Of a DNA stretch of 64,000 nt, positions 1-64,000 are shown piece after piece. A model generated the notes under the pieces. It worked only from the letters and a program-made list of their open reading frames with translations. It was not told where the DNA came from and did no database searches. Position 1 is the first letter of the stretch, and each line of letters opens with the position of its first letter. The translations under genes were made by a program, and so were the position numbers. Where the stretch lies: assembly GCA_013041925.1 (NCBI GenBank), contig JABDRB010000011.1, positions 62,001 through 126,000 of the forward strand, read 5' to 3'. Origin of the DNA: Akkermansiaceae bacterium. GTDB taxonomy: Bacteria; Verrucomicrobiota; Verrucomicrobiia; Verrucomicrobiales; Akkermansiaceae.

Positions 1-549
1 GCGGACCATCACAGCTCCGGATCGCTCGATCGATGGCCGCCCGACCATATCAAGTTCGTCGGGTATATCTTCAAGCCCTTCCAACACAATCACGGTGGCA
101 TCCGCATCCGTGGACTTAAACATATCCGCCTTCACATTTCCATCGGGCGTGTAAACAGAGCTTAGCTCAGCCACCAGCGGTGCCGACCCTTCGGAGGTTT
201 CCACCACTTGGGTTCCCATATAAAAACAAGCCGCCATCACACCCGCCGCAACAGGAAAGGCCAACCACCGCCAAAACCCCCTGATACTCCGAGACGACTC
301 GCCAGCGACGGGAACCGATTCATCATCAATATGACGGAGAACGTGCTGGTTGAAAAAATCCGGATACGGGGGCTCAATACTGCGAGGAATGTGCTGTTGA
401 ATGTTGGATCGCATCAATTGCACCGCATCACGCTCAGCAAGCAACTCAGGATGATCCTGCACCCATGCCTCGACACATTGCAGGTCATCGCCTTCCAGCT
501 CACCATCCATCCAGAGTGTCAGTGCGGTTTCATCAGGTTTCGTTTTCAT
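1..549 (-). CDS. membrane anti-sigma factor (3' end outside window)
   Basis: This frame is open for 183 codons from an ATG at 549 to the left edge, so the C-terminus is missing. It starts MKTKPDETALTLWMDGELEG, the usual opening of anti-sigma factors that grip an ECF sigma factor in the cytoplasm. A Trp-rich hydrophobic segment near residues 92-112 (FWRWLAFPVAAGVMAACFYM) is a likely single membrane span, followed by an extracytoplasmic part. The zinc motif HxxxCxxC of ZAS-type anti-sigmas is not seen; the only early Cys is in DDLQCVEAW. It begins 26 nt after the sigma gene's stop on the same strand, so the two are almost surely co-transcribed and the product should hold that sigma factor inactive. 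The family is inferred from layout and topology, not from a diagnostic motif. Confidence 0.72.
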   Translation of the reverse strand, partial: MKTKPDETALTLWMDGELEGDDLQCVEAWVQDHPELLAERDAVQLMRSNIQQHIPRSIEPPYPDFFNQHVLRHIDDESVPVAGESSRSIRGFWRWLAFPVAAGVMAACFYMGTQVVETSEGSAPLVAELSSVYTPDGNVKADMFKSTDADATVIVLEGLEDIPDELDMVGRPSIERSGAVMVR

Positions 550-575
550 GGTCTGTGTGTGGTTAAAAATTTAGG

Positions 576-1292
576 TTATAATTCAGGTCGAAGATACGAT
601 TGTAATTTTTTGCGGGCGTAATGAATACGGCTCATCACCGTCCCCATCGAGCACTCCGTGATCTCAGAAATCTGTTTGTAATCCATCCCTTGGACTTCAC
701 GCAGCAGGATCACTTCCTGGTGCTCTGCAGAGAGCCTTCCCATGGCAGCCTCGATCTGGCCGCGCAGCTCTTTTTGCGCCATCGCTTCATCGGGACGTTT
801 TTCCTGCCGAGGTGCCGTCGCGGCACCAGACTCAATCCGACTGGCGTCAAACACCTCATCATGAAGCTCCCCCGCACTTTCGCCTCGGCGCTTGCGCAGC
901 CAGTCGTAAACCACGTTGTGACTGATCCGGAACATCCACGTGGTAAACCGTGCCCGCGCCTCGAACTTTGGCAAGGCCTTCCATGCCTTGATAAACGCCT
1001 CTTGCGAGAGGTCCCAGGCATCAGCATCATTTTTGACCATATTGAGTATCATGGCGTAGATTTTTCCTCGGTGTTTGGTGACCAGACGATCAAAGGCCCG
1101 CGTGTCCCCCGACTGAGCTTTTTGAACCCACTCGGCATCTTCTGCGGCACTCTGGATACTTGCGTCCAGAGCCCCTTGACCCTCCTTTTTTTTGTAGGGT
1201 TGCGACCCGCCCCCCGCGCCTCCGCCAACAGCAGATTCAGGTGGAACAGGTCCATTCAGCCGATTGGACGCCATATGTCGGAAAATATTCAT
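576..1292 (-). CDS. ECF RNA polymerase sigma factor (sigma-70 family, RpoE-like)
   Basis: Directs RNA polymerase to a stress or envelope regulon. From the ATG at 1292 it is 238 residues. After a Gly/Pro-rich N-terminal tail come region 2 (SGDTRAFDRLVTKH through FTTWMFRISHNVVYDWLRKR, core binding and -10 recognition), an acidic/basic linker, and region 4 (MGRLSAEHQEVILLREVQG through the helix-turn-helix GTVMSRIHYARKKL). Region 3 is absent, as expected for ECF factors. An open frame continues upstream to 1451 but has no family likeness; starts at 1292 (MNIF) or 1274 (MASN) are more plausible, and neither has an SD. The anti-sigma gene follows 26 nt downstream. Two copies of TGTCAGG (minus strand) lie just upstream of the start and could be part of an autoregulated promoter. 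Confidence 0.88.
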   Translation of the reverse strand: MNIFRHMASNRLNGPVPPESAVGGGAGGGSQPYKKKEGQGALDASIQSAAEDAEWVQKAQSGDTRAFDRLVTKHRGKIYAMILNMVKNDADAWDLSQEAFIKAWKALPKFEARARFTTWMFRISHNVVYDWLRKRRGESAGELHDEVFDASRIESGAATAPRQEKRPDEAMAQKELRGQIEAAMGRLSAEHQEVILLREVQGMDYKQISEITECSMGTVMSRIHYARKKLQSYLRPEL

Positions 1293-1306
1293 ACCAATAA
1301 CCCATA

Positions 1307-1327
1307 CCTGACAGAATTTCCTGACAG
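1307..1327 (-). promoter_or_regulatory. direct repeat CCTGACAG x2 upstream of the sigma gene
   Basis: CCTGACAG occurs at 1307-1314 and again at 1320-1327, 13 nt apart. It lies 15-35 nt upstream of the sigma-factor start and in the divergent region shared with mcsA. On the minus strand it reads TGTCAGG-N6-TGTCAGG. The repeat is visible in the sequence; a role as promoter element or operator is a guess. Confidence 0.3.
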
Positions 1328-1473
1328 GTGGTCGCGAGTCCCTAGAATGACGGGGATGGGCGGCCTTGGCAAGGCGGTGTTTTTCATCTTCAACATCCTT
1401 CCGGAAAAAATCGTGCCATCGCACGCTTTTCCTTTCGCATTTCCGCATCACGGGTCTACGATACCTCCCAACG

Positions 1474-2052
1474 ATGCAATGCGACTACTGCAACAATAAG
1501 GCCACCGTCTTTTTCACCCAGATTATTGACGGCAATAGCAAGAAATCATGCCTGTGTGAGGCATGTGCCACCCAGTCTGGGGTGATCGACCCTGACGGGT
1601 TCCTGCTCGGAAACATCGAAGCCTCAGCCAACCCGACCAGTCCGACCAACCCAAAAGACTCACCCTTTGACCCCCCACTGACCGGCGACACCACCGATCC
1701 TGCTACGCACACACCCCCAACCCTTGAAAAATCGGCCACCTGCCCTGGGTGCGGATTTGCCTTGGACGATCTTAAAAAAACCGGCCGACTCGGCTGCAGC
1801 CAGTGCTATCAGTCCTTCCACAATGAAATCCGCCATAACCTCGGCGGCATGCACAAAGGCACCAGCCACACAGGCCGCGTCCCCGAGGGAATGCTCAAGG
1901 CGTTTCAACAACGTCAGCACCGCGAACAACTCCAGCAGGAAATGGACGAAGCTATTCAGGCTGAAGATTACGAAAAAGCAGCCGCCCTGCGCGATCAACT
2001 CAGCCAACTCAGCGAAATCGACCCCGGCGACAACCTGACCCTCGAACCCTGA
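1474..2052 (+). CDS. mcsA: McsA-like activator of protein arginine kinase
   Basis: 192 residues from the ATG at 1474 (MQCDYC). McsA is the zinc-binding partner that activates the arginine kinase McsB. Paired cysteines are visible at C3/C6 and C28/C31 (with C26), and a second ribbon at C90/C93 and C108/C111 (CPGCG ... CSQC). The C-terminus carries a UVR/UvrB-C-type helical hairpin at about 152-180 (QLQQEMDEAIQAEDYEKAAA). The middle, 50-85, is Pro/Thr-rich and looks disordered. An in-frame ATG at 1366 would add 36 residues without likeness to the family and is rejected. mcsB follows after 12 nt, then clpC, the order seen in the Firmicutes ctsR operon, but no ctsR repressor gene is present here. 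Confidence 0.9.
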   Translation: MQCDYCNNKATVFFTQIIDGNSKKSCLCEACATQSGVIDPDGFLLGNIEASANPTSPTNPKDSPFDPPLTGDTTDPATHTPPTLEKSATCPGCGFALDDLKKTGRLGCSQCYQSFHNEIRHNLGGMHKGTSHTGRVPEGMLKAFQQRQHREQLQQEMDEAIQAEDYEKAAALRDQLSQLSEIDPGDNLTLEP

Positions 2053-2064
2053 TTTCCTTTCATC

Positions 2065-3183
2065 ATGATGCGATTTTCCACCCTTCTCAAGCACCCTGCC
2101 GACTGGATGACTGGCGCGGATGCCGATAGCACCGTCGTCCTGACCAGCCGTATCCGGCTCGCTCGCAATGTCACCGACGCCCCCTTCCCAGGATGGGCGC
2201 GCAAGCAGGAGCGCATCGACCTCCTCAACCACCTGCGCCAAAAAATCGAACAACTCCCCGAGATGAAGGACGCCTTTTCCCAGCAACTCAGCGACCTCAC
2301 TTCCGTGCAAAAACAGGTCCTCGTCGAGCGGCACCTCATCAGCCGCGAACAAGCCGCCCGCGGCGAAGGCAGCGCCGCCGTCGTCAGTCGCAACCAAAAG
2401 CTCAGCGTGATGATCAATGAAGAAGATCACCTGCGCCTGCAATCCATCCGCTCCGGCCTCCACCTCCGCGAAGCCTACAATCTCATCGCCCACGTCGATT
2501 CCCAACTCGAAAAATTACTCCCCTACGCGTTCGACCAAGAACTCGGCTACCTCACCGCCTGCCCCACCAACGTAGGCACCGGCCTGCGTGCCTCCGCCAT
2601 GCTCCATCTCCCTGGCCTCGTCATCAGCGATCACATCGGCCAAACGATCCATGCCGCCAGCAAACTCGGCCTCGCCGTGCGTGGCATCTTCGGCGAGGGC
2701 ACCGAATCGCTCGGGCATCTGTTCCAGATCTCCAACCAATCTACCCTCGGCGAATCCGAGGATGACATCATCAACCGCCTCGAACGCGTCATCCACCAAG
2801 TCCGCGACCACGAACGCCATGCTCGCACCAAACTCGTCGAGGATGACCCCCAAATGGTCGCAGATAAAATCTCCCGTGCCTACGGATTACTGCGTCACGC
2901 CTATGTCATCGATTCCAAAGAAGCCCTCAACCACCTCTCATTGATCCGCCTCGGGACCGATATGGGCTGCTTCCCCAAGGAAACCATCTCCATCTGCGAT
3001 TCCCTGCTCATGGATATCGAACCCGCCCACCTCCAATACCACGTAGACGGAAAACTCGCCCCCGAGGAACGCGATACCATTCGTGCCAAAATCGTCCGTA
3101 GTCGGTTGCAAAACCTCCCAACACCTGATATAGATTCTCTTAATAACACATCCCCTTCTGACCCTACCCCCCCATCCGAATAA
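2065..3183 (+). CDS. mcsB: protein arginine kinase McsB
   Basis: ATP:guanido phosphotransferase that phosphorylates arginine side chains, marking proteins for ClpC. At 372 residues it is close to the usual 350-365. Visible motifs are the nucleotide-binding SRIRLARN (28-35), the NEEDHLR loop (118-124), the catalytic-Cys signature TACPTNVGTG with C166, and the phosphagen-kinase stretch GTESLGHLFQISNQ. The C-terminal region with KISRAYGLLRHAY is typical of McsB rather than creatine kinase. The start may be either of two consecutive in-frame ATGs (2065 or 2068). It sits 12 nt after mcsA and 9 nt before clpC, so the three form one operon and one pathway. Confidence 0.95.
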   Translation: MMRFSTLLKHPADWMTGADADSTVVLTSRIRLARNVTDAPFPGWARKQERIDLLNHLRQKIEQLPEMKDAFSQQLSDLTSVQKQVLVERHLISREQAARGEGSAAVVSRNQKLSVMINEEDHLRLQSIRSGLHLREAYNLIAHVDSQLEKLLPYAFDQELGYLTACPTNVGTGLRASAMLHLPGLVISDHIGQTIHAASKLGLAVRGIFGEGTESLGHLFQISNQSTLGESEDDIINRLERVIHQVRDHERHARTKLVEDDPQMVADKISRAYGLLRHAYVIDSKEALNHLSLIRLGTDMGCFPKETISICDSLLMDIEPAHLQYHVDGKLAPEERDTIRAKIVRSRLQNLPTPDIDSLNNTSPSDPTPPSE

Positions 3184-3192
3184 ACCCACACT

Positions 3193-5706
3193 ATGAATAA
3201 TTTTACTCCAAGAGCCCAACAAGTTCTCGCTCTCGCCCGCAAAGAGGCCGATCGGTTTAACCACAACTACGTGGGCACCGAACACATCCTGCTCGGGTTG
3301 ATCAAACTCGGCCAAGGCGTTGCCGTCAGCGTGCTGCAAAACATGGGTCTCGACCTTGAGACGGTACGCGTCGAGGTCGAGAAACAAGTAGGGTCGGGCC
3401 CAGAAAACACGATCTCAGGCAATATTCCATACACCCCGCGCGTCAAAAAAGTCCTCGCTCTCTCCAACAAAGAGGCCGAACAACTCGACCACTCCTACGT
3501 GGGAACCGAGCACCTCCTCTTAGGTCTACTGCGCGAAGGCGAAGGCGTGGCCGCCCGTGTCCTCACCAGCCTCAATGTCGACATCAACCAAACCCGCCAA
3601 GAAATCCTTGCCGAGATCGACCCCAATTTCAACCCAGACGACATCGCGGACGAGTTTGAAGATTTTGAGGACGAAGGTGATCCGTCCGAGGGAGGCGATG
3701 GCAAAAGTAAAACTCCTGCACTCAAGGCCTTTGGTCGCGACCTCACCCAGCTCGCCGAGAAAGACAAACTCGACCCCGTCATCGGACGTGAATCTGAAAT
3801 CGAACGCGTCATCCAGATCCTCTGCCGGCGCACCAAAAATAACCCCGTCCTCATCGGCGAAGCCGGTGTGGGAAAAACCGCCATCGTCGAAGGCCTCGCC
3901 CAAGAAATCATCAACGGCAACGTCCCCGAACTCCTGCGTGACCGCCGTGTTGTCACACTCGACCTCGCCCTCATGGTCGCCGGCACCAAGTACCGCGGCC
4001 AGTTCGAAGAACGCATCAAAGCCGTGATGGACGAAATCCGCAAAGCCAAAAACATCATCCTCTTCATCGACGAGCTTCACACCATCGTCGGTGCTGGCTC
4101 CGCTGAGGGTGCCATGGACGCGTCCAACATCATCAAACCTGCCCTTTCACGCTCCGAGTTACAATGTGTCGGTGCCACCACCATGAACGAATACCGAAAG
4201 TTCATCGAAAAAGATTCCGCGCTCGAGCGCCGATTCCAAAAGGTCAAAGTCGAGGAACCCTCCCAAGAGGACACCATCACCATCCTCAAAGGCCTCAAGT
4301 TTAAATACGAAGACCACCACAAGGCAACATACACCCCAGAGGCCATCGTCGCCTCCGTCAAACTCTCATCACGCTACCTCTCCGACCGCTTTTTACCCGA
4401 TAAAGCCATCGATGTGCTCGATGAGGCCGGCTCGCGCGCCCGGATCGGTCAGATGACCCGCCCCCCCAAGGTCAAGGACCTCGAAGCCAAAATCGTAGAA
4501 ATTCAAGCCGATAAAGTTGCCGCGATCAACGATCAGAACTTCGAGGAAGCCGCCTCCATGCGCGATGCTGAGAAACAGGCGAAACAGGAACTCGAAGACA
4601 TCGTGGCCACCTGGAAAGCCGAAAGCGAGGAAACCATCGTCGAGGTCGGTGAAGACGAAATCATGTCCGTCATTTCAAAGTGGACCGGCGTTCCCCTGCA
4701 ACGCATGGAACAGAAGGAAACCGAAAAACTCCTCAAGATGGAGGAGCAACTCAAAAGCAGTGTCATCGGCCAGGACACAGCCGTGACCACCATCTCCAAA
4801 GCCCTGCGCCGTTCCCGCGCCGACCTCAAAGACCCGCGCCGCCCGATCGGATCATTCCTTTTCCTCGGCCCTACCGGTGTGGGTAAAACCTACCTCGCAC
4901 GCAACCTCGCCGAGTTTATGTTCGGGGATCCTGACTCCCTGATTCAGATCGACATGTCCGAGTATATGGAGAAATTCTCCACCTCGCGCCTGATCGGATC
5001 GCCTCCGGGATACGTCGGCTATGAAGAAGGTGGCCAGCTTTCCGAAGCCGTCAGACGCCGACCCTACTCCGTCGTCCTCTTTGACGAGATCGAAAAAGCC
5101 CACCCCGATGTCATGAACCTCCTCCTTCAAATCTTGGAGGAAGGTATGATCACCGATAGCTTCGGCCGCAAAATTGACTTCCGCAATACCATCATCATCC
5201 TTACCTCCAACGTTGGTGCCTCCAGCATCAAACGCCAAACATCACTCGGCTTTGGAGCCATGCAGGAGGAGGAAAGCGACTTCGAAGGCATGAAGGAAAA
5301 AATCCTCGAGGAGGCCAAAAAACAATTCAAACCTGAATTTCTCAATCGCCTCGATGACACCGTGGTCTTCCACATGCTGGAGAAAAAAGCCCTCAGCGTC
5401 ATCGTCGACCTCGAGTGCACCAAACTCTTCAACCGCCTCGAAGAAAAAGGCATCACCTTGAAATTGGAGAAGGCCGCCCGCGAACTTCTCATGGAAAAAG
5501 GCTACGATCCGAACTATGGTGCCCGCCCCATGCGCCGCGCCGTGGAACGCTACCTCGAAGATCCACTCGCCGAGGCCCTACTCCGAGCCGACATCAAGGA
5601 AGGTGACACCGTTAAGGTTTCTCGGAAAAAAGATGCCCAGGATCTCACCTTCAAACCGGTCCAAACGAAAGGCAAAGGCAAAGGCAAAGATACCGCGACA
5701 ACATAG
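3193..5706 (+). CDS. clpC: ATP-dependent Clp protease unfoldase ClpC
   Basis: AAA+ unfoldase that feeds substrates to ClpP; 837 residues, a little over the usual 810-820. It has two Clp-N repeats (about 1-70 and 77-145), an acidic linker (154-170), AAA-1 with Walker A GEAGVGKT (222-229), a UVR-type M-domain around 421-470 ([15 protein letters not shown]), AAA-2 with Walker A GPTGVGKT (559-566) and Walker [15 protein letters not shown], and a Lys-rich tail [12 protein letters not shown]. Both N-repeats keep VGTEH with E30 and E106, matching the two glutamates that dock phospho-arginine in Bacillus ClpC. Operon position behind mcsA-mcsB fits arginine-phosphate-directed degradation. Confidence 0.97.
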
Positions 5707-6129
5707 AGAGAGGCAAATCAAAGACGATGCCTACTCGCGACTGACAAGGCTCAACGCTGGGCCCTGTCATGAATGGCTCCGCCAGCACTCTGGATATCAC
5801 GCCCAAAACCAGCGATGGTGTTACAGGAGCTCAGTGCCATGGCCGCAAGACCAAGAAGAACAAAAATGACTTTTACAGGATTTTTCATAAGGATAGATCA
5901 GGGGTGAATGATTTGTTGATTCGTTTGTGTCGGCGTCAGATCCTCACCGCACATAACCAAGAGTAAAACTCAAACAATAATCTGCAAATCCTTTTTTCAG
6001 ATATCGATTCAACACGCGGCGTGAGACGGCTCATTTCTATCACAAGGATGCCATGGGCTTACTCCATTTTCTTTCCTTCGACTGCATGGTAGAACTTGAC
6101 GTCTCCACCGCAGAACGGCACAAACAGAC
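5707..6129. other. gene-poor spacer between clpC and the VOC gene
   Basis: About 420 bases, the largest non-coding stretch in the window. A 65-codon frame (5769-5966) lacks any recognisable motif, its composition does not look like the neighbouring proteins, and I do not call it a gene. The stretch holds one copy of an ACAGGAT...AAGGAT repeat (5875-5896) and a possible 26-codon leader frame (6053-6133). No clear rho-independent terminator was found behind clpC. Confidence 0.6.
5875..5896 (-). repeat. dispersed ATCCTG repeat, copy 1
   Basis: ACAGGATTTTTCATAAGGAT on the plus strand. Read on the minus strand it resembles the AATCCTG-type repeats at 13943-13975 and 17359-17384, but this copy is more degenerate and is not in a divergent promoter. 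Confidence 0.4.
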
Positions 6130-6133
6130 ATGA
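6053..6133 (+). CDS. possible 26-residue leader peptide overlapping the VOC start
   Basis: An ATG at 6053 is preceded at proper distance by AAGGA and opens a 26-codon frame beginning MGLLHFLSFDCMVELD. It ends at TGA 6131-6133, overlapping the ATG of the next gene (6130) as ATGA. Such an overlap could couple translation. No family is recognised, and a chance frame of this size is quite possible. Confidence 0.22.
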   Translation: MGLLHFLSFDCMVELDVSTAERHKQT

Positions 6134-6504
6134 TCAAATTTCTCCATACCCGTATCCGTGTCTCCAACCCACAAGCCAGCATCGCGTTCTACCAGAAACT
6201 TGGCTTCACCCTCGGCGAACAAAAAACATCCCCCCAAGGAAATCAACTCGCATTCCTCCACTTACCAGGAAATGACCACTTCCTCGAGCTAACCTACTCA
6301 CCTGACTTTGCGGTCGAGTTTCCCGAGGACCTCATGCACACCGCCGTCGGCGTCGCCGACATCATCGTTTATTGCGACAAACTCGAGCAGGACGGCATCG
6401 AGATCTGGCCCGGAGAATGGCGACAGAAATTCTCCAGCGGTGAACGCAAAATGGCGTTTGTCACCGACCCCGACGGCTACGAGGTCGAAATCCTCGAAGT
6501 GTGA
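6130..6504 (+). CDS. VOC-superfamily protein, lactoylglutathione-lyase-like
   Basis: 124 residues, one glyoxalase/bleomycin-resistance fold module pair (beta-alpha-beta-beta-beta twice). The opening MIKFLHTRIRVSNPQASIAF and the closing FVTDPDGYEVEILEV are typical of glyoxalase I-like proteins. Likely metal ligands are H6 in the first module and E122 in the terminal VEILEV strand. Possible roles are methylglyoxal detoxification or an unrelated dioxygenase/isomerase; the sequence alone does not choose. It stands alone, convergent with recG. Confidence 0.75.
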   Translation: MIKFLHTRIRVSNPQASIAFYQKLGFTLGEQKTSPQGNQLAFLHLPGNDHFLELTYSPDFAVEFPEDLMHTAVGVADIIVYCDKLEQDGIEIWPGEWRQKFSSGERKMAFVTDPDGYEVEILEV

Positions 6505-6505
6505 C

Positions 6506-6538
6506 CGCTCGGGCCTACTTGTGGTCACCCCCTGAGCG
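6506..6538. terminator. hairpin in the convergent gap between the VOC gene and recG
   Basis: CGCTCGGG (6506-6513) pairs with CCTGAGCG (6531-6538) through 8 positions with one G-U wobble. It fills the 34-nt gap between the two convergent stops. There is no T-run, so it is a weak bidirectional terminator candidate. Confidence 0.4.
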
Positions 6539-8578
6539 CTAACCCACCTCGACATCGCCATCGTGAATAAGCTTCAGCAACGCTGGGTGTTTTTCTAAAT
6601 GCGGGTCATCCTCCAGCACCTTCTCAGCACAGGCACGCGCCTCGCGGATCAGTTCCATGTCGGCCAAAAACTCAACAAAGCGAAGGTTTGCCAACCCGCT
6701 CTGCTCCATCCCCAAAACATCGCCAGGTCCCCGCAACCGGAGATCCGCCTCCGCAATTTGAAACCCGTCCGACGTCCCCACTAAGACTTCCAGCTTCTCC
6801 ATCGCATCGGCAGATTTTCCGTCCGTGGTCAAAATACAGTAACTCTTGTGCGCACCTCGACCGATCCGGCCGCGGAGCTGGTGGAGCTGAGCCAACCCAA
6901 ACCTCTCGGCATGATGAATAACCATGAGGTTTGCATTAGGCACATCCACCCCCACCTCGATCACGGTGGTGGCCACCAGCACATCGAGCCCGCCATCACG
7001 AAACTCCGTCATCACCGCGTCTTTCTCCTCGGGCGGCAGTTTTCCATGCAATAGACCCACCTTAAAACCAGACAGGCGCTTCACCCATTTTTCATATTCA
7101 ACCGTCGCCGCCTCCACCTTGAGATGATCGCTTTCTTCAACCAGTGGGTAAACAAGGTAAGCCTGCCTCCCCTCTTTCAGTTGCCCTTTGATAAATTGGC
7201 TGATGTCCGTGACCTTCGGTTTTTTTCTCAGTGCGGTAACCACTTCACCCCGTCCTTCAGGCCGCTCATCAAGCAGAGATACATCAAGGTCACCATAAAG
7301 TGTCAGCGTAAGCGTTCTCGGGATTGGAGTCGCCGTCATCACCAACACATCTGGCATCACCCCTTGCCGAATCAACATCGCCCGCTGACCGACTCCAAAC
7401 TTATGTTGCTCGTCAATGACAACGAACCCTAACTCGTTAAACTCAACACCCTCATAAAGCAGGGCATGGGTGCCAATCACCATCTGGGCAGCACCTTCCA
7501 GCTTGTCATGTGTATCTTCCTGCCGCGATCCAGTCCGCAACGACACCCTGATCCCTAAGGGATCAAGCCATTTCCGAAACGTCAGGTAATGCTGTTCTGC
7601 AAGAATCTGAGTGGGTGCCATCAAGGCCGCCTGCACACCCGACTCAACCGCCAACAGCATCGCACACATCGCCACAAAGGTTTTCCCTGATCCCACATCT
7701 CCTTGCAACAGCCGACTCATCGGAAACGGTGAACGCATATCCGCAATCACCTCCTTAATACTCCGCTTCTGGGCTTCGGTTAAATCAAAGGGCAAGCTGT
7801 GATAAAATGCCGTCAGCAATGATGTTTTCCTCCCCATCACTCGCCCATGATGCTCGCGAACCCTCGCCCGTTTCCACACCACACTAAGCTGCAAGGCAAA
7901 AAATTCCTCCAAGGCAAAATAACGCCTCGCCGCCTCCGCCTGCGCAAGGCTGTCCGGAAAGTGCAGCTCACGCAACGCCTCGTGCCGCGGGTAACTTGGG
8001 TCAATATCATAGGCGGGAGCGACACTCGATCGATCCACCCCCACCAGTAGCTTATACGTATACTCACGCAGCCGCCGTTGGGCAATGCCCGCAACCCCTC
8101 GGTAAATCGGCACAATCCTCTCCAAATGAATCGATACGTTATCACTCTCACCCACAATCTCAAAATCGGGGTGATCCATCACCATCCGGCCTTGGTAATC
8201 CTTCGGCTTACCAAACATCACCACCTCATGACCCTCCGCCAACATGCTTTTCATCCACGGCATATTAAACCACCGACAGGTTACCTTGTTAGGCAAAAAT
8301 GCACCGCCATTCGCCTCACTCACGATCGCTTCAAAAAACTGCTTCCTCCCCCCGAACCTCTGCACCTGAGTATCCACCACCATTCCACGCAAACACACCG
8401 GACCGCCGCCAGCTTGCACGGGGAAAACATCAAATCGCTGCCTGTCCTCATACCTCTTGGGTAGCCGGTCTAATACATCAGCCACCGTCTCGACACCCGC
8501 CGAGGCGAAAGCCAACACATCCTTGGCGGAAATAAAATCCACCAATGACAACGCATCACTGGCACCGTATCCACTCAT
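6539..8578 (-). CDS. recG: ATP-dependent DNA helicase RecG
   Basis: 679 residues, normal for RecG, the branch-migrating helicase of stalled forks and recombination intermediates. The N-terminal wedge/OB domain runs to about 230 (contains LPKRYEDRQ). It is followed by helicase domain 1 with Walker A GDVGSGKT near 293, motif VIDEQHKFGVGQRA (DExH box DEQH) and TATPIPRTL, then helicase domain 2 ending in QLRGRIGRG and a C-terminal TRG-like segment (LRLRGPGDVLGMEQSGLANL). ATG at 8578 is preferred; the GTG just before it (8581) is possible. Lies 8 nt behind recJ in the lpxK-recJ-recG operon. Confidence 0.96.
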   Translation of the reverse strand: MSGYGASDALSLVDFISAKDVLAFASAGVETVADVLDRLPKRYEDRQRFDVFPVQAGGGPVCLRGMVVDTQVQRFGGRKQFFEAIVSEANGGAFLPNKVTCRWFNMPWMKSMLAEGHEVVMFGKPKDYQGRMVMDHPDFEIVGESDNVSIHLERIVPIYRGVAGIAQRRLREYTYKLLVGVDRSSVAPAYDIDPSYPRHEALRELHFPDSLAQAEAARRYFALEEFFALQLSVVWKRARVREHHGRVMGRKTSLLTAFYHSLPFDLTEAQKRSIKEVIADMRSPFPMSRLLQGDVGSGKTFVAMCAMLLAVESGVQAALMAPTQILAEQHYLTFRKWLDPLGIRVSLRTGSRQEDTHDKLEGAAQMVIGTHALLYEGVEFNELGFVVIDEQHKFGVGQRAMLIRQGVMPDVLVMTATPIPRTLTLTLYGDLDVSLLDERPEGRGEVVTALRKKPKVTDISQFIKGQLKEGRQAYLVYPLVEESDHLKVEAATVEYEKWVKRLSGFKVGLLHGKLPPEEKDAVMTEFRDGGLDVLVATTVIEVGVDVPNANLMVIHHAERFGLAQLHQLRGRIGRGAHKSYCILTTDGKSADAMEKLEVLVGTSDGFQIAEADLRLRGPGDVLGMEQSGLANLRFVEFLADMELIREARACAEKVLEDDPHLEKHPALLKLIHDGDVEVG

Positions 8579-8586
8579 CACCTATA

Positions 8587-10284
8587 CTACTTCTCTTGAT
8601 GATGCGCTCGCACATCTTGAATAACGACCTGGAGACTCGTCCTGCCACGGAAAACATTGCGGTGAATCGTAAAGGCAATATCCCATGGTTGCTCGGGCAG
8701 TTCACGCTCACCTGCACCAAAGAACATAGCATCGTGCCAACACTCGTTCTGTTTCATCGAGAGCTTGAGATGATGATTTTTCAACTCCCTCGGAGGCTCC
8801 GTAAGATACACCTCACGACTCATAAACAATGGCTCCGGGTTGGCTGACCCAAACGGCTGCAACAACTCGTAGCTCTTTAAAAATTCCAGCGATAACTCGG
8901 AAAATGAAATGTCAGCATCGATGTAAAGTCGCGGCGCACGATCCTCTTCACTCACGTTCTCCTCCACATACCGAGCGAAGCCTTTGCGGAAATCATCCAG
9001 CTTGTCCTCATGCACACTCACCCCCGCCGCCATGGCATGCCCACCACCAGCTTCTAAAAGGTCACGGTTGGCATTGATCGCATCCATCAGCGAAACACCC
9101 CCAATACTTCGGCCACTTCCTTTTCCCATCCCATGCTCGTCGATCGCGATGATAAAGGTTGGCTTGTGATAGCGGCGCATCATCCGGGACGCAACAATCC
9201 CCACAACACCTGGGTGCCAATCCCGCGATCCCAATACAATCACTGGGTCAGCAGGATCATGCTCTTTTTCTAAACAATCCAATGCCTCCTTGTGAATCCG
9301 AGCTTCCTGCTGTTGCCGGTCCTTATTGTGCGCATCCAGAAGCTCCGCAAGCGCGTGCGCCTCCTCGGGATCCTTCGCCCCCAAAGCCGCCAGCGCGTCC
9401 TCTGGACGATCCATCCTTCCTGCCGCATTGATGCGTGGCCCAATCCGGAAACCCACATCCGCACTGGTCAGCGGACCCTTAACTTGCGCCACATCCATCA
9501 GCGCCCTCAATCCTGGTTTTTGCGTCATCCCCATCCGCTTCAAACCATGCTTAACTAACAACCGATTCTCGTCAACCAATGGCACAATATCTGAAACCGT
9601 CGCCATCGCCACCAGATCCAGATAGTCCTTTAAATCAAAGTCATCACATGGGCGCCTTTTTAACAAGGCATGCGCCAGCTTAAACACCACACCCGCAGCA
9701 CACAGGTATTGAAAGCCCCCCTCCCCACACTTCGGGTTAACCACAGCTACACAGTCCGGCTTACCCCCAGGTGGCAGCTCATGGTGATCGACAACAATCA
9801 CCTCGACACCGGACTCTTTCAGTGCCGCAATCTCGTCCAGTGAGGCCGTGCCGCAGTCGACCGTGATCAACAGGCCCGGCCGAACACCCTCCGCCATACA
9901 ACGCTTCAATGCCGCCTCATTCAATCCATACCCCTCAGGGCCACGCCGCGGGATAAACCCTCTAACTCGACCTCCGTATGCTTCGATCACCGCCGACATC
10001 AAGGTCACCGAGGTGATACCATCAACATCATAATCACCATACACACACACCTCCTCACCCGCATCAACCGCTACAAAAATGCGGTCCACCGCGGCCTCCA
10101 TGTCAGGCAACAAAAAAGGGTCCTGCAAATCCATCAACCTCGGGTGCAGAAAGCGCTGCATCTCAGCGGCATCCACACCGCGCTGCAACATCATCTTCAC
10201 CAGGATCTCTGGTATCCCCCCACCCACCCCCGGCGGGATATCTGGAATCTCTGCAAGAATCCATTGTGATTGCTTCTGGCTCAT
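8587..10284 (-). CDS. recJ: single-stranded-DNA-specific exonuclease RecJ
   Basis: 5'-3' ssDNA exonuclease of the RecF pathway and mismatch repair, 565 residues from the ATG at 10284. A GTG at 10305 is in frame but less likely. Motifs in order: YGDYDVDGITSV (motif I Asp cluster), TVDCGTAS (motif II), VDHHELPPG (DHH motif III), the SDIVPLV block, GSGRSIGGVS, and DHHA1 GGGHAMAAGV. The C-terminal OB-like region follows (about 450-565). Transcribed with recG, with which it shares the recombination-repair role. Confidence 0.96.
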   Translation of the reverse strand: MSQKQSQWILAEIPDIPPGVGGGIPEILVKMMLQRGVDAAEMQRFLHPRLMDLQDPFLLPDMEAAVDRIFVAVDAGEEVCVYGDYDVDGITSVTLMSAVIEAYGGRVRGFIPRRGPEGYGLNEAALKRCMAEGVRPGLLITVDCGTASLDEIAALKESGVEVIVVDHHELPPGGKPDCVAVVNPKCGEGGFQYLCAAGVVFKLAHALLKRRPCDDFDLKDYLDLVAMATVSDIVPLVDENRLLVKHGLKRMGMTQKPGLRALMDVAQVKGPLTSADVGFRIGPRINAAGRMDRPEDALAALGAKDPEEAHALAELLDAHNKDRQQQEARIHKEALDCLEKEHDPADPVIVLGSRDWHPGVVGIVASRMMRRYHKPTFIIAIDEHGMGKGSGRSIGGVSLMDAINANRDLLEAGGGHAMAAGVSVHEDKLDDFRKGFARYVEENVSEEDRAPRLYIDADISFSELSLEFLKSYELLQPFGSANPEPLFMSREVYLTEPPRELKNHHLKLSMKQNECWHDAMFFGAGERELPEQPWDIAFTIHRNVFRGRTSLQVVIQDVRAHHQEK

Positions 10285-10388
10285 GCCCACCAAACTACGG
10301 AGCACAGACCCTCATCACAAGGACAGAAGCGAACTTCCGTCATCCTCATGAAAGCACCCCACCAACGGCACCCGCAGCGACAGCCGGA

Positions 10389-11597
10389 TCACCCCACCAA
10401 TTCCCTGATCAATAGGGGGTCAGCCACCTGCTTTTCGCCGCAGATCCTATCAACCAGCCGATCCCAAACTTCCTGACCCTTAAGGATATCCACCTCAATC
10501 CTTAGGAAATACACCGGCACATCCAGCTCATTGGGCTTCATAAAACGCACCGCGTCTTTTTCAGTGGTGATGATTAACTCGATATCCCGCTGCACACAGC
10601 GAGTCATGAACCGGTCAATCTCCCTTTGATTAAATGAATGGTGATCCGAAAATACTCGGTGAAATTCAACACGGGCACCTAGGTTCCTGAGGATCTTTTC
10701 AAAACTCTCAGGAACCGCAATCCCACTGATGGCCGCAACGTATTTCTCCGATAAAAAATCCAACGGCACCCGCTCACCCGTAAACAGATTCTCCAAATGC
10801 TGCGGACCATGCGTGCATTCAATGATCTCCGCATGCTTGTTAAAGCGACGCATTTTTTGAATGAGCTCCTCGTTCGATCGCGCATCACATTTAGTAATGA
10901 AGATGTAATCCGCCCGACACAAATTCCGCCGCGGCTCACGCAATGTCCCCCGTGGCAACATCTGCCCCGTGCCAAATGGCGAACTCTGGTCAACCAATAC
11001 CACATCCGTAGAATGCGCCAGATCAAGATACTGCAGACCATCATCAAGAATCAACGTATCCGCCTCCAACTCACTGACAGCAAAACTCCCACCTTTTACC
11101 CGATTTTTATCCACCACCACCGATACGCCAGGGAGGTTCTTGGCTAACATCCACGGCTCATCACCCGCATGCTTGACCCGTAGGAGCGGCTTGCCACCCT
11201 CACTCACCACCTTGGGCATTTCCTCCGCAGGAATAAGTTCACCCCCGTCACGCCGATACCACTCTTGGGCTTGACCCAGCTTTTTACTTTTATAGCCACG
11301 ACTCAAAATAGCAGGCTTCCGCCCCCGATCCCGCAGTGTCCGGGCAAAAAGCTCCACCACTGGCGTCTTACCCGTCCCACCTACCGTCAAATTACCAATA
11401 CTAATCACCTGCGTGCCCAAATAATGCTGCGGCTTCCTCCCACGCCGGTATCCACCCAGCCTGACCGCCACTCCTAATCGATAAAGCCCCGATAAATGCC
11501 ACAAAAATAAACGCATCATCGCCGCACGAAACCCCCGAGCCCGACCAAAGATCACTTCGGTCCCCCATTGCTCCAGCTCGTCCAAGGTTTCTCTCAT
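10389..11597 (-). CDS. lpxK: tetraacyldisaccharide 4'-kinase LpxK
   Basis: Phosphorylates the lipid A disaccharide precursor at 4', at the inner membrane, implying an LPS-type outer membrane. 402 residues, longer than the roughly 330 of E. coli because of the N- and C-terminal parts. Visible are the P-loop-like [49 protein letters not shown] and [12 protein letters not shown] with downstream DHHSF. Start ATG 11597 ([11 protein letters not shown]) is chosen; a longer frame to 11684 reads through a heptamer repeat and is rejected. First gene of the operon with recJ and recG, divergent from rph. Confidence 0.93.
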
Positions 11598-11614
11598 CCG
11601 TGCCGATCTTATAC

Positions 11615-11646
11615 ACTTCAAACTTGAAACTTCAAACTTCAAACTT
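11615..11646. repeat. heptamer tandem repeat ACTTCAA in the lpxK/rph promoter region
   Basis: ACTTCAA, ACTTGAA, ACTTCAA, ACTTCAA and a partial ACTTAGA follow one another with period 7. The first two units also form the palindrome TTCAA-AC-TTGAA. The repeat lies between the divergent starts at 11597 and 11659 and so must overlap or touch one of the promoters. Confidence 0.7.
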
Positions 11647-11658
11647 AGAACTACCCAC

Positions 11659-12441
11659 ATGACTCGACCCGACGGCCGCAACAACGATCAACTCCGCCCC
11701 ATCACGTTCCAATCCGGAATCGCCCCCCATGCCACAGGATCCACCCTCGTCTCCTTTGGCAACACACGCGTCATCTGCGCTGCCACCGTGCAAGAAGACG
11801 TGCCACGATGGATGAAATACCAAAAAGTCGGCGGTGGCTGGCTCACCGCCGAATACAATATGCTCCCGTATTCGACGCTCGACCGTAAACAACGCGATAT
11901 CTCGTCTGGCCGACTCGATGGCCGCTCGTCCGAAATCCAACGGCTCATCGGACGCTCGCTCCGGGCCGTGGTCGACCTCAAGGCCCTCGGACCACGGACC
12001 ATCTGGCTCGATTGCGATGTCCTGCAAGCCGACGGCGGGACCCGCACCGCATCCATCACCGGTGGTTGCGTCGCCATCGCCATCGCTCTCAACAAACTCC
12101 TCGCAGCGGGAAAAATCAAATCCTTCCCGATGAAAAAACTCATCGCAGGCATCTCCTCTGGTATTTATCAGGATACCCCCATCCTCGACCTCGACTACCC
12201 CGAGGACAAAAACGCCAGCGTCGATTTTAATGTCGTCATGACCGAAAACCTCGAATTTGTCGAACTTCAAGGCAGCGGCGAGGAAAGCGTCTTCTCCAAC
12301 GAACAAATGACCGCCATGCTCGATCTCGCACGCAAAGGCGTCACCGAAATCACCGCCCTCCAAAAACAGGCCATCCTCGACGCCGATCAGGTGTCGTCAA
12401 CCGACCTGGACAGCCTCGCCCATTCTTTTCAACGCCCGTAA
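11659..12441 (+). CDS. rph: ribonuclease PH
   Basis: Phosphorolytic 3'-5' exoribonuclease that trims tRNA 3' ends; forms a hexameric ring. 260 residues, slightly above the usual 240. Recognisable blocks are RPDGRNNDQLRPI at the N-terminus, GNTRVICAATV, GWLTAEYNMLPYST, SGRLDGRSSEIQRLIGRSLR (phosphate/tRNA-binding arginines), DCDVLQADGGTRTASITGG and DLDYPEDKNASVDFNVVMT. Start ATG 11659 lies directly behind the heptamer repeat without an SD. Confidence 0.96.
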   Translation: MTRPDGRNNDQLRPITFQSGIAPHATGSTLVSFGNTRVICAATVQEDVPRWMKYQKVGGGWLTAEYNMLPYSTLDRKQRDISSGRLDGRSSEIQRLIGRSLRAVVDLKALGPRTIWLDCDVLQADGGTRTASITGGCVAIAIALNKLLAAGKIKSFPMKKLIAGISSGIYQDTPILDLDYPEDKNASVDFNVVMTENLEFVELQGSGEESVFSNEQMTAMLDLARKGVTEITALQKQAILDADQVSSTDLDSLAHSFQRP

Positions 12442-12480
12442 ACCTCAATAATCGCGCTGCAGTCCTCTTTTCCTCTTGCC

Positions 12481-12551
12481 GCAGGCCCTACAACCAGTAT
12501 CTTCAAGCAGTAGGTTGTGCCCTTCCCTTTTGAAGGGAAACCGCCACCTGC
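12481..12551 (+). ncRNA. possible structured RNA element (three-way junction) before the pseudopilin gene
   Basis: Three nested pairings can be drawn: GCAGG (12481-12485) with CCTGC (12547-12551); inside it ACAACC (12490-12495) with GGTTGT (12513-12518), and TTCCCTT (12523-12529) with AAGGGAA (12533-12539). It matches no RNA family I can name. A TATAAT lies downstream at 12573-12578, so the element could equally belong to the 3' end of rph or be unrelated. Confidence 0.25.
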
Positions 12552-12572
12552 AGAGAAGTAATATTAAATACA

Positions 12573-12578
12573 TATAAT
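12573..12578 (+). promoter_or_regulatory. TATAAT -10-like box before the pseudopilin gene
   Basis: A perfect TATAAT within an AT-rich run (12560-12605) 27 nt before the ATG. No good -35 was found at 17 nt, so the evidence is composition and the hexamer only. Confidence 0.35.
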
Positions 12579-12605
12579 ACCCAAACATAACCAAATATAA
12601 ATACC

Positions 12606-13289
12606 ATGAAACTAACAACAAAAAAAATGATAAAGGGCTTCACCTTGGTGGAGCTGCTCGTCGTGATCGCCATCATTGCCGCTCTCGCAGCCATGGCCAC
12701 TCCCGTGATCATGAAACAGCAGAAAAAAGCTGCCGCTACGACCGCGGTCAGTAACGCCAAGCAGGTTTTCCTGCTGATGGTCGAGTTCGATCAGGATTTC
12801 GGAGCATTCCCGAATGAAGCGACAGCGGCTTCCGATGACGACCTCACCGCTTACACGGGCAGTAACTCCAACGACTTTTTAGGGCAGTTCATTGCCGGTG
12901 GATACACTTCTTCTGAAGAAATTTTCTACGCCAAAGCAGGATCTCCGACAGCTGGAAACCCTGATAACAATGTCGAATCACAAGCTGAGACCCTCAAGGC
13001 GGGCGAGTGTGGATTTGCCTACGTTGTCAACCTGTCCACAAGTAACAACACGGGCCTCCCCCTCTTGTGCGCACCCATGGCTGATGAAACAACATTCAAA
13101 CCCGACCCCTATGACGGCAAGTGTGTCGTCCTTCGTATTGACGGCGCCGTCAAACAATACCGCCTCAAGAAAACCGATGCCACGGCCAACGTAGGCGGCG
13201 GTAAGACGTTGTTTGATACCGACATCTGGACCAATGCTCAAACCGTCACAGGAGACGCAAAGGCACCCACCGTAGTCCTGCCCAAATAA
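12606..13289 (+). CDS. type II secretion/type IV pilin-like pseudopilin (PulG type)
   Basis: 227 residues with a class III prepilin leader: a short basic head MKLTTKKMIKG, then F-T-L-V-E at +1 to +5 (cleavage after G11 by prepilin peptidase) and a hydrophobic helix VELLVVIAIIAALAAMATP. The globular part (about 45-227) contains FPNEATA and ends with a DIWTNAQTV strand, like the major pseudopilins that are abundant in Verrucomicrobiota and Planctomycetes. It would sit in the inner membrane and assemble in a pseudopilus. No other secretion genes are next to it, so its partner machine is elsewhere. A strong terminator follows. Confidence 0.88.
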   Translation: MKLTTKKMIKGFTLVELLVVIAIIAALAAMATPVIMKQQKKAAATTAVSNAKQVFLLMVEFDQDFGAFPNEATAASDDDLTAYTGSNSNDFLGQFIAGGYTSSEEIFYAKAGSPTAGNPDNNVESQAETLKAGECGFAYVVNLSTSNNTGLPLLCAPMADETTFKPDPYDGKCVVLRIDGAVKQYRLKKTDATANVGGGKTLFDTDIWTNAQTVTGDAKAPTVVLPK

Positions 13290-13316
13290 GACGCTAAGCT
13301 TATATCCAATCAACTT

Positions 13317-13349
13317 AAAGCCGGCATGGGAAACCCTGCCGGCTTTTTC
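13317..13349 (+). terminator. rho-independent terminator after the pseudopilin gene
   Basis: AAAGCCGGCA (13317-13326) pairs with TGCCGGCTTT (13337-13346), with an extra GGG/CCC pairing around an AAA loop, followed by T residues. It could also serve the convergent DUF456 gene. Confidence 0.85.
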
Positions 13350-13370
13350 GTGCCCTGCTATCACCCCCCA

Positions 13371-13895
13371 TTAAATCCAAATCACATCCACCATAAACCA
13401 AACCATCATCAGCACCCCAACAATCACCTTGACGATTAAGCCAGCCACCGTTCCCAGCACCGATCCCACACCCGATACCGTCGCAGGCCTGACCTCTTTT
13501 TGAGCAAAGAAAAACTCACAGGCCATCGACCCGACCAATGGCCCGAGAATCAAACCCAAGGGCATAAAAAACATTCCAACTATCCCACCCAACAACGCAC
13601 CCGCCGCTCCCCATCGAGTTCCGCCAAACCAACGTGTCCCCATCGCTCCACTCATGAATTCAAAAATCTGAGACAAGGTCAACAACACCCCCAAGACCAC
13701 AAACGTCCACCACTCGACCCCCGACTCATCGCGCAACATCAACCAATGAGCCACCGCCGCAAAAAACAGGATCAGGTGCCCAGGAAGAAAGGGGACCAGC
13801 GTCCCTATAAAACCAACAACCAGCAGACATATCGTCACCATCCAAGCCAGCCCCGAACCCACCCAAGGAAGCATATTCTCCAGACCATCAAGCAT
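13371..13895 (-). CDS. DUF456 family membrane protein
   Basis: 174 residues from the ATG at 13895; a TTG start 6 nt upstream is also in frame. It is almost wholly hydrophobic with about five membrane segments. It carries the glycine-rich features of the family: GFIGTLVPFLPGHLIL near 30-45, GTRWFGGTRWGAAGALLGGIVGMF and GLILGPLVGSMACEFFF, then a last span VSGVGSVLGTVAGLIVKV. DUF456 proteins have no settled function; the GxxG pattern is consistent with packed helices of a small membrane protein. Divergent from gdhA. Confidence 0.85.
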   Translation of the reverse strand: MLDGLENMLPWVGSGLAWMVTICLLVVGFIGTLVPFLPGHLILFFAAVAHWLMLRDESGVEWWTFVVLGVLLTLSQIFEFMSGAMGTRWFGGTRWGAAGALLGGIVGMFFMPLGLILGPLVGSMACEFFFAQKEVRPATVSGVGSVLGTVAGLIVKVIVGVLMMVWFMVDVIWI

Positions 13896-13942
13896 CGTCA
13901 ACCTGTAACCACCTCAGCCCATGATGCAAGCCCCACTCTTTA

Positions 13943-13975
13943 TAATCCTTAATAACTCTTAATAATCCTGTTCAA
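13943..13975 (+). repeat. dispersed AATCCTG repeat, copy 2 (DUF456/gdhA promoter region)
   Basis: Three degenerate units AATCCTT-AAT, AACTCTT-AAT, AATCCTG-TTCAA with a period near 10. It lies between the divergent starts at 13895 and 14004 and resembles the copy at 17359-17384. Confidence 0.55.
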
Positions 13976-14003
13976 TTTTGCAAAAACAACTACAAATGAT
14001 CTC

Positions 14004-15266
14004 ATGAAAAAAGACCTCTTGAACAACAAGATTTTTCAAATGGCCGTCAGCCAGTTCGACCGCACGGCTGACTTCCTCGAGCTCGATCAATCCGTCCGCG
14101 AACGCTGCAAATGGCCCAAACGCCTCATCACCGTCACGGTCCCCATTCAACGCGATAATGGTGAAACTGAGGTCTTCTTCGGCTACCGCGTTCAGCACCA
14201 CCTGTCACGCGGCCCCGTCAAAGGCGGCCTTCGCTTTCACCCCGGCGTCACCCTCGGCGAAGTCGCCGCACTCGCCATGTGGATGAACTGGAAATGTGCC
14301 CTCATGGACCTCCCCTTTGGTGGAGGAAAAGGCGGGATCACCTGTGACCCTCGCACCCTCAGTGCCCATGAAACGGAAAACCTCACTAGGCGCTTCGCCA
14401 TGGAAATCCTCCCCTTCATCGGCCCCGAAACCGATGTCATGGCACCCGACATGGGCACCAACGAACAGACGATGGCGTGGATCACCGACGTCTATTCCAC
14501 ACACGCTGGTCACTTCGTCCCAGGCATTGTTACTGGCAAACCCGTTGAACTCCAAGGGTCCGAAGGCCGAACTCAGGCCACCGGCCACGGTGTAGCATTC
14601 CTCATCACCCGCGCCTTTGACAAACTCAACATCAAGGAGCAAAACGCAACCGCTATCATTCAAGGCTTTGGTAACGTCGGATCCCACGCAGCATTTACCC
14701 TCTCCCGCTACGGCGTCAGCATCACCGGTATTTCCGATATCACCGGCGCCATCTGGAACGAGCAAGGGATTAACATCAACGAGTTAACGAAACATGTGCA
14801 TCAGACTGGTGGCGTCAAAGACTTCCCCGGTGCCGAATTCATCGACCCAGATGAAATGCTGCTTCAGCCGTGTGACGCCCTCGTCCCAGCAGCCCTCGAA
14901 CGTGTCATCAATGATAAAAATGCCGCCCAACTCCAGTGCCGCGTGCTTGCCGAAGCCGCTAACGGGCCCACCACCCCCCTCGCTGATGCCATCCTCGAAT
15001 CAAGAGATGACATTTTCCTCATCCCCGATGTGCTCTGCAATGCTGGCGGCGTTACCGTCTCCTACCTCGAGTGGGTTCAAAACATCCAACGATACCAATG
15101 GAGCGAGCAGGAAATCCTCACCAAACTCGAAACCAAACTCGAAGCGGCCTTTGAAAAAGTCATCCACTTTGCCGAGCGCAGCCAAACGTCCCACCGAGTC
15201 GCTGCCCTCTCACTGGGCATTGAGGAAGTCGCTACCGCCAAAAGCGTGCGTGGACTCTTCCCTTAA
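14004..15266 (+). CDS. gdhA: glutamate dehydrogenase (Glu/Leu/Phe/Val dehydrogenase family)
   Basis: 420 residues, matching the NAD-type hexameric enzymes. It interconverts glutamate and 2-oxoglutarate plus ammonia. Motifs: RVQHHLSRGPVKGGLRFHP (substrate-binding Lys), ALMDLPFGGGKGGI with the catalytic Lys, APDMGTNEQTMAW, the dinucleotide-binding GFGNVGSHAAF, and LAEAANGPTTPLAD near the C-terminus. Coenzyme preference cannot be read with certainty. It stands alone, with an AATCCTG repeat upstream; the enoyl reductase gene follows 54 nt later on the same strand and may be co-transcribed. Confidence 0.92.
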   Translation: MKKDLLNNKIFQMAVSQFDRTADFLELDQSVRERCKWPKRLITVTVPIQRDNGETEVFFGYRVQHHLSRGPVKGGLRFHPGVTLGEVAALAMWMNWKCALMDLPFGGGKGGITCDPRTLSAHETENLTRRFAMEILPFIGPETDVMAPDMGTNEQTMAWITDVYSTHAGHFVPGIVTGKPVELQGSEGRTQATGHGVAFLITRAFDKLNIKEQNATAIIQGFGNVGSHAAFTLSRYGVSITGISDITGAIWNEQGININELTKHVHQTGGVKDFPGAEFIDPDEMLLQPCDALVPAALERVINDKNAAQLQCRVLAEAANGPTTPLADAILESRDDIFLIPDVLCNAGGVTVSYLEWVQNIQRYQWSEQEILTKLETKLEAAFEKVIHFAERSQTSHRVAALSLGIEEVATAKSVRGLFP

Positions 15267-15320
15267 GCCATACTCACTCATAAGCAGCAACTCATTCGCC
15301 ACAACCCAACACAAAGAATC

Positions 15321-16289
15321 ATGCCTCAACACGCGTCCTTTACATCCTACGGCCAGCCGGAGGAGGTCATCCAACTCATCGACACGCCATCACCCGCACT
15401 CCGCGGTGGCGAAGTCCGCATCAAAATGCTCGCCGCACCGGTCAACCCAGCAGACATTAATCTGATTCAGGGGATCTACGGTATCCGACCAGAATTACCG
15501 GCCACCGCTGGCCTTGAAGGCTGCGGCAAGGTCATTGAAAGCCAGTCCACCGATTTCCACATAGGCGATAAGGTGATCTTTACCCAACGCGCAGGCACTT
15601 GGTCCGATGAGGTCATCAGCTCCGCAGCAGGTGTCCTCAAAATACCCGCCGACACCCCGTCTCAACAAGCGGCCATGCTCAAGGTCAATCCACTCACCGC
15701 TTGGTGTATGCTGACCCAACTTCGCAAGCTCCCAAAAGGTTCTTGGGTAATCCAAAATGCTGCCAACTCGGGCGTTGGTTACTGCGTCATCCAAATCGCC
15801 CAATTGCTTGGTCTCAAAACTATCAACCTCGTAAGGCGCGATGAGCTCATCCCAGAACTCAAAAAAATCGGCGGTGACATCTGCCTGCTAGACAATACGG
15901 ATTACATCGACATCATCAAAGACAAACAACCCGAACTAGCACTCAATGCCGTCGGCGGTGATAGCGCACTGCGCCTGATGGACGCCCTCGCCCCCCAAGG
16001 CCTTCATGTCACTTACGGTGCCATGAGCCGACGCAGCCTCAAGGTGCCCAATAAATTTCTCATCTTCAAGCGCATCCAACTTCACGGGTTTTGGGTCACC
16101 CAGTGGATCAAGGAAAACGACCCCGCCATCGTCTGCGAAACCTATCAGAAACTGGCCCAGTGGATGATCGATCAAAACCTCTCACAACCGATCGATTCAT
16201 CGTTCCCACTCGATCACATTCACGATGCGATCACCCGCGCCAACCAAGACAAACGTGCAGGCAAAGTCATCATTTCCATGAACGAGTGA
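15321..16289 (+). CDS. MECR/ETR-type enoyl-thioester reductase (zinc-free MDR family)
   Basis: 322 residues of the medium-chain dehydrogenase/reductase fold without the structural or catalytic zinc cysteines. The patterns APVNPADINLIQGIYG near the N-terminus and the nucleotide-binding NAANSGVGYCVIQIAQLLG followed by TINLVRR are characteristic of 2-enoyl thioester reductases (mitochondrial MECR/Etr1 type), which reduce trans-2-enoyl-ACP/CoA with NADPH. It also fits generic quinone oxidoreductases, so the substrate call is moderate. It would give the cell a fatty-acid enoyl reductase separate from FabI. Confidence 0.78.
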   Translation: MPQHASFTSYGQPEEVIQLIDTPSPALRGGEVRIKMLAAPVNPADINLIQGIYGIRPELPATAGLEGCGKVIESQSTDFHIGDKVIFTQRAGTWSDEVISSAAGVLKIPADTPSQQAAMLKVNPLTAWCMLTQLRKLPKGSWVIQNAANSGVGYCVIQIAQLLGLKTINLVRRDELIPELKKIGGDICLLDNTDYIDIIKDKQPELALNAVGGDSALRLMDALAPQGLHVTYGAMSRRSLKVPNKFLIFKRIQLHGFWVTQWIKENDPAIVCETYQKLAQWMIDQNLSQPIDSSFPLDHIHDAITRANQDKRAGKVIISMNE

Positions 16290-16305
16290 ATTTTTTCTGA
16301 ATAAA

Positions 16306-16360
16306 TTTCATATTCTGGTCGTCGAATTAGGCGAACACCAAAAAATACCAGAATATGAAA
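16306..16360 (+). promoter_or_regulatory. 14-bp perfect inverted repeat enclosing the start codon of the next gene
   Basis: TTTCATATTCTGGT (16306-16319) is the exact reverse complement of ACCAGAATATGAAA (16347-16360), with a 27-nt loop. The right arm contains the ATG at 16355-16357. In a transcript coming from upstream the start codon would be buried in the stem, so translation could depend on melting or on a factor. As DNA it could also be an operator. The repeat is a direct observation; the control is inferred. Confidence 0.6.
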
Positions 16361-16714
16361 ACACTCCTCACAATACTCGTCACCATCGTCATTGGGTTCG
16401 TCGCCTTCCCCCATCAAGCTGAAGCTCGTTCACCCAGACACTGCAGCTCAAGCTACACCTACCACAGCGGCAACGCATCATGCGGATGCGCCACCTACAC
16501 CAAGCGTGTCTTCACCGGATACGACTGCTATCATCGGCCCACCTATCGCTACTACAGAGTGCCCGTAGTGCATCGTTGCAGAAACCATTACCGTCACCAA
16601 AGCAGCTATTACGGCAACCATCATGGCTACAGAAGCTCTTACTCACGCCACCATGGAAACCGCAGTCACCTTACCTACCGGTCACGCTACGGCAGTGTGA
16701 GTTTCTGCCGCTAA
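16355..16714 (+). CDS. small secreted His/Arg/Tyr/Ser-rich protein
   Basis: 119 residues. A clear signal peptide (MKTLLTILVTIVIGFVAFPH, cleavage probably after QAEA at 24) leads to a very basic mature part. It is rich in Tyr, His, Arg and Ser with six Cys (CSSSY, CGCATY, YDCYH, HRCRN, SFCR). No family is recognised. Stretches such as NHHGYRSSYSRHHGNRSH could bind metal or polyanions. It follows the enoyl reductase gene and ends before a strong terminator. The start lies in a 14-bp inverted repeat, which suggests post-transcriptional control. Confidence 0.65.
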   Translation: MKTLLTILVTIVIGFVAFPHQAEARSPRHCSSSYTYHSGNASCGCATYTKRVFTGYDCYHRPTYRYYRVPVVHRCRNHYRHQSSYYGNHHGYRSSYSRHHGNRSHLTYRSRYGSVSFCR

Positions 16715-16743
16715 CCGCCGCAGCCAACCACCCACTGATCATG

Positions 16744-16775
16744 CAAGGAGAGCGACTTACCGCTCTCCTTGTTTT
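16744..16775 (+). terminator. strong rho-independent terminator
   Basis: CAAGGAGAGCG (16744-16754) and CGCTCTCCTTG (16761-16771) form an 11-bp stem with a 6-nt loop, followed by TTTTC. It ends the small secreted protein gene and lies 26 nt before the convergent tadA stop. Confidence 0.88.
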
Positions 16776-16800
16776 CTTTGAACAAGGAGTCGGTATCTCT

Positions 16801-17322
16801 TCACTCCTTCATGTCCCCACGCATTCTCCGCTCTTCCTTTTTTCTCTCCCGCGCCTCGCGGAAAAAGCTCTGCAGCAAGGCAAGGCACTCGTCACCCATC
16901 ACACCCGATACAATCTCACAACGATGGTTCAACGGCGGATTGGACTCGAGTAAATTAATCCACCCTCCAGCAGCCCCAGCCTTGGCGTCGGGACAACCAA
17001 AAACCACCCGCTCAGGCCGGCAGTGCACAATCGCACCCGCACACATCGGGCACGGTTCCTTGGTGACATAGAGCGTGCACCCCTCAAGCCGCCAATCCCC
17101 CACCGCCGATTGCGCCGAGGTCAGCGACAGCATTTCAGCATGCGCCGTCGCGTCCCTCAGGGTTTCCACCTGATTCCACGACCGAGCAATCACCTGCCCG
17201 TCACGCACGATCACCGCCCCCACAGGCACCTCCTTCGCCGCATACGCCTTGCGCGCTTCACGCAACGCCTGCTGCATAAAGTAATCGTCACCTTGAAAAT
17301 CCATCATCAAATCATCTGCCAT
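16801..17322 (-). CDS. tadA: tRNA-specific adenosine deaminase TadA
   Basis: 173 residues. Converts A34 to inosine in tRNA-Arg(ACG). The cytidine-deaminase-fold zinc site is complete: TAHAEM (His ligand and proton-shuttle Glu) and EPCPMCAGAI (two Cys ligands). The N-terminal MQQALREARKAYAAKEVPVGAVIV block is characteristic of TadA. The C-terminal helix ends in a charged tail (REARERKKEERRMRG). Divergent from rpe, with an AATCCTG repeat between them. Confidence 0.95.
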   Translation of the reverse strand: MADDLMMDFQGDDYFMQQALREARKAYAAKEVPVGAVIVRDGQVIARSWNQVETLRDATAHAEMLSLTSAQSAVGDWRLEGCTLYVTKEPCPMCAGAIVHCRPERVVFGCPDAKAGAAGGWINLLESNPPLNHRCEIVSGVMGDECLALLQSFFREARERKKEERRMRGDMKE

Positions 17323-17358
17323 GCCAAATCCATAGCAAAATAGAAAAAAAAATCATGC

Positions 17359-17384
17359 TAATCCTGATAATCCTGTCAAAAAAA
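17359..17384 (+). repeat. dispersed AATCCTG repeat, copy 3 (tadA/rpe promoter region)
   Basis: TAATCCTGATAATCCTGTCA followed by a run of A. Two near-identical units with a 10-nt period, about 25 nt before the rpe start and 37 nt from the tadA start. It is the best-formed copy in the window. Confidence 0.65.
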
Positions 17385-17408
17385 TCCCACGCTCCCTAGA
17401 CTGAAGCC

Positions 17409-18077
17409 ATGAAGCATTGGTCCTACTCTGATCGTGTCATCGCTCCCTCCCTCCTCGCCGCCGATTTCACACGGATCGGAGAGGAAACCACCCGCGCCAG
17501 CCAATCGGGCGCCGACTGGCTTCATCTCGATGTCATGGACGGTCACTTTGTCGATAATATCTCGTTTGGTCCCGCCATCATCCAAGCCATTGATCTCAGC
17601 CATGACCTGTTCCTCGATGTTCATCTCATGATTTCCCGACCTGATCACTACCTCGATCGCTTTATCCAGGCAGGTTCAGATCTCATCACCGTGCACGCCG
17701 AAGCCGATCATGATGTCAGCAAAACCCTCACGCGCATCCGTAATGCAGGCGTCAAGGCCGGGCTCGCCATCAACCCCGCCACCCCGCTCAGTGCCGCTGA
17801 ACCCTACCTCGACCAAATCGACCTCCTACTCGTCATGACCGTCGTGCCCGGATTCGGTGGACAGTCGTTCATGCTCGAAACCATGCCAAAAGTCGAACAA
17901 GCCGCAACATGGCGCACCGAGCGCAACCTCGCTTACCACATCGAAGTCGATGGTGGCATCGATCCCGAAACCGCACCGATCGCGGCCGCTGCAGGCGCCA
18001 ATGTCCTCGTCGCCGGATCATCCACCTTCAAAGCCTCAGATATGGCTGCCGCCATCACCAGCATCCGCGAAGCCTAA
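17409..18077 (+). CDS. rpe: ribulose-phosphate 3-epimerase
   Basis: 222 residues, a TIM barrel of the pentose-phosphate pathway interconverting ribulose-5-P and xylulose-5-P. Motifs: IAPSLLAADF at the N-terminus (Ser and catalytic Asp region), HLDVMDGHFVDNISFGP (metal-binding His/Asp), DVHLMISRP, VMTVVPGFGGQSF, and EVDGGIDPETAP with the second catalytic Asp. The flavoprotein gene begins 35 nt downstream and is probably in the same transcript. Confidence 0.96.
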   Translation: MKHWSYSDRVIAPSLLAADFTRIGEETTRASQSGADWLHLDVMDGHFVDNISFGPAIIQAIDLSHDLFLDVHLMISRPDHYLDRFIQAGSDLITVHAEADHDVSKTLTRIRNAGVKAGLAINPATPLSAAEPYLDQIDLLLVMTVVPGFGGQSFMLETMPKVEQAATWRTERNLAYHIEVDGGIDPETAPIAAAAGANVLVAGSSTFKASDMAAAITSIREA

Positions 18078-18112
18078 TCACGCAACGACCCACCTCACAT
18101 TTATCCAGCTAC

Positions 18113-21764
<3,652 letters not shown>

Positions 21765-21788
21765 ACCTGAGCTCCCAGCCCCTTTTCA

Positions 21789-23132
21789 CTACTTGCCGAT
21801 ACAAAAACTACTGAAGATCTCGCCAAGTAATTCCTCGGTGTCAATTCTTCCCGCAATCTCACCAATCAACTCCATCGCCTCACGGAGTTCGACGGAAATA
21901 AACTCGGCTCCCTGACCATCCTCGAGCGTGAACTCCGCGGCCTCAAGCGCTACCTTAGCACGTTTCAGACACGCTTGGTGACGTGTATTAATCGCCACCG
22001 CATGTCCGCCCCACTCACCGGCCCCCATCGAGAGCTCATGGGCAATCGTGTTGATCAGCGTATCAAGACCGACTTCTTCCGTGCAGGAAATTTTTACACC
22101 CGCCACGTTGCTCCAGTCGGCGTGGAGTTCGAGATCTGCTTTATTGATCACAACAATATGATGCCTTCTGCCAATTTCTTCGTCACTTAAATGAATCACG
22201 CGCGGCTGGGTTCCATCGACCACTTCCAGGATCAGATCGGCCGTTTCAAGTTGATCTCGGGTCCGCTTGACTCCCTGCTGCTCGATCCGGTCTTCCGACT
22301 GACGCATCCCCGCAGTATCAATCAGTCGCACGGGGATCCCCTGAAGGTTTAATACCTCCTCAACAGTATCACGCGTCGTGCCCTCAATATCGCTGACAAT
22401 GGCACGATCATAACCTAACAAGCGATTCAACAAGCTGGATTTTCCCGCATTGGGTGAACCAAAAATGACCGTCCTCACCCCTTCACGCAGGATGCGCCCT
22501 TGTTCAGCCGTTTGGAGTAACTTCTGAATCTTCGAGCCAACCGATCGAATACGGCCGAGCAGTGCCGCCCCGGTATCGGTGTCGATATCCTCATCGGGAA
22601 AATCGATATACGCCTCGATATGAGCTGCGATGCCGAGGATGTCCTCGCGGATCGATTCGGAGGCATCGCCCAGTGTCCCTTGGAGCTGTTCGTGTGCGGC
22701 CCGCATCGCGAGCTCGGTTTGCGCCGAAATTAAATCCATCACTGCCTCAGCCTGAGTGAGATCCATCTTCCCATTTAGAAATGCCCGTTGGCTAAACTCA
22801 CCCGCACCCGCAGGCTGCACACCCACATCCAACAACCTTTCTAAAACTCGCCGCATCACCAGCACGCCACCGTGACAGGCAATCTCCACCGTATCCTCGC
22901 CAGTGTAGCTCCGCGGGCCATGAAAACAGGTCACCAACACCTCATCGAGAACTAAACCCTGCGTGTCCACCACCTTGGTCAGCGTCGCATAACGTTCTTT
23001 CATACGCTCAACACGCCGCCCACCCTGCAAGCAGTCGCTCACTCGCGCAAAGGCATCAGGTCCACTCACACGGATCATACCCACAGCCCCCATCCCTGGA
23101 GCCGTGGCAATCGCAGCAATCGTCGTTTCCAT
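21789..23132 (-). CDS. mnmE: tRNA modification GTPase MnmE (TrmE)
   Basis: 447 residues. With MnmG it installs the cmnm5 group on U34 of tRNAs. The N-terminal tetrahydrofolate-binding domain (TIAAIATAPGMGAVGMIRVSG through FLNGKMDLTQAEAVMDLI) is followed by a central helical part interrupted by the G domain: G1 GSPNAGKSSLL, G2 GTTRDTVEE, G3 DTAG, G4 NKAD. The C-terminal FSSFCIGK carries the conserved catalytic Cys. It lies 2 nt after the zinc-ribbon membrane protein gene and is probably its operon partner. Confidence 0.97.
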   Translation of the reverse strand: METTIAAIATAPGMGAVGMIRVSGPDAFARVSDCLQGGRRVERMKERYATLTKVVDTQGLVLDEVLVTCFHGPRSYTGEDTVEIACHGGVLVMRRVLERLLDVGVQPAGAGEFSQRAFLNGKMDLTQAEAVMDLISAQTELAMRAAHEQLQGTLGDASESIREDILGIAAHIEAYIDFPDEDIDTDTGAALLGRIRSVGSKIQKLLQTAEQGRILREGVRTVIFGSPNAGKSSLLNRLLGYDRAIVSDIEGTTRDTVEEVLNLQGIPVRLIDTAGMRQSEDRIEQQGVKRTRDQLETADLILEVVDGTQPRVIHLSDEEIGRRHHIVVINKADLELHADWSNVAGVKISCTEEVGLDTLINTIAHELSMGAGEWGGHAVAINTRHQACLKRAKVALEAAEFTLEDGQGAEFISVELREAMELIGEIAGRIDTEELLGEIFSSFCIGK

Positions 23133-23134
23133 CG

Positions 23135-24469
23135 TTATTGAGTTTTTTTGTTGGGTGTGTTGTTTTCAGCGGGAACGGGAGGAGATTTCACCACGGCATT
23201 CCCAAGTTCGCCACCCACCCCAAGAAACTCCCAGCAAACCACCTTGACGATGTTTAATTCCGACGGCGTCTCATGACTCCAGCCGAGCTCGACCGTCGCG
23301 GTGCGTATCGTCCGGTCGCGATTTTCCCCTCGCCAATTGATCACCGATAACACCTTGCCCACATCCGAATCCACCCGTGCCGGCAAGTTGATAAAATCCT
23401 TCGGGTATGCAAAATCCTCAAGCCGATACGTCCGGATATCAGGATCGTCGCGTAAGGCATGACTCAACGACTCACCAACAACCACCCGAAACACCTGCGT
23501 CTTCCCAGGGCGTGGGTAGTCAACGAAGGCACGGAACGTCCTAAATTTCCCTTGGATAAATACCGAGGCATCCAGCTTCATCCCATGATCGGTTTGCTTA
23601 AAAAAAGCATTGATACCGATCGGTTTCGATAAGCTATCTTCATCCACAAGGTGTGCCATATCCATGACATTCAACGGTTCCTCATCGGGCGAAGAACCCG
23701 ACGAGGTAATCGGAGTAAAATACCCCGTCACATCATCCTGCGCGGGTTGGCGATACTGCATCAGGAAGATACCCCGTTTTTGATCCATCTTGCTCCCCAT
23801 GACGTGTGAAAAAAATTCGTGCGGCGTGTCCGAGTCGTCACTCCCGGCGGGATAAAATATCTTGAGTTCATCCAGCACACCCTCGTTAGGAATGACATAC
23901 TTCAAACGCTCGTCAGGAGATTGCGCGCTCATAAAGGCATTCAGAACGTTCGTGGCTTCCTGCCTCCAGCCTGTTTGCAACCACGTTCCCTCAGCGCCCT
24001 TGGGTCCGCTCGCTACTTGATCGAAACCTCCAGCACCCGACGGCTCATCGTTTTTCCCTTGTTCCGACACAAAGAAGACCACGCCACATGCGACAAGCAG
24101 AATAACCGCCGCGGCGACAACAACCCCCATACTGTCTTTCCCGCGTCGCTGGTTCACTCCACCGCTCACTAAACGAGGCATGGTAAGATCTTTTTTTTGC
24201 GTAACTTGTGGGGTCGGAGGTTCCATCGCTTCCGGATCGATAACCTCAGGCGTGGATTCAGATGTGGCAATTTCACTTTCCTTACAACCCCCTGAATCCT
24301 TACCAGAGGGGACATTCTCAACTTGCCCACTGCCACCCGGTGACGTCACCTTTTTTCCACAGTGAGGACACGGCGCCGTGGTCTCAGGGAGCCCAGGCGG
24401 AATAAAAATCGCTTTCTTACAATACTTGCAGGGGAAGCTAGGCTGTGAAATTTTGGAAAAGCCGGTCAT
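23135..24469 (-). CDS. hypothetical zinc-ribbon, single-TM protein
   Basis: 444 residues from the ATG at 24469; a TTG at 24475 is also in frame. Two CxxC pairs (C14/C17 and C34/C37, PCKYCKK ... PCPHCGK) form a short N-terminal zinc ribbon. A long Ser/Pro/Glu-rich linker leads to one membrane helix at about 115-133 (VVVAAAVILLVACGVVFFV). The large C-terminal part (150-420) is extracytoplasmic if the ribbon is cytoplasmic. That part contains LRDDPDIRTYRLEDFAYPKD and a conserved-looking region VELGWSHETPSELNIVKVVCWEF. No family is recognised. It abuts mnmE by 2 nt. Confidence 0.7.
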   Translation of the reverse strand: MTGFSKISQPSFPCKYCKKAIFIPPGLPETTAPCPHCGKKVTSPGGSGQVENVPSGKDSGGCKESEIATSESTPEVIDPEAMEPPTPQVTQKKDLTMPRLVSGGVNQRRGKDSMGVVVAAAVILLVACGVVFFVSEQGKNDEPSGAGGFDQVASGPKGAEGTWLQTGWRQEATNVLNAFMSAQSPDERLKYVIPNEGVLDELKIFYPAGSDDSDTPHEFFSHVMGSKMDQKRGIFLMQYRQPAQDDVTGYFTPITSSGSSPDEEPLNVMDMAHLVDEDSLSKPIGINAFFKQTDHGMKLDASVFIQGKFRTFRAFVDYPRPGKTQVFRVVVGESLSHALRDDPDIRTYRLEDFAYPKDFINLPARVDSDVGKVLSVINWRGENRDRTIRTATVELGWSHETPSELNIVKVVCWEFLGVGGELGNAVVKSPPVPAENNTPNKKTQ

Positions 24470-24527
24470 GGGCAAGGGAAGATCGATCGCTAACGATAAA
24501 GGATGGCATCAGACTGTCAACCATGCA

Positions 24528-25631
24528 TCAACTGGCCAGCACCTCGTCAAGCACCTCGATGCAGCGTTCGTTTTCTGCCTGAGTGCCGACGGAAATACGC
24601 ACCCACTCAGGGAGCTTGTATCCACGCATGGCTCGGACAATCACACCCTGCTCCAACATCTTCTGAAACAGCACATCACCATCACCCACCTTGACTAAGA
24701 TAAAATTGGCCACACTCGGCACATACTCGAGCCCACGCGCGGCAAAGGCTTTTTCATAATACGCAAGTCCTGTGTTATTGGTATCCAACGTTTGTTGGAC
24801 GTGATCACCGTCATTCATCGCCGCCAGTGCCGCAGCCTGTGCCATCGCATTGGCATTAAAGGGTTGGCGTGCTTTCTGTAACAGGGAGGCAACTGCAGGC
24901 GAGGCCATCCCGTAACCTATCCTCAATCCCGCCAGCCCGTATGCCTTGGAAAAAGTCCGCAACACACAGACGTTGCGCCCCTCTTTGACATATTTAAGCG
25001 TATCCGGAGCGTCTTCAAGAAACTCGTAATAGGCTTCATCAAAGACGGCAACGACATGCTCGGGAAGTCGGTCCATAAACCGATCCAGCGCATCCTGCCC
25101 CACCAACGTGCCAGTTGGATTGTTAGGATTTGCAATAAATACAAGCCGGGTGTTCTCGGTGATCGCATCTGCCATCCCGTCAACGTCATGAATAAAATCG
25201 GGATCTGCCACCTCAACATACTTGGCCCCAAACAAGGTGGCCATCAGCTTATAGACAACAAACGCATGCTCCGCCGCAATCAGTTCGGCTTCCGGATTCA
25301 GGAAACAATGACAAAGCAACTCGATAATTTCGTTCGAGCCATTGCCAAGAACGACATTTTCAATCTCGAGCCCATGACGATCCGCCAAGGCAGATCGAAG
25401 CTTATAACCACCGCCGTCTGGGTAAATATGCACCTGATCGATCTCGTTCCGCATCGCCTCCTGAGCCATCGGCGACGGCCCAAGCGGGTTCTCATTGGAT
25501 GCAAGCTTAACAATCGTCGCGGGATCGAGTCCGAGCTCGCGCGCGGTCTCTTCGATCGGCTTGCCCGGCTCATAAGCCACAAGGTCACAGACAAACTGAT
25601 TGGCAACATTTTTTACTGACGTGGTCGACAT
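24528..25631 (-). CDS. hisC: histidinol-phosphate aminotransferase
   Basis: 367 residues, PLP-dependent aminotransferase class I/II of the HisC group, acting in histidine biosynthesis (and able to serve aromatic amino acids in some bacteria). Motifs: KLASNENPLGPSP, YPDGGGYKLRSALA, LGNGSNEIIELL, FIANPNNPTGT, DEAYYEF, and the PLP Lys in RTFSKAYGLAGLRIGYG. It ends with WVRISVGTQAENERCIEVL. No other his gene is nearby; it lies between menG and the zinc-ribbon protein gene in a long minus-strand run. Confidence 0.92.
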   Translation of the reverse strand: MSTTSVKNVANQFVCDLVAYEPGKPIEETARELGLDPATIVKLASNENPLGPSPMAQEAMRNEIDQVHIYPDGGGYKLRSALADRHGLEIENVVLGNGSNEIIELLCHCFLNPEAELIAAEHAFVVYKLMATLFGAKYVEVADPDFIHDVDGMADAITENTRLVFIANPNNPTGTLVGQDALDRFMDRLPEHVVAVFDEAYYEFLEDAPDTLKYVKEGRNVCVLRTFSKAYGLAGLRIGYGMASPAVASLLQKARQPFNANAMAQAAALAAMNDGDHVQQTLDTNNTGLAYYEKAFAARGLEYVPSVANFILVKVGDGDVLFQKMLEQGVIVRAMRGYKLPEWVRISVGTQAENERCIEVLDEVLAS

Positions 25632-25673
25632 GCCGAGAAGCTAGAAGACAATGCCCGCGACCGCAATGCAATA

Positions 25674-26345
25674 TCACGCCGTCGCCGTATAGATGGATGC
25701 CACGCCACAGGTAAGCGGTCGAGCTGACGCACCGGTAAATCCGCAGGAATTAATCAGGTCCGTCATCTCCTTACCGCTGGGAAATTGCTCGATCGTGCCC
25801 GCAAGATATTCATACGCATCACCTTCTCCCGTCATCACTCCCGCAATCTTGGGCAACACCTTATTGAGGTAAAACCGATACGGCTTGCGCAAAACCCCTG
25901 TAGGTAGCGAGAAATCCAGCACCAGCAAATGACCCTTCGGCTTAATAACTCGGTACATTTCTTGAAGTGCATCCGACCAATCCGCCATATTACGTAAGCC
26001 AAAGGCGACCGTGAGCCCATCAAAGGAATCATCGTCAAACGGCATTGCCATGGCATCCGCCACCACCGTTTCCCGCACACCGCTCTGAGCAGCATAAGCC
26101 AACATCTCTTCACAGAAATCCGAGCCCGTCACCTGGGTATCCGGACATTTTTTCTGAATCTCCAGCGCAAGATCACCCGTGCCTGTCGCGACATCAAGAA
26201 TCGTTTCTGGGTTCCAGCCCGCAACGATGCGACCAACTTTTTTTCGCCACAAAATATCCGTGCCCAGACTCAATACGTGGTTGGTCACCACATAACGGTC
26301 GGCGATACGACTAAATGCTTTTTTGACGTAATTCGGATCCTGCAT
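25674..26345 (-). CDS. ubiE: demethylmenaquinone/ubiquinone C-methyltransferase (MenG/UbiE)
   Basis: 223 residues, class I SAM methyltransferase of the last step of menaquinone (or ubiquinone) synthesis. The family signatures are YVVTNHVLSLGTDILWRKK, the SAM motif LDVATGTGDLALE, VVADAMAMPFDDDSFDGLTVAFGLRNM and LEYLAGTIEQFP-like YLAGTIEQFPSGKEM. Whether the quinone is MK or Q cannot be told here; menaquinone is expected for the inferred phylum. Confidence 0.93.
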   Translation of the reverse strand: MQDPNYVKKAFSRIADRYVVTNHVLSLGTDILWRKKVGRIVAGWNPETILDVATGTGDLALEIQKKCPDTQVTGSDFCEEMLAYAAQSGVRETVVADAMAMPFDDDSFDGLTVAFGLRNMADWSDALQEMYRVIKPKGHLLVLDFSLPTGVLRKPYRFYLNKVLPKIAGVMTGEGDAYEYLAGTIEQFPSGKEMTDLINSCGFTGASARPLTCGVASIYTATA

Positions 26346-26384
26346 GCGGTTAAAAACTCTACGGATTAAAAGCTGATTACCAAC

Positions 26385-26858
26385 TTAATCGGGTAAAATG
26401 TCGCGATAAACTCCCGGATCACTTCCTTCAATCTCCACGGCACCGCATGCTTTTTCGTAAAACGCACGTGGCCCGACACCACCAATCACGCCGTAGACAT
26501 ACCCAAGATCTTTTAACCCCTCTAAGCATTTAAAAAGAAGCGCCTTGCCCAGGCCCATCCCGCGAGCTTGCTCACTCACTCCGGTGGGACCGAAAAAACC
26601 TTTTGCCGTTGTCTCATAACAAGCAAAACCAAGGATCTCCTTATCCTTCGTGGCAATATAGCAGGTCAACGGCTGACGAGAAAACGCGACCTTCACCTCG
26701 CTCTCCCATTTTGGGGAAAAATGCTCACCGGCCCACGCCGCAACGATGTGCCGTTCATACGCGCGTGCCCTGCGCAAAATCACCCCCTGCTCCTCGACGC
26801 CTGCGTACATTTCGCGGGTGTCGGGTAGCGCGTAAAGCCTTACCAGCATGTCGATCAT
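26385..26858 (-). CDS. GNAT-family N-acetyltransferase
   Basis: 157 residues from the ATG at 26858 (MIDMLVRLYALPD). This avoids the overlap with bioD that a longer frame would cause. The GNAT core is visible: IATKDKEILGFACYE (beta2-3), the acetyl-CoA pyrophosphate loop in VSEQARGMGLGKALLFKCLE (R/Q-x-x-G-x-G/A), and a C-terminal GVGPRAFYEKACGAVEIEGS. Its substrate is unknown. It sits between bioD and ubiE in the same run. Confidence 0.85.
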   Translation of the reverse strand: MIDMLVRLYALPDTREMYAGVEEQGVILRRARAYERHIVAAWAGEHFSPKWESEVKVAFSRQPLTCYIATKDKEILGFACYETTAKGFFGPTGVSEQARGMGLGKALLFKCLEGLKDLGYVYGVIGGVGPRAFYEKACGAVEIEGSDPGVYRDILPD

Positions 26859-26896
26859 AACGCATTTTCTATACTCTTTACGAAATTTTCCAAACC

Positions 26897-27541
26897 TCAA
26901 ATTCCGAGAATATCGACAAACGGCCATGCCTCGATCTCATCCTGATCACGGATCACGTCCATCAGCACAGGCACCCCGGTCAAGTCCTCGGCTATCCCCT
27001 TGTTGGTAATCGCCGCAGTATCCAGCTCATCGGCAAGATGGTTAAAAATCAACCCGGCAGGCTCCACACCGATGGCTCGCATCGATTGCACCGTGAGCAT
27101 CGTCTGGTTCAGCGCACCCAGCCGATTCCCCACCACGAGGATCGTGGGAAGTCCGAGGTCCCTTGCCAAATCAGCCACCATGTAATCTTTTAAAATCGGC
27201 ACTAACCATCCGCCCACTCCCTCAGCGATGACGGCTCCGTATTCCTCGCCGAGCTCGCGACACCCTTGGAGGATCGTCTCCACTTCAAGGTCTCGGTTTT
27301 CAAACATCCCCGCCACATAAGGCGCCGCGGGCGTTCTCAGATAACACGGGTTCACCCGGTCAAGCTCTACGGAACCACCCGACGCATTCTGCAGTGCGTA
27401 GGCGTCCTCGCGTCCACCGCAGCAGATCGGCTTATACCCCACCGCATCCACCCCCTCAGCACGTAATGCCTTGATAATCATTGAGGTCACATACGTCTTC
27501 CCCGCCCCAGTATCCGTCCCAGTTATAAATAGTCCTTTCAT
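26897..27541 (-). CDS. bioD: dethiobiotin synthetase
   Basis: 214 residues. ATP-dependent carboxylation and ring closure of 7,8-diaminopelargonic acid in biotin synthesis. The P-loop GTDTGAGKTYVTS is the BioD form; KPICCG, the EGVGGWLVPI block (Mg/phosphate contact) and VVGNRLGALNQTMLTV follow in order. It is the only biotin gene in the window; bioA/F/B must lie elsewhere. It follows the cdaA pair and precedes the acetyltransferase gene. Confidence 0.94.
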   Translation of the reverse strand: MKGLFITGTDTGAGKTYVTSMIIKALRAEGVDAVGYKPICCGGREDAYALQNASGGSVELDRVNPCYLRTPAAPYVAGMFENRDLEVETILQGCRELGEEYGAVIAEGVGGWLVPILKDYMVADLARDLGLPTILVVGNRLGALNQTMLTVQSMRAIGVEPAGLIFNHLADELDTAAITNKGIAEDLTGVPVLMDVIRDQDEIEAWPFVDILGI

Positions 27542-27604
27542 CAGTCAAAAATAAAATCGATCCCAAAAATTCAGTCCCTCTCAGCCAAACACGCGCACTC
27601 GTCA

Positions 27605-27757
27605 CTACTTCACCTTCACGCTCGGCTTGGTGACCCCCTGGTTCTCAGTTTTAATAATGTAATCAATCAGAAACCAGATCGCGATCGCCACCATCAAGGT
27701 CGCTAACTTCGCGGGCCAGTTCTTCTTCAATACGCTCTTGTTTAGCAGGTTCTTCAT
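27605..27757 (-). CDS. one-TM microprotein resembling the CdaR/YbbR membrane anchor, overlapping cdaA
   Basis: 50 residues: MKNLLNKSVLKKNWPAKLAT then a hydrophobic helix LMVAIAIWFLIDYII (16-35) and a short polar tail. The NWxxKLxxLxxAIxxWFxI pattern is that of the N-terminal anchor of CdaR/YbbR, the membrane regulator of CdaA; the YbbR domains are absent. An exceptional SD, AAGGAGG, lies 6 nt before the ATG and inside the cdaA reading frame. The first 31 codons overlap the last codons of cdaA in another frame. Position, SD and anchor pattern together support a real gene; the CdaR relation is an inference. Confidence 0.7.
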   Translation of the reverse strand: MKNLLNKSVLKKNWPAKLATLMVAIAIWFLIDYIIKTENQGVTKPSVKVK

Positions 27758-28514
27758 GAGTTTCCTCCTTCGGTAAAAATATCGCCTCCATACGCTTGCG
27801 GAAATCATCAAGGCTCAGGTTCCGCTCCAATCGTCCATTCACACAAATCGATATCTGACCCGTTTCTTCGCTCACCACGACCGCCACCGAGTCGGTCTCT
27901 TCGGTCACTCCAATCGCAGCTCGGTGACGCAGACCCGTACTCCGGTCTGACAACTCACGGGAACTCACAGGAAAAACACACCCGGCACCAGCCACCCGAT
28001 TCTGGGCAATGATCATCCCTCCATCATGCAACGCCGTCTTAGGGTAAAATACGGTAAGCGCAAATTCCGGAGAAAAAACAGCATCCAGTTCCACCCCCGT
28101 TTCTAAATGCTCTTTAAGAGAAATCGACCGCTCAAATGCAATCAAGGCGCCGATCCGCTTCTTCGCCAACTGCCCGACCGCCTCTGCCATCGTATCCAAA
28201 AATTCATGCTTCTGCGTCTGCGAAAAAGAAAACAGCTTACTACTCCCCAACCTCGCCAAGGCATTCCGTAACTCAGGCTGGAAAATAACCAGCAACGCAA
28301 CCGCAAGACCGACAAGCAACGACTTCAACAGCCACCAAATAACTTGTAACTCCAACACCAAAGACAACAGGGACAAACCCATCAGCAACAAAATCAAACC
28401 GACCAAGATACTCGCACCGCGCGTTTTTTTGAACGCACGGTAAATCTGATAGAGACCAAACCATAAGATCAATACCTCGACACCTGCACGCCAATGACTA
28501 CTGAGAAAATCCAC
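27663..28514 (-). CDS. cdaA: diadenylate cyclase CdaA (c-di-AMP synthase)
   Basis: 283 residues from a GTG at 28514 (VDFLSSHWRAGVEVLIL), which matches the usual N-terminus of CdaA; the open frame upstream runs into nrnA and is rejected. Three membrane helices (11-27, 37-57, 60-77) are followed by the DAC domain from about 95. It makes c-di-AMP from two ATP. The catalytic motifs are present but altered: ALHDGGMII has D-G-G where D-G-A is usual, and GLRHRAA carries RHR (196-198). The tail (250-283) is acidic and its DNA also encodes the start of the CdaR-like microprotein. Divergent from nrnA. Confidence 0.93.
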   Translation of the reverse strand: MDFLSSHWRAGVEVLILWFGLYQIYRAFKKTRGASILVGLILLLMGLSLLSLVLELQVIWWLLKSLLVGLAVALLVIFQPELRNALARLGSSKLFSFSQTQKHEFLDTMAEAVGQLAKKRIGALIAFERSISLKEHLETGVELDAVFSPEFALTVFYPKTALHDGGMIIAQNRVAGAGCVFPVSSRELSDRSTGLRHRAAIGVTEETDSVAVVVSEETGQISICVNGRLERNLSLDDFRKRMEAIFLPKEETHEEPAKQERIEEELAREVSDLDGGDRDLVSD

Positions 28515-28530
28515 TTGCGCGCAGCATAGA

Positions 28531-28558
28531 CTGAAAATGGACAACTGAAAACCGAATA
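28531..28558. repeat. short heptamer-period repeat in the cdaA/nrnA divergent region
   Basis: CTGAAAA, TGGACAA, CTGAAAA, CCGAATA follow with period 7, two units being identical. It lies 17 nt upstream of the cdaA GTG. It is similar in period, not in sequence, to the repeat at 11615-11646. Confidence 0.4.
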
Positions 28559-28637
28559 CTTTTCCAATCGTTCTAAAAATCTTGCCCACTCGCCTGCAAC
28601 AGTCTATATCCCGCCTCCACCCCAACGTTCCATCCGT

Positions 28638-29612
28638 ATGAGTGAAAATACTACCTTTGCAGAAATCGCCGACGCCATCCGCGCACACGACTCCTTTATC
28701 ATCCTCAGCCACCTTCGCCCCGACGGCGATGCCATCGGCTCCCAGATCGCCCTCGGCCACGCGCTCGAGCAGATGGGGAAAACCGTCCACTATATCAACG
28801 AGGACGGCCTGCCCGACAACCTGACTTTCCTTCCCGGTAGCGACAAAATTCAAACCCCACCAGCTGACCCGCTCGACGTTCAGGTCGCCATTGCACTCGA
28901 TTGCGCCACCAAACCACGCCTCGGCGACCATGCCCTACACGCGGCCTCCAACGCCAAGCTCTGGATCAACATCGACCACCATGTTTCCAACCCCAGCTAC
29001 GGTGACCTCAATCACATCGATGCCACATCTCCCGCCACCGGACAGATTCTCTACAACCTAATTACCGAACAGGACTTTCCGTTCTCAGACGAAACCCGCG
29101 ACTCGATCTACGTTGCCGTCTCCACCGATACCGGATCATTCCAGTATTCCAACACCACCGCCGCGACCTACGAAATGGCCGCTGACCTCGTCAGACGCGG
29201 CACTGACGTCGGAACCATCAATGCGCTGACCTACGACAACAACCCCTACCGCCGCATCGAACTCCTCCGGTCACTGCTCAACACCCTCGAACTGAATGAC
29301 CATGGTAAAGTCGCGCACTGGGAACTGCCAAACTCCGTCAAAAAGCAATACCACCTCAAACCCGAAGACAGCGAAGACCTCATCGACCTCATCCGCGGCA
29401 TCGAAGGCGTTATCGTCGCAGCCTTCTTCGAGGAGCTTCCCGATGAAAAAATACGCGTCTCACTCCGTGCCAAAGACAGTTCAGTGAACTGCAGTGAACT
29501 CGCCCAACGCTTCAAAGGTGGTGGCCACGCCCGCGCCGCTGGCATCCGCATGCCCGGCCCCCTCGCCGACGCCCGCAGCCAAGTTCTCGCCGCCATCAGC
29601 GAAGTCCTGTAG
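28638..29612 (+). CDS. nrnA: DHH/DHHA1 phosphodiesterase, NrnA-like oligoribonuclease/pAp phosphatase
   Basis: 324 residues, normal for NrnA, which degrades nano-RNA and hydrolyses pAp and pApA. DHH domain: ILSHLRPDGDAIGSQIAL (motif I), VAIALDCATKPRLGD (motif II), INIDHHVSNPSYGD (DHH motif III), VAVSTDTGSFQYSNT (motif IV). DHHA1 domain ends with FKGGGHARAAGIRMPG. It is divergently transcribed from cdaA with 123 nt between the starts, and is followed by truB and prfA on the same strand. Its role in clearing pApA from c-di-AMP breakdown is plausible. Confidence 0.93.
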   Translation: MSENTTFAEIADAIRAHDSFIILSHLRPDGDAIGSQIALGHALEQMGKTVHYINEDGLPDNLTFLPGSDKIQTPPADPLDVQVAIALDCATKPRLGDHALHAASNAKLWINIDHHVSNPSYGDLNHIDATSPATGQILYNLITEQDFPFSDETRDSIYVAVSTDTGSFQYSNTTAATYEMAADLVRRGTDVGTINALTYDNNPYRRIELLRSLLNTLELNDHGKVAHWELPNSVKKQYHLKPEDSEDLIDLIRGIEGVIVAAFFEELPDEKIRVSLRAKDSSVNCSELAQRFKGGGHARAAGIRMPGPLADARSQVLAAISEVL

Positions 29613-29677
29613 CGCGACCGCCTCGGTCATCCTCCAACGACGGACTCCCTAGAGCTACACATCACCCCATTTGCCCA

Positions 29678-30412
29678 ATGACCCAAAACCCACTCCAGAC
29701 TGACGCCCCCTGTGGCGTCCTTCTCATCGACAAGGAGCCCGATATGACCTCGCACGATGCCGTTGCCATCTGCCGCCGACAACTCAAGTTCAAGAAAATT
29801 GGCCACTGCGGCACCCTCGACCCGATGGCCACCGGCCTGCTGATGCTCGTCATCGGTCGTGCCACCAAAATCCAAGACCTCCTCATGTCCGAGGACAAGG
29901 AATACAAAGGCACCCTGACGCTCGGAGCCACCACCTCATCCCAAGATAAGGAAAGTGACATCCTCGAAGAAAAGGATGTCCCCCCATTCACCGAGGCGCA
30001 AATCGACAGCGCCTTCAACGAATACGTCGGCAAATTTGAGCAAACGCCACCGATGGTATCCGCCATCAAAAAGAATGGTGTCCCGCTCTATAAACTCGCC
30101 CGTAAGGGGATCGAGGTAGAACGTAAACCACGCGCCGTGTATGTCACCGACTACTCGATCGACCGCGTCGCCCTACCCGAGGTTGATTTCACCGTCAACT
30201 GCTCCAAAGGCTTCTACGTCCGCACCTACGCCCACGACATCGGTCAGGACCTCGGTTGCGGTGCCCACCTCTCTGCCCTCCGCAGAACCCGCTCGGGCAA
30301 GTTCACCGTCGATCGCGCCATGACCGCCAGCGAACTCAAATCCGCCACCGCCGATGACATCCAAAGCTCACTCATCTCACTCGCCGAGATCTCTCTGATG
30401 CGCGGCGCCTGA
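29678..30412 (+). CDS. truB: tRNA pseudouridine(55) synthase TruB
   Basis: 244 residues, shorter than E. coli (314) because the C-terminal PUA-like part is missing. The catalytic Asp is D48 in GHCGTLDPMATGLL. Other motifs are GVLLIDKEPDMTSHD at the N-terminus, the YKGTLTLGATT strand, TPPMVSAIKKNGVPLYKLARKG, and FTVNCSKGFYVRTYAHDIG. Follows nrnA by 65 nt and precedes prfA by 56 nt. Confidence 0.95.
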   Translation: MTQNPLQTDAPCGVLLIDKEPDMTSHDAVAICRRQLKFKKIGHCGTLDPMATGLLMLVIGRATKIQDLLMSEDKEYKGTLTLGATTSSQDKESDILEEKDVPPFTEAQIDSAFNEYVGKFEQTPPMVSAIKKNGVPLYKLARKGIEVERKPRAVYVTDYSIDRVALPEVDFTVNCSKGFYVRTYAHDIGQDLGCGAHLSALRRTRSGKFTVDRAMTASELKSATADDIQSSLISLAEISLMRGA

Positions 30413-30468
30413 CCGCCTTGAAGCCCCGTCCTCATTCCACTTCAAACCCCATAAGCCAATACCATCCC

Positions 30469-31548
30469 ATGGACTACAGCACTCTCATCTCCCAACGCCG
30501 TGATCGCTTCGCCGAGGTGGAAACACTCATCGCCGACCCGAACCTTTTTTCCGACCAAAAAAAGGCCACCGAGACCATGCGCGAACACCGCCGACTCAAA
30601 GAGCTTCTGGAAATGTGGGATACCCTCAAAGCCGCTAAAACCAACCTCGAGGAAAACCGCGAACTAGCGAAAGAGGACGATGAGGAAATCGCAGAAATGG
30701 CCAATATGGAAATCCCCGAACTCGAGGAAACCATCGAAAAACTCTCCCAGGATGTGCAATACGCCCTCCTCCCCCGCGATGAAGCCGAGGACCGCGATGC
30801 ATTATTAGAAATCAGATCCGGCGCTGGTGGTGACGAAGCCGCTATCTTCGCAGGCGAGATCATGCGCATGTACCAACGCTACGCCGAACAACGTGGCTGG
30901 AAATATGAACATCTCGATTCCACCCCGTCCGAAGCCGGCGGCTTCTCCAAGGTCGTGCTCAAGGTCACCGGTGAAGAGGTCTTCCGCTTCCTCAAGTACG
31001 AGTCCGGCGTGCATCGTGTCCAACGCGTGCCCGCAACTGAAACACAGGGACGCATCCACACCTCTACCGTCACCGTTGCCGTCATGCCTGAGGCCGAGGA
31101 GGTCGATGTGCAATTCAAAACCGAGGACCTCCACATCCAGGCGACCCGCTCCGGCGGCCCTGGCGGACAACACGTCAACACCACCGACTCCGCTGTCCAG
31201 ATCACCCACCTGCCGACAGGCATTCAGGTCAAATCCCAAGACGGCCGGTCCCAGACACAGAACAAGGAAAAGGCCCTCGCCATTCTCCGTGCCAAGATTT
31301 TCGAAATCAAACAACGCGAACAAGAAGAGGAATACTCAGCCCAGCGCAGGTCACTGATCGGCTCCGGTGATCGCTCCGAAAAAATCCGCACCTACAACTT
31401 CCCCCAATCGCGTATCACCGACCACCGCATCGGCTTCACCACCCACAACATGGATGGCATCTTCGACGGCGATCTTTTTGAGATCACCGCCGCCCTCCAA
31501 ACCGCCGAAATGGCGCAGCGCCTTGAAGACGCCGGCATGAGCGCGTAG
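30469..31548 (+). CDS. prfA: peptide chain release factor 1
   Basis: 359 residues from the ATG at 30469; the upstream ATG at 30418 would overlap nothing but adds 17 residues unlike RF1. Reads UAA and UAG stop codons. Landmarks are the N-terminal helical bundle, SGAGGDEAAIFAGEI, the anticodon-like P-A-T in HRVQRVPATETQGRIH (PxT motif of RF1), the peptidyl-hydrolysis GGQ in SGGPGGQHVNTTDS, and FPQSRITDHRIGF. End of the nrnA-truB-prfA run. Confidence 0.96.
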   Translation: MDYSTLISQRRDRFAEVETLIADPNLFSDQKKATETMREHRRLKELLEMWDTLKAAKTNLEENRELAKEDDEEIAEMANMEIPELEETIEKLSQDVQYALLPRDEAEDRDALLEIRSGAGGDEAAIFAGEIMRMYQRYAEQRGWKYEHLDSTPSEAGGFSKVVLKVTGEEVFRFLKYESGVHRVQRVPATETQGRIHTSTVTVAVMPEAEEVDVQFKTEDLHIQATRSGGPGGQHVNTTDSAVQITHLPTGIQVKSQDGRSQTQNKEKALAILRAKIFEIKQREQEEEYSAQRRSLIGSGDRSEKIRTYNFPQSRITDHRIGFTTHNMDGIFDGDLFEITAALQTAEMAQRLEDAGMSA

Positions 31549-31631
31549 CTCAATCCATGAGCATGACCACATTGGCAAACTGAACTCAGGTCCCCTTTTT
31601 CGCTGATTGACGAATACTGGCAGCGCGAGAT

Positions 31632-33104
31632 TTACTCACCCTGCTTGACTTCTTCACCCTGCTCCACTTCTTCAAGTGTCGCAACGCATAGACGATAGAC
31701 ATCTGGTTCCATGCCACGATCTGGCTCCCCCTGACTGCAACTATTGAGCCACTTGCCGAGTGTGCGTCGCTGCTCGGCATCCATCCGCTTGACCATCCCT
31801 TCGCCACCGCTGAGAAGCTGTGGATCACGCCGACCATGCGCTCGGTTTTGAATCTCGCGAAAGGTCACGAGTAGTCGGTCCAGTACAATCCATGGAAAAT
31901 TCTCATTTTTCGGCGGGCCGAGTTCCCATTTTCTCCCCTCACCACTTTGAAGTTTCACTCCGCCTCGTATATCCACTTTAAGGTCGGGCAATTCGTTCCC
32001 TTTAAAAAAGGCGGCTGCGGCACCGGCGATTGATCCAACCAGGGTGCCTGCACCGTGGGTCAGCCCACCCGTACCCACATCCACGGCAACCCCTGCAGCG
32101 GCTCCAGCTGCGCCCCCAGCAAGCGCAAGTTGACTACGGGAAAGCCCCCACTTCGACCATGTTTCAGCCGCCTCGAGATCGATGTTTTCAAAGCCGAACT
32201 CTTCCCAATCGACTTGGACGAGGTGATGACGGTAAATCTTGAGTAAGCAGTCGACCCCCTGCTTCACTATCGTTGTCACACGTTGGTAATAGGCCGTGAC
32301 CATCTCATCCTTCACGCGCTCACGGCGGTGTTCGACTTCGAGATCATGTTCATCGAGAATGCGGAATTCGCGGAGCAACATGACTTTTTCCAGCACATCC
32401 ACCACCACCTCGGCACTTTCCTCTCGGCGTTGCCTCCACTCGTCGTCGATAAAACGAATGGTCGACTCAATGACGCCTGCGTGTTCTTCATCAATTTCAA
32501 GTAGCGATTTTAACAACCTCCGTCGCTCGTCAAACCTCGCATGGTGCGCATTAAATGTTCTTACCAAATTAAAATAACTTCCTAGTCGGTCCTTCCACGC
32601 TCTCTCATGATCGCTGGCATCCCCCTTAGCATTCAACACGGCCATACGGCGCCGACCCGTCCAACGCAGTATTTCCATCTCCGCGATAAATTCATCACGT
32701 AGGGGTTTGCTGGGATCGATAATGTAGAGCAAACCGGCTCCGTCGATCAAGGGGGCCAACAATTGACATTCGTCATCAAACTCACTCGAGTTCTTATTTT
32801 CCTCCACAAAAGTTTTTACCGCATCAAGCCCTGGTGGGCTGTGTCCCGCCATACGCTGAATCTCACGCATGGCTTCGATGGGCCGCGAAAACCCGGGGGT
32901 ATCGATGAAGCGGATACGCTCTTGTCCGTCAAACTCCAGAGGAAGAATCTGACATCGCGTCGTTTCGCCCGGCGTCGGGCTAATGCGAATGACCCGGTCG
33001 TCATCGACTTCCAGCAAAGTCGCTAACACGGAGGATTTCCCCATGTTGACCTTACCCACCACGGCAAAGGTCGGCACGTCCGTTTCTGATTTCGGATCAC
33101 TCAT
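31632..33104 (-). CDS. GTPase of the DUF3482 type (HSR1-related)
   Basis: 490 residues from ATG 33104 (a GTG at 33110 is also in frame). G-domain: G1 GKVNMGKSSVL (near 18-26), G2 PTPGETTRC, G3 DTPG followed by FSRPIEAMREI, and LNAKGD as a likely G4-type element. A central helical part (240-330) precedes a glycine/alanine zipper segment of about 40 residues (GGAAGAAAGVAVDVGTGG ... VGSIAGAAAAFF) that could enter the membrane. The C-terminus ends in a repeated EEVEQGEEVKQGE. DUF3482 GTPases usually stand next to a DUF2868 membrane gene, as here (33201-34685). Function not established. Confidence 0.8.
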   Translation of the reverse strand: MSDPKSETDVPTFAVVGKVNMGKSSVLATLLEVDDDRVIRISPTPGETTRCQILPLEFDGQERIRFIDTPGFSRPIEAMREIQRMAGHSPPGLDAVKTFVEENKNSSEFDDECQLLAPLIDGAGLLYIIDPSKPLRDEFIAEMEILRWTGRRRMAVLNAKGDASDHERAWKDRLGSYFNLVRTFNAHHARFDERRRLLKSLLEIDEEHAGVIESTIRFIDDEWRQRREESAEVVVDVLEKVMLLREFRILDEHDLEVEHRRERVKDEMVTAYYQRVTTIVKQGVDCLLKIYRHHLVQVDWEEFGFENIDLEAAETWSKWGLSRSQLALAGGAAGAAAGVAVDVGTGGLTHGAGTLVGSIAGAAAAFFKGNELPDLKVDIRGGVKLQSGEGRKWELGPPKNENFPWIVLDRLLVTFREIQNRAHGRRDPQLLSGGEGMVKRMDAEQRRTLGKWLNSCSQGEPDRGMEPDVYRLCVATLEEVEQGEEVKQGE

Positions 33105-33129
33105 TGGCACTGCAGCTTAGGCAAGGCAG

Positions 33130-33148
33130 GACAGCTTTGCAAGCTGTC
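33130..33148 (-). other. 8-bp hairpin between the DUF2868 and GTPase genes
   Basis: GACAGCTT (33130-33137) pairs with AAGCTGTC (33141-33148) around TGC. It has no T-run in the transcribed (minus) direction, so it could be an internal attenuation or mRNA-stability structure. Confidence 0.35.
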
Positions 33149-33200
33149 GGCATGCTCGGTTTGATTATTCCTTGGGGTGTCAACATCTTGCATAGCGTTC

Positions 33201-34685
33201 TTACTTAAGAAAATGAAACACCTCGGCCTCGCTGTCCTTGAGCCCATCAACAAAGCTCGTCCATTGACGCATCTCCACATCCCCCCCTATCATGACATAT
33301 CGAATCATATGACCCTCGCCGATCGCTGACCGGACTTGAGCGTGATAGACGCCCATCTGTTTCGGGCTCAAATTCCAACCTTCCACTAAAAAAACCACAC
33401 CCATGGCGGCATCGCGCGCAGCGTTCAGAGCCTGTTTTTCGCCATCCGCATCCAGAGTTCCTAGCGAAAACCTCGCCTCTGGGTTCACGCGCAGCTCTTG
33501 CAGTAAAAACGGCCGCAATGCTTCAGTTGCGATCTCCAAACCTCCCACATCCAGTATCACCACGCCATCGGAGGGACCCGATTGCACTTCACCCCGCTCT
33601 ACCTTGGTGATCTCACGCCACAGGATGCGGTGGTGGGACTCTTGAAAATTCATCTTTGCGAGAGATCGTCGCTCCATCCACCAAGAACCGATCCACATCA
33701 GCAGTCGAGGCAAAAGCCCATACAGGCTGAGTGATACGAAAAAGAAAACCGCCCACCCGAGGATGGCTTGCTGACGTAGTGGCATGGAATGAATCAAATC
33801 ACCCGTCAACTCGCTCATATCCGGTTTGTAACCAAGCTGAGTCATCTCCACAGCCTGCCTTCCTGGAAATGCCTCTCCTATGGGCAGCGACATGACACGC
33901 GTGACGTTATTCAAACTTTCTTCGCCAAATTGGGGTAAGGAAGTTTCCCAGTAAAAGCCGACGTTTAAAAACCAGAGGCAGCCAAAGAGCCCAAACAATA
34001 AACCAACATTATAACCCACCCCACCTGCTTGCATCAGACGAGTCAACCGCCAACCCAACACACTGCGACCTCCACACACTCGGCTTTTGAGTGACTCCCA
34101 AAGTGCCGCATCCCTTTTTCCCCCACTGGCTATTCGAATCAGCCACTCGATTCCATTTTCGAGTAACGTAAGCGACCCCGACCACCTCCGCCAAAGCCAA
34201 TAACCTAACACACCAACAACCAGAAAGCACCACTGCAAGCCCAGCGTCACCGCGAGTAAAATCCATACGTTGAACCCCTTCACCTGTCGACTCACCGTCT
34301 CGATGCTGAGCGCGTAGTCCGTCTTACTTACCAGCTCACCCACTTCGGGTCGGCTGAACTCAAGCTCCTCATAAGAAAAATCGGTCAACAATCCACGAAC
34401 GACCCCGATACCCATGATAAACATCACGACCACAACAACCACGCTGACCATTCTTGCCGACGCTGTCACCTTGGCCCCCGCCGACGTATCACCACGCACA
34501 TCATCGAGCATCCATCTCAACCCCAACCTCCGACGCTCTTTTTCGCTATCAGGGCAGGAAGATTCCACCTCATCCCTCACACCAGCCCGCCATGACCGCT
34601 TCCATGGTTTTATATTTCCAATGAGGGCTTCGAAATCGACCATATCAGCCAAACTCCAGCGACTCTTCTTCCTTTCAGGGTTCAC
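33201..34685 (-). CDS. DUF2868 membrane protein, partner of the DUF3482-type GTPase
   Basis: 494 residues from a GTG at 34685. This start keeps the motif W-S-L-A-D-M-V-D-F-E near the N-terminus; an ATG at 34643 and a TTG at 34724 are alternatives. About four membrane spans are visible: VSVVVVVVMFIMGIGVV, WILLAVTLGLQWCFLVVGVLGY, GLLFGLFGCLWFLNVGFYW and ILGWAVFFFVSLSLYGLLP. The C-terminal cytoplasmic part contains GVVILDVGGLEIA and AMGVVFLVEGWNLSP. DUF2868 genes stand beside DUF3482 GTPase genes in many genomes; the pair probably acts together at the membrane. Confidence 0.72.
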   Translation of the reverse strand: MNPERKKSRWSLADMVDFEALIGNIKPWKRSWRAGVRDEVESSCPDSEKERRRLGLRWMLDDVRGDTSAGAKVTASARMVSVVVVVVMFIMGIGVVRGLLTDFSYEELEFSRPEVGELVSKTDYALSIETVSRQVKGFNVWILLAVTLGLQWCFLVVGVLGYWLWRRWSGSLTLLENGIEWLIRIASGGKRDAALWESLKSRVCGGRSVLGWRLTRLMQAGGVGYNVGLLFGLFGCLWFLNVGFYWETSLPQFGEESLNNVTRVMSLPIGEAFPGRQAVEMTQLGYKPDMSELTGDLIHSMPLRQQAILGWAVFFFVSLSLYGLLPRLLMWIGSWWMERRSLAKMNFQESHHRILWREITKVERGEVQSGPSDGVVILDVGGLEIATEALRPFLLQELRVNPEARFSLGTLDADGEKQALNAARDAAMGVVFLVEGWNLSPKQMGVYHAQVRSAIGEGHMIRYVMIGGDVEMRQWTSFVDGLKDSEAEVFHFLK

Positions 34686-34727
34686 AGCGACAACTTGACC
34701 TCTTTGAGGCGATTCGACAAACAAATC

Positions 34728-34753
34728 AACAAATCAAGATATGTAGATTTGTT
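34728..34753. promoter_or_regulatory. 8-bp inverted repeat in the DUF2868/metH divergent region
   Basis: AACAAATC (34728-34735) and GATTTGTT (34746-34753) with a 10-nt spacer, inside a run where ACAAATCA occurs twice in tandem (34721-34736). It lies 44 nt before the metH ATG. No cobalamin or SAM/SAH riboswitch consensus was recognised in this short leader, so a protein operator is more likely. Confidence 0.35.
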
Positions 34754-34796
34754 CTTGTTTTCCCTGTATTTGTAACTAAATTTGCGCTGACACGCT

Positions 34797-37700
34797 ATGC
34801 CAAGACCTGACGCCACCGCCGAACTTACCGCCGCCTTAGAGCAACGTATCCTCATGCTCGATGGAGCCATGGGCACCACCATCCGTGGTTACGGGCTGGA
34901 GGAATCCGATGCCCGAGGCACACTCTTCAAGGATGCCCCTAAGGATTTGCTCAACAATGGCGACATCCTCTCACTCACTCGCCCAGATGTCATCAGCGAC
35001 ATCCATCACCGTTTTCTCGACGCCGGCTCGGATATCATCGAAACGAATTCCTTCTCCGGAACATCCATTGCCCAGTCAGAGTTCTTCGTCGATGACCCCC
35101 GCGAATCCGGCGAGGGCCGCAAGGACCCCGAGTTCTACCAGAAAGTGCTCGATGACCCGTTCCTCAAAGACCTCGCGTGGCAAATCAATGTCGAGTCCGC
35201 CCAGCTCGCCCGCCATGCCTGCGATCAAGTGGCCCAAGCCACCGGCATCCCGCGCTACGCCGCTGGCGCCATCGGACCCATGACCGTTGGCCTCAACAAC
35301 GCTGCCGTTGATCCCGATGACCCCGGGTTCCGCACCGTCACCTTCGATCAAGTCTACGAGGACTACAAACGCCAAATCCGAGCACTCGTGGAAGGGGGCG
35401 TAGATATCCTCATGGTCGAAACCATTTTCGACGCCCTCAACTCAAAAGCCGCCCTCGTCGCCATCCAAGACGTCTTCGAAGAGGACGGATTCAAACTCCC
35501 CATCATCATCTCCGCCGCTGTCGGTCGGGGTGGGGAAACCATGATCTCCGCCCAGAAGGCGGAGGCACTCTGGAATGCCGTCGCCCACGTCAAACCACTG
35601 GCCATCGGCCTGAATTGCTCGCTGGGACCGGACGAAATGCGACCTTTTATCGCCGAGCTCAGTCGGGTCGCCGATAGCTTTGTCTCCTGCTACCCAAACG
35701 CTGGTATGCCGGACGCCCTGTCAAAAACCGGCTTCCCCATGCTCCCCGAGGACATGCAGGGACACCTGCGCGATTTTGCCTCCTCTGGGTTTATCAATCT
35801 CGCTGGTGGATGCTGCGGAAACACCCCCGATCACATTGCCGCCATCGCTCGAGGCGTCAAGGACGTGTCACCACGTAAACGCCCCACCATCGAACCCTTA
35901 CTCCGACTCTCCGGCACCGAACCCTATAACCACTCAGCCGAAAAAAATTTCCTCATGATCGGCGAGCGCACCAACGTCGCCGGCTCACCGCGGTTCCGTA
36001 AACTTGTCCAGGATGGGAAACTCGAGGACGCCCTCGCTGTGGCCCGCCAGCAGGTCGATAATGGCGCACCCGTCATCGATATCTGTTTTGACGACGGACT
36101 GATCGATGGCGTTGCCATGATGACGCGCTTCCTCAACCTGGTGCAATCCGAACCCGATATCACCAAGGTTCCCATCACCGTGGACTCCTCGAAATGGGAA
36201 ATCCTCCATGCCGGGCTCAAATGCCTGCAAGGGAAAGGCATCGTCAACTCCATCTCACTCAAGGAAGGTGAAGAAGCGTTTAAAAGCAACGCACGCACCA
36301 TCATGAAATTCGGTGCCGCGGCCGTGGTCATGGCCTTTGATGAAAACGGCCAAGCCGCGAGCTACGAGGAAAAAATCCGCATCTGCGAACGCGCCTACCG
36401 TGTCCTCGTCGATGACGTCGGGTTCAACCCACAGGATATCATCTTCGACCCTAACATCCTCACCGTCGCCACCGGCATCGAGGAACATAATAACTACGCC
36501 GTCGACTTTTTTAAAGCCACCGCGTGGATCAAAAAAAACCTCCCCGGTGCTAAAGTCTCGGGCGGCGTCTCCAACGTATCGTTCTCGTTCCGAGGAAATA
36601 ACCCCGTGCGCGAGGCCATGCACTCCGCATTCCTCTACCACGCCGGTGAAGCCGGCATGGACATGGGTATCGTCAACGCAGGCATGTTAGAAGTTTACGA
36701 TGAAATCCCACCCGAGATGCTGAAGCATGTCGAGGATGTCCTCCTGAACCGCGACCCGGATGCCACAGAGCGACTGCTCGATTTTGCCGAGCAATTCAAG
36801 GGTGTCAAAAAATCAGAGCGGAAGGAAAACCTTGAATGGCGCAGCGCCCCAGTCGAAAAACGCCTCGAACACGCACTGCTCAAGGGAATCGACACATTTA
36901 TCATCGAGGACACCGAAGAAGCCCGACTCCAGTATCAAATCCCCCTCAAGGTCATCGAAGGACCGCTGATGGATGGCATGGGCGTCGTCGGCGACCTCTT
37001 TGGCGCAGGTAAAATGTTCCTCCCCCAGGTGGTTAAGTCCGCCCGTGTCATGAAAAAATCCGTCGCCCACCTCGAGCCCTTTATGGAGAAGGAGAAACAG
37101 CGGAAGATCACCGCCTCAGCCGCCGAGCTGATGGCAAATGATAGCTCACTCAGCGAAGATCATGCCCGCGCGGAAGCCGAGAAATCCATGAGCGCTGGCC
37201 GCATCGTTATGGCCACCGTCAAAGGCGACGTCCATGACATCGGTAAAAATATCGTGGGCGTCGTGCTCGCCTGCAATGGTTTCGAGGTCATCGACCTCGG
37301 CGTCATGGTCCCCTGCGAAAAAATTCTCGAAGTCGCTGCTGAAAAACGCGCCGATGTGATTGGTCTCTCCGGACTGATCACACCCTCGCTCGATGAAATG
37401 GTGAACATCGCTAAGGAAATGGAACGCCGGAAACTCAACACCCCGATCTTGCTCGGTGGCGCCACCACCAGCCCAGCACATACCGCCGTCAAAATTGCCC
37501 CCCACTACAGCGGCCCCACCATCCACGTGCTCGACGCCTCCCGATCCGTCCCCGTCACCACTACCCTACTCAGCGATGATGGTCGCGAAAAGTTGATCGT
37601 AGAAAATAACACACGCCACGAAACACTACGCGCCAATTTTAACAAAAAAGACAAAGCCACCATCAGCCTAGAGGCCGCCCGTAACAATGCCAGCTCATGC

Positions 37701-38645
37701 GACTGGTCGGATTACTCCCCACCTCAACCCGAATTCACCGGCACCCGTGTGATCGACAACCAATCGCTGCGCGAGCTTGCGGATTATATCGACTGGACAC
37801 CCTTCTTCCACGCATGGGAGCTCCGTGGCGTCTGGGATCGGGAGCAAAAAGTTCTTAAAACCCGTCATGCAGAAGCGGTCGAGGTGGCCGATAAACTCTA
37901 CGAGGAAGCCCAAGAGCTCCTCGAGGACATCATCACCCACAAACGCTTCACCGCCCGAGGCGTCTACGGGTTTTTCCACGCCCACTCAGATGGAGACGAT
38001 ATCATTCTGCCCAACAACAACGCCACCTTCCACACACTGCGACAGCAGACCGACAAGACCAGCGGCAAACCTCACTACGCGCTAAGTGATTTCATCAAGC
38101 CAGGCGACAGCACCCAACCTAACGGAAAAACAAACGATCACATCGGCGGATTTGTCGTTGGTATCCACGGTGCTGACGCCTGGGCAGCCGAGTTACGTGA
38201 AAAACATGAAGTCGATTCCGCCATCATGGTGCAAGCTATCGCGGATCGACTCGCCGAGGCCTTTGCCGAGCTTCTCCACCACCGGGCGCGCGTTGCTTGG
38301 GGGTATGAACGCCCAAACGCGTTTAACCACAACGAACTCATCAAAGAGACCTATCAAGGGATCCGCCCTGCCCCCGGCTATCCCGCGCAGCCCGATCACA
38401 CCGAAAAAGAAACACTCTTTGACTTACTCGACGCGACCTCAGCGACAGGTGTTGAACTCACCGAATCCTGTGCCATGCACCCTGGAGCCGCCGTTTCTGG
38501 TCTCCTGTTCGCGCACCCCGACAGCAAGTACTTTGCCCTCAACGACCTCCAAAAAGATCAGATCGAGGACTACGCAAATCGCAAAGGTTGGTCGCTCGAC
38601 AAAGCCGAAAAGTGGCTGGGACCATGGCTCGGATATGACTCGTGA
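34797..38645 (+). CDS. metH: B12-dependent methionine synthase
   Basis: 1282 residues, slightly longer than E. coli (1227), with all four modules. Homocysteine domain: [14 protein letters not shown] and zinc cysteines C274, C339, C340 ([15 protein letters not shown]). Pterin-binding domain with [17 protein letters not shown]-type [17 protein letters not shown] and [12 protein letters not shown]. Cobalamin domain with D-V-H-D-I-G-K-N (D811, axial H813), followed by [12 protein letters not shown]-terminal reactivation domain (about 955-1282) ending [18 protein letters not shown]. It transfers the methyl of 5-methyl-THF to homocysteine. Convergent with the VIT1-like gene (4-nt gap). Confidence 0.96.
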
Positions 38646-38649
38646 ACCG

Positions 38650-39408
38650 TCAAACACATCCATTGACCAGTGGCTTAAGCATCAACCCAATGAGATAGGC
38701 AATACCCGCGGCAAGTGCCCCCACCGAGAGCGTTTCAAACCCTTCCGCAACCCAGGAACTCCCGACAAAACGACTTTTCAATGTGCCCACAATAAAGAAG
38801 GCGATCCCAGTGAGCAAGGCAGCCACCCCAAACGGGTCAGCCACCGTCCCAGGTATCACATATTCCAATAGATAGGTCACCAGCGGAATAGTCCCGACCA
38901 CGATAAAGGCGAGATAGGTGACCCCCGCCGCTTTCCACGCCGATGGGTTGTGCAGGGGTAATCCATGCTCCTCGGTGATCATCGTATCGATCCAGCGTTT
39001 CTTGTCAGAGGTAATCACCTCAACAACCCGCTCAAGCACGTCACCCTCCAACCCCTTGGCTAAAAATATCTGCCGGATCTCCTCCCTCTCCCCATCCGGA
39101 TGCGCTTCAATCTCCATCTCCTCATTACGCCTCGCACGGACACGACTTTGGATCTCTGCTCGGGTCCCTAAAAAATTCCCCGCCGCCATCGAAAACCCAT
39201 CAGCCAGCAAGTTCGCAACCCCGAGAATAATCACCACCCCACTCGATAAGCCCGTTGCTGCCACCGAGGCCACCACCGCAAACGTGGTCACCGCACCATC
39301 AATCGCACCATAAATAAAGTCCCTCAGGTAACTCTGACTCGGCTCCGCCTGCAGTCGCGCCCGAATGGCATCTGGTGAGTGCTCTGCATTTATTTCATCA
39401 ACAGGCAT
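38650..39408 (-). CDS. VIT1/CCC1-family membrane transporter
   Basis: 252 residues. After a charged N-terminal tail come five membrane spans in the VIT arrangement: RDFIYGAIDGAVTTFAVVAS, SSGVVIILGVANLLADGFSM (followed by AAGNFLGTRAE), then a cytoplasmic stretch REEIRQIFLAKGLEGD with several acidic residues and EEHGLP, and three C-terminal spans. The G-A-I-D-G pattern and the acidic cytoplasmic helices (possible metal ligands) are typical of Fe2+/Mn2+ vacuolar-type transporters. The cargo cannot be fixed from sequence. Confidence 0.88.
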   Translation of the reverse strand: MPVDEINAEHSPDAIRARLQAEPSQSYLRDFIYGAIDGAVTTFAVVASVAATGLSSGVVIILGVANLLADGFSMAAGNFLGTRAEIQSRVRARRNEEMEIEAHPDGEREEIRQIFLAKGLEGDVLERVVEVITSDKKRWIDTMITEEHGLPLHNPSAWKAAGVTYLAFIVVGTIPLVTYLLEYVIPGTVADPFGVAALLTGIAFFIVGTLKSRFVGSSWVAEGFETLSVGALAAGIAYLIGLMLKPLVNGCV

Positions 39409-39522
39409 ACCGGTAGTCTAAACCCATCACCGGTAAATAGATAGGTCAAACAACATATTTCCACGCTGAAGCGCTTCCGATTCCATCCATCTGCCGACTT
39501 TTCCTCACCCCCTGCACCGTCA

Positions 39523-40608
39523 CTAAAACAACTCATCGATCACCTCATCCGAGGGAGTCGTGTCGCCTTCCGGCCCGTCCTCGGCTTCGGAAAAATGTGC
39601 CAGTGGCTTCACCAAACTCGCCGGCAAGGGGAACTTGCGCTCTTGGATTCCAGGTGCGAGCTCAGGTGAGCTTTCGTATCCCATCCGCATCATTTCATAC
39701 TTAGCATCCATGTTATCGACATAATGCAGCGCCATCGCCTCTGGTGTGCGTGGCAGCGTCGGCGACCCCCATTCATGGGTCCCATGATGACTGGCAATCA
39801 GGTGCAGCAGGTGCAGATGCACGTCATCACTGGATGGCTCAAGCTCAGCCCACCCAGACGACCGATCCTCCTCCATCATATCGCGCCAGATCTTATTCAC
39901 CGTTTCAATCCCCAACGGAATATGACCTAACATCTCTCCATGCAGATTAAACGGCTGAGTAAACCCCGACTCAGGGTAGTTGTTTTCCCACATCTTCCCA
40001 CAGTCGTGAAACAGCACGCCCGCCGTCATCAGGTCACGGTTAAGACGAGGGTAAACCCCACACACAGCATGAGCACAACGCATCATCTGGGCAACGTGTT
40101 CGACCAACCCACCACGCCGTGCATGGTGGTTTTTTCTGGCCGCGGCACTGCGCCGGAACTTCCCCCCATACCTCCGGACAAACTCCGCACACACCTCACG
40201 TAACCTCGGGTCCGCGATGCCCGTCGTCATTTCTAAAATATCCGACCAGTCAGCCTCCTGCCGCCTGCGCGTCTCTGGATCACCTGCAAGAAAATCCGAC
40301 CCTTCCGCCTCAGTCAGTAAACGCATATCCCACTTCGAGGAATCAATACCATACTGACTCTGTGTCCACTCACCACTGAGACGAAGCAAAGTGCCGTCGG
40401 AAAGATCCTGCAAGGCACGGAATTGCGGCCTGTTTTCCCAGACCTTGAGTTTCATCTCACCGGTGCCATCAACCAAGCTGATCTCGTAGTAGGGTTTCCC
40501 CGTTTTGGTTTCCCGCTCAGCCTTACGTTCAAGCTGGGCGTCAAAGCTCGCGGAGAGTGGATCAGTGCCGGCACACTGCCTGAGTTCGGAAATCGTCACA
40601 TGCTTCAC
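39523..40608 (-). CDS. HD-domain 3'-5' exoribonuclease, YhaM-like
   Basis: 361 residues from a GTG at 40608; no nearby ATG fits. The N-terminal half is an OB-fold tRNA_anti-type domain (TISELRQCAGTDPLS ... YYEISLVDGTGEMKLKVWENR) and the C-terminal half an HD phosphohydrolase: GGLVEHVAQMM (first His), GVLFHDCGKMWEN (the HD pair), LHLIASHHGTHEWGSP and YVDNMDAKYEMM. OB plus HD in this order is that of YhaM/Cbf1 3'-5' exonucleases. The C-terminal tail is acidic (EDGPEGDTTPSDEVIDELF). Confidence 0.85.
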   Translation of the reverse strand: MKHVTISELRQCAGTDPLSASFDAQLERKAERETKTGKPYYEISLVDGTGEMKLKVWENRPQFRALQDLSDGTLLRLSGEWTQSQYGIDSSKWDMRLLTEAEGSDFLAGDPETRRRQEADWSDILEMTTGIADPRLREVCAEFVRRYGGKFRRSAAARKNHHARRGGLVEHVAQMMRCAHAVCGVYPRLNRDLMTAGVLFHDCGKMWENNYPESGFTQPFNLHGEMLGHIPLGIETVNKIWRDMMEEDRSSGWAELEPSSDDVHLHLLHLIASHHGTHEWGSPTLPRTPEAMALHYVDNMDAKYEMMRMGYESSPELAPGIQERKFPLPASLVKPLAHFSEAEDGPEGDTTPSDEVIDELF

Positions 40609-40679
40609 AAGCTAAATACTAGCTCTAGCAGACGAGGGTGCAAGCCTCGATTATCGAGTCGTCAAGCTCCGTGTCAGGA

Positions 40680-41345
40680 CTAGGTCGGGTCGTCGCCGTA
40701 ATCATTCGGGCCCATCGTCCCGCGCAGGCAGCCGACTTCAATAAATGACCAGATCCCGCCAATCAATGGAACCAGGCCGATGAGAAACCACCACCCAGAT
40801 TTCCCCCGATCGTGCCATCGCTTGCATTGAAGCGCCAAGGACGACCAAATCATACCGACGTAAACAACTGCGACGATGATCAACGTCACAGGTGATTCCT
40901 CACCCAAAAGCATGATAGGGGCAACTAAAACAGCCATCACTATCCCCATCAAAATAAAAGAATAAGCCCAATACGTCCTTCTCGGAATACGTCCACCAAA
41001 GGAAAATAGCGTCGCCATAAAACCTGGCTTCGCCTGCACCCCAGCACCCACTCCCAGGTCAGACTGCGGTGCAGTGTAGGGGTTGACCGCTGAAGATGCC
41101 GATGAGGCCAACGATGACCCAGAACCAACCTGAGCGACAGCTGCTGGTTCCGCTTGGGGGGTGGGAACGTTCATCAAGCCATCAACCGATGAGGCTGCCT
41201 GCCATTCCGCCATCCCCTCAGACCATACCAGGGTCTCATCAACAACCACGCCACTGGTTATTTTCCCCTGCAAATTATCCCTCGTGACCGGTCCAGCTTG
41301 TTTCCCATCACCGTCGACAAAATACCATTGTTGTGGAGCTTCCAT
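40680..41345 (-). CDS. GYF_2 plus DUF805 membrane protein
   Basis: 221 residues. A GYF_2 domain at the N-terminus (QQWYFVDGDGKQAGPV through LVWSEGMAEWQAASS) is joined by an Ala/Ser-rich linker to a DUF805 domain starting near 105 (FSFGGRIPRRTYWAYSFILM). It shows the usual R-R-x-Y-W pattern, three to four membrane spans and the C-terminal CKRWHDRGKSGWW. GYF_2-DUF805 fusions are common in Verrucomicrobiota and Planctomycetes; no activity is known. It follows purF on the same strand but need not be functionally linked. Confidence 0.88.
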   Translation of the reverse strand: MEAPQQWYFVDGDGKQAGPVTRDNLQGKITSGVVVDETLVWSEGMAEWQAASSVDGLMNVPTPQAEPAAVAQVGSGSSLASSASSAVNPYTAPQSDLGVGAGVQAKPGFMATLFSFGGRIPRRTYWAYSFILMGIVMAVLVAPIMLLGEESPVTLIIVAVVYVGMIWSSLALQCKRWHDRGKSGWWFLIGLVPLIGGIWSFIEVGCLRGTMGPNDYGDDPT

Positions 41346-41417
41346 ATGCGTCTATTCATTAATGATCATCGAAAAATCCTACAAGCCAAAAAAAGGAGAA
41401 CCACCAGCGGTGCCGGG

Positions 41418-43343
41418 CTACAATGGCAGGTCGTAGCTGCGGCCGTCAGACCCCTCAAACCATTTGACATAGGCTAGGTTGACGGTGCCAAAGCCTCCAG
41501 GCGTCGGGTAATCACCAGTGAAATACCAATCGCCACACGGCCCTTTGATGCAGGCACGTAAGTTGTCAATCGTCTGGAAAATCACGTCCACATCACCGCT
41601 CCAATCAATATCTTCAGGGTAAACCATCCGACTAATCTCGGCAGAGATCTCCTCGTCCGTGAAATCGGCATAGATGCGCTTCACCTGATTCACGCGTTCT
41701 TCCTTAGGCTTCGCCAGTTCAGCTTTACAGAGGTCATAGACATCACCAAGGAGCCGAGTCTTACCAGCGCATTTGATTAGGTTGACCGCAGCTTGGAAGG
41801 CAATAAATTTACCGAGCTCTGACATATCAATCCCGTAACAATCTGGGTAACGAATCTGTGGTGCTGTAGAACAAACAACGATCTTGTGCGGATTGGTTCG
41901 GGCAAGAATTTTTAAGATCGACTCCTTGAGCGTGGTCCCCCGCACAATCGAGTCGTCCAGCGCGACCAAGGCATCCCCCTCTTTGACCAAATCATAGGTA
42001 ATGTCGTAAACGTGCGACACGAGCTGCGCCCGTCCTTTTTCCTGAGAAATGAAGGTGCGCATCTTAATATCCTTATGCACCGCCTTCTCTCCACGCGGCC
42101 AGTTACGCATAATCAGTTCATCAAGCACATCCTCAGTGAGAACGCCCTTTTCACAGGCCGTCATGATTTCAGACCGCACTTGCTGACGGCGAAGCAGTCG
42201 TAACCCGTCCAAAAACCCATAATAGGCGGTCTCGGCGGTATTGGGAATAAAGGTGAAAACCGATTTGTCAAAATCACGCCCGATCGCCTCGTAGACCTGG
42301 TCCACCAAGGCCGCACCCATCGCCTTGCGCTCGCGATAAATCGAGGGGTCGTTGCCTCGAGAAAAATAGATCCGCTCGAACGAACATGGGCTCAGCGGCT
42401 TCTCATCATGAAAGCGCTGCGTGCTCTGACTCCCGTCACGACGAATAATCGTTGCCGTGCCCGGCTCCACTTCCTTCACCTCATCCTTGGATGCTTCAAA
42501 CACCGTCATCAACGGCACTCTCTCGGAAGCAAAGGCAATCACTTCATCATCCTGATACACGTGACAAGGTCGAATCCCCCGAGGGTCACGCATCACAAAC
42601 ATATCGCCGTTACCCACCACGCCACTAATCGCGTAGCCGCCGTCCCAGGGTTCACCCGAGTCACGCAGGATCGTTGGCAGGTCAATCTGATCGGAGATCA
42701 TCGCCGGGATTTTACGGCCGTCGATCCCCTCGTCACGCATCTTGTGATAGAGGTCAGTGTGATGCTCATCGAGATGGAACCCGATCTCCTCTAACACCGT
42801 TTGGGTGTCCGTTCCAAAAATTGGATGCTGACCACGGTCCATCAGCTTTTTATTCAAATCACCCGCATTGGTCATGTTAAAATTCCCCATCACCATCAGG
42901 GTGCGGGTCGGCCAGTTGCTGCGGCGTAAATACGGGTGACAAGACCCCGAATCAAACTCACCCGAGGTTCCGTAACGGAGGTGACCCACGAGAACCTCCC
43001 CACCAAAATCAAATTTCTGTTTCACCGACTCCGGTTTTTCCGGATCAAGCACGCCCTCGCGGGCCATCTTGTTAAAACTCTTTAACTCATTGCTAAAAAC
43101 CGCCGCCATGGAGTCCTTGGCAGCGTCTCTGCGGCGGAAAATATACGGCTGCCCGAGTGGCATATCGAGTTTCACGCAGCCGATACCAATCCCGTCTTGA
43201 CCACGGTTGTGCTGCTTTTCCATCAGGAGGAAAAGCTTGTTTAATCCCCAGAGCGCCGTGCCGTATTTATCTTTGTAATAAGAAAGAGGCTTACGTAGAC
43301 GGACCACGGCAATCCCGCATTCGTGTTTCAGTGGATCACTCAT
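41418..43343 (-). CDS. purF: amidophosphoribosyltransferase, long PurF-like form
   Basis: 641 residues against about 470-505 for classical PurF. First committed step of purine synthesis: PRPP plus glutamine gives phosphoribosylamine. The Ntn nucleophile Cys is at residue 9 (KHECGIAVVRL), so the first eight residues would have to be a propeptide or be removed. Glutaminase motifs LLMEKQHNRGQDGIG, HLRYGTSG and MGNFNMTNAG are followed by the phosphoribosyl domain with the PRPP loop VALDDSIVRGTTL. A C-terminal extension of about 120 residues (PKEERVNQVKRIYADFTDE ...) resembles the long PurF of Bacteroidetes. It lies 41 nt behind purM. Confidence 0.93.
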   Translation of the reverse strand: MSDPLKHECGIAVVRLRKPLSYYKDKYGTALWGLNKLFLLMEKQHNRGQDGIGIGCVKLDMPLGQPYIFRRRDAAKDSMAAVFSNELKSFNKMAREGVLDPEKPESVKQKFDFGGEVLVGHLRYGTSGEFDSGSCHPYLRRSNWPTRTLMVMGNFNMTNAGDLNKKLMDRGQHPIFGTDTQTVLEEIGFHLDEHHTDLYHKMRDEGIDGRKIPAMISDQIDLPTILRDSGEPWDGGYAISGVVGNGDMFVMRDPRGIRPCHVYQDDEVIAFASERVPLMTVFEASKDEVKEVEPGTATIIRRDGSQSTQRFHDEKPLSPCSFERIYFSRGNDPSIYRERKAMGAALVDQVYEAIGRDFDKSVFTFIPNTAETAYYGFLDGLRLLRRQQVRSEIMTACEKGVLTEDVLDELIMRNWPRGEKAVHKDIKMRTFISQEKGRAQLVSHVYDITYDLVKEGDALVALDDSIVRGTTLKESILKILARTNPHKIVVCSTAPQIRYPDCYGIDMSELGKFIAFQAAVNLIKCAGKTRLLGDVYDLCKAELAKPKEERVNQVKRIYADFTDEEISAEISRMVYPEDIDWSGDVDVIFQTIDNLRACIKGPCGDWYFTGDYPTPGGFGTVNLAYVKWFEGSDGRSYDLPL

Positions 43344-43384
43344 CGTGCAGAATAGATTGGTGTTTGAAGTTCAGCGTTGAAAAC

Positions 43385-44383
43385 TTATCCCTCCATGCTC
43401 ACCCTCACGCCATGGGTATCGGTGATCGTGCCGATCTTCACGCCACCCGGCCCAGCCTGCATGATCTTGTCCGCATCATCCGGCGAAACAATCACCACCC
43501 AGCCAAACCCCATATTAAAGGTGTTAAATTTGTCAGCCGCATCCACATATTGGATTAGCTTCTGCATGGCTGCATTGTCCCAGTTCGGAATGACCACATC
43601 AGCACCATGATTCGGCAGCAATCGTTCAAGGTTTTCAGGAAGTCCGCCGCCCGTGATGTGCGCCATTGCACGGGGTTTGACACCCGCCGCTTTAATATCA
43701 TTGACGACATCATGATAAAGTCGAGTCGGCGCGAGTAAACTGACAATCTCTTCCTTGGTAAACGCATCACCATGCTCAGCCAATACGCGGCGAACAAGAC
43801 TGAACCCATTCGCGTGCGGACCATCAGACCCATAACCGATCAATACATCACCAGTGGCAATCTGCGTCGGGTCGATCAAATCAGGCTTTTCGCAGCATCC
43901 AATACAAAATCCGGAAAGCTCAACCACATCCTCTGGCACGATGCCTGGCATTTCAGCGGTTTCCCCACCTGCCAGAATACATCCACAATCTTCAAGGTAG
44001 TCACACATGCCTGCAATCAAGCGCGTGATCAATGGCTTATCCAATGCCGAAATCCCAATGTAATCGAGAAACATCAGCGGATCACCACCCGTTGTCAGGA
44101 TATCATTCACACTCATCGCTACCAAGTCCTTGCCCGCCGCTTCAAGCTGGTCATGCTCCAGCAACAGCTCAAGCTTGGTGCCCACACCATCACAGCCAGT
44201 GACAATCACGGGTTGCTCATAGTCGCATAGGTCAAATGCTGCTGCGAATAGACCAAAGGCACCATAAAGCTGCCTTTGATTCTGCGTCCTGCGGACGTGA
44301 GCACCGATGTCCCCAACCAGGGCAGCAGCTTCTCTTGTATCCACACCTGATTCCTTATAGGTAAGTTTGCCCGACATATTCAT
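43385..44383 (-). CDS. purM: phosphoribosylformylglycinamidine cyclo-ligase PurM
   Basis: 332 residues from the ATG at 44383 (a GTG at 44389 and an ATG at 44377 are alternatives). ATP-dependent closure of the imidazole ring to AIR in purine synthesis. Motifs: KLTYKESGVDTREAA, TGCDGVGTKLELLLEHDQ (active-site Asp and Lys), MSVNDILTTGGDPLMFLDYI, AGGETAEMPGIV and TGGGLPENLERLLP. Followed by purF on the same strand, so this is a two-gene purine operon. Divergent from the kinase gene. Confidence 0.95.
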   Translation of the reverse strand: MNMSGKLTYKESGVDTREAAALVGDIGAHVRRTQNQRQLYGAFGLFAAAFDLCDYEQPVIVTGCDGVGTKLELLLEHDQLEAAGKDLVAMSVNDILTTGGDPLMFLDYIGISALDKPLITRLIAGMCDYLEDCGCILAGGETAEMPGIVPEDVVELSGFCIGCCEKPDLIDPTQIATGDVLIGYGSDGPHANGFSLVRRVLAEHGDAFTKEEIVSLLAPTRLYHDVVNDIKAAGVKPRAMAHITGGGLPENLERLLPNHGADVVIPNWDNAAMQKLIQYVDAADKFNTFNMGFGWVVIVSPDDADKIMQAGPGGVKIGTITDTHGVRVSMEG

Positions 44384-44607
44384 TGGCACGATATCTCGTG
44401 AGACCGTCTTTTAGCAGCCCATAAGACGCTGGCAATGGTTTATTTCATCACAGGCTCTCGCAATTCAGAAAATGGGCATTCTTTCCACAGCAACAACCCT
44501 GAAAGAAGGTTGACCACAGCAAAAATAATAACCTCTAAAAAATTAAATTTTCAGGTGGATAAGCACCTTCAAATGGTATTATTTATAGCGAAGAGCCATT
44601 CACACTT

Positions 44608-47175
44608 ATGGAAGACGCCCAACCACCGCAACATTTCCAAGCCCCATCCCTAGAGGAACTCACCCCTCTTTTTCCAGCCTATGCCATGGAAACATTCATC
44701 GCCCAAGGCGGTATGGGTGCCGTTTACAGGGCTCGGCAAATCTCGTTAGATCGATCCGTCGCCATCAAAATCCTTCCACGCGAGTTCGGTGACGACCCGC
44801 AATTCCGCGCATCCTTTCAGGCCGAGGCCAAAGCTATGGCGCGACTCAATCACCCTAACCTCATCAGCATTTATGACTTCGGTGAAATCCATGGCATGCT
44901 TTTCCTCATCATGGAATGCGTCGAGGGGAAATCCCTCTTCCACTCGTCTTATGGTAAGCGGATCGACCCGAAACAGGCCGCAGAAATCGTCATCGCCATC
45001 TGCCGCGGCCTCGATCATGCCCACTCGGCCGACATCCTTCACCGCGATGTCAAACCCAGCAACATCCTGCTATCACCCAACGCCACACCAAAAATTGGCG
45101 ATTTCGGCCTCGCCACCCCGATCAACGAGACAGCATCCAAGGAAGATATCGTCTACGGCACACCAGGATACACCGCGCCCGAGATCATCCACCGCCTCCA
45201 AGTCGACCGCCGAGCAGATATCTTCTCCACCGGCGTCATTCTGCACGAACTCCTCACCGGCGCGCTCCCTGACGACAACCGCACGCCTCCGTCCATGCTC
45301 TCGAGTTGCCCCGCCGCCTTTGATCACATCGTCGCACGCAGCACCCACCCCGACCCCCAACAGCGCTACTCCACCGCCGCAGAATTCGCTGACGATCTGG
45401 AAAACGCTCTGAAAGGAGCTGCCTCACACGCCCGATTAAACCTCACCGGAGCGCCCATCGCCGCCCAAGCGGCTATTCCTGCCAAAAAATCCCGCGCCTT
45501 AGCCACCACACTCTGTATCATCGGCGTCATCGCACTCGCCCTGATCCTCTACTCTTTCAGTCAGAAAAATGACCCCTCGGCGACGCCTTCTGTCGCAGCA
45601 ACACCAACGGATACCGCGGCTCCTGACACTCCGAATCCCCCTATCACCCCAACTCCTGATACCCCGAATCCCCCTATCACCGCGACTCCTGATACTCCGA
45701 CTCGTCCTGTCACCCCAACCCCGAGCGGATCAGAAGACCCCCCAACTCCCGTCAGCCACCCAACCCGTCCCAACCAAGCTGTCCAACAGGCACTGGCTCA
45801 ACTTAAAGAAAAACTCGCCAACGGCTCCAGAGACGAATTTCCAGAGGGCACCGAAGAACGAAACGGCAGCCACTTCCTCCTCCTCCATCTCCCCCTGTCA
45901 TGGCAGGCGGCCACACGCTTTGCCGAGGAGCACGGAGGCCACCTCGCCATCGCCGCATCCCAAGAAGATAAAGAGTGGATGAGCCAAACGTTTCGCATCC
46001 CATCCCACGCTTGGCTCGGCGCCGGCATCGCGGGTCAGGCGCGCTGGCAATGGCTCGATGATACCGCATGGAACCCCGTGGACCAAATGAGGGCGGGTTC
46101 AGACGAGCCATGCTTCGCGACACTCACCCCCAACGGCACCCTCGCGGCATCCGCACCCGACCAAACACACGGATTCATCCTGCAATGGCGAAACGATGGA
46201 TCCAACCCCTGCACGCTCGATGCCCAGCTCAAACGCACCGTAGCAAGCATCCAAAGCACTGACATCCATAAGGCACGCTACCCAGTCGGCACCCGCACTT
46301 TCGAAAAATCCCACTTCCTCTTGATCCCCCGGTCGATGAGCTGGGAAAACGCCTACCAGTTTGCCAAATCACAGCAAGCGCAACTCGCGGTGCCTTCGTC
46401 CCGAGTGGAAAGCCAATGGATCATCAGCAACGCGTTCTGGAATGACACCGCAATAAGCTACTGGCTCGGCGGGTATCTACTCAAACCCACTGCCCCGTGG
46501 CAATGGATCACCAAGGAAGCTTGGCATTCCTCCGGATGGAGCCGCAACGAACCCGTCGACAGCTCAGCACACAACCGCCTCCTGATGACAGCAGCCTCGC
46601 CCAGCTCACCACCATCCTGGGCCACTTCCGAAGGAGAAAAAGGCGACGCCCAAGGCCTCCTCATCGAATGGAGTAACCCTAAACAAGTCACCATCACCTC
46701 ATTCGATCTGAACCCATGGCTTGTAAGCGTCAACCGGAAGATCAAGGAGCGAGTCAAACCCGATATTAACGACCACCGCAAAAACCAGAAAAAGCTGATC
46801 AGAAAATACATCCAAGACATGGAGAGCGCGGCTAAAAAAATCAAAAGCGCCCGACAAGCCAGCTTCCTCGTCAAGGTGGTCAAAGAAAACATGGAAAAAG
46901 TGGAAGAAAGTGGTGAGTTACCGGATGCCGTCCCCGTTTACTTCCCCGAAAATTTCCACGCAATCCATGCCGCGTCCGAAAAATCGTTTGAAAAACTCGA
47001 TCAAGATCATGAGGATCAACTCCAAACTCAACTTGATTTCTACACCCAAGGGCTCCTGAAAAAAGCCACCGAGTTAGAGCAGTCTGGCTTCTACTACCCA
47101 TCTAGAATACTTACCAAATTGGTCGATTCTATTGATGAGGACACATTCAATTTCCTCGAAGTCCTCGGCTTATAA
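44608..47175 (+). CDS. membrane Ser/Thr protein kinase with two C-type-lectin-like domains
   Basis: 855 residues. An N-terminal Hanks kinase (27-265) is complete: glycine loop AQGGMGAVY, VAIK Lys54, catalytic H-R-D-V-K-P-S-N (D147), D-F-G (D165), T-A-P-E near 189. One membrane helix at 299-317 (ATTLCIIGVIALALILYSF) separates it from the outside part. There a T/P-rich linker with a 10-residue repeat (338-372, TPDTPNPPIT) carries two lectin-like folds (about 411-528 and 557-690), each with S-W-x-x-A, W-L-G and a closing WR/EW strand. A charged helical tail (720-855) ends the protein. It probably senses an outer ligand and signals inward. Confidence 0.88.
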   Translation: MEDAQPPQHFQAPSLEELTPLFPAYAMETFIAQGGMGAVYRARQISLDRSVAIKILPREFGDDPQFRASFQAEAKAMARLNHPNLISIYDFGEIHGMLFLIMECVEGKSLFHSSYGKRIDPKQAAEIVIAICRGLDHAHSADILHRDVKPSNILLSPNATPKIGDFGLATPINETASKEDIVYGTPGYTAPEIIHRLQVDRRADIFSTGVILHELLTGALPDDNRTPPSMLSSCPAAFDHIVARSTHPDPQQRYSTAAEFADDLENALKGAASHARLNLTGAPIAAQAAIPAKKSRALATTLCIIGVIALALILYSFSQKNDPSATPSVAATPTDTAAPDTPNPPITPTPDTPNPPITATPDTPTRPVTPTPSGSEDPPTPVSHPTRPNQAVQQALAQLKEKLANGSRDEFPEGTEERNGSHFLLLHLPLSWQAATRFAEEHGGHLAIAASQEDKEWMSQTFRIPSHAWLGAGIAGQARWQWLDDTAWNPVDQMRAGSDEPCFATLTPNGTLAASAPDQTHGFILQWRNDGSNPCTLDAQLKRTVASIQSTDIHKARYPVGTRTFEKSHFLLIPRSMSWENAYQFAKSQQAQLAVPSSRVESQWIISNAFWNDTAISYWLGGYLLKPTAPWQWITKEAWHSSGWSRNEPVDSSAHNRLLMTAASPSSPPSWATSEGEKGDAQGLLIEWSNPKQVTITSFDLNPWLVSVNRKIKERVKPDINDHRKNQKKLIRKYIQDMESAAKKIKSARQASFLVKVVKENMEKVEESGELPDAVPVYFPENFHAIHAASEKSFEKLDQDHEDQLQTQLDFYTQGLLKKATELEQSGFYYPSRILTKLVDSIDEDTFNFLEVLGL
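45619..45721 (+). repeat. 30-bp in-gene repeat in the kinase linker
   Basis: Three to four units of about 30 bp coding for T-P-D-T-P-N-P-P-I-T, in frame with the kinase gene. The unit number may vary between strains. Confidence 0.7.
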
Positions 47176-47180
47176 AACAA

Positions 47181-47483
47181 TCACTCGTCCACATCCATCA
47201 CCAACACCTTTTCCCACCAGTCTTTGAATGCATTGACAAAAACATGGTGATCCGGATGATCCTGGTAGATGTTGTGAAGCTCCAAGGAGTCAAACTTTAA
47301 TGAGATGGCATAATCAAAACTCTTATCGGTCACTGGCCGACTAGGGGTATCCGCGGACTTCCCCCACAATCCTGCAGAGATCTCACCGATCTTCAGCAAG
47401 TCCATCACCCCTAGCTCAAACGAGGCGAGGTCCGCAGAATTCTTTTTTTCCTCCTTCAACCAAAAATACACGTGATGCTCCAT
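47181..47483 (-). CDS. stress-responsive alpha/beta-barrel (Dabb) protein
   Basis: 100 residues from ATG 47483 (MEHHVYFWLKEEK); longer starts to 47519 add 12 residues of no clear value. The Dabb family is a ferredoxin-like barrel dimer. The pattern EHHVYFWLK at the start, DYAISLKFDSLE in the middle, and YQDHPDHHVFVNAFKDWWEKVLVMDVDE at the end are characteristic. Function is unknown in general, often stress-related or polyketide-cyclase-like. It ends 5 nt from the kinase stop, convergent. Confidence 0.85.
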   Translation of the reverse strand: MEHHVYFWLKEEKKNSADLASFELGVMDLLKIGEISAGLWGKSADTPSRPVTDKSFDYAISLKFDSLELHNIYQDHPDHHVFVNAFKDWWEKVLVMDVDE

Positions 47484-47742
47484 AGCCACATTCTTCACGA
47501 CGATCAGCATCCAAGCCAAGCCTAAAGATCACAAACACTCAGCCACCTTGCGTCGGATCAAACTTCACTCATTCCTCCCATACCCAGAGGCTCCCTGAGA
47601 TGGAGAGATATCAATTTGACCGCGCTCGCACATTGTGCCCTTAATGGCACCAAGCCCCAAGCCACCGGTGGTCGCAGTCAACGCATCGGGAACACAATCA
47701 ACGTATTCACACGAATCCAACAAACACTCAATCCATTATCCT

Positions 47743-49149
47743 ATGAGCAACAATCCATCCTCACAACGAGCCTACACGTTATTTATCAGCCTCGTCGCCG
47801 TCATCGGCGGCTTTTTATTTGGTTTCGACAGCGGTGTTATCAACGGCACCGTTGAAGGCCTTCAAACGGCCTTTAACTCAGATAGTGCCGGCACCGGATT
47901 CAACGTGGCATCCATGCTATTGGGCTGTGCCGTCGGCGCCTTTTTTGCCGGCCGCTTGGCTGATGTGTTCGGGCGGCGGACCTGCCTGATCATTGCCTCC
48001 ATCTTTTTTAGTATCAGTGCGTGGGGGTCAGGCATCTCAACGGACTCGTTCGAATTCATCATCTACCGCATCCTTGGTGGACTCGCCGTCGGTGCCGCCA
48101 GTGTGATGGCCCCAGCCTATATCAGTGAGATCGCCCCCGCAAAATACCGAGGCACCCTTTCCTCCATCCAACAGATCGCCATCATCTCCGGACTCTTTAT
48201 GGCATTCCTGAGCAACTACCTCATCGCCGGTAGTGCAGGCGCCACCACCGACACCTTCTGGCTCGGCTACGCCGCTTGGCGCTGGATGTTCTGGGTCGAA
48301 CTCATTCCCGCCATCACCTTCTTTGTTGCCCTACTCTTCATCCCAGAAAGCCCCCGTTTCCTGGTCGCCGCAGGCAAGAAAACCAAGGCCTTAGCCATCC
48401 TGACCCGCCTTTGCGGTGCAGAGGAGGCGAAGTCGACCGTCGATGACATTGACGCCTCCCTCGCCAAAGACCACCACCGACCCCGCTTCTCCGACCTCAT
48501 CGACAAAAATAAAGGAGGCATCCGCAAAATCGTCTGGCTAGGTATCGGACTAGCCTCCCTGCAACAACTCGTCGGTATCAACGTCGTGTTCTACTACGGT
48601 GCCGTGCTCTGGCAAGCCGCCGGATTCACCGAGTCCGATGCCTTACAAATCAACGTGCTCAGTGGTGCCCTCAGCATCGCCGCCTGCGTCTTCGCCACTC
48701 TCAAAATTGATAAAATCGGGCGCAAACCCCTGCTCCTCTGGGGGTCCATTGGTATGGCCATCACACTCAGCGTGATGGCCGTCGTGTTTGGCATGGCATT
48801 CACCAACGACGCCGGCGACCTCGACCTCAAAGGCAATTCAGGCATCATCGCACTGGTCGCCGCTAACCTCTACGTCATCTGTTTCAACTTCTCCTGGGGC
48901 CCCGTCATGTGGGTCATGCTCGGCGAGATGTTCCCGAACCAAATCCGAGGAACCGGACTCGCTGTCAGTGGTTTATCCCAGTGGGGTGTCAACTTCATCA
49001 TCACCATGACCTTCCCCATGTTGCTGGCGGGCATCGGCCTCGGCGGCGCCTATGGCATCTACGCATTCTTTGCTATCCTCTCCGTCATCTTCGTGCTCAA
49101 ATTTGTCCACGAAACCAAGGGGATCGAGCTCGAAGACATGCAAGGCTAA
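47743..49149 (+). CDS. sugar porter family MFS transporter
   Basis: 468 residues from the ATG at 47743 (MSNNPSSQRAYTLF), 12 membrane spans. Sugar-porter signatures are present: GFLFGFDSGVINGT in TM1, RLADVFGRR between TM2 and 3, PESPRFLVAAG after TM6, LQQLVGINVVFYYG in TM7, DKIGRKPLL, and ETKGIELEDMQ at the C-terminus. It imports a monosaccharide with H+ or Na+ (xylose, glucose or a similar sugar). Nearby lut/lactonase genes suggest a deoxy-sugar, which is only inferred. The longer frame beginning at 47635 is rejected. Confidence 0.93.
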   Translation: MSNNPSSQRAYTLFISLVAVIGGFLFGFDSGVINGTVEGLQTAFNSDSAGTGFNVASMLLGCAVGAFFAGRLADVFGRRTCLIIASIFFSISAWGSGISTDSFEFIIYRILGGLAVGAASVMAPAYISEIAPAKYRGTLSSIQQIAIISGLFMAFLSNYLIAGSAGATTDTFWLGYAAWRWMFWVELIPAITFFVALLFIPESPRFLVAAGKKTKALAILTRLCGAEEAKSTVDDIDASLAKDHHRPRFSDLIDKNKGGIRKIVWLGIGLASLQQLVGINVVFYYGAVLWQAAGFTESDALQINVLSGALSIAACVFATLKIDKIGRKPLLLWGSIGMAITLSVMAVVFGMAFTNDAGDLDLKGNSGIIALVAANLYVICFNFSWGPVMWVMLGEMFPNQIRGTGLAVSGLSQWGVNFIITMTFPMLLAGIGLGGAYGIYAFFAILSVIFVLKFVHETKGIELEDMQG

Positions 49150-49177
49150 GCCAACCACCGGCAGGTCATTCATCCCG

Positions 49178-49206
49178 TAGCCAAGGGCTTCACACACCCT
49201 TGGCTA
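49178..49206. terminator. perfect 10-bp hairpin between convergent transporter genes
   Basis: TAGCCAAGGG (49178-49187) and CCCTTGGCTA (49197-49206) with a 9-nt loop, lying between the MFS stop (49149) and the AEC stop (49236). It lacks a T-run on either side, so it is a hairpin with a probable bidirectional terminator role. Confidence 0.55.
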
Positions 49207-49235
49207 TCCGACCCATCTGTCGACGCTCAAAGCTC

Positions 49236-50177
49236 CTAGAGCCCAACCCAGTATTTGCCAAATCCAATCACCAACGGCATCGTCAGCAAGCTGGCAATCG
49301 TCGTGGCAATGACAAGTTGAATGGCCACATCCGTCCGTCCACCATAATGGCGCGATAAAACAATCGGGAACATCGCGGAGGGTAATGCCGACTGCACCAC
49401 GAGGACTTTTTTCAACTCCACCGCCAGCGGGAGATACTTGGCAAGCAAAAGAAACAAAACCGGCACCAATGCCAAGCGGACCACCACGCCACCTAAGCCG
49501 ATTTTCCAATCAAATTTCACCTTTCCCGCCAGATCATACAGAGTGGTACCGACAAGCAGTAACGAAACCGGAACCGCACACACCCCCAGCATGGAGAACA
49601 CACTGCGGGCGACGCCCGGGATCAGATGATCCGTCCCCGTCTGTATCAGCACCAGACCGACGATCACGGCAATAATCGGACCCTTCAAAAAGACACGCGC
49701 AGACGGCTTAGCCACCCCCGACAACAGCATCAAACCAATCGTCCACATCGCCGTCTCCACACCCAGGTTATGGGTAAATAAAACCGCCATCACCTCGTCG
49801 TCATGGTAAAGATACGCGACGAGCGGAATCGCGATGAATCCATAATTCTGCAATCCACCGGACACCGCAAACGTCCTCCTGCCGCTTCCTATTTTTAAAC
49901 CGATCAAGGGAGCCACAACATATGCCACGGCCGTGCCCGCAAGGATTAAACCAAACCCAATTCCCGCCGAGGATAACACCACACTGGCATCACGTAGAAT
50001 CTCAGCACCCAGCATCTTATCCAAGATCAGGCAGGGAAAAAACAAATGCACTGCCGTCGACATCACCCCCTTGTCCATCTCCGGCGTCAATGCCCCCGTC
50101 CGCCGAAGCAGCGTCCCCAACGCGACAATAATATAAACCGGCAACGCCGCCTGAAGAACCAACCAACTCTCGTGCAT
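49236..50177 (-). CDS. AEC (auxin efflux carrier) family permease
   Basis: 313 residues with about ten membrane spans in two similar halves. Typical features are the opening LVLQAALPVYIIVALGTLLRRTGALTPE, VMSTAVHLFFPCLILDKML, FAVSGGLQNYGFIAIPLV, and the C-terminal AEC block LVVQSALPSAMFPIVLSRHYGGR. Bacterial AEC proteins include malonate and other organic-acid carriers; this one stands divergent from lutA, so an organic acid such as lactate is possible. Confidence 0.88.
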   Translation of the reverse strand: MHESWLVLQAALPVYIIVALGTLLRRTGALTPEMDKGVMSTAVHLFFPCLILDKMLGAEILRDASVVLSSAGIGFGLILAGTAVAYVVAPLIGLKIGSGRRTFAVSGGLQNYGFIAIPLVAYLYHDDEVMAVLFTHNLGVETAMWTIGLMLLSGVAKPSARVFLKGPIIAVIVGLVLIQTGTDHLIPGVARSVFSMLGVCAVPVSLLLVGTTLYDLAGKVKFDWKIGLGGVVVRLALVPVLFLLLAKYLPLAVELKKVLVVQSALPSAMFPIVLSRHYGGRTDVAIQLVIATTIASLLTMPLVIGFGKYWVGL

Positions 50178-50265
50178 GGGATCTGTTTACACACATCCCC
50201 ACGGATCTTAAACACCAAAGACCAAGACATCCTTGCGTGATGACTAAACGATCACAGATCAAGAC

Positions 50266-50293
50266 TTGCGAGTTTCCTCTGACATTCTACTAT
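50266..50293 (+). promoter_or_regulatory. promoter-like hexamers before lutA
   Basis: TTGCGA (50266-50271), 16 nt, TACTAT (50288-50293). A start at the usual distance would fall at or next to the ATG at 50301, which would give a leaderless or nearly leaderless mRNA. Confidence 0.3.
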
Positions 50294-50300
50294 CGCGCCC

Positions 50301-51074
50301 ATGAATCACACACAGGACACTCCCTGTTCTTCCGCCAAACATCAAAAAGTCCTCCTCATGGGCACGTGCCTCTGCGATGCCTTCTACGCCGACGCCGCCA
50401 AGGCCACCGTGGAAATCCTCGAGCACCTCGGTGTCGAAGTCATCTTCCCCATCGACCAAACCTGCTGCGGCCAGCCCGCCTTTAACTCAGGCGACTGGAA
50501 ATCGTCCCGCAAAGTCGCCCGCCACGCCGCCGACGTCTTTGCCGGTAAACTCCCGATCATCGTCCCCTCTGGCTCCTGCGCCGCGATGCACCGACACGGC
50601 AATCCACTCCAGTTTGAAAAAGAAGACGACCTCCCTGTCATCGAGGATATGGGCCGCCGGACTTTCGAGCTCACCGACTTCATCGTCAACGAGCTTGGCA
50701 TCACCAGCTGGCCTGGCAAACTCGATGCCAAGATCGCTTTCCACCACTCATGCCACACCCGCGGCACCGGCACCCGCGCCGCCGCCACCACCTTGCTCAA
50801 TGCCATCGATGGCGTTCAACTCGTCGAATACGGACAAAAGGAACAATGCTGCGGGTTCGGTGGAACCTTCTGCGTCACCTTCCCCAACATCTCAGGAAAA
50901 ATGGGCACACTCAAACTCGACAACCTGCTTGATGACCAACCCGACTTCCTCGTCTCCGCCGACCTCTCATGCATGATGCACCTCGGCGGCCTCGCCGAAA
51001 AACAAAACCGCCCGATCACTTACCGCCACGTCGCCCAGATCCTGCTCGCCTCACTCAAGGGAGTCACCCCCTGA
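50301..51074 (+). CDS. lutA: LutA-like (Fe-S) subunit of L-lactate oxidation
   Basis: 257 residues with two CCG domains: the first with GTCLCDAFY and DQTCCGQPAFNSGDW, the second with FHHSCHTRGTG and EQCCGFGGTFCVTFPNISGKM. LutA with LutB and LutC replaces membrane L-lactate dehydrogenase in many bacteria; the CCG cysteines bind Fe-S clusters. It heads an operon with a lactonase and lutB. No lutC (LUD) gene lies in this window next to it, so the third subunit is missing here or located elsewhere. Confidence 0.88.
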   Translation: MNHTQDTPCSSAKHQKVLLMGTCLCDAFYADAAKATVEILEHLGVEVIFPIDQTCCGQPAFNSGDWKSSRKVARHAADVFAGKLPIIVPSGSCAAMHRHGNPLQFEKEDDLPVIEDMGRRTFELTDFIVNELGITSWPGKLDAKIAFHHSCHTRGTGTRAAATTLLNAIDGVQLVEYGQKEQCCGFGGTFCVTFPNISGKMGTLKLDNLLDDQPDFLVSADLSCMMHLGGLAEKQNRPITYRHVAQILLASLKGVTP

Positions 51075-51094
51075 CCCCATCACTCACTTCCACC

Positions 51095-51943
51095 TTGATC
51101 GATTCCCACCACCACTTCTGGAAATACTCCACCGAACAATTCGGCTGGATCAGCGAGGAGATGACCGCTCTCAAACGCGATTTCCTCGTCTCAGAACTCG
51201 AGCATGACCTCGATATGGCCGGCGTCGATCACGTCGTCAGCATCCAAGCACGCTGCTCCGATCAGGAAAATCGATTCCTCCTCGATCAGGCAAAAAAATC
51301 CGACGGTCTCGTCGCGGCCATCGTCGGCTGGGCGCCACTCACCTCAGACACCCTGCGTGTCTTTCTCGATCAATACATCCACGATTCCCTCTTTAAAGGC
51401 GTCCGCGAAATCATCCAAGGCACCCCAGACGAACAGTTCCTCGATAATGCCGACTTTGACCACGGCATCCGCGAGCTCACCCACCGTGGGCTTAGCTTTG
51501 ATTTACTCGTCAATCACCACCAACTGCCCGCCGCCATCGCCTTCGCCGACAAGCACCCAAACCAACCCATGGTGCTCAACCACGGCGGCAAACCCCCAGT
51601 TTGCCAACAAGGACTGACCCACCCAGACACCCAAACCTGGGCCCGCAACATCCGTGAGCTAGCACGCCGACCCCACATCTACTGCAAACTCTCCGGCCTC
51701 ACCACCGAGATTCAGGACCACGAATCACGCTACGACAACAACCTCCTCCTGCCCTACGCCGACACCCTCGTCAACGCCTTCCAACCCGAGCGTATCATGT
51801 TCGGATCCGATTGGCCGGTCGCCTTACTCAACACCACCTACCCCGCTTGGCTCAACACCGTCGATAACTTCATCCACTCCCTGAGCCGCGATGAACAATC
51901 GGCGATCCGCCATAACACCGCCACCCACTTTTATAAGCTTTAA
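51095..51943 (+). CDS. amidohydrolase, COG3618 sugar lactonase family (L-fuconolactonase-like)
   Basis: 282 residues from a TTG at 51095 (TTG-ATC-GAT-TCC, reads LIDSHHHFW). A CTG at 51071 overlapping the lutA stop as CTGA is the other candidate; no ATG fits. IDSHHHFWKY gives the metal-binding H-x-H pattern of amidohydrolase_2; GWISEEM, RDFLVSELEHDLDMAGVDHVVSIQA and the C-terminal MFGSDWPVAL with a conserved Asp are typical of COG3618 lactonases. Such enzymes open L-fucono-, L-rhamnono- or galactonolactone rings. Placement between lutA and lutB points to a sugar pathway that yields lactate. Confidence 0.82.
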   Translation: MIDSHHHFWKYSTEQFGWISEEMTALKRDFLVSELEHDLDMAGVDHVVSIQARCSDQENRFLLDQAKKSDGLVAAIVGWAPLTSDTLRVFLDQYIHDSLFKGVREIIQGTPDEQFLDNADFDHGIRELTHRGLSFDLLVNHHQLPAAIAFADKHPNQPMVLNHGGKPPVCQQGLTHPDTQTWARNIRELARRPHIYCKLSGLTTEIQDHESRYDNNLLLPYADTLVNAFQPERIMFGSDWPVALLNTTYPAWLNTVDNFIHSLSRDEQSAIRHNTATHFYKL

Positions 51944-51978
51944 CATCATTCATTGCTTACCATCCGCCCCACCTCATC

Positions 51979-53370
51979 ATGCCATCACACCAACTCATCG
52001 ATACCTACGCCGCTGAAATCAGCGCGGAGAAACAGGCCTCCGTCATGGGCGGCACCTCCTCCGGCACCGAGAAGCGTTACAACGTCCTGTTCAACGACTA
52101 CCCAGACCCCGATGCCATCCGAAAAGTCGCGGCACAAATTAAACAACACACGCTTGATCACCTCGATACCTACCTCGCTCAGGCCGAGGAACAACTCACC
52201 GCCAACGGCGCCAACGTCCACTTCGCCGAGACCGATCAAGACGCCCGTGAAACCGTGCTCAACATCCTCCAGCAGCATGGAGTCAAACGCCTCACCAAAT
52301 CCAAGTCGATGGCATCCGAGGAAATCCACCTCAACCCATACCTCGTTAAAAATGGTATCGAATGCCTCGAAAGCGACCTCGGGGAGTTTATCATCCAACT
52401 CGATGACGACGTCCCGTCCCACATCGTCAAACCCATCATCCACAAAAACCGACGCGAAATCGCTAACACGTTTCTCAAAGAGGGCATCGCTCAGGACTAC
52501 AACGACGACCCCGAAACCATCACCCGACGCGCTCGCACTCACCTGCGTGAAAAATACTTTCAGGCCGAGGCTGGCATCACCGGCGGCAACTTTGTCTCCG
52601 CCGAGTCAGGCCGTATGGTGCTTGTCACCAACGAAGGGAACGCCCGCTTCGGCATGGCACCCCCACCCGTCCACATCGCCCTGATCGGGATCGAGAAACT
52701 GGTTCCCCGAGATCAAGACCTCGGCGTCCTTCTCAACCTGCTCGGCCGCTCCGCCACCGGCCAGCAACTCACCGTCTACACCCAGTTCATCAACGGGCCA
52801 CGCTCAGCCCAACAACCCAGCGGCCCAGAACATATGCACGTCGTGTTTATGGACAATGGCCGCAGCGATATCCTCGCATCCAACTGCAAGGAGATCCTCC
52901 GCTGTATCCGCTGCTCCGCTTGCCAAAATGTCTGCCCGATCTACCGCCAGTCAAGTGGTCACGCGTATCGCGCTACCTACGGCGGCCCCGTGGGTGCCGT
53001 GCTTTCGCCTCTGCTCGCCGGCGACAAATTCCCCGAACTTGCCGACCTCCCCAAAGCCTCCACCCTCTGTGGTGCTTGCCGCGAAGTCTGCCCAGTCGAT
53101 ATCCCGATCCCCGACCTCCTGCTCCGCCTCCGCGACCGCGCGAAACAGGAAAAAATCAAATCCCCCGGCGCACTCCCGATGGCACCCTTTGCTGAGCTCG
53201 CTACTTCCCCGAAACTCTGGCGCACCACCATGACGATGTCCAAGGCGATGAACCACCTACCGCTCCACGTCGCACCGATCAAACCGATGCAAGCATGGCT
53301 CGGCCAACGCACCCTCCCTAGATCCACCGGCGGTGACTTCCGCAAATGGCTCAAAAAACGGCAGGACTGA
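51979..53370 (+). CDS. lutB: LutB-like iron-sulfur lactate oxidation protein
   Basis: 463 residues. The N-terminal LUD-type domain (about 60-300, with KSMASEEIHLNPYL and GITGGNFVSAESGRMVLVTNEGNAR) is followed by a 2x[4Fe-4S] ferredoxin part: CIRCSACQNVCPIYRQ and CGACREVCPVDIP. The C-terminal helical region ends KWLKKRQD. It starts 35 nt after the lactonase gene and completes the lutA-lactonase-lutB operon. Confidence 0.92.
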   Translation: MPSHQLIDTYAAEISAEKQASVMGGTSSGTEKRYNVLFNDYPDPDAIRKVAAQIKQHTLDHLDTYLAQAEEQLTANGANVHFAETDQDARETVLNILQQHGVKRLTKSKSMASEEIHLNPYLVKNGIECLESDLGEFIIQLDDDVPSHIVKPIIHKNRREIANTFLKEGIAQDYNDDPETITRRARTHLREKYFQAEAGITGGNFVSAESGRMVLVTNEGNARFGMAPPPVHIALIGIEKLVPRDQDLGVLLNLLGRSATGQQLTVYTQFINGPRSAQQPSGPEHMHVVFMDNGRSDILASNCKEILRCIRCSACQNVCPIYRQSSGHAYRATYGGPVGAVLSPLLAGDKFPELADLPKASTLCGACREVCPVDIPIPDLLLRLRDRAKQEKIKSPGALPMAPFAELATSPKLWRTTMTMSKAMNHLPLHVAPIKPMQAWLGQRTLPRSTGGDFRKWLKKRQD

Positions 53371-53386
53371 TGGGGCAGTCAGGGTT

Positions 53387-55318
53387 TTAATACTTCACCT
53401 GCGCAACCGCCAGCACTTCGTCAAATCCCAAGCGACTCAACATCCCCCAGTCGCGGTGCTGGTAGAGTCGGTATCGCATCATCGCCGGACTGTAAATCCC
53501 ACACAAAAACCGCGCGAGCCGATGCGGACTTGATAACGCAGGCCGCCTCTCAGCCACGAGCACCTGGATCTTCTCCATTTCCTCTAAGGTGACCTCCTCC
53601 ACCTCACTCCGAGGCCATTTCCGAGGACGCGCCTTACCAAGACACGATGCACATCGGCCACAAGGTTCCGGTAGTTTTTCGCCGAAATACCCGACCAAGG
53701 ACGCGGCGATACATTTCCTAGAAACGGCCATCTCAAACACCATCCGGATCCGTGCAACGTCGTGATTGGTGTGTTCTTCAATCACATCCATCACCTCATC
53801 CACCAGCACCCGTAATTTCTCAGGTTCGTTTTTCACCCGGTAATGCGCCAGACTATGGCTCATCTTCAACTTCACTTCACCGCCCGCCTCCAGCTCGCGG
53901 AACAGTGCGACCAGCTTGTTTAACTTCACCACACTGCCATCGGCCAGATCCCACAACGATACCCGCTGCCTCGAGTCCATCACCCCCTCGAGCACAGCTC
54001 GGTCATTTTGACTAAACCCTCGTAATATCCTCTCCCTCGCCGCGGCGTCCCATCGCAATGGCACCACATGACACCACATCCACGAACCCCCATCGGGAAC
54101 AATCCAACCACCGTCAGCCAAACGCGCTAACATCACATCCAGCAACTCAACCGGCATGTCATTGAGTGTGCTCAGGTTGTAACGCGAAACCACCGCACTC
54201 CGGCCCTGCGAAAATACATTCTGGATCACCGCCTCGACCGCACGCCGACCAGGCTGCTTCGCCACCACCATACCTTCCAACATCGCTCGGTCGTCACCAT
54301 GGATCAATAACTCACAGTGGCTCGCTTTCCCATCCCTTCCGGCCCGACCGCTTTCCTGAATCCAACCTTCCGGCGACTTCGGCGGATGATAGTGCACCAC
54401 CGTCCGCACGTCCGGCATATCCACCCCCATACCAAAAGCAATCGTCGCGCAGATCACTGGAACCTGATGATCTAAAAATCCATCCTGCACCTCTGCCCGT
54501 GCCGCCGCGGACATCCCCGCATGATAGGATCGCGCCGCAACCCCATGACGGGATAAATACGCCGCAACCTCCTCAACATCCCCACGCCGCGTCGCATACA
54601 CAATCGCAGGCACCCGGCCACTCTCCGATAAAAGTTCAAGAAGCCGCAATCTCTTGCCCGACTCGTCTGCCACCGTGACATCAAACTCAAGATTCTCTCT
54701 AAAAAATGACGTCTGCACCTGGTCACGCTTTAAGATCTTAAACCCCTTCCTGATCCCAGCCGCCGTCACAGGCGAGGCCGTCGCCGTAAGCGCCAAGACA
54801 CTCCGTGGCCGCAACAACCTAACAACACGAGGAAGCTGAATGTAGGAGGGCCTAAAACTATGCCCCCACTCGGAAATACAATGCGCTTCATCAATCGCCA
54901 CCAACGAAACCTCCAAGCCTTTTAAGCGTTGGATCATTGCTGGATCCGCCAGCCGCTCCGGAGAGAGATACAACAGCTTCACCTGTCCCGCCACCACCCG
55001 CGCCATCACCTCCTCACGCTCGCCCTCGGTCGCCGCCGAATCCAACCGCACCGCCGCCACCCCACACGCCACCAAGCCTTCAACCTGATCACGCATCAAG
55101 GCAATCAACGGCGACACCACCACCGCCAAGCCATCCATCATCAAGGCAGGTAGCTGGTAACACAACGACTTCCCGCCACCTGTCGGCAACACAGCCAAGG
55201 TATTCACCCCCGCCAAAACCCGATCGATCACCTCCTCTTGCCCAGCCCGCAACGAAGAAAAGCCAAAGTATTTTTTAAGCACGTCCCCCCTCATCACTGC
55301 AGACGGATCAACGTTCAC
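53387..55318 (-). CDS. recQ: ATP-dependent DNA helicase RecQ
   Basis: 643 residues. 3'-5' DNA helicase of recombination. Helicase motifs: Q-type FGFSSLRAGQEEVIDRV, Walker A LPTGGGKSLCYQLP, SPLIALMRDQV, DEAHCISEWGHSFRPSY (DExH), TATASP, FGMGVDMPDVR, QESGRAGRDG. The RecQ-CT zinc site is C-IAASLVGYFGEKLPEPCGRCASC. It starts at GTG 55318, overlapping the pdxA stop by 4 nt (GTGA), a sign of translational coupling. The HRDC domain seems absent or very short. Confidence 0.94.
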   Translation of the reverse strand: MNVDPSAVMRGDVLKKYFGFSSLRAGQEEVIDRVLAGVNTLAVLPTGGGKSLCYQLPALMMDGLAVVVSPLIALMRDQVEGLVACGVAAVRLDSAATEGEREEVMARVVAGQVKLLYLSPERLADPAMIQRLKGLEVSLVAIDEAHCISEWGHSFRPSYIQLPRVVRLLRPRSVLALTATASPVTAAGIRKGFKILKRDQVQTSFFRENLEFDVTVADESGKRLRLLELLSESGRVPAIVYATRRGDVEEVAAYLSRHGVAARSYHAGMSAAARAEVQDGFLDHQVPVICATIAFGMGVDMPDVRTVVHYHPPKSPEGWIQESGRAGRDGKASHCELLIHGDDRAMLEGMVVAKQPGRRAVEAVIQNVFSQGRSAVVSRYNLSTLNDMPVELLDVMLARLADGGWIVPDGGSWMWCHVVPLRWDAAARERILRGFSQNDRAVLEGVMDSRQRVSLWDLADGSVVKLNKLVALFRELEAGGEVKLKMSHSLAHYRVKNEPEKLRVLVDEVMDVIEEHTNHDVARIRMVFEMAVSRKCIAASLVGYFGEKLPEPCGRCASCLGKARPRKWPRSEVEEVTLEEMEKIQVLVAERRPALSSPHRLARFLCGIYSPAMMRYRLYQHRDWGMLSRLGFDEVLAVAQVKY

Positions 55319-56190
55319 CGATCACTCCCCACCATCTCACACGCCAGCCGAATCGCCTGAATCATCGACCCCGCGCTGGCTACCCCCTTGCCCGCGATCC
55401 CATACGCCGTGCCGTGATCGGGGCTCGTCCTCGGCACCGGTAATCCCAAGGTAACATTCACACCCGAATCAAAATCCAACAACTTCAGCGGAATCAACCC
55501 TTGGTCGTGATACATACACAACACCGCATCATACTCACCATCGACCGCAGGTCGGAATATCGTGTCCGGCGGGTGTGGCCCACTAAAATCGACACCGCCC
55601 GCCTCGCTCTGAAGCTCCTTCACGGCCGGCGCCACTATCTCGATGTCCTCACGCCCAAACGCCCCATTCTCGCCAGCATGTGGGTTCAATCCACAAACCG
55701 CCACGCGCGGATGCTTCACACCCCGCTGCCGACAAAATTCACCCAATAACCTGCCAACCCGCACAATCTCACTTCGCGATAGTAGCTCCGGCACATCAGC
55801 CAACGCCACATGGATCGTCACCAACGCCACCGTCAGGCGTTTTCCCGTCAAACACATCGCATGATTCCCACAACTCAATCGATCCGCAAAAAATTCCGTC
55901 TGCCCCGGAAAATCAAAACCAAGATCGTGTAAACCTTCCTTGCCCACTGGGGCCGTCACCACCGCGTCAATTTCACCGGATTTCATCATGCGCACCGACT
56001 CCTCAAGCGCGTCCAGCGCAGCCTGCGCCGACTCCTGGGTCGGTTCACCCAGCGTCACATCCAGCCGCTCTCCGATCAGCCGGAAATCCACGCCTTCCGG
56101 CAGTTCGCCTGATGCCAGCGCCGCAGCCACCACCTCGGGTCCAATTCCCGCTTGGTCGCCGCGTGTGATTCCTATCGTTTGTTTTTTCAT
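55315..56190 (-). CDS. pdxA: 4-hydroxythreonine-4-phosphate dehydrogenase PdxA (compact form)
   Basis: 291 residues from ATG 56190 (MKKQTIGITRGDQAGIGPEV), shorter than the usual 320-335 because the first third is compressed. PLP biosynthesis: oxidises 4-phosphohydroxy-L-threonine with NAD. Metal/substrate motifs: TAPVGKEGLHDLGFDFPGQTEFF, CGLNPHAGENGAFGREDIE, MYHDQGLIPLKLL, TSPDHGTAYGIAGKG. It overlaps recQ by 4 nt at the 3' end. A relative of the DUF1537-associated catabolic PdxA2 type is a possible alternative. Confidence 0.9.
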   Translation of the reverse strand: MKKQTIGITRGDQAGIGPEVVAAALASGELPEGVDFRLIGERLDVTLGEPTQESAQAALDALEESVRMMKSGEIDAVVTAPVGKEGLHDLGFDFPGQTEFFADRLSCGNHAMCLTGKRLTVALVTIHVALADVPELLSRSEIVRVGRLLGEFCRQRGVKHPRVAVCGLNPHAGENGAFGREDIEIVAPAVKELQSEAGGVDFSGPHPPDTIFRPAVDGEYDAVLCMYHDQGLIPLKLLDFDSGVNVTLGLPVPRTSPDHGTAYGIAGKGVASAGSMIQAIRLACEMVGSDR

Positions 56191-56280
56191 CGTGATGCTC
56201 GGTGGAATCATCCTCTGAGATGCCGCCAAGATCAACGAGAATCAGAGAAGTGTTGCAAGCACCCCAATGAGGCGCATATT

Positions 56281-57243
56281 ATGAAACGCACCATGGCCTC
56301 CCAAAGCACCAACACACGCACCTCTCAGGCCCGTAAAGACTACGCTGGCATCCTCCCCAAAAAAGGATGGCCACGCCGGAATTACCACTTTCTTCGCCAC
56401 CGACTTCTCCCCCAGGTCTTCCAAAAGCGCAACGGATCGAGCCGCGAACCCATCCCGCACCCACCCGAAGCCGGAAAAATCCGCGTCACATGGATCGGTC
56501 ACGCATCGTTTCTCATCCAATTTGCCGACCACTCTGTGATCATCGACCCCAACTGGGCCAACTGGCACGGCATGGTCAAACGCCAACGCGAACCCGGCCT
56601 CGACCTCACCCTGATGCCACTCGTCGATCTCGTCATGGTCACCCACGCCCACTTCGACCACCTCCATAAAAAAAGCCTCAAGATCCTCGAATCTCACGAG
56701 GGGATCGTCGTCCCCAACGGCAGCAAGCCGCTCGTGGAAAAACTCGGATTCCACAGCGTGCACGAAATGGCCGTCTGGGACACCTTGCACTTCAAAGACC
56801 TCAGCGTCACCCACACCCCGAGCCACCACTGGGGTGCCCGCTACCTTCACGATACCCACCGCGACTACGGCGGTTACATGGTTTCCTCTGGCCCGTGTAA
56901 GGTCTTTCACTGTGGCGACAGTGCCTACTTCGGTGGCTTTAAGGAAATTGGAAAGCACCACACCCCCGACGTCGCCCTCATGCCCATCGGGGCCTACGAT
57001 GCCCCCAGCGGCCGCGATGTCCACATGAACCCAGAGGAGGCCGTGCGCGCCTTCATCGAAATGGAGGCCGGCATCCTCATCCCCATGCACTACGGCACCT
57101 TCCCCCTCGGTAATGAACCCGATCACGAACCCGTCGAACGCCTCGTCGCCGAAGCCGAACGCCTCGGTGTTGCCGACCGCGTCCTCGTGCTCTCAGAAGG
57201 CGTTGGCATCGAGGTTGAATGCCTCGCGGAAACAAAAACCTAA
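56281..57243 (+). CDS. MBL-fold hydrolase, NAPE-PLD/UlaG-like
   Basis: 320 residues from the ATG at 56281 (MKRTMASQSTN). The metallo-beta-lactamase metal site is THAHFDHLH (HxHxDH), with further ligands in THTPSHHWGARYLHD, HCGDSAYFGGF and PMHYGTFPLGNE. The order and the GWPRRNYHFLRHRLLPQV opening resemble N-acyl-phosphatidylethanolamine phospholipase D-like and UlaG-type proteins (lactonase or phosphodiesterase). The substrate is unknown; a lipid or lactone is likely. A longer frame on the opposite strand is a shadow. Confidence 0.85.
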   Translation: MKRTMASQSTNTRTSQARKDYAGILPKKGWPRRNYHFLRHRLLPQVFQKRNGSSREPIPHPPEAGKIRVTWIGHASFLIQFADHSVIIDPNWANWHGMVKRQREPGLDLTLMPLVDLVMVTHAHFDHLHKKSLKILESHEGIVVPNGSKPLVEKLGFHSVHEMAVWDTLHFKDLSVTHTPSHHWGARYLHDTHRDYGGYMVSSGPCKVFHCGDSAYFGGFKEIGKHHTPDVALMPIGAYDAPSGRDVHMNPEEAVRAFIEMEAGILIPMHYGTFPLGNEPDHEPVERLVAEAERLGVADRVLVLSEGVGIEVECLAETKT

Positions 57244-57273
57244 GCCAGCCGAAACAATCAACACCACTCAGCC

Positions 57274-57792
57274 ATGAACATCATCCAATCAACCATCGTC
57301 GCCCTGCTTTTTATCACCATGTGCAATCCGCTCTACGCCAACCGTCACCTTGATGGCCAAACAGCGCAGAAGCTCGAAATCCGTCACTCGATGATGGGGT
57401 TCCGCAACACGCTTCTCTTTTACACCTTCAAGGGTCAACAAGCCATCCTCCAACTATCGATCGCGAACAACGATGAATCCTTCCCCGTCACCGCGAAGAT
57501 TCATTTGTTTGACAAAAAAACCACTGAGAAGGGGTTAAAAAAGTGGATCAATAATCAGCACTCCGACGGGCGCTACCCGAATATCCCAACTCCGATCTTC
57601 ACCCATGTGCTTCCATCCGACAGCTGCACGGTCACATCCCACAAACAAACCGGCACAACTCAAAACCCCGGTCCAGGCGGCGGAACCTTTAAAAACTTCG
57701 CCGTGACGCTGTCGATCAAGGCCATCGACACCGAAGAAAAATTCAAACTCGCCGCATTCACCGACACCGCCCAGGTTCACGTCAAAAAGTAA
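57274..57792 (+). CDS. small secreted/periplasmic hypothetical protein
   Basis: 172 residues. A signal peptide (MNIIQSTIVALLFITMCNPL, cleavage probably after LYA) leads to a mature part predicted to be mostly beta strand: AILQLSIANNDESFPVTAKIHLFDKKTTE ... ending FKLAAFTDTAQVHVKK. The middle contains a Gly/Pro-rich TTQNPGPGGGTFKNF. No family recognised. It follows the MBL-fold gene by 30 nt on the same strand and may be co-transcribed. Confidence 0.6.
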   Translation: MNIIQSTIVALLFITMCNPLYANRHLDGQTAQKLEIRHSMMGFRNTLLFYTFKGQQAILQLSIANNDESFPVTAKIHLFDKKTTEKGLKKWINNQHSDGRYPNIPTPIFTHVLPSDSCTVTSHKQTGTTQNPGPGGGTFKNFAVTLSIKAIDTEEKFKLAAFTDTAQVHVKK

Positions 57793-57825
57793 TGGACTCC
57801 TCTCGACGAGGCTTCCAGCAAGGGG

Positions 57826-58278
57826 TCAAGACGCGTCCATGATGTATTCCAAGATCATACTCTGAAGAAGAAGATAAAATCGGTCTCGGAAATGGGCGCT
57901 GCGTAATTCAGGTTTCATGTCGTCCGTCGCATCGATCGCATTCAGGTGATAGCGCGCCTCGAGTGATAATCGGGCTAAATTAATGGCACCATACCAGTTC
58001 TCCACCTGGGACGGCTTAATAAAAACCCCCTGTTCGTTTTTGTGGCGGGCATCCTCAATCGCAGCGGCCACATAGCGGCACTGACTACTAAAGCTCTGCA
58101 CGAGATCCGGCATCACATACTGCTCCCACTCGCTATCCGAATCCATCAGATCTGCCAACGACTCGGCAAGGTGGGAGGATCGTCCCGCATCCGCGCAGAT
58201 AAGCTCAAGCTCCAACCAATCAGCATCGGACTCCGGCAGGATACACAGTCCACCCTCAAGCGTGGGTAACACCTTCAT
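57826..58278 (-). CDS. DUF2017 family protein
   Basis: 150 residues. Recognised as DUF2017 by position and by its helical pattern: an acidic start EGGLCILPESDADWLELEL, ESLADLMDSDSEWEQYVMPDLV, then VENWYGAINLARLSLEARYHL. In Actinobacteria DUF2017 follows clpS; here too its ATG overlaps the clpS stop by 4 nt (ATGA), so the two are translated together. No activity is known; a role with ClpS in substrate handling is inferred from the coupling. Confidence 0.75.
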   Translation of the reverse strand: MKVLPTLEGGLCILPESDADWLELELICADAGRSSHLAESLADLMDSDSEWEQYVMPDLVQSFSSQCRYVAAAIEDARHKNEQGVFIKPSQVENWYGAINLARLSLEARYHLNAIDATDDMKPELRSAHFRDRFYLLLQSMILEYIMDAS

Positions 58279-58562
58279 CGGCTTTTTTCCATCTTGGTTT
58301 GAAGTTGCCAGCCGTGGAGCTGCTGCACATAGAACTCCGCTTTCTCGCGACCACCCGACCAGACAACGGATCGGCCTTGGGTATGCACCTCCATCATGAG
58401 AACCTCAGCCCGCTCTTGTGGGTAACCAAAGACACGCTTAAAAACCAGGGTGACGTAGGCCTGTAGGTTCACAGGATCATCCAGCACCACCACATTCCAT
58501 GGCACGTCCTTCTGCGTCTTGGTTTTTTGTTGTTTCTCGGTCGTTGGCGTGGGAACAGACAT
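58275..58562 (-). CDS. clpS: ClpS-like Clp protease adaptor
   Basis: 95 residues from the ATG at 58562. N-degron adaptor: carries proteins with destabilising N-terminal residues to the Clp AAA+ unfoldase, here probably ClpC (3193-5706). The core is VVVLDDPVNLQAYVTLVF (30s), VFGYPQERAEVLMMEVHTQGRSVV with His60 of the amino-terminus pocket, and REKAEFYVQQLHGWQL. The position occupied by Asn34 in E. coli ClpS is Asp28 here. The type with PVNL is that of the ClpS-DUF2017 pair of Actinobacteria. Confidence 0.9.
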   Translation of the reverse strand: MSVPTPTTEKQQKTKTQKDVPWNVVVLDDPVNLQAYVTLVFKRVFGYPQERAEVLMMEVHTQGRSVVWSGGREKAEFYVQQLHGWQLQTKMEKSR

Positions 58563-58636
58563 CGGGGGGAGACAGAAGTATGGAGCCGACCTGCACGTTT
58601 TTGAAGCAAAAACATCATGCAAGCGCCCGTCTTGGA

Positions 58637-60151
58637 TCACAGCTCACGAAATGCCCTGCCCAGCCAGTTAGGCACATCACCCGCGCTGATCGACTGCATC
58701 GATGCTCCGCCGTGGCTTAAGGCAAACTCCGCCGCCCGACCGCACAACCAGGCACCGAGACGGGCCGCATCCAGCTGACGTACCCCCTGACCAAGCAATG
58801 ACGCAATAACGCCGGTAAGCACATCCCCCTGCCCGCCAGAAGCCATACCCGCATGCCCCGTGCCATTGACGTAACTCGGCGATCCGTCTTCAACAATCAG
58901 GCTCCGCGCCCCTTTCAGCAATACCGTCGTGCCGGCATATCGGGAGGCAAACGCGCGGCAGGCCTCAAGCCGTGACATCCCAGCCCCATCGGGAAAAAGT
59001 CTCGCCATTTCCCCCGGGTGCGGTGTCAGGGTCATATGCGGCCCAATGTGATTCTCCACACCATCCGACGCGATCCGATTCAACCCATCCGCGTCCAACA
59101 CAACCGGCCGGTCAAATCGTTTTAACAGATCAAAAAAATCCTTACGTGAATCCGCATCACCTCGACCCATCCCAGGACCTACCGCCAGCACATCCAGCTC
59201 TACTTCATGGATTTCTTGCAACCTACTCACCGGCCTCAACATCACCTCAGGTGGCATCATCGGCACCAGCAACGGATAAAGATCCTCGTCGATAAAAAGG
59301 GTCACTAAGCCTGCACCCGCCCGCATGGCACCTTGGGCACACAGCACCGCAGCACCTAACATCCCACGCGACCCCGCAACGATACCGACCCGTCCGGCAT
59401 CGCCTTTATGAAAATCATGGGGGCGCCGAGGAAGCAATCCACGCAGGCTGTGAACGTCATTGAGGTAGGGCCTGCTGGCAGCCAATGCATCAGGTGAATC
59501 CGGAGCATCTGGCACAGGTAACTCCGCCAAGGGCACACACTCAATCGCGCCCGTATAATTCACCGCCAACTCGGAAAACAAACCCACTTTAGGCACCCCG
59601 ACCGTCAAGGTAAGATCCGCAACCACCGCATGGTCACAGGCCGCTCCCGTATCGCCATCAACCCCAGAGGGAATATCCATGGCGATGACCTCTGCGCCAT
59701 CGTCATCGCGAATGTGATGCATCCACGTGGCCAACTCATCCAGCGGCGGCCTCAGCGGCCCATGACCCCCAATCCCCAACAGCCCATCCAATAAGATCAA
59801 TGGACAGCCGCGATCCCTCTGACTTTCAGGATCCTCGGTAAGCACACCATCCAGCTCCCTCCATTTTTTCCGAGGTAACACTCCGAGCCGAGACAACGCG
59901 TGCTGACATTTCACCCCCACCTTCCACCCGGCTTTTTCAAGATGACGCAGAGCGACCAAAGCATCCCCGCCATTGTTCCCTGAGCCAATACAGGCGATGG
60001 CCACCGGGGAGCGCGTGAAATCTGGGTAACGCCTCAGAATCGCCTGCGCGATCCCCAGACCCGCTTTTTCCATCAATGCCTCCGCCGTCACCCCCTCGTT
60101 GAAGGCCACTTCCTCAAGCCGCTGCATCTCTTTACATGTTAGACAACCCAT
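58637..60151 (-). CDS. nnrD: bifunctional NAD(P)HX epimerase/dehydratase NnrD
   Basis: 504 residues. Repairs hydrated NAD(P)H. The N-terminal half is the epimerase (YjeF_N): CLTCKEMQRLEEVAF, EALMEKAGLGIAQAI, CIGSGNNGGDALVALRHL, DIPSGVDGDTG. The C-terminal half is the ADP/ATP-dependent dehydratase (ribokinase-like): HDFHKGDAGRVGIVAGSRGMLGA, GPGMGRGDADS, DADGLN, TPHPGEMARLFP, NGTGHAGMASGGQGDVLTGVI. The order is that of the fused bacterial enzyme. It lies 74 nt upstream of clpS on the same strand. Confidence 0.95.
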   Translation of the reverse strand: MGCLTCKEMQRLEEVAFNEGVTAEALMEKAGLGIAQAILRRYPDFTRSPVAIACIGSGNNGGDALVALRHLEKAGWKVGVKCQHALSRLGVLPRKKWRELDGVLTEDPESQRDRGCPLILLDGLLGIGGHGPLRPPLDELATWMHHIRDDDGAEVIAMDIPSGVDGDTGAACDHAVVADLTLTVGVPKVGLFSELAVNYTGAIECVPLAELPVPDAPDSPDALAASRPYLNDVHSLRGLLPRRPHDFHKGDAGRVGIVAGSRGMLGAAVLCAQGAMRAGAGLVTLFIDEDLYPLLVPMMPPEVMLRPVSRLQEIHEVELDVLAVGPGMGRGDADSRKDFFDLLKRFDRPVVLDADGLNRIASDGVENHIGPHMTLTPHPGEMARLFPDGAGMSRLEACRAFASRYAGTTVLLKGARSLIVEDGSPSYVNGTGHAGMASGGQGDVLTGVIASLLGQGVRQLDAARLGAWLCGRAAEFALSHGGASMQSISAGDVPNWLGRAFREL

Positions 60152-60276
60152 AAGCTATGCCTCCATCAAAGCACAAATCATGCTATGACGCGATCACGAA
60201 TTTATCGATCGCCCAGCTCCTGATAACACCCCAAGCATTGCGTAGTGCAGCTGCGGCGAATGTCCCATCCACCCGA

Positions 60277-61152
60277 CTATGCCCCTGCCATGGCGGCGAG
60301 TCTTTGGTTCAGGGCGATCGAGCTACGTAGGCTCTGCATCTGAGCAACCAGGTGAGCATGGTCGGCATGAATCTTCGCGCATAAGGGGTCGTTGCCAACC
60401 TCGTTACTGATGTAGCGGCCAATCTCAATGTAGTGACTTTTCATCTCGACTTCGAGCAGGCCGATCTCAGAGGTCAACTTCGATCGGTCGCGGTTGGCTT
60501 TCCCCATACTCTGGTATGCCGTGGACGCATCATCGCGGAGTTTTTTTCGATCCTCAGCAATGGAAGCATCGACCTTGGTGAGTTTTGCATCCAGCTTTTG
60601 AATTTTTTGGCTCACCTCTTCACGCTCATTTTTCAACCCTGAAAAATCGACTTTATAAGCCGCCATTTTTTTTTGCTCCTCCTTGATGGTTTCGGCGTTA
60701 CCGCCTTCACCACTGAGAACCTGCACCTTGGTGCGGGACGCATCAAACTTACGTCTGATCTTCTGCGCTCTAGCAATCACCTGATCACGTTCAGCCAGAA
60801 GCTCCTTAGAATAACCCATCAACTCGTCACGTTTTTTCTCGAGCACGAGACACGCTTGGTTGGTCGCGTTAAGGGCCGCATTACGCTCGTCATGAGAGGT
60901 ATCGATGACCTCCTCGGCGCTATCGATCGATTTCTCCAGATTACGCAGCTTCAATGCCAACTTACGCAGTGTCCAGTATTCCACATCGATCGCCTCAATC
61001 TCCTCCGCCTGCTCCCAGACGTCCCGACCGAGAATTTCTTCGGCTTGGCGCAAGAGGTGCATTTCCTCTGCTGCCTCGGAAAGCCGCTTTGTCTTTCGGC
61101 GAATACCAAACGACAGAGCCAAGCGTGCGATCAGGTAGCGAGAACTATTCAT
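60277..61152 (-). CDS. coiled-coil hypothetical protein
   Basis: 291 residues, Lys/Glu/Asp-rich, with long heptad-like helical stretches from about 30 to 280 (for example RLSEAAEEMHLLRQAEEILG and KIQKLDAKLTKVDASIAEDRK). The N-terminus SSRYLIARLALSFGIRRK is short and weakly hydrophobic, followed by basic residues, so membrane attachment is possible but unproven. No enzyme motif is seen. It resembles PspA-like or scaffold proteins in composition only. It stands between acs and nnrD on the minus strand. Confidence 0.65.
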   Translation of the reverse strand: MNSSRYLIARLALSFGIRRKTKRLSEAAEEMHLLRQAEEILGRDVWEQAEEIEAIDVEYWTLRKLALKLRNLEKSIDSAEEVIDTSHDERNAALNATNQACLVLEKKRDELMGYSKELLAERDQVIARAQKIRRKFDASRTKVQVLSGEGGNAETIKEEQKKMAAYKVDFSGLKNEREEVSQKIQKLDAKLTKVDASIAEDRKKLRDDASTAYQSMGKANRDRSKLTSEIGLLEVEMKSHYIEIGRYISNEVGNDPLCAKIHADHAHLVAQMQSLRSSIALNQRLAAMAGA

Positions 61153-61186
61153 GACGGTGAAGCAGGCGGGTGATGGGGGGATTCAG

Positions 61187-63154
61187 TCACGAGCGACTGA
61201 CTAATTTTTGTAGGTTTTCGACAACGCTGATGTCTTCCAAGGTGGTCATGTTACCCGTGGCTTTCCCCGTGGCAACCAGCTCCTTAAGAAGGCGACGCAT
61301 AATCTTTCCTGACCGTGTTTTAGGCAAGGCAGGGGTGAAATAAATATCATCCGGCTTGGCAATCGCGCCAATCACTTTCCCAACGTGGTTTCGCACCTCT
61401 TTGAGCAGTTCGTCGGTTTCCTCGATACCCGATTTTAAGGTAACAAAGGCGCAAACCGCCTGTCCCTTGATGTCGTGAGGACGACCCACAACGGCAGCCT
61501 CCGCCACCGCCTGATGGGCGACCAGCGCGCTTTCCACCTCGGCGGTCCCGAGACGATGACCCGAGACGTTAAGCACGTCATCCAGTCGGCCGACAATCCA
61601 GAAATTTCCTTTCTTATCACGGCGGGCACCATCACCTGCAGTATACATTCCTGGGTAATCACCCCAGTAGGTGTCTTTGTAGCGTTTTTTATCGCCGTAA
61701 ATCGTCCGTAACATCCCAGGCCATGGCTTGCGGATGACGAGTCGCCCTCCTTCATTGGCTTTGCATTCATTGCCCTCCTCATCAAGGATGGCCGCATCGA
61801 CCCCAAAGAAGGGCATGGTCGCCGTGCCAGGTTTGATCGGGGTGCAACCAGGCATCGGTGAGATCATGATGGCTCCGGTCTCGGTCTGCCACCAGGTGTC
61901 AACAATCGGACAGCGTCCGCCGCCGATCTTGTTGTAATACCACATCCACGCCTCTGGGTTAATGGGCTCACCCACGGTGCCAAGCAGGCGGAGTGAGGAC
62001 AGGTCATGCTTTTCCACCAAGGCATCACCCGCCTTAATAAAGGCACGAATGGCCGTAGGGGCGGTGTAGAAAATTGTGACTCCGTATTCTTCGACAATCT
62101 GCCAGAATCGCGAGAAATCAGGGAAGTTTGGCGCGCCTTCATACATGACCTGAGTGACACCATTCAGCATGGGTCCGTAGGTAATGTAGGAGTGACCGGT
62201 GATCCAGCCAACGTCCGCCGTGCACCAATACACATCATCATCACGCATATCGAAGATATACTTGCAGGTGGTGTAGGTGTTGATCATGTAGCCGCCGGTG
62301 GTGTGAAGAATCCCCTTGGGCTTACCGGTGGATCCAGACGTGTAGAGAATGAAGAGTGGGTGCTCGCTGTCGAACGCCTTTGCCTTGTGGGTCGCAGGCA
62401 CCTTCGCCGCCTCTTCATGCCACCAGACATCGCGACCACGCTTCATCTTCACCTCATTTTCCGTCCGCTTGAGAACGATGACTTTTTTAACCGTCTTGTC
62501 CTTCTGCAGCGCTTCATCCACGTTGACCTTGAGATCAATAATACCGCCACGGCGCCAACCACCATCAGAGGTGATCACAACCGATGCCTTGGAGTCGTCG
62601 AGACGGTCTTTGATCGACTCAGCGGAGAAACCACCAAAGACGATCGAGTGCACCGCACCGATGCGTGCGCAGGCGAGCATCGCAATGCTGGCCTCGGCAA
62701 CCATCGGCATGTAAATGAGCACACGATCCTTGGATTTCACGCCATTGGCTTCCAACACGTTGGCAAACCGACAGACTTCACGCTGCAGTTGCTGGTAGGT
62801 CAGGGTGCGTTTATCTCCAGGTTCACCCTCCCAGATGATGGCCGCCTTGTTGCCACGCCCCTCATCGACGTGACGGTCGACACAGTTGACACAAATATTC
62901 GTTTTGCCACCGACAAACCACTTGGCGTAGGGGGCCTTCCAATCGAGCACCTTCGACCATTTTTTATCCCACTGAAGCTCCTTGGCTTCACGCGCCCAGA
63001 AGGTGCTTGGTTTCTCGATCGATTCTTTATGCAGGCGCTTATACTGCGCCATACTGGAAATACGGGCTTTTTTGGAAAATTCCTTACTGGGCTTAAATTC
63101 GCGGTCTTCGCTAAGATGGCTCTCGATGTTATTACTCATATTTGATCTACTCAT
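61187..63154 (-). CDS. acs: acetyl-CoA synthetase
   Basis: 655 residues, the AMP-forming enzyme that activates acetate. Start at ATG 63154; an ATG at 63139 is also possible. Motifs: [38 protein letters not shown] (phosphate loop), [38 protein letters not shown], the hinge [24 protein letters not shown], and [16 protein letters not shown] with the Lys that is acetylated for control. Upstream neighbour on the minus strand is the pseudouridine synthase gene; acs probably has its own transcript. Confidence 0.97.
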
Positions 63155-63201
63155 TTAATAGGACTCAAGGAAGCTAAGCAGCCCGACTCAAAAGGGCAAC
63201 C

Positions 63202-64000
63202 TTACTTTTTTTTACGGCGGAAAACTTTTTTCCCCGTCGGCCGGCGGGCGGACTTTTTGGCCGGACGACCGGTGGATTTGCGGGTCGTTGATTTACGAGC
63301 GGACTTCTTGGCAGACGAACCACTCTTGGTTGCCCGCATGACATCCGCAGCGGGTCGGCGTGGTTTTGGGTTGAGCTGAAGCGCGGTAATTTCGTCCTCC
63401 TCAAGCGCACGCCAACTCCCGAGCTCAAGGCCACCACCCTGAAGCAATCCGATACGGGTGCGCACCAGCTTGGTCACTTTGAGGTGAACCGCCTCAAACA
63501 TATAACGGATCTGTCGCTTCAACCCCGTTTCAAGCACCACACTGACACGGCGTGGTGATATCCGCCGCATCGACTTCGCACTGGCGCGCCCCTCCGGCGT
63601 GTAAACACCCGAGATCAACTTGTCGATCACCTCATTAGAAAATGCCTGATTCACGGTGACCAGATATTCCTTTTCCACCTTTTGGCGCGGGTGCGTCAGC
63701 TTCAGCGCCAAGTCCCCGTCGTTGGTGAGAACAAGTAGCCCCTCAGATTCTTTATCAAGACGACCGACGTTTTTGAGATGGCGCAGGTGGGGCGGCAGGA
63801 TATGGTAAATCGTTTCCCGGCCAAGCTCGTCGCTGGAGCTGCAGACAAGCCCAGGCGGCTTGTTTAATAAAATGGTTTCGGTCGTTTTGGGCCGAACCAC
63901 TTTACGGCCAACGCGCACGATATCATCGGCATCCACACGGGTGGCGGGGTTGGAACAACTGCTGTTGTTGATGAAGACCCCCCCTTCCTGAATGAGTGCA
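63202..64000 (-). CDS. RsuA/RluB-type rRNA pseudouridine synthase (5' end outside window)
   Basis: The frame runs from the right edge (no start codon in the window) to TAA at 63202, at least 265 residues. It begins inside an S4-like RNA-binding domain: ALIQEGGVFINNSSCSNPATR then VDADDIVRVGRKVV. Catalytic Asp lies in KNVGRLDKESEGLLVLTNDG. The C-terminal tail (about 50 residues, KSARKSTTRKSTGRPAKKSA, ending FRRKKK) is very basic, a common trait of these enzymes in this phylum. It modifies 16S or 23S rRNA uridines; which one cannot be told. Confidence 0.9.
   Translation of the reverse strand, partial: ALIQEGGVFINNSSCSNPATRVDADDIVRVGRKVVRPKTTETILLNKPPGLVCSSSDELGRETIYHILPPHLRHLKNVGRLDKESEGLLVLTNDGDLALKLTHPRQKVEKEYLVTVNQAFSNEVIDKLISGVYTPEGRASAKSMRRISPRRVSVVLETGLKRQIRYMFEAVHLKVTKLVRTRIGLLQGGGLELGSWRALEEDEITALQLNPKPRRPAADVMRATKSGSSAKKSARKSTTRKSTGRPAKKSARRPTGKKVFRRKKK

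Follow-up and report, generated by a model that had tools for sequence, protein, structure and literature searches.

Does the short open reading frame (ORF) that begins inside the 3' end of cdaA in an Akkermansiaceae bacterium represent a gene, and what would its product be to the cyclase encoded around it? The window, by which we mean the whole stretch of DNA that was analyzed, has a length of 64,000 nucleotides, and the features that matter to this question are as follows.

27605..27757, minus strand: putative anchor-only CdaR microprotein, 50 amino acids, sequence MKNLLNKSVLKKNWPAKLATLMVAIAIWFLIDYIIKTENQGVTKPSVKVK
27764..27770, minus strand: Shine-Dalgarno sequence AAGGAGG, 6 nt ahead of the microprotein ATG at 27757
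27663..28514, minus strand: cdaA, CdaA-type diadenylate cyclase (CdaA_N + DAC), GTG start at 28514, C-terminus ...DLVSD-stop
27663..27757, minus strand: overlap of cdaA and the microprotein frame, 95 nt (31 full codons), in cdaA's +1 frame
26897..27541, minus strand: bioD-like gene (PF13500, AAA_26), next downstream of the microprotein
28638..29612, plus strand: DHH-DHHA1 gene (NrnA/DhhP-like), divergent from cdaA

The product of the overlapped gene was identified as CdaA by PF02457 (8.6e-38), PF19293 (1.1e-6), and TIGR00159, all above their cut-offs, and both the CdaA_N transmembrane (TM) domain and the DAC domain were present. As the sequence-only reading had claimed, a near-ideal Shine-Dalgarno (SD) sequence (27770..27764, gap of 6 nt) precedes the ATG in a window where most starts have none, and this ATG opens a 50-residue frame whose first 31 codons overlap cdaA out of frame: no 4-nt SD match was found at the first start of 40 of the 48 long ORFs in the window, and only five of them had any nearby start with a match of at least 6 nt. 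Since the word AAGGAGG was not enriched in the window (10 occurrences vs 8.25 expected), the SD by itself would prove little. It was common to the window's species and its closest relative (L002), and was weak or absent in most others. The RNA structure at the microprotein start codon was unremarkable (z=+1.0), and no c-di-AMP riboswitch was found in this genome. In the cdaA-cdaR-glmM operon of Firmicutes, glmM lies beside cdaR, whereas the window locus has no adjacent glmM. The DHH-DHHA1 gene and cdaA were ~120 nt apart, an arrangement kept in 13 fetched loci, all from the window's genus; its product is a possible c-di-AMP or nano-RNA phosphodiesterase. In 73 fetched loci a bioD-like gene lay close to cdaA, and cdaA, the anchor gene, and bioD may therefore form an operon that is perhaps old.

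A match to the 50-residue protein was found in 86 of 98 related genomes (E<=1), at least two of the weaker ones being spurious (G061 and G080), and ~80 were confirmed to adjoin cdaA. In all of the 30 best loci cdaA was located directly upstream, and, except where the assembly precluded a call (L004 has Ns inside cdaA), the microprotein ORF was in the +1 frame of cdaA. Beyond these 30, ~190 further loci were fetched. Behind or overlapping cdaA, a short ORF with a one-TM anchor was present in ~140 fetched loci; nearly all of these belong to Verrucomicrobiota, a few occur in two collections, and their ORFs had the motif NW..K...L..A...W..I in common. Of the 135 loci in which the ORF overlapped or adjoined cdaA, 131 had an ATG at the anchor, most often 11 residues ahead of the conserved K. 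The extent of the overlap with cdaA varied from none to 134 nt, being usually 4-134 nt, and the motif was kept in ORFs with no or barely any overlap or in another frame (L048, L069, L080, L090, L105, and L116). Since the ORF is conserved across related genomes, it is beyond chance, and by these comparisons the 50-residue frame is a genuine gene. The sequence-only reading had looked to conservation of both the overlapping frame and the SD in relatives; the frame was indeed conserved, whereas the SD was not, a match of at least 5 nt being present at the anchor ATG in just 22 of 131 loci, by which a strong SD as the key conserved feature was ruled out.

The two frames of the overlap were then compared by codon position, using a 42-nt core from 48 distinct sequences and counting the differences between all pairs (which are not independent of each other). 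At microprotein codon positions 1, 2, and 3 (corresponding to cdaA positions 2, 3, and 1) there were 4944, 2334, and 7235 differences, respectively, such that the wobble position of cdaA was the least variable within the core. As a control, a DAC stretch outside the overlap was taken from the same cdaA genes; its counts at cdaA positions 1, 2, and 3 were 6932, 3989, and 24716, respectively. Nearest-neighbour pairs agreed with the all-pairs comparison (58, 28, and 134 at microprotein positions 1, 2, and 3, respectively). At the amino acid level, identity in the overlap was 0.64 in the microprotein frame vs 0.44 in the cdaA tail. The recurrent CdaA ending LVSD-stop corresponds to W-F-L-I-[DNK] in the microprotein frame, and the codons for I-[DNK] create the stop codon of cdaA. 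These patterns indicate purifying selection on the second frame, with the C-terminus of CdaA as its passenger.

What the product is related to was suggested by profile comparisons. By hhalign, the microprotein profile matched that of 19 CdaR N-termini with a probability of 98.2% (P=3e-14, 42 columns), whereas the first TM of CdaA itself, as a control, reached 28%; the microprotein profile also retrieved the N-termini of full CdaR proteins encoded directly behind cdaA in other lineages. For example, CdaR from Veillonella atypica, with three YbbR domains, starts with MIHLKRNWPAKILSLLAAIVMWFFI, and the counterpart in the window protein is KKNWPAKLATLMVAIAIWFLI. The same place behind cdaA is occupied by CdaR with YbbR domains in other lineages of the phylum, Firmicutes, Planctomycetota, and Omnitrophota. 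In the 50-residue protein, no YbbR was matched by Pfam; none was found in the window genome even at E<=10, by which a full CdaR elsewhere in this genome was ruled out. Among the 98 genomes of the window's order no YbbR was above the cut-off, compared with 133 of 241 genomes in the sample of the phylum, and none was found downstream of the anchor-only loci. No model of Pfam or NCBIfam matched the 50-residue protein, and a profile search of the PDB gave no match.

The match to CdaR anchors, the same position, and the absence of YbbR together indicate that the window gene is a CdaR cut down to its anchor, and the assignment of its product as a CdaR remnant retaining only the membrane anchor is well supported by these comparisons. 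The earlier description of the product, a one-TM microprotein that resembles CdaR and lacks YbbR domains, was thus borne out, also by a natural fusion to CdaA (see below). Since the feature that defines CdaR, YbbR (PF07949), is missing, the best name is an anchor-only relative of CdaR, which probably acts like the membrane part of CdaR. The reduced form resembles CdaR/YbbR of Firmicutes in being directly behind cdaA and in having an N-terminal charged segment and one TM with the motif NW..K...L..A...W; it differs in its size (35-150 amino acids without YbbR vs ~320-500 with extracytoplasmic YbbR) and in that it usually overlaps cdaA. Short CdaR proteins are likewise found behind cdaA in some Omnitrophota and Verrucomicrobia (L206, L207, and L208), but these retain one YbbR domain, which passes the Pfam cut-off in two and is below it in L206; they look like intermediates of the reduction.

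In a tree of CdaA, in which the support for deep branches was moderate and some branches were long, 63 rows formed a Verrucomicrobiia clade whose members were all anchor-only, fused, or anchorless, and the remaining rows mostly had full CdaR. At least four changes between the reduced and YbbR-bearing states were required. Separate reductions were placed at L121/L122 (family f35), at L211 (Omnitrophota), and perhaps at L235; the anchor-only ORFs of L121, L122, and L211 stand outside the main clade and are apparently independent. In-frame fusion of the anchor to the C-terminus of CdaA was found in Verrucomicrobium (L093, L094, and L159, the last being Verrucomicrobium sp. BvORR106) and in L107; it arose at least twice, the tree placing two origins (Verrucomicrobium and L107). 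L107 (G188), a single genome from another genus of the window's family, had no ATG, GTG, or TTG in the 40 codons preceding the anchor. In a third fusion, L147 (G310), an extra tail of ~100 residues extends beyond the anchor; it appears YbbR-like by eye, and Pfam gave no match in it.

CdaA is also found without the anchor ORF, in family f3 of the window's order (nine loci), as well as in L187, L205, and one f2 genome. Universal co-occurrence of CdaA and the anchor was therefore ruled out, and the anchor is dispensable in family f3, where CdaA can function in its absence. Loci L239-L247 and L251, from family f3 and G080, all lack the anchor ORF behind cdaA, and the f3 proteins have a recurrent C-terminal tail, e.g., (S/T)TKRLEA-stop. 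In the sample of the class, the anchor occurred with TM-type CdaA, and no credible anchor was found in the inspected genomes that lack this type and have a soluble PTS_EIIA-DacZ_P-DAC protein alone. TM-type CdaA is missing from several families of the class, which possess instead this soluble protein of ~455 amino acids with PTS_EIIA_2, DacZ_P, and DAC (L148-L157; Pfam on one example), which suggests a sugar-phosphotransferase-linked cyclase. It is an even bet that the following wider history applies: CdaR would act on CdaA via its single TM helix, and everything but this helix would have been lost, first close to the root of the Verrucomicrobiia CdaA clade and independently in other places (L121/L122 of f35 and L211 of Omnitrophota), with the start then hidden inside cdaA or the helix fused to the cyclase, leaving 45-50 amino acids as a minimal intramembrane modulator of c-di-AMP synthesis.

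How such a helix could act is suggested by published work on the full-length proteins. CdaR has been reported to contact CdaA in its TM region (PMC8573169, PMC6368335), this binding reportedly occurs through the TM domains of both proteins (TMD-TMD interaction; review PMC10243994), and CdaA and CdaR are naturally fused in some streptococci (PMC10243994). As in these streptococcal proteins, the cyclase and the TM of CdaR are on one polypeptide in Verrucomicrobium and L107; the latter fusions differ in comprising the anchor only, without YbbR. Two AlphaFold2 models of the natural Verrucomicrobium fusion gave helices and no contacts that would inform on packing; in one of the two the anchor helix was predicted with confidence. 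Small proteins with a single TM that attach to a larger membrane protein and tune it are exemplified by KdpF and AcrZ. The microprotein is proposed to act likewise with one TM helix on a larger membrane partner, and differs in descending from a larger regulator; no sequence relation is claimed.

Our preferred reading, to which we assign a probability of about 0.74, is that the window carries a reduced CdaR gene with its own start inside cdaA, whose helix sits on the membrane domain of CdaA and assists assembly or stability, or tunes activity. The microprotein would consist of the N-terminal positively charged segment of CdaR and its single TM helix, the extracytoplasmic YbbR part being lost. 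Because translation would begin within the 3' end of cdaA, production of the partner would be coupled to that of the cyclase in place and time; since most relatives have no strong SD, ribosomes already translating cdaA may be needed for initiation. The anchor helix, most likely oriented N-in/C-out, would pack against the N-terminal membrane domain of CdaA, like the TM of full CdaR, and once bound would help the cyclase to assemble or remain stable, or tune its activity. Translation, topology, CdaA binding, and the direction of the effect on activity are what we infer here, the binding and the effect by analogy with the published TM-TM interaction of CdaA and CdaR. Since the contact with CdaA would be kept and the outside sensor is lost, an intramembrane subunit that assembles, stabilizes, or tunes CdaA is favoured.

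Among other explanations, a decaying and functionless leftover of CdaR, retained only through its overlap with cdaA, would fit the loss of the YbbR domains and the lack of the ORF in f3 and a few others. This is unlikely, because the overlap conserves the microprotein frame and not the cdaA tail (the identities of 0.64 and 0.44 given above), and because the anchor is conserved across families, in non-overlapping copies, and by fusion. A small membrane protein whose task is unrelated to CdaA, for example one tied to the downstream bioD, appears quite improbable: the bioD-like sequence near cdaA in the 73 loci speaks for it, but no such sequence was found near the anchor in most loci of Verrucomicrobium, Prosthecobacter, and Chthoniobacterales (where the flanks were short), and the link to CdaA itself includes fusion and the company of TM-type CdaA rather than of the soluble cyclase in the class sample.

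A +1 frameshift near the end of cdaA, yielding mainly a CdaA-anchor fusion rather than a free microprotein, would account for the ORF being almost always in cdaA's +1 frame, and genomic CdaA-anchor fusions do exist. We consider it very improbable, since the ATG is conserved (131/135 loci) and, in 31 of 131 loci, the microprotein frame is open for no more than five codons ahead of it; furthermore, several loci are non-overlapping or in another frame, the window has its near-ideal SD, and inspection by eye revealed no conserved slippery site. Chance has next to no probability as an explanation: the 95-nt overlap might lend an accidental frame the conservation of cdaA, but the profile matches CdaR anchors, and the codon-position pattern together with the non-overlapping homologues ruled out such a shadow. 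The reduced CdaR with its own start inside cdaA thus remains the reading that we prefer.

The arrangement had been taken as previously undescribed, and this was contradicted neither by Pfam or NCBIfam nor by the papers searched on CdaR/YbbR and on c-di-AMP in Akkermansia or Verrucomicrobiota, which contained no description of an anchor-only CdaR and gave no Ribo-seq or peptide evidence for this gene; subscription papers were mostly outside this search, and the negative is therefore not proof of absence. Because no Pfam or NCBIfam model matches it, this conserved gene beside a second-messenger enzyme is probably absent from the annotations of many Verrucomicrobiota. Published accounts of the control that CdaR exerts on the essential cyclase CdaA conflict: it has been described as an activator or a repressor (PMC8573169), and as a negative regulator in Porphyromonas gingivalis (PMC9259658). 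In a natural CdaR consisting of the TM helix only, which also occurs as a fusion with the cyclase, the intramembrane portion is set apart from the sensory YbbR portion, and this question becomes testable with a protein of 50 amino acids. If the proposal is true, a helix of 45-50 amino acids would be a minimal modulator of c-di-AMP synthesis across a major bacterial phylum.
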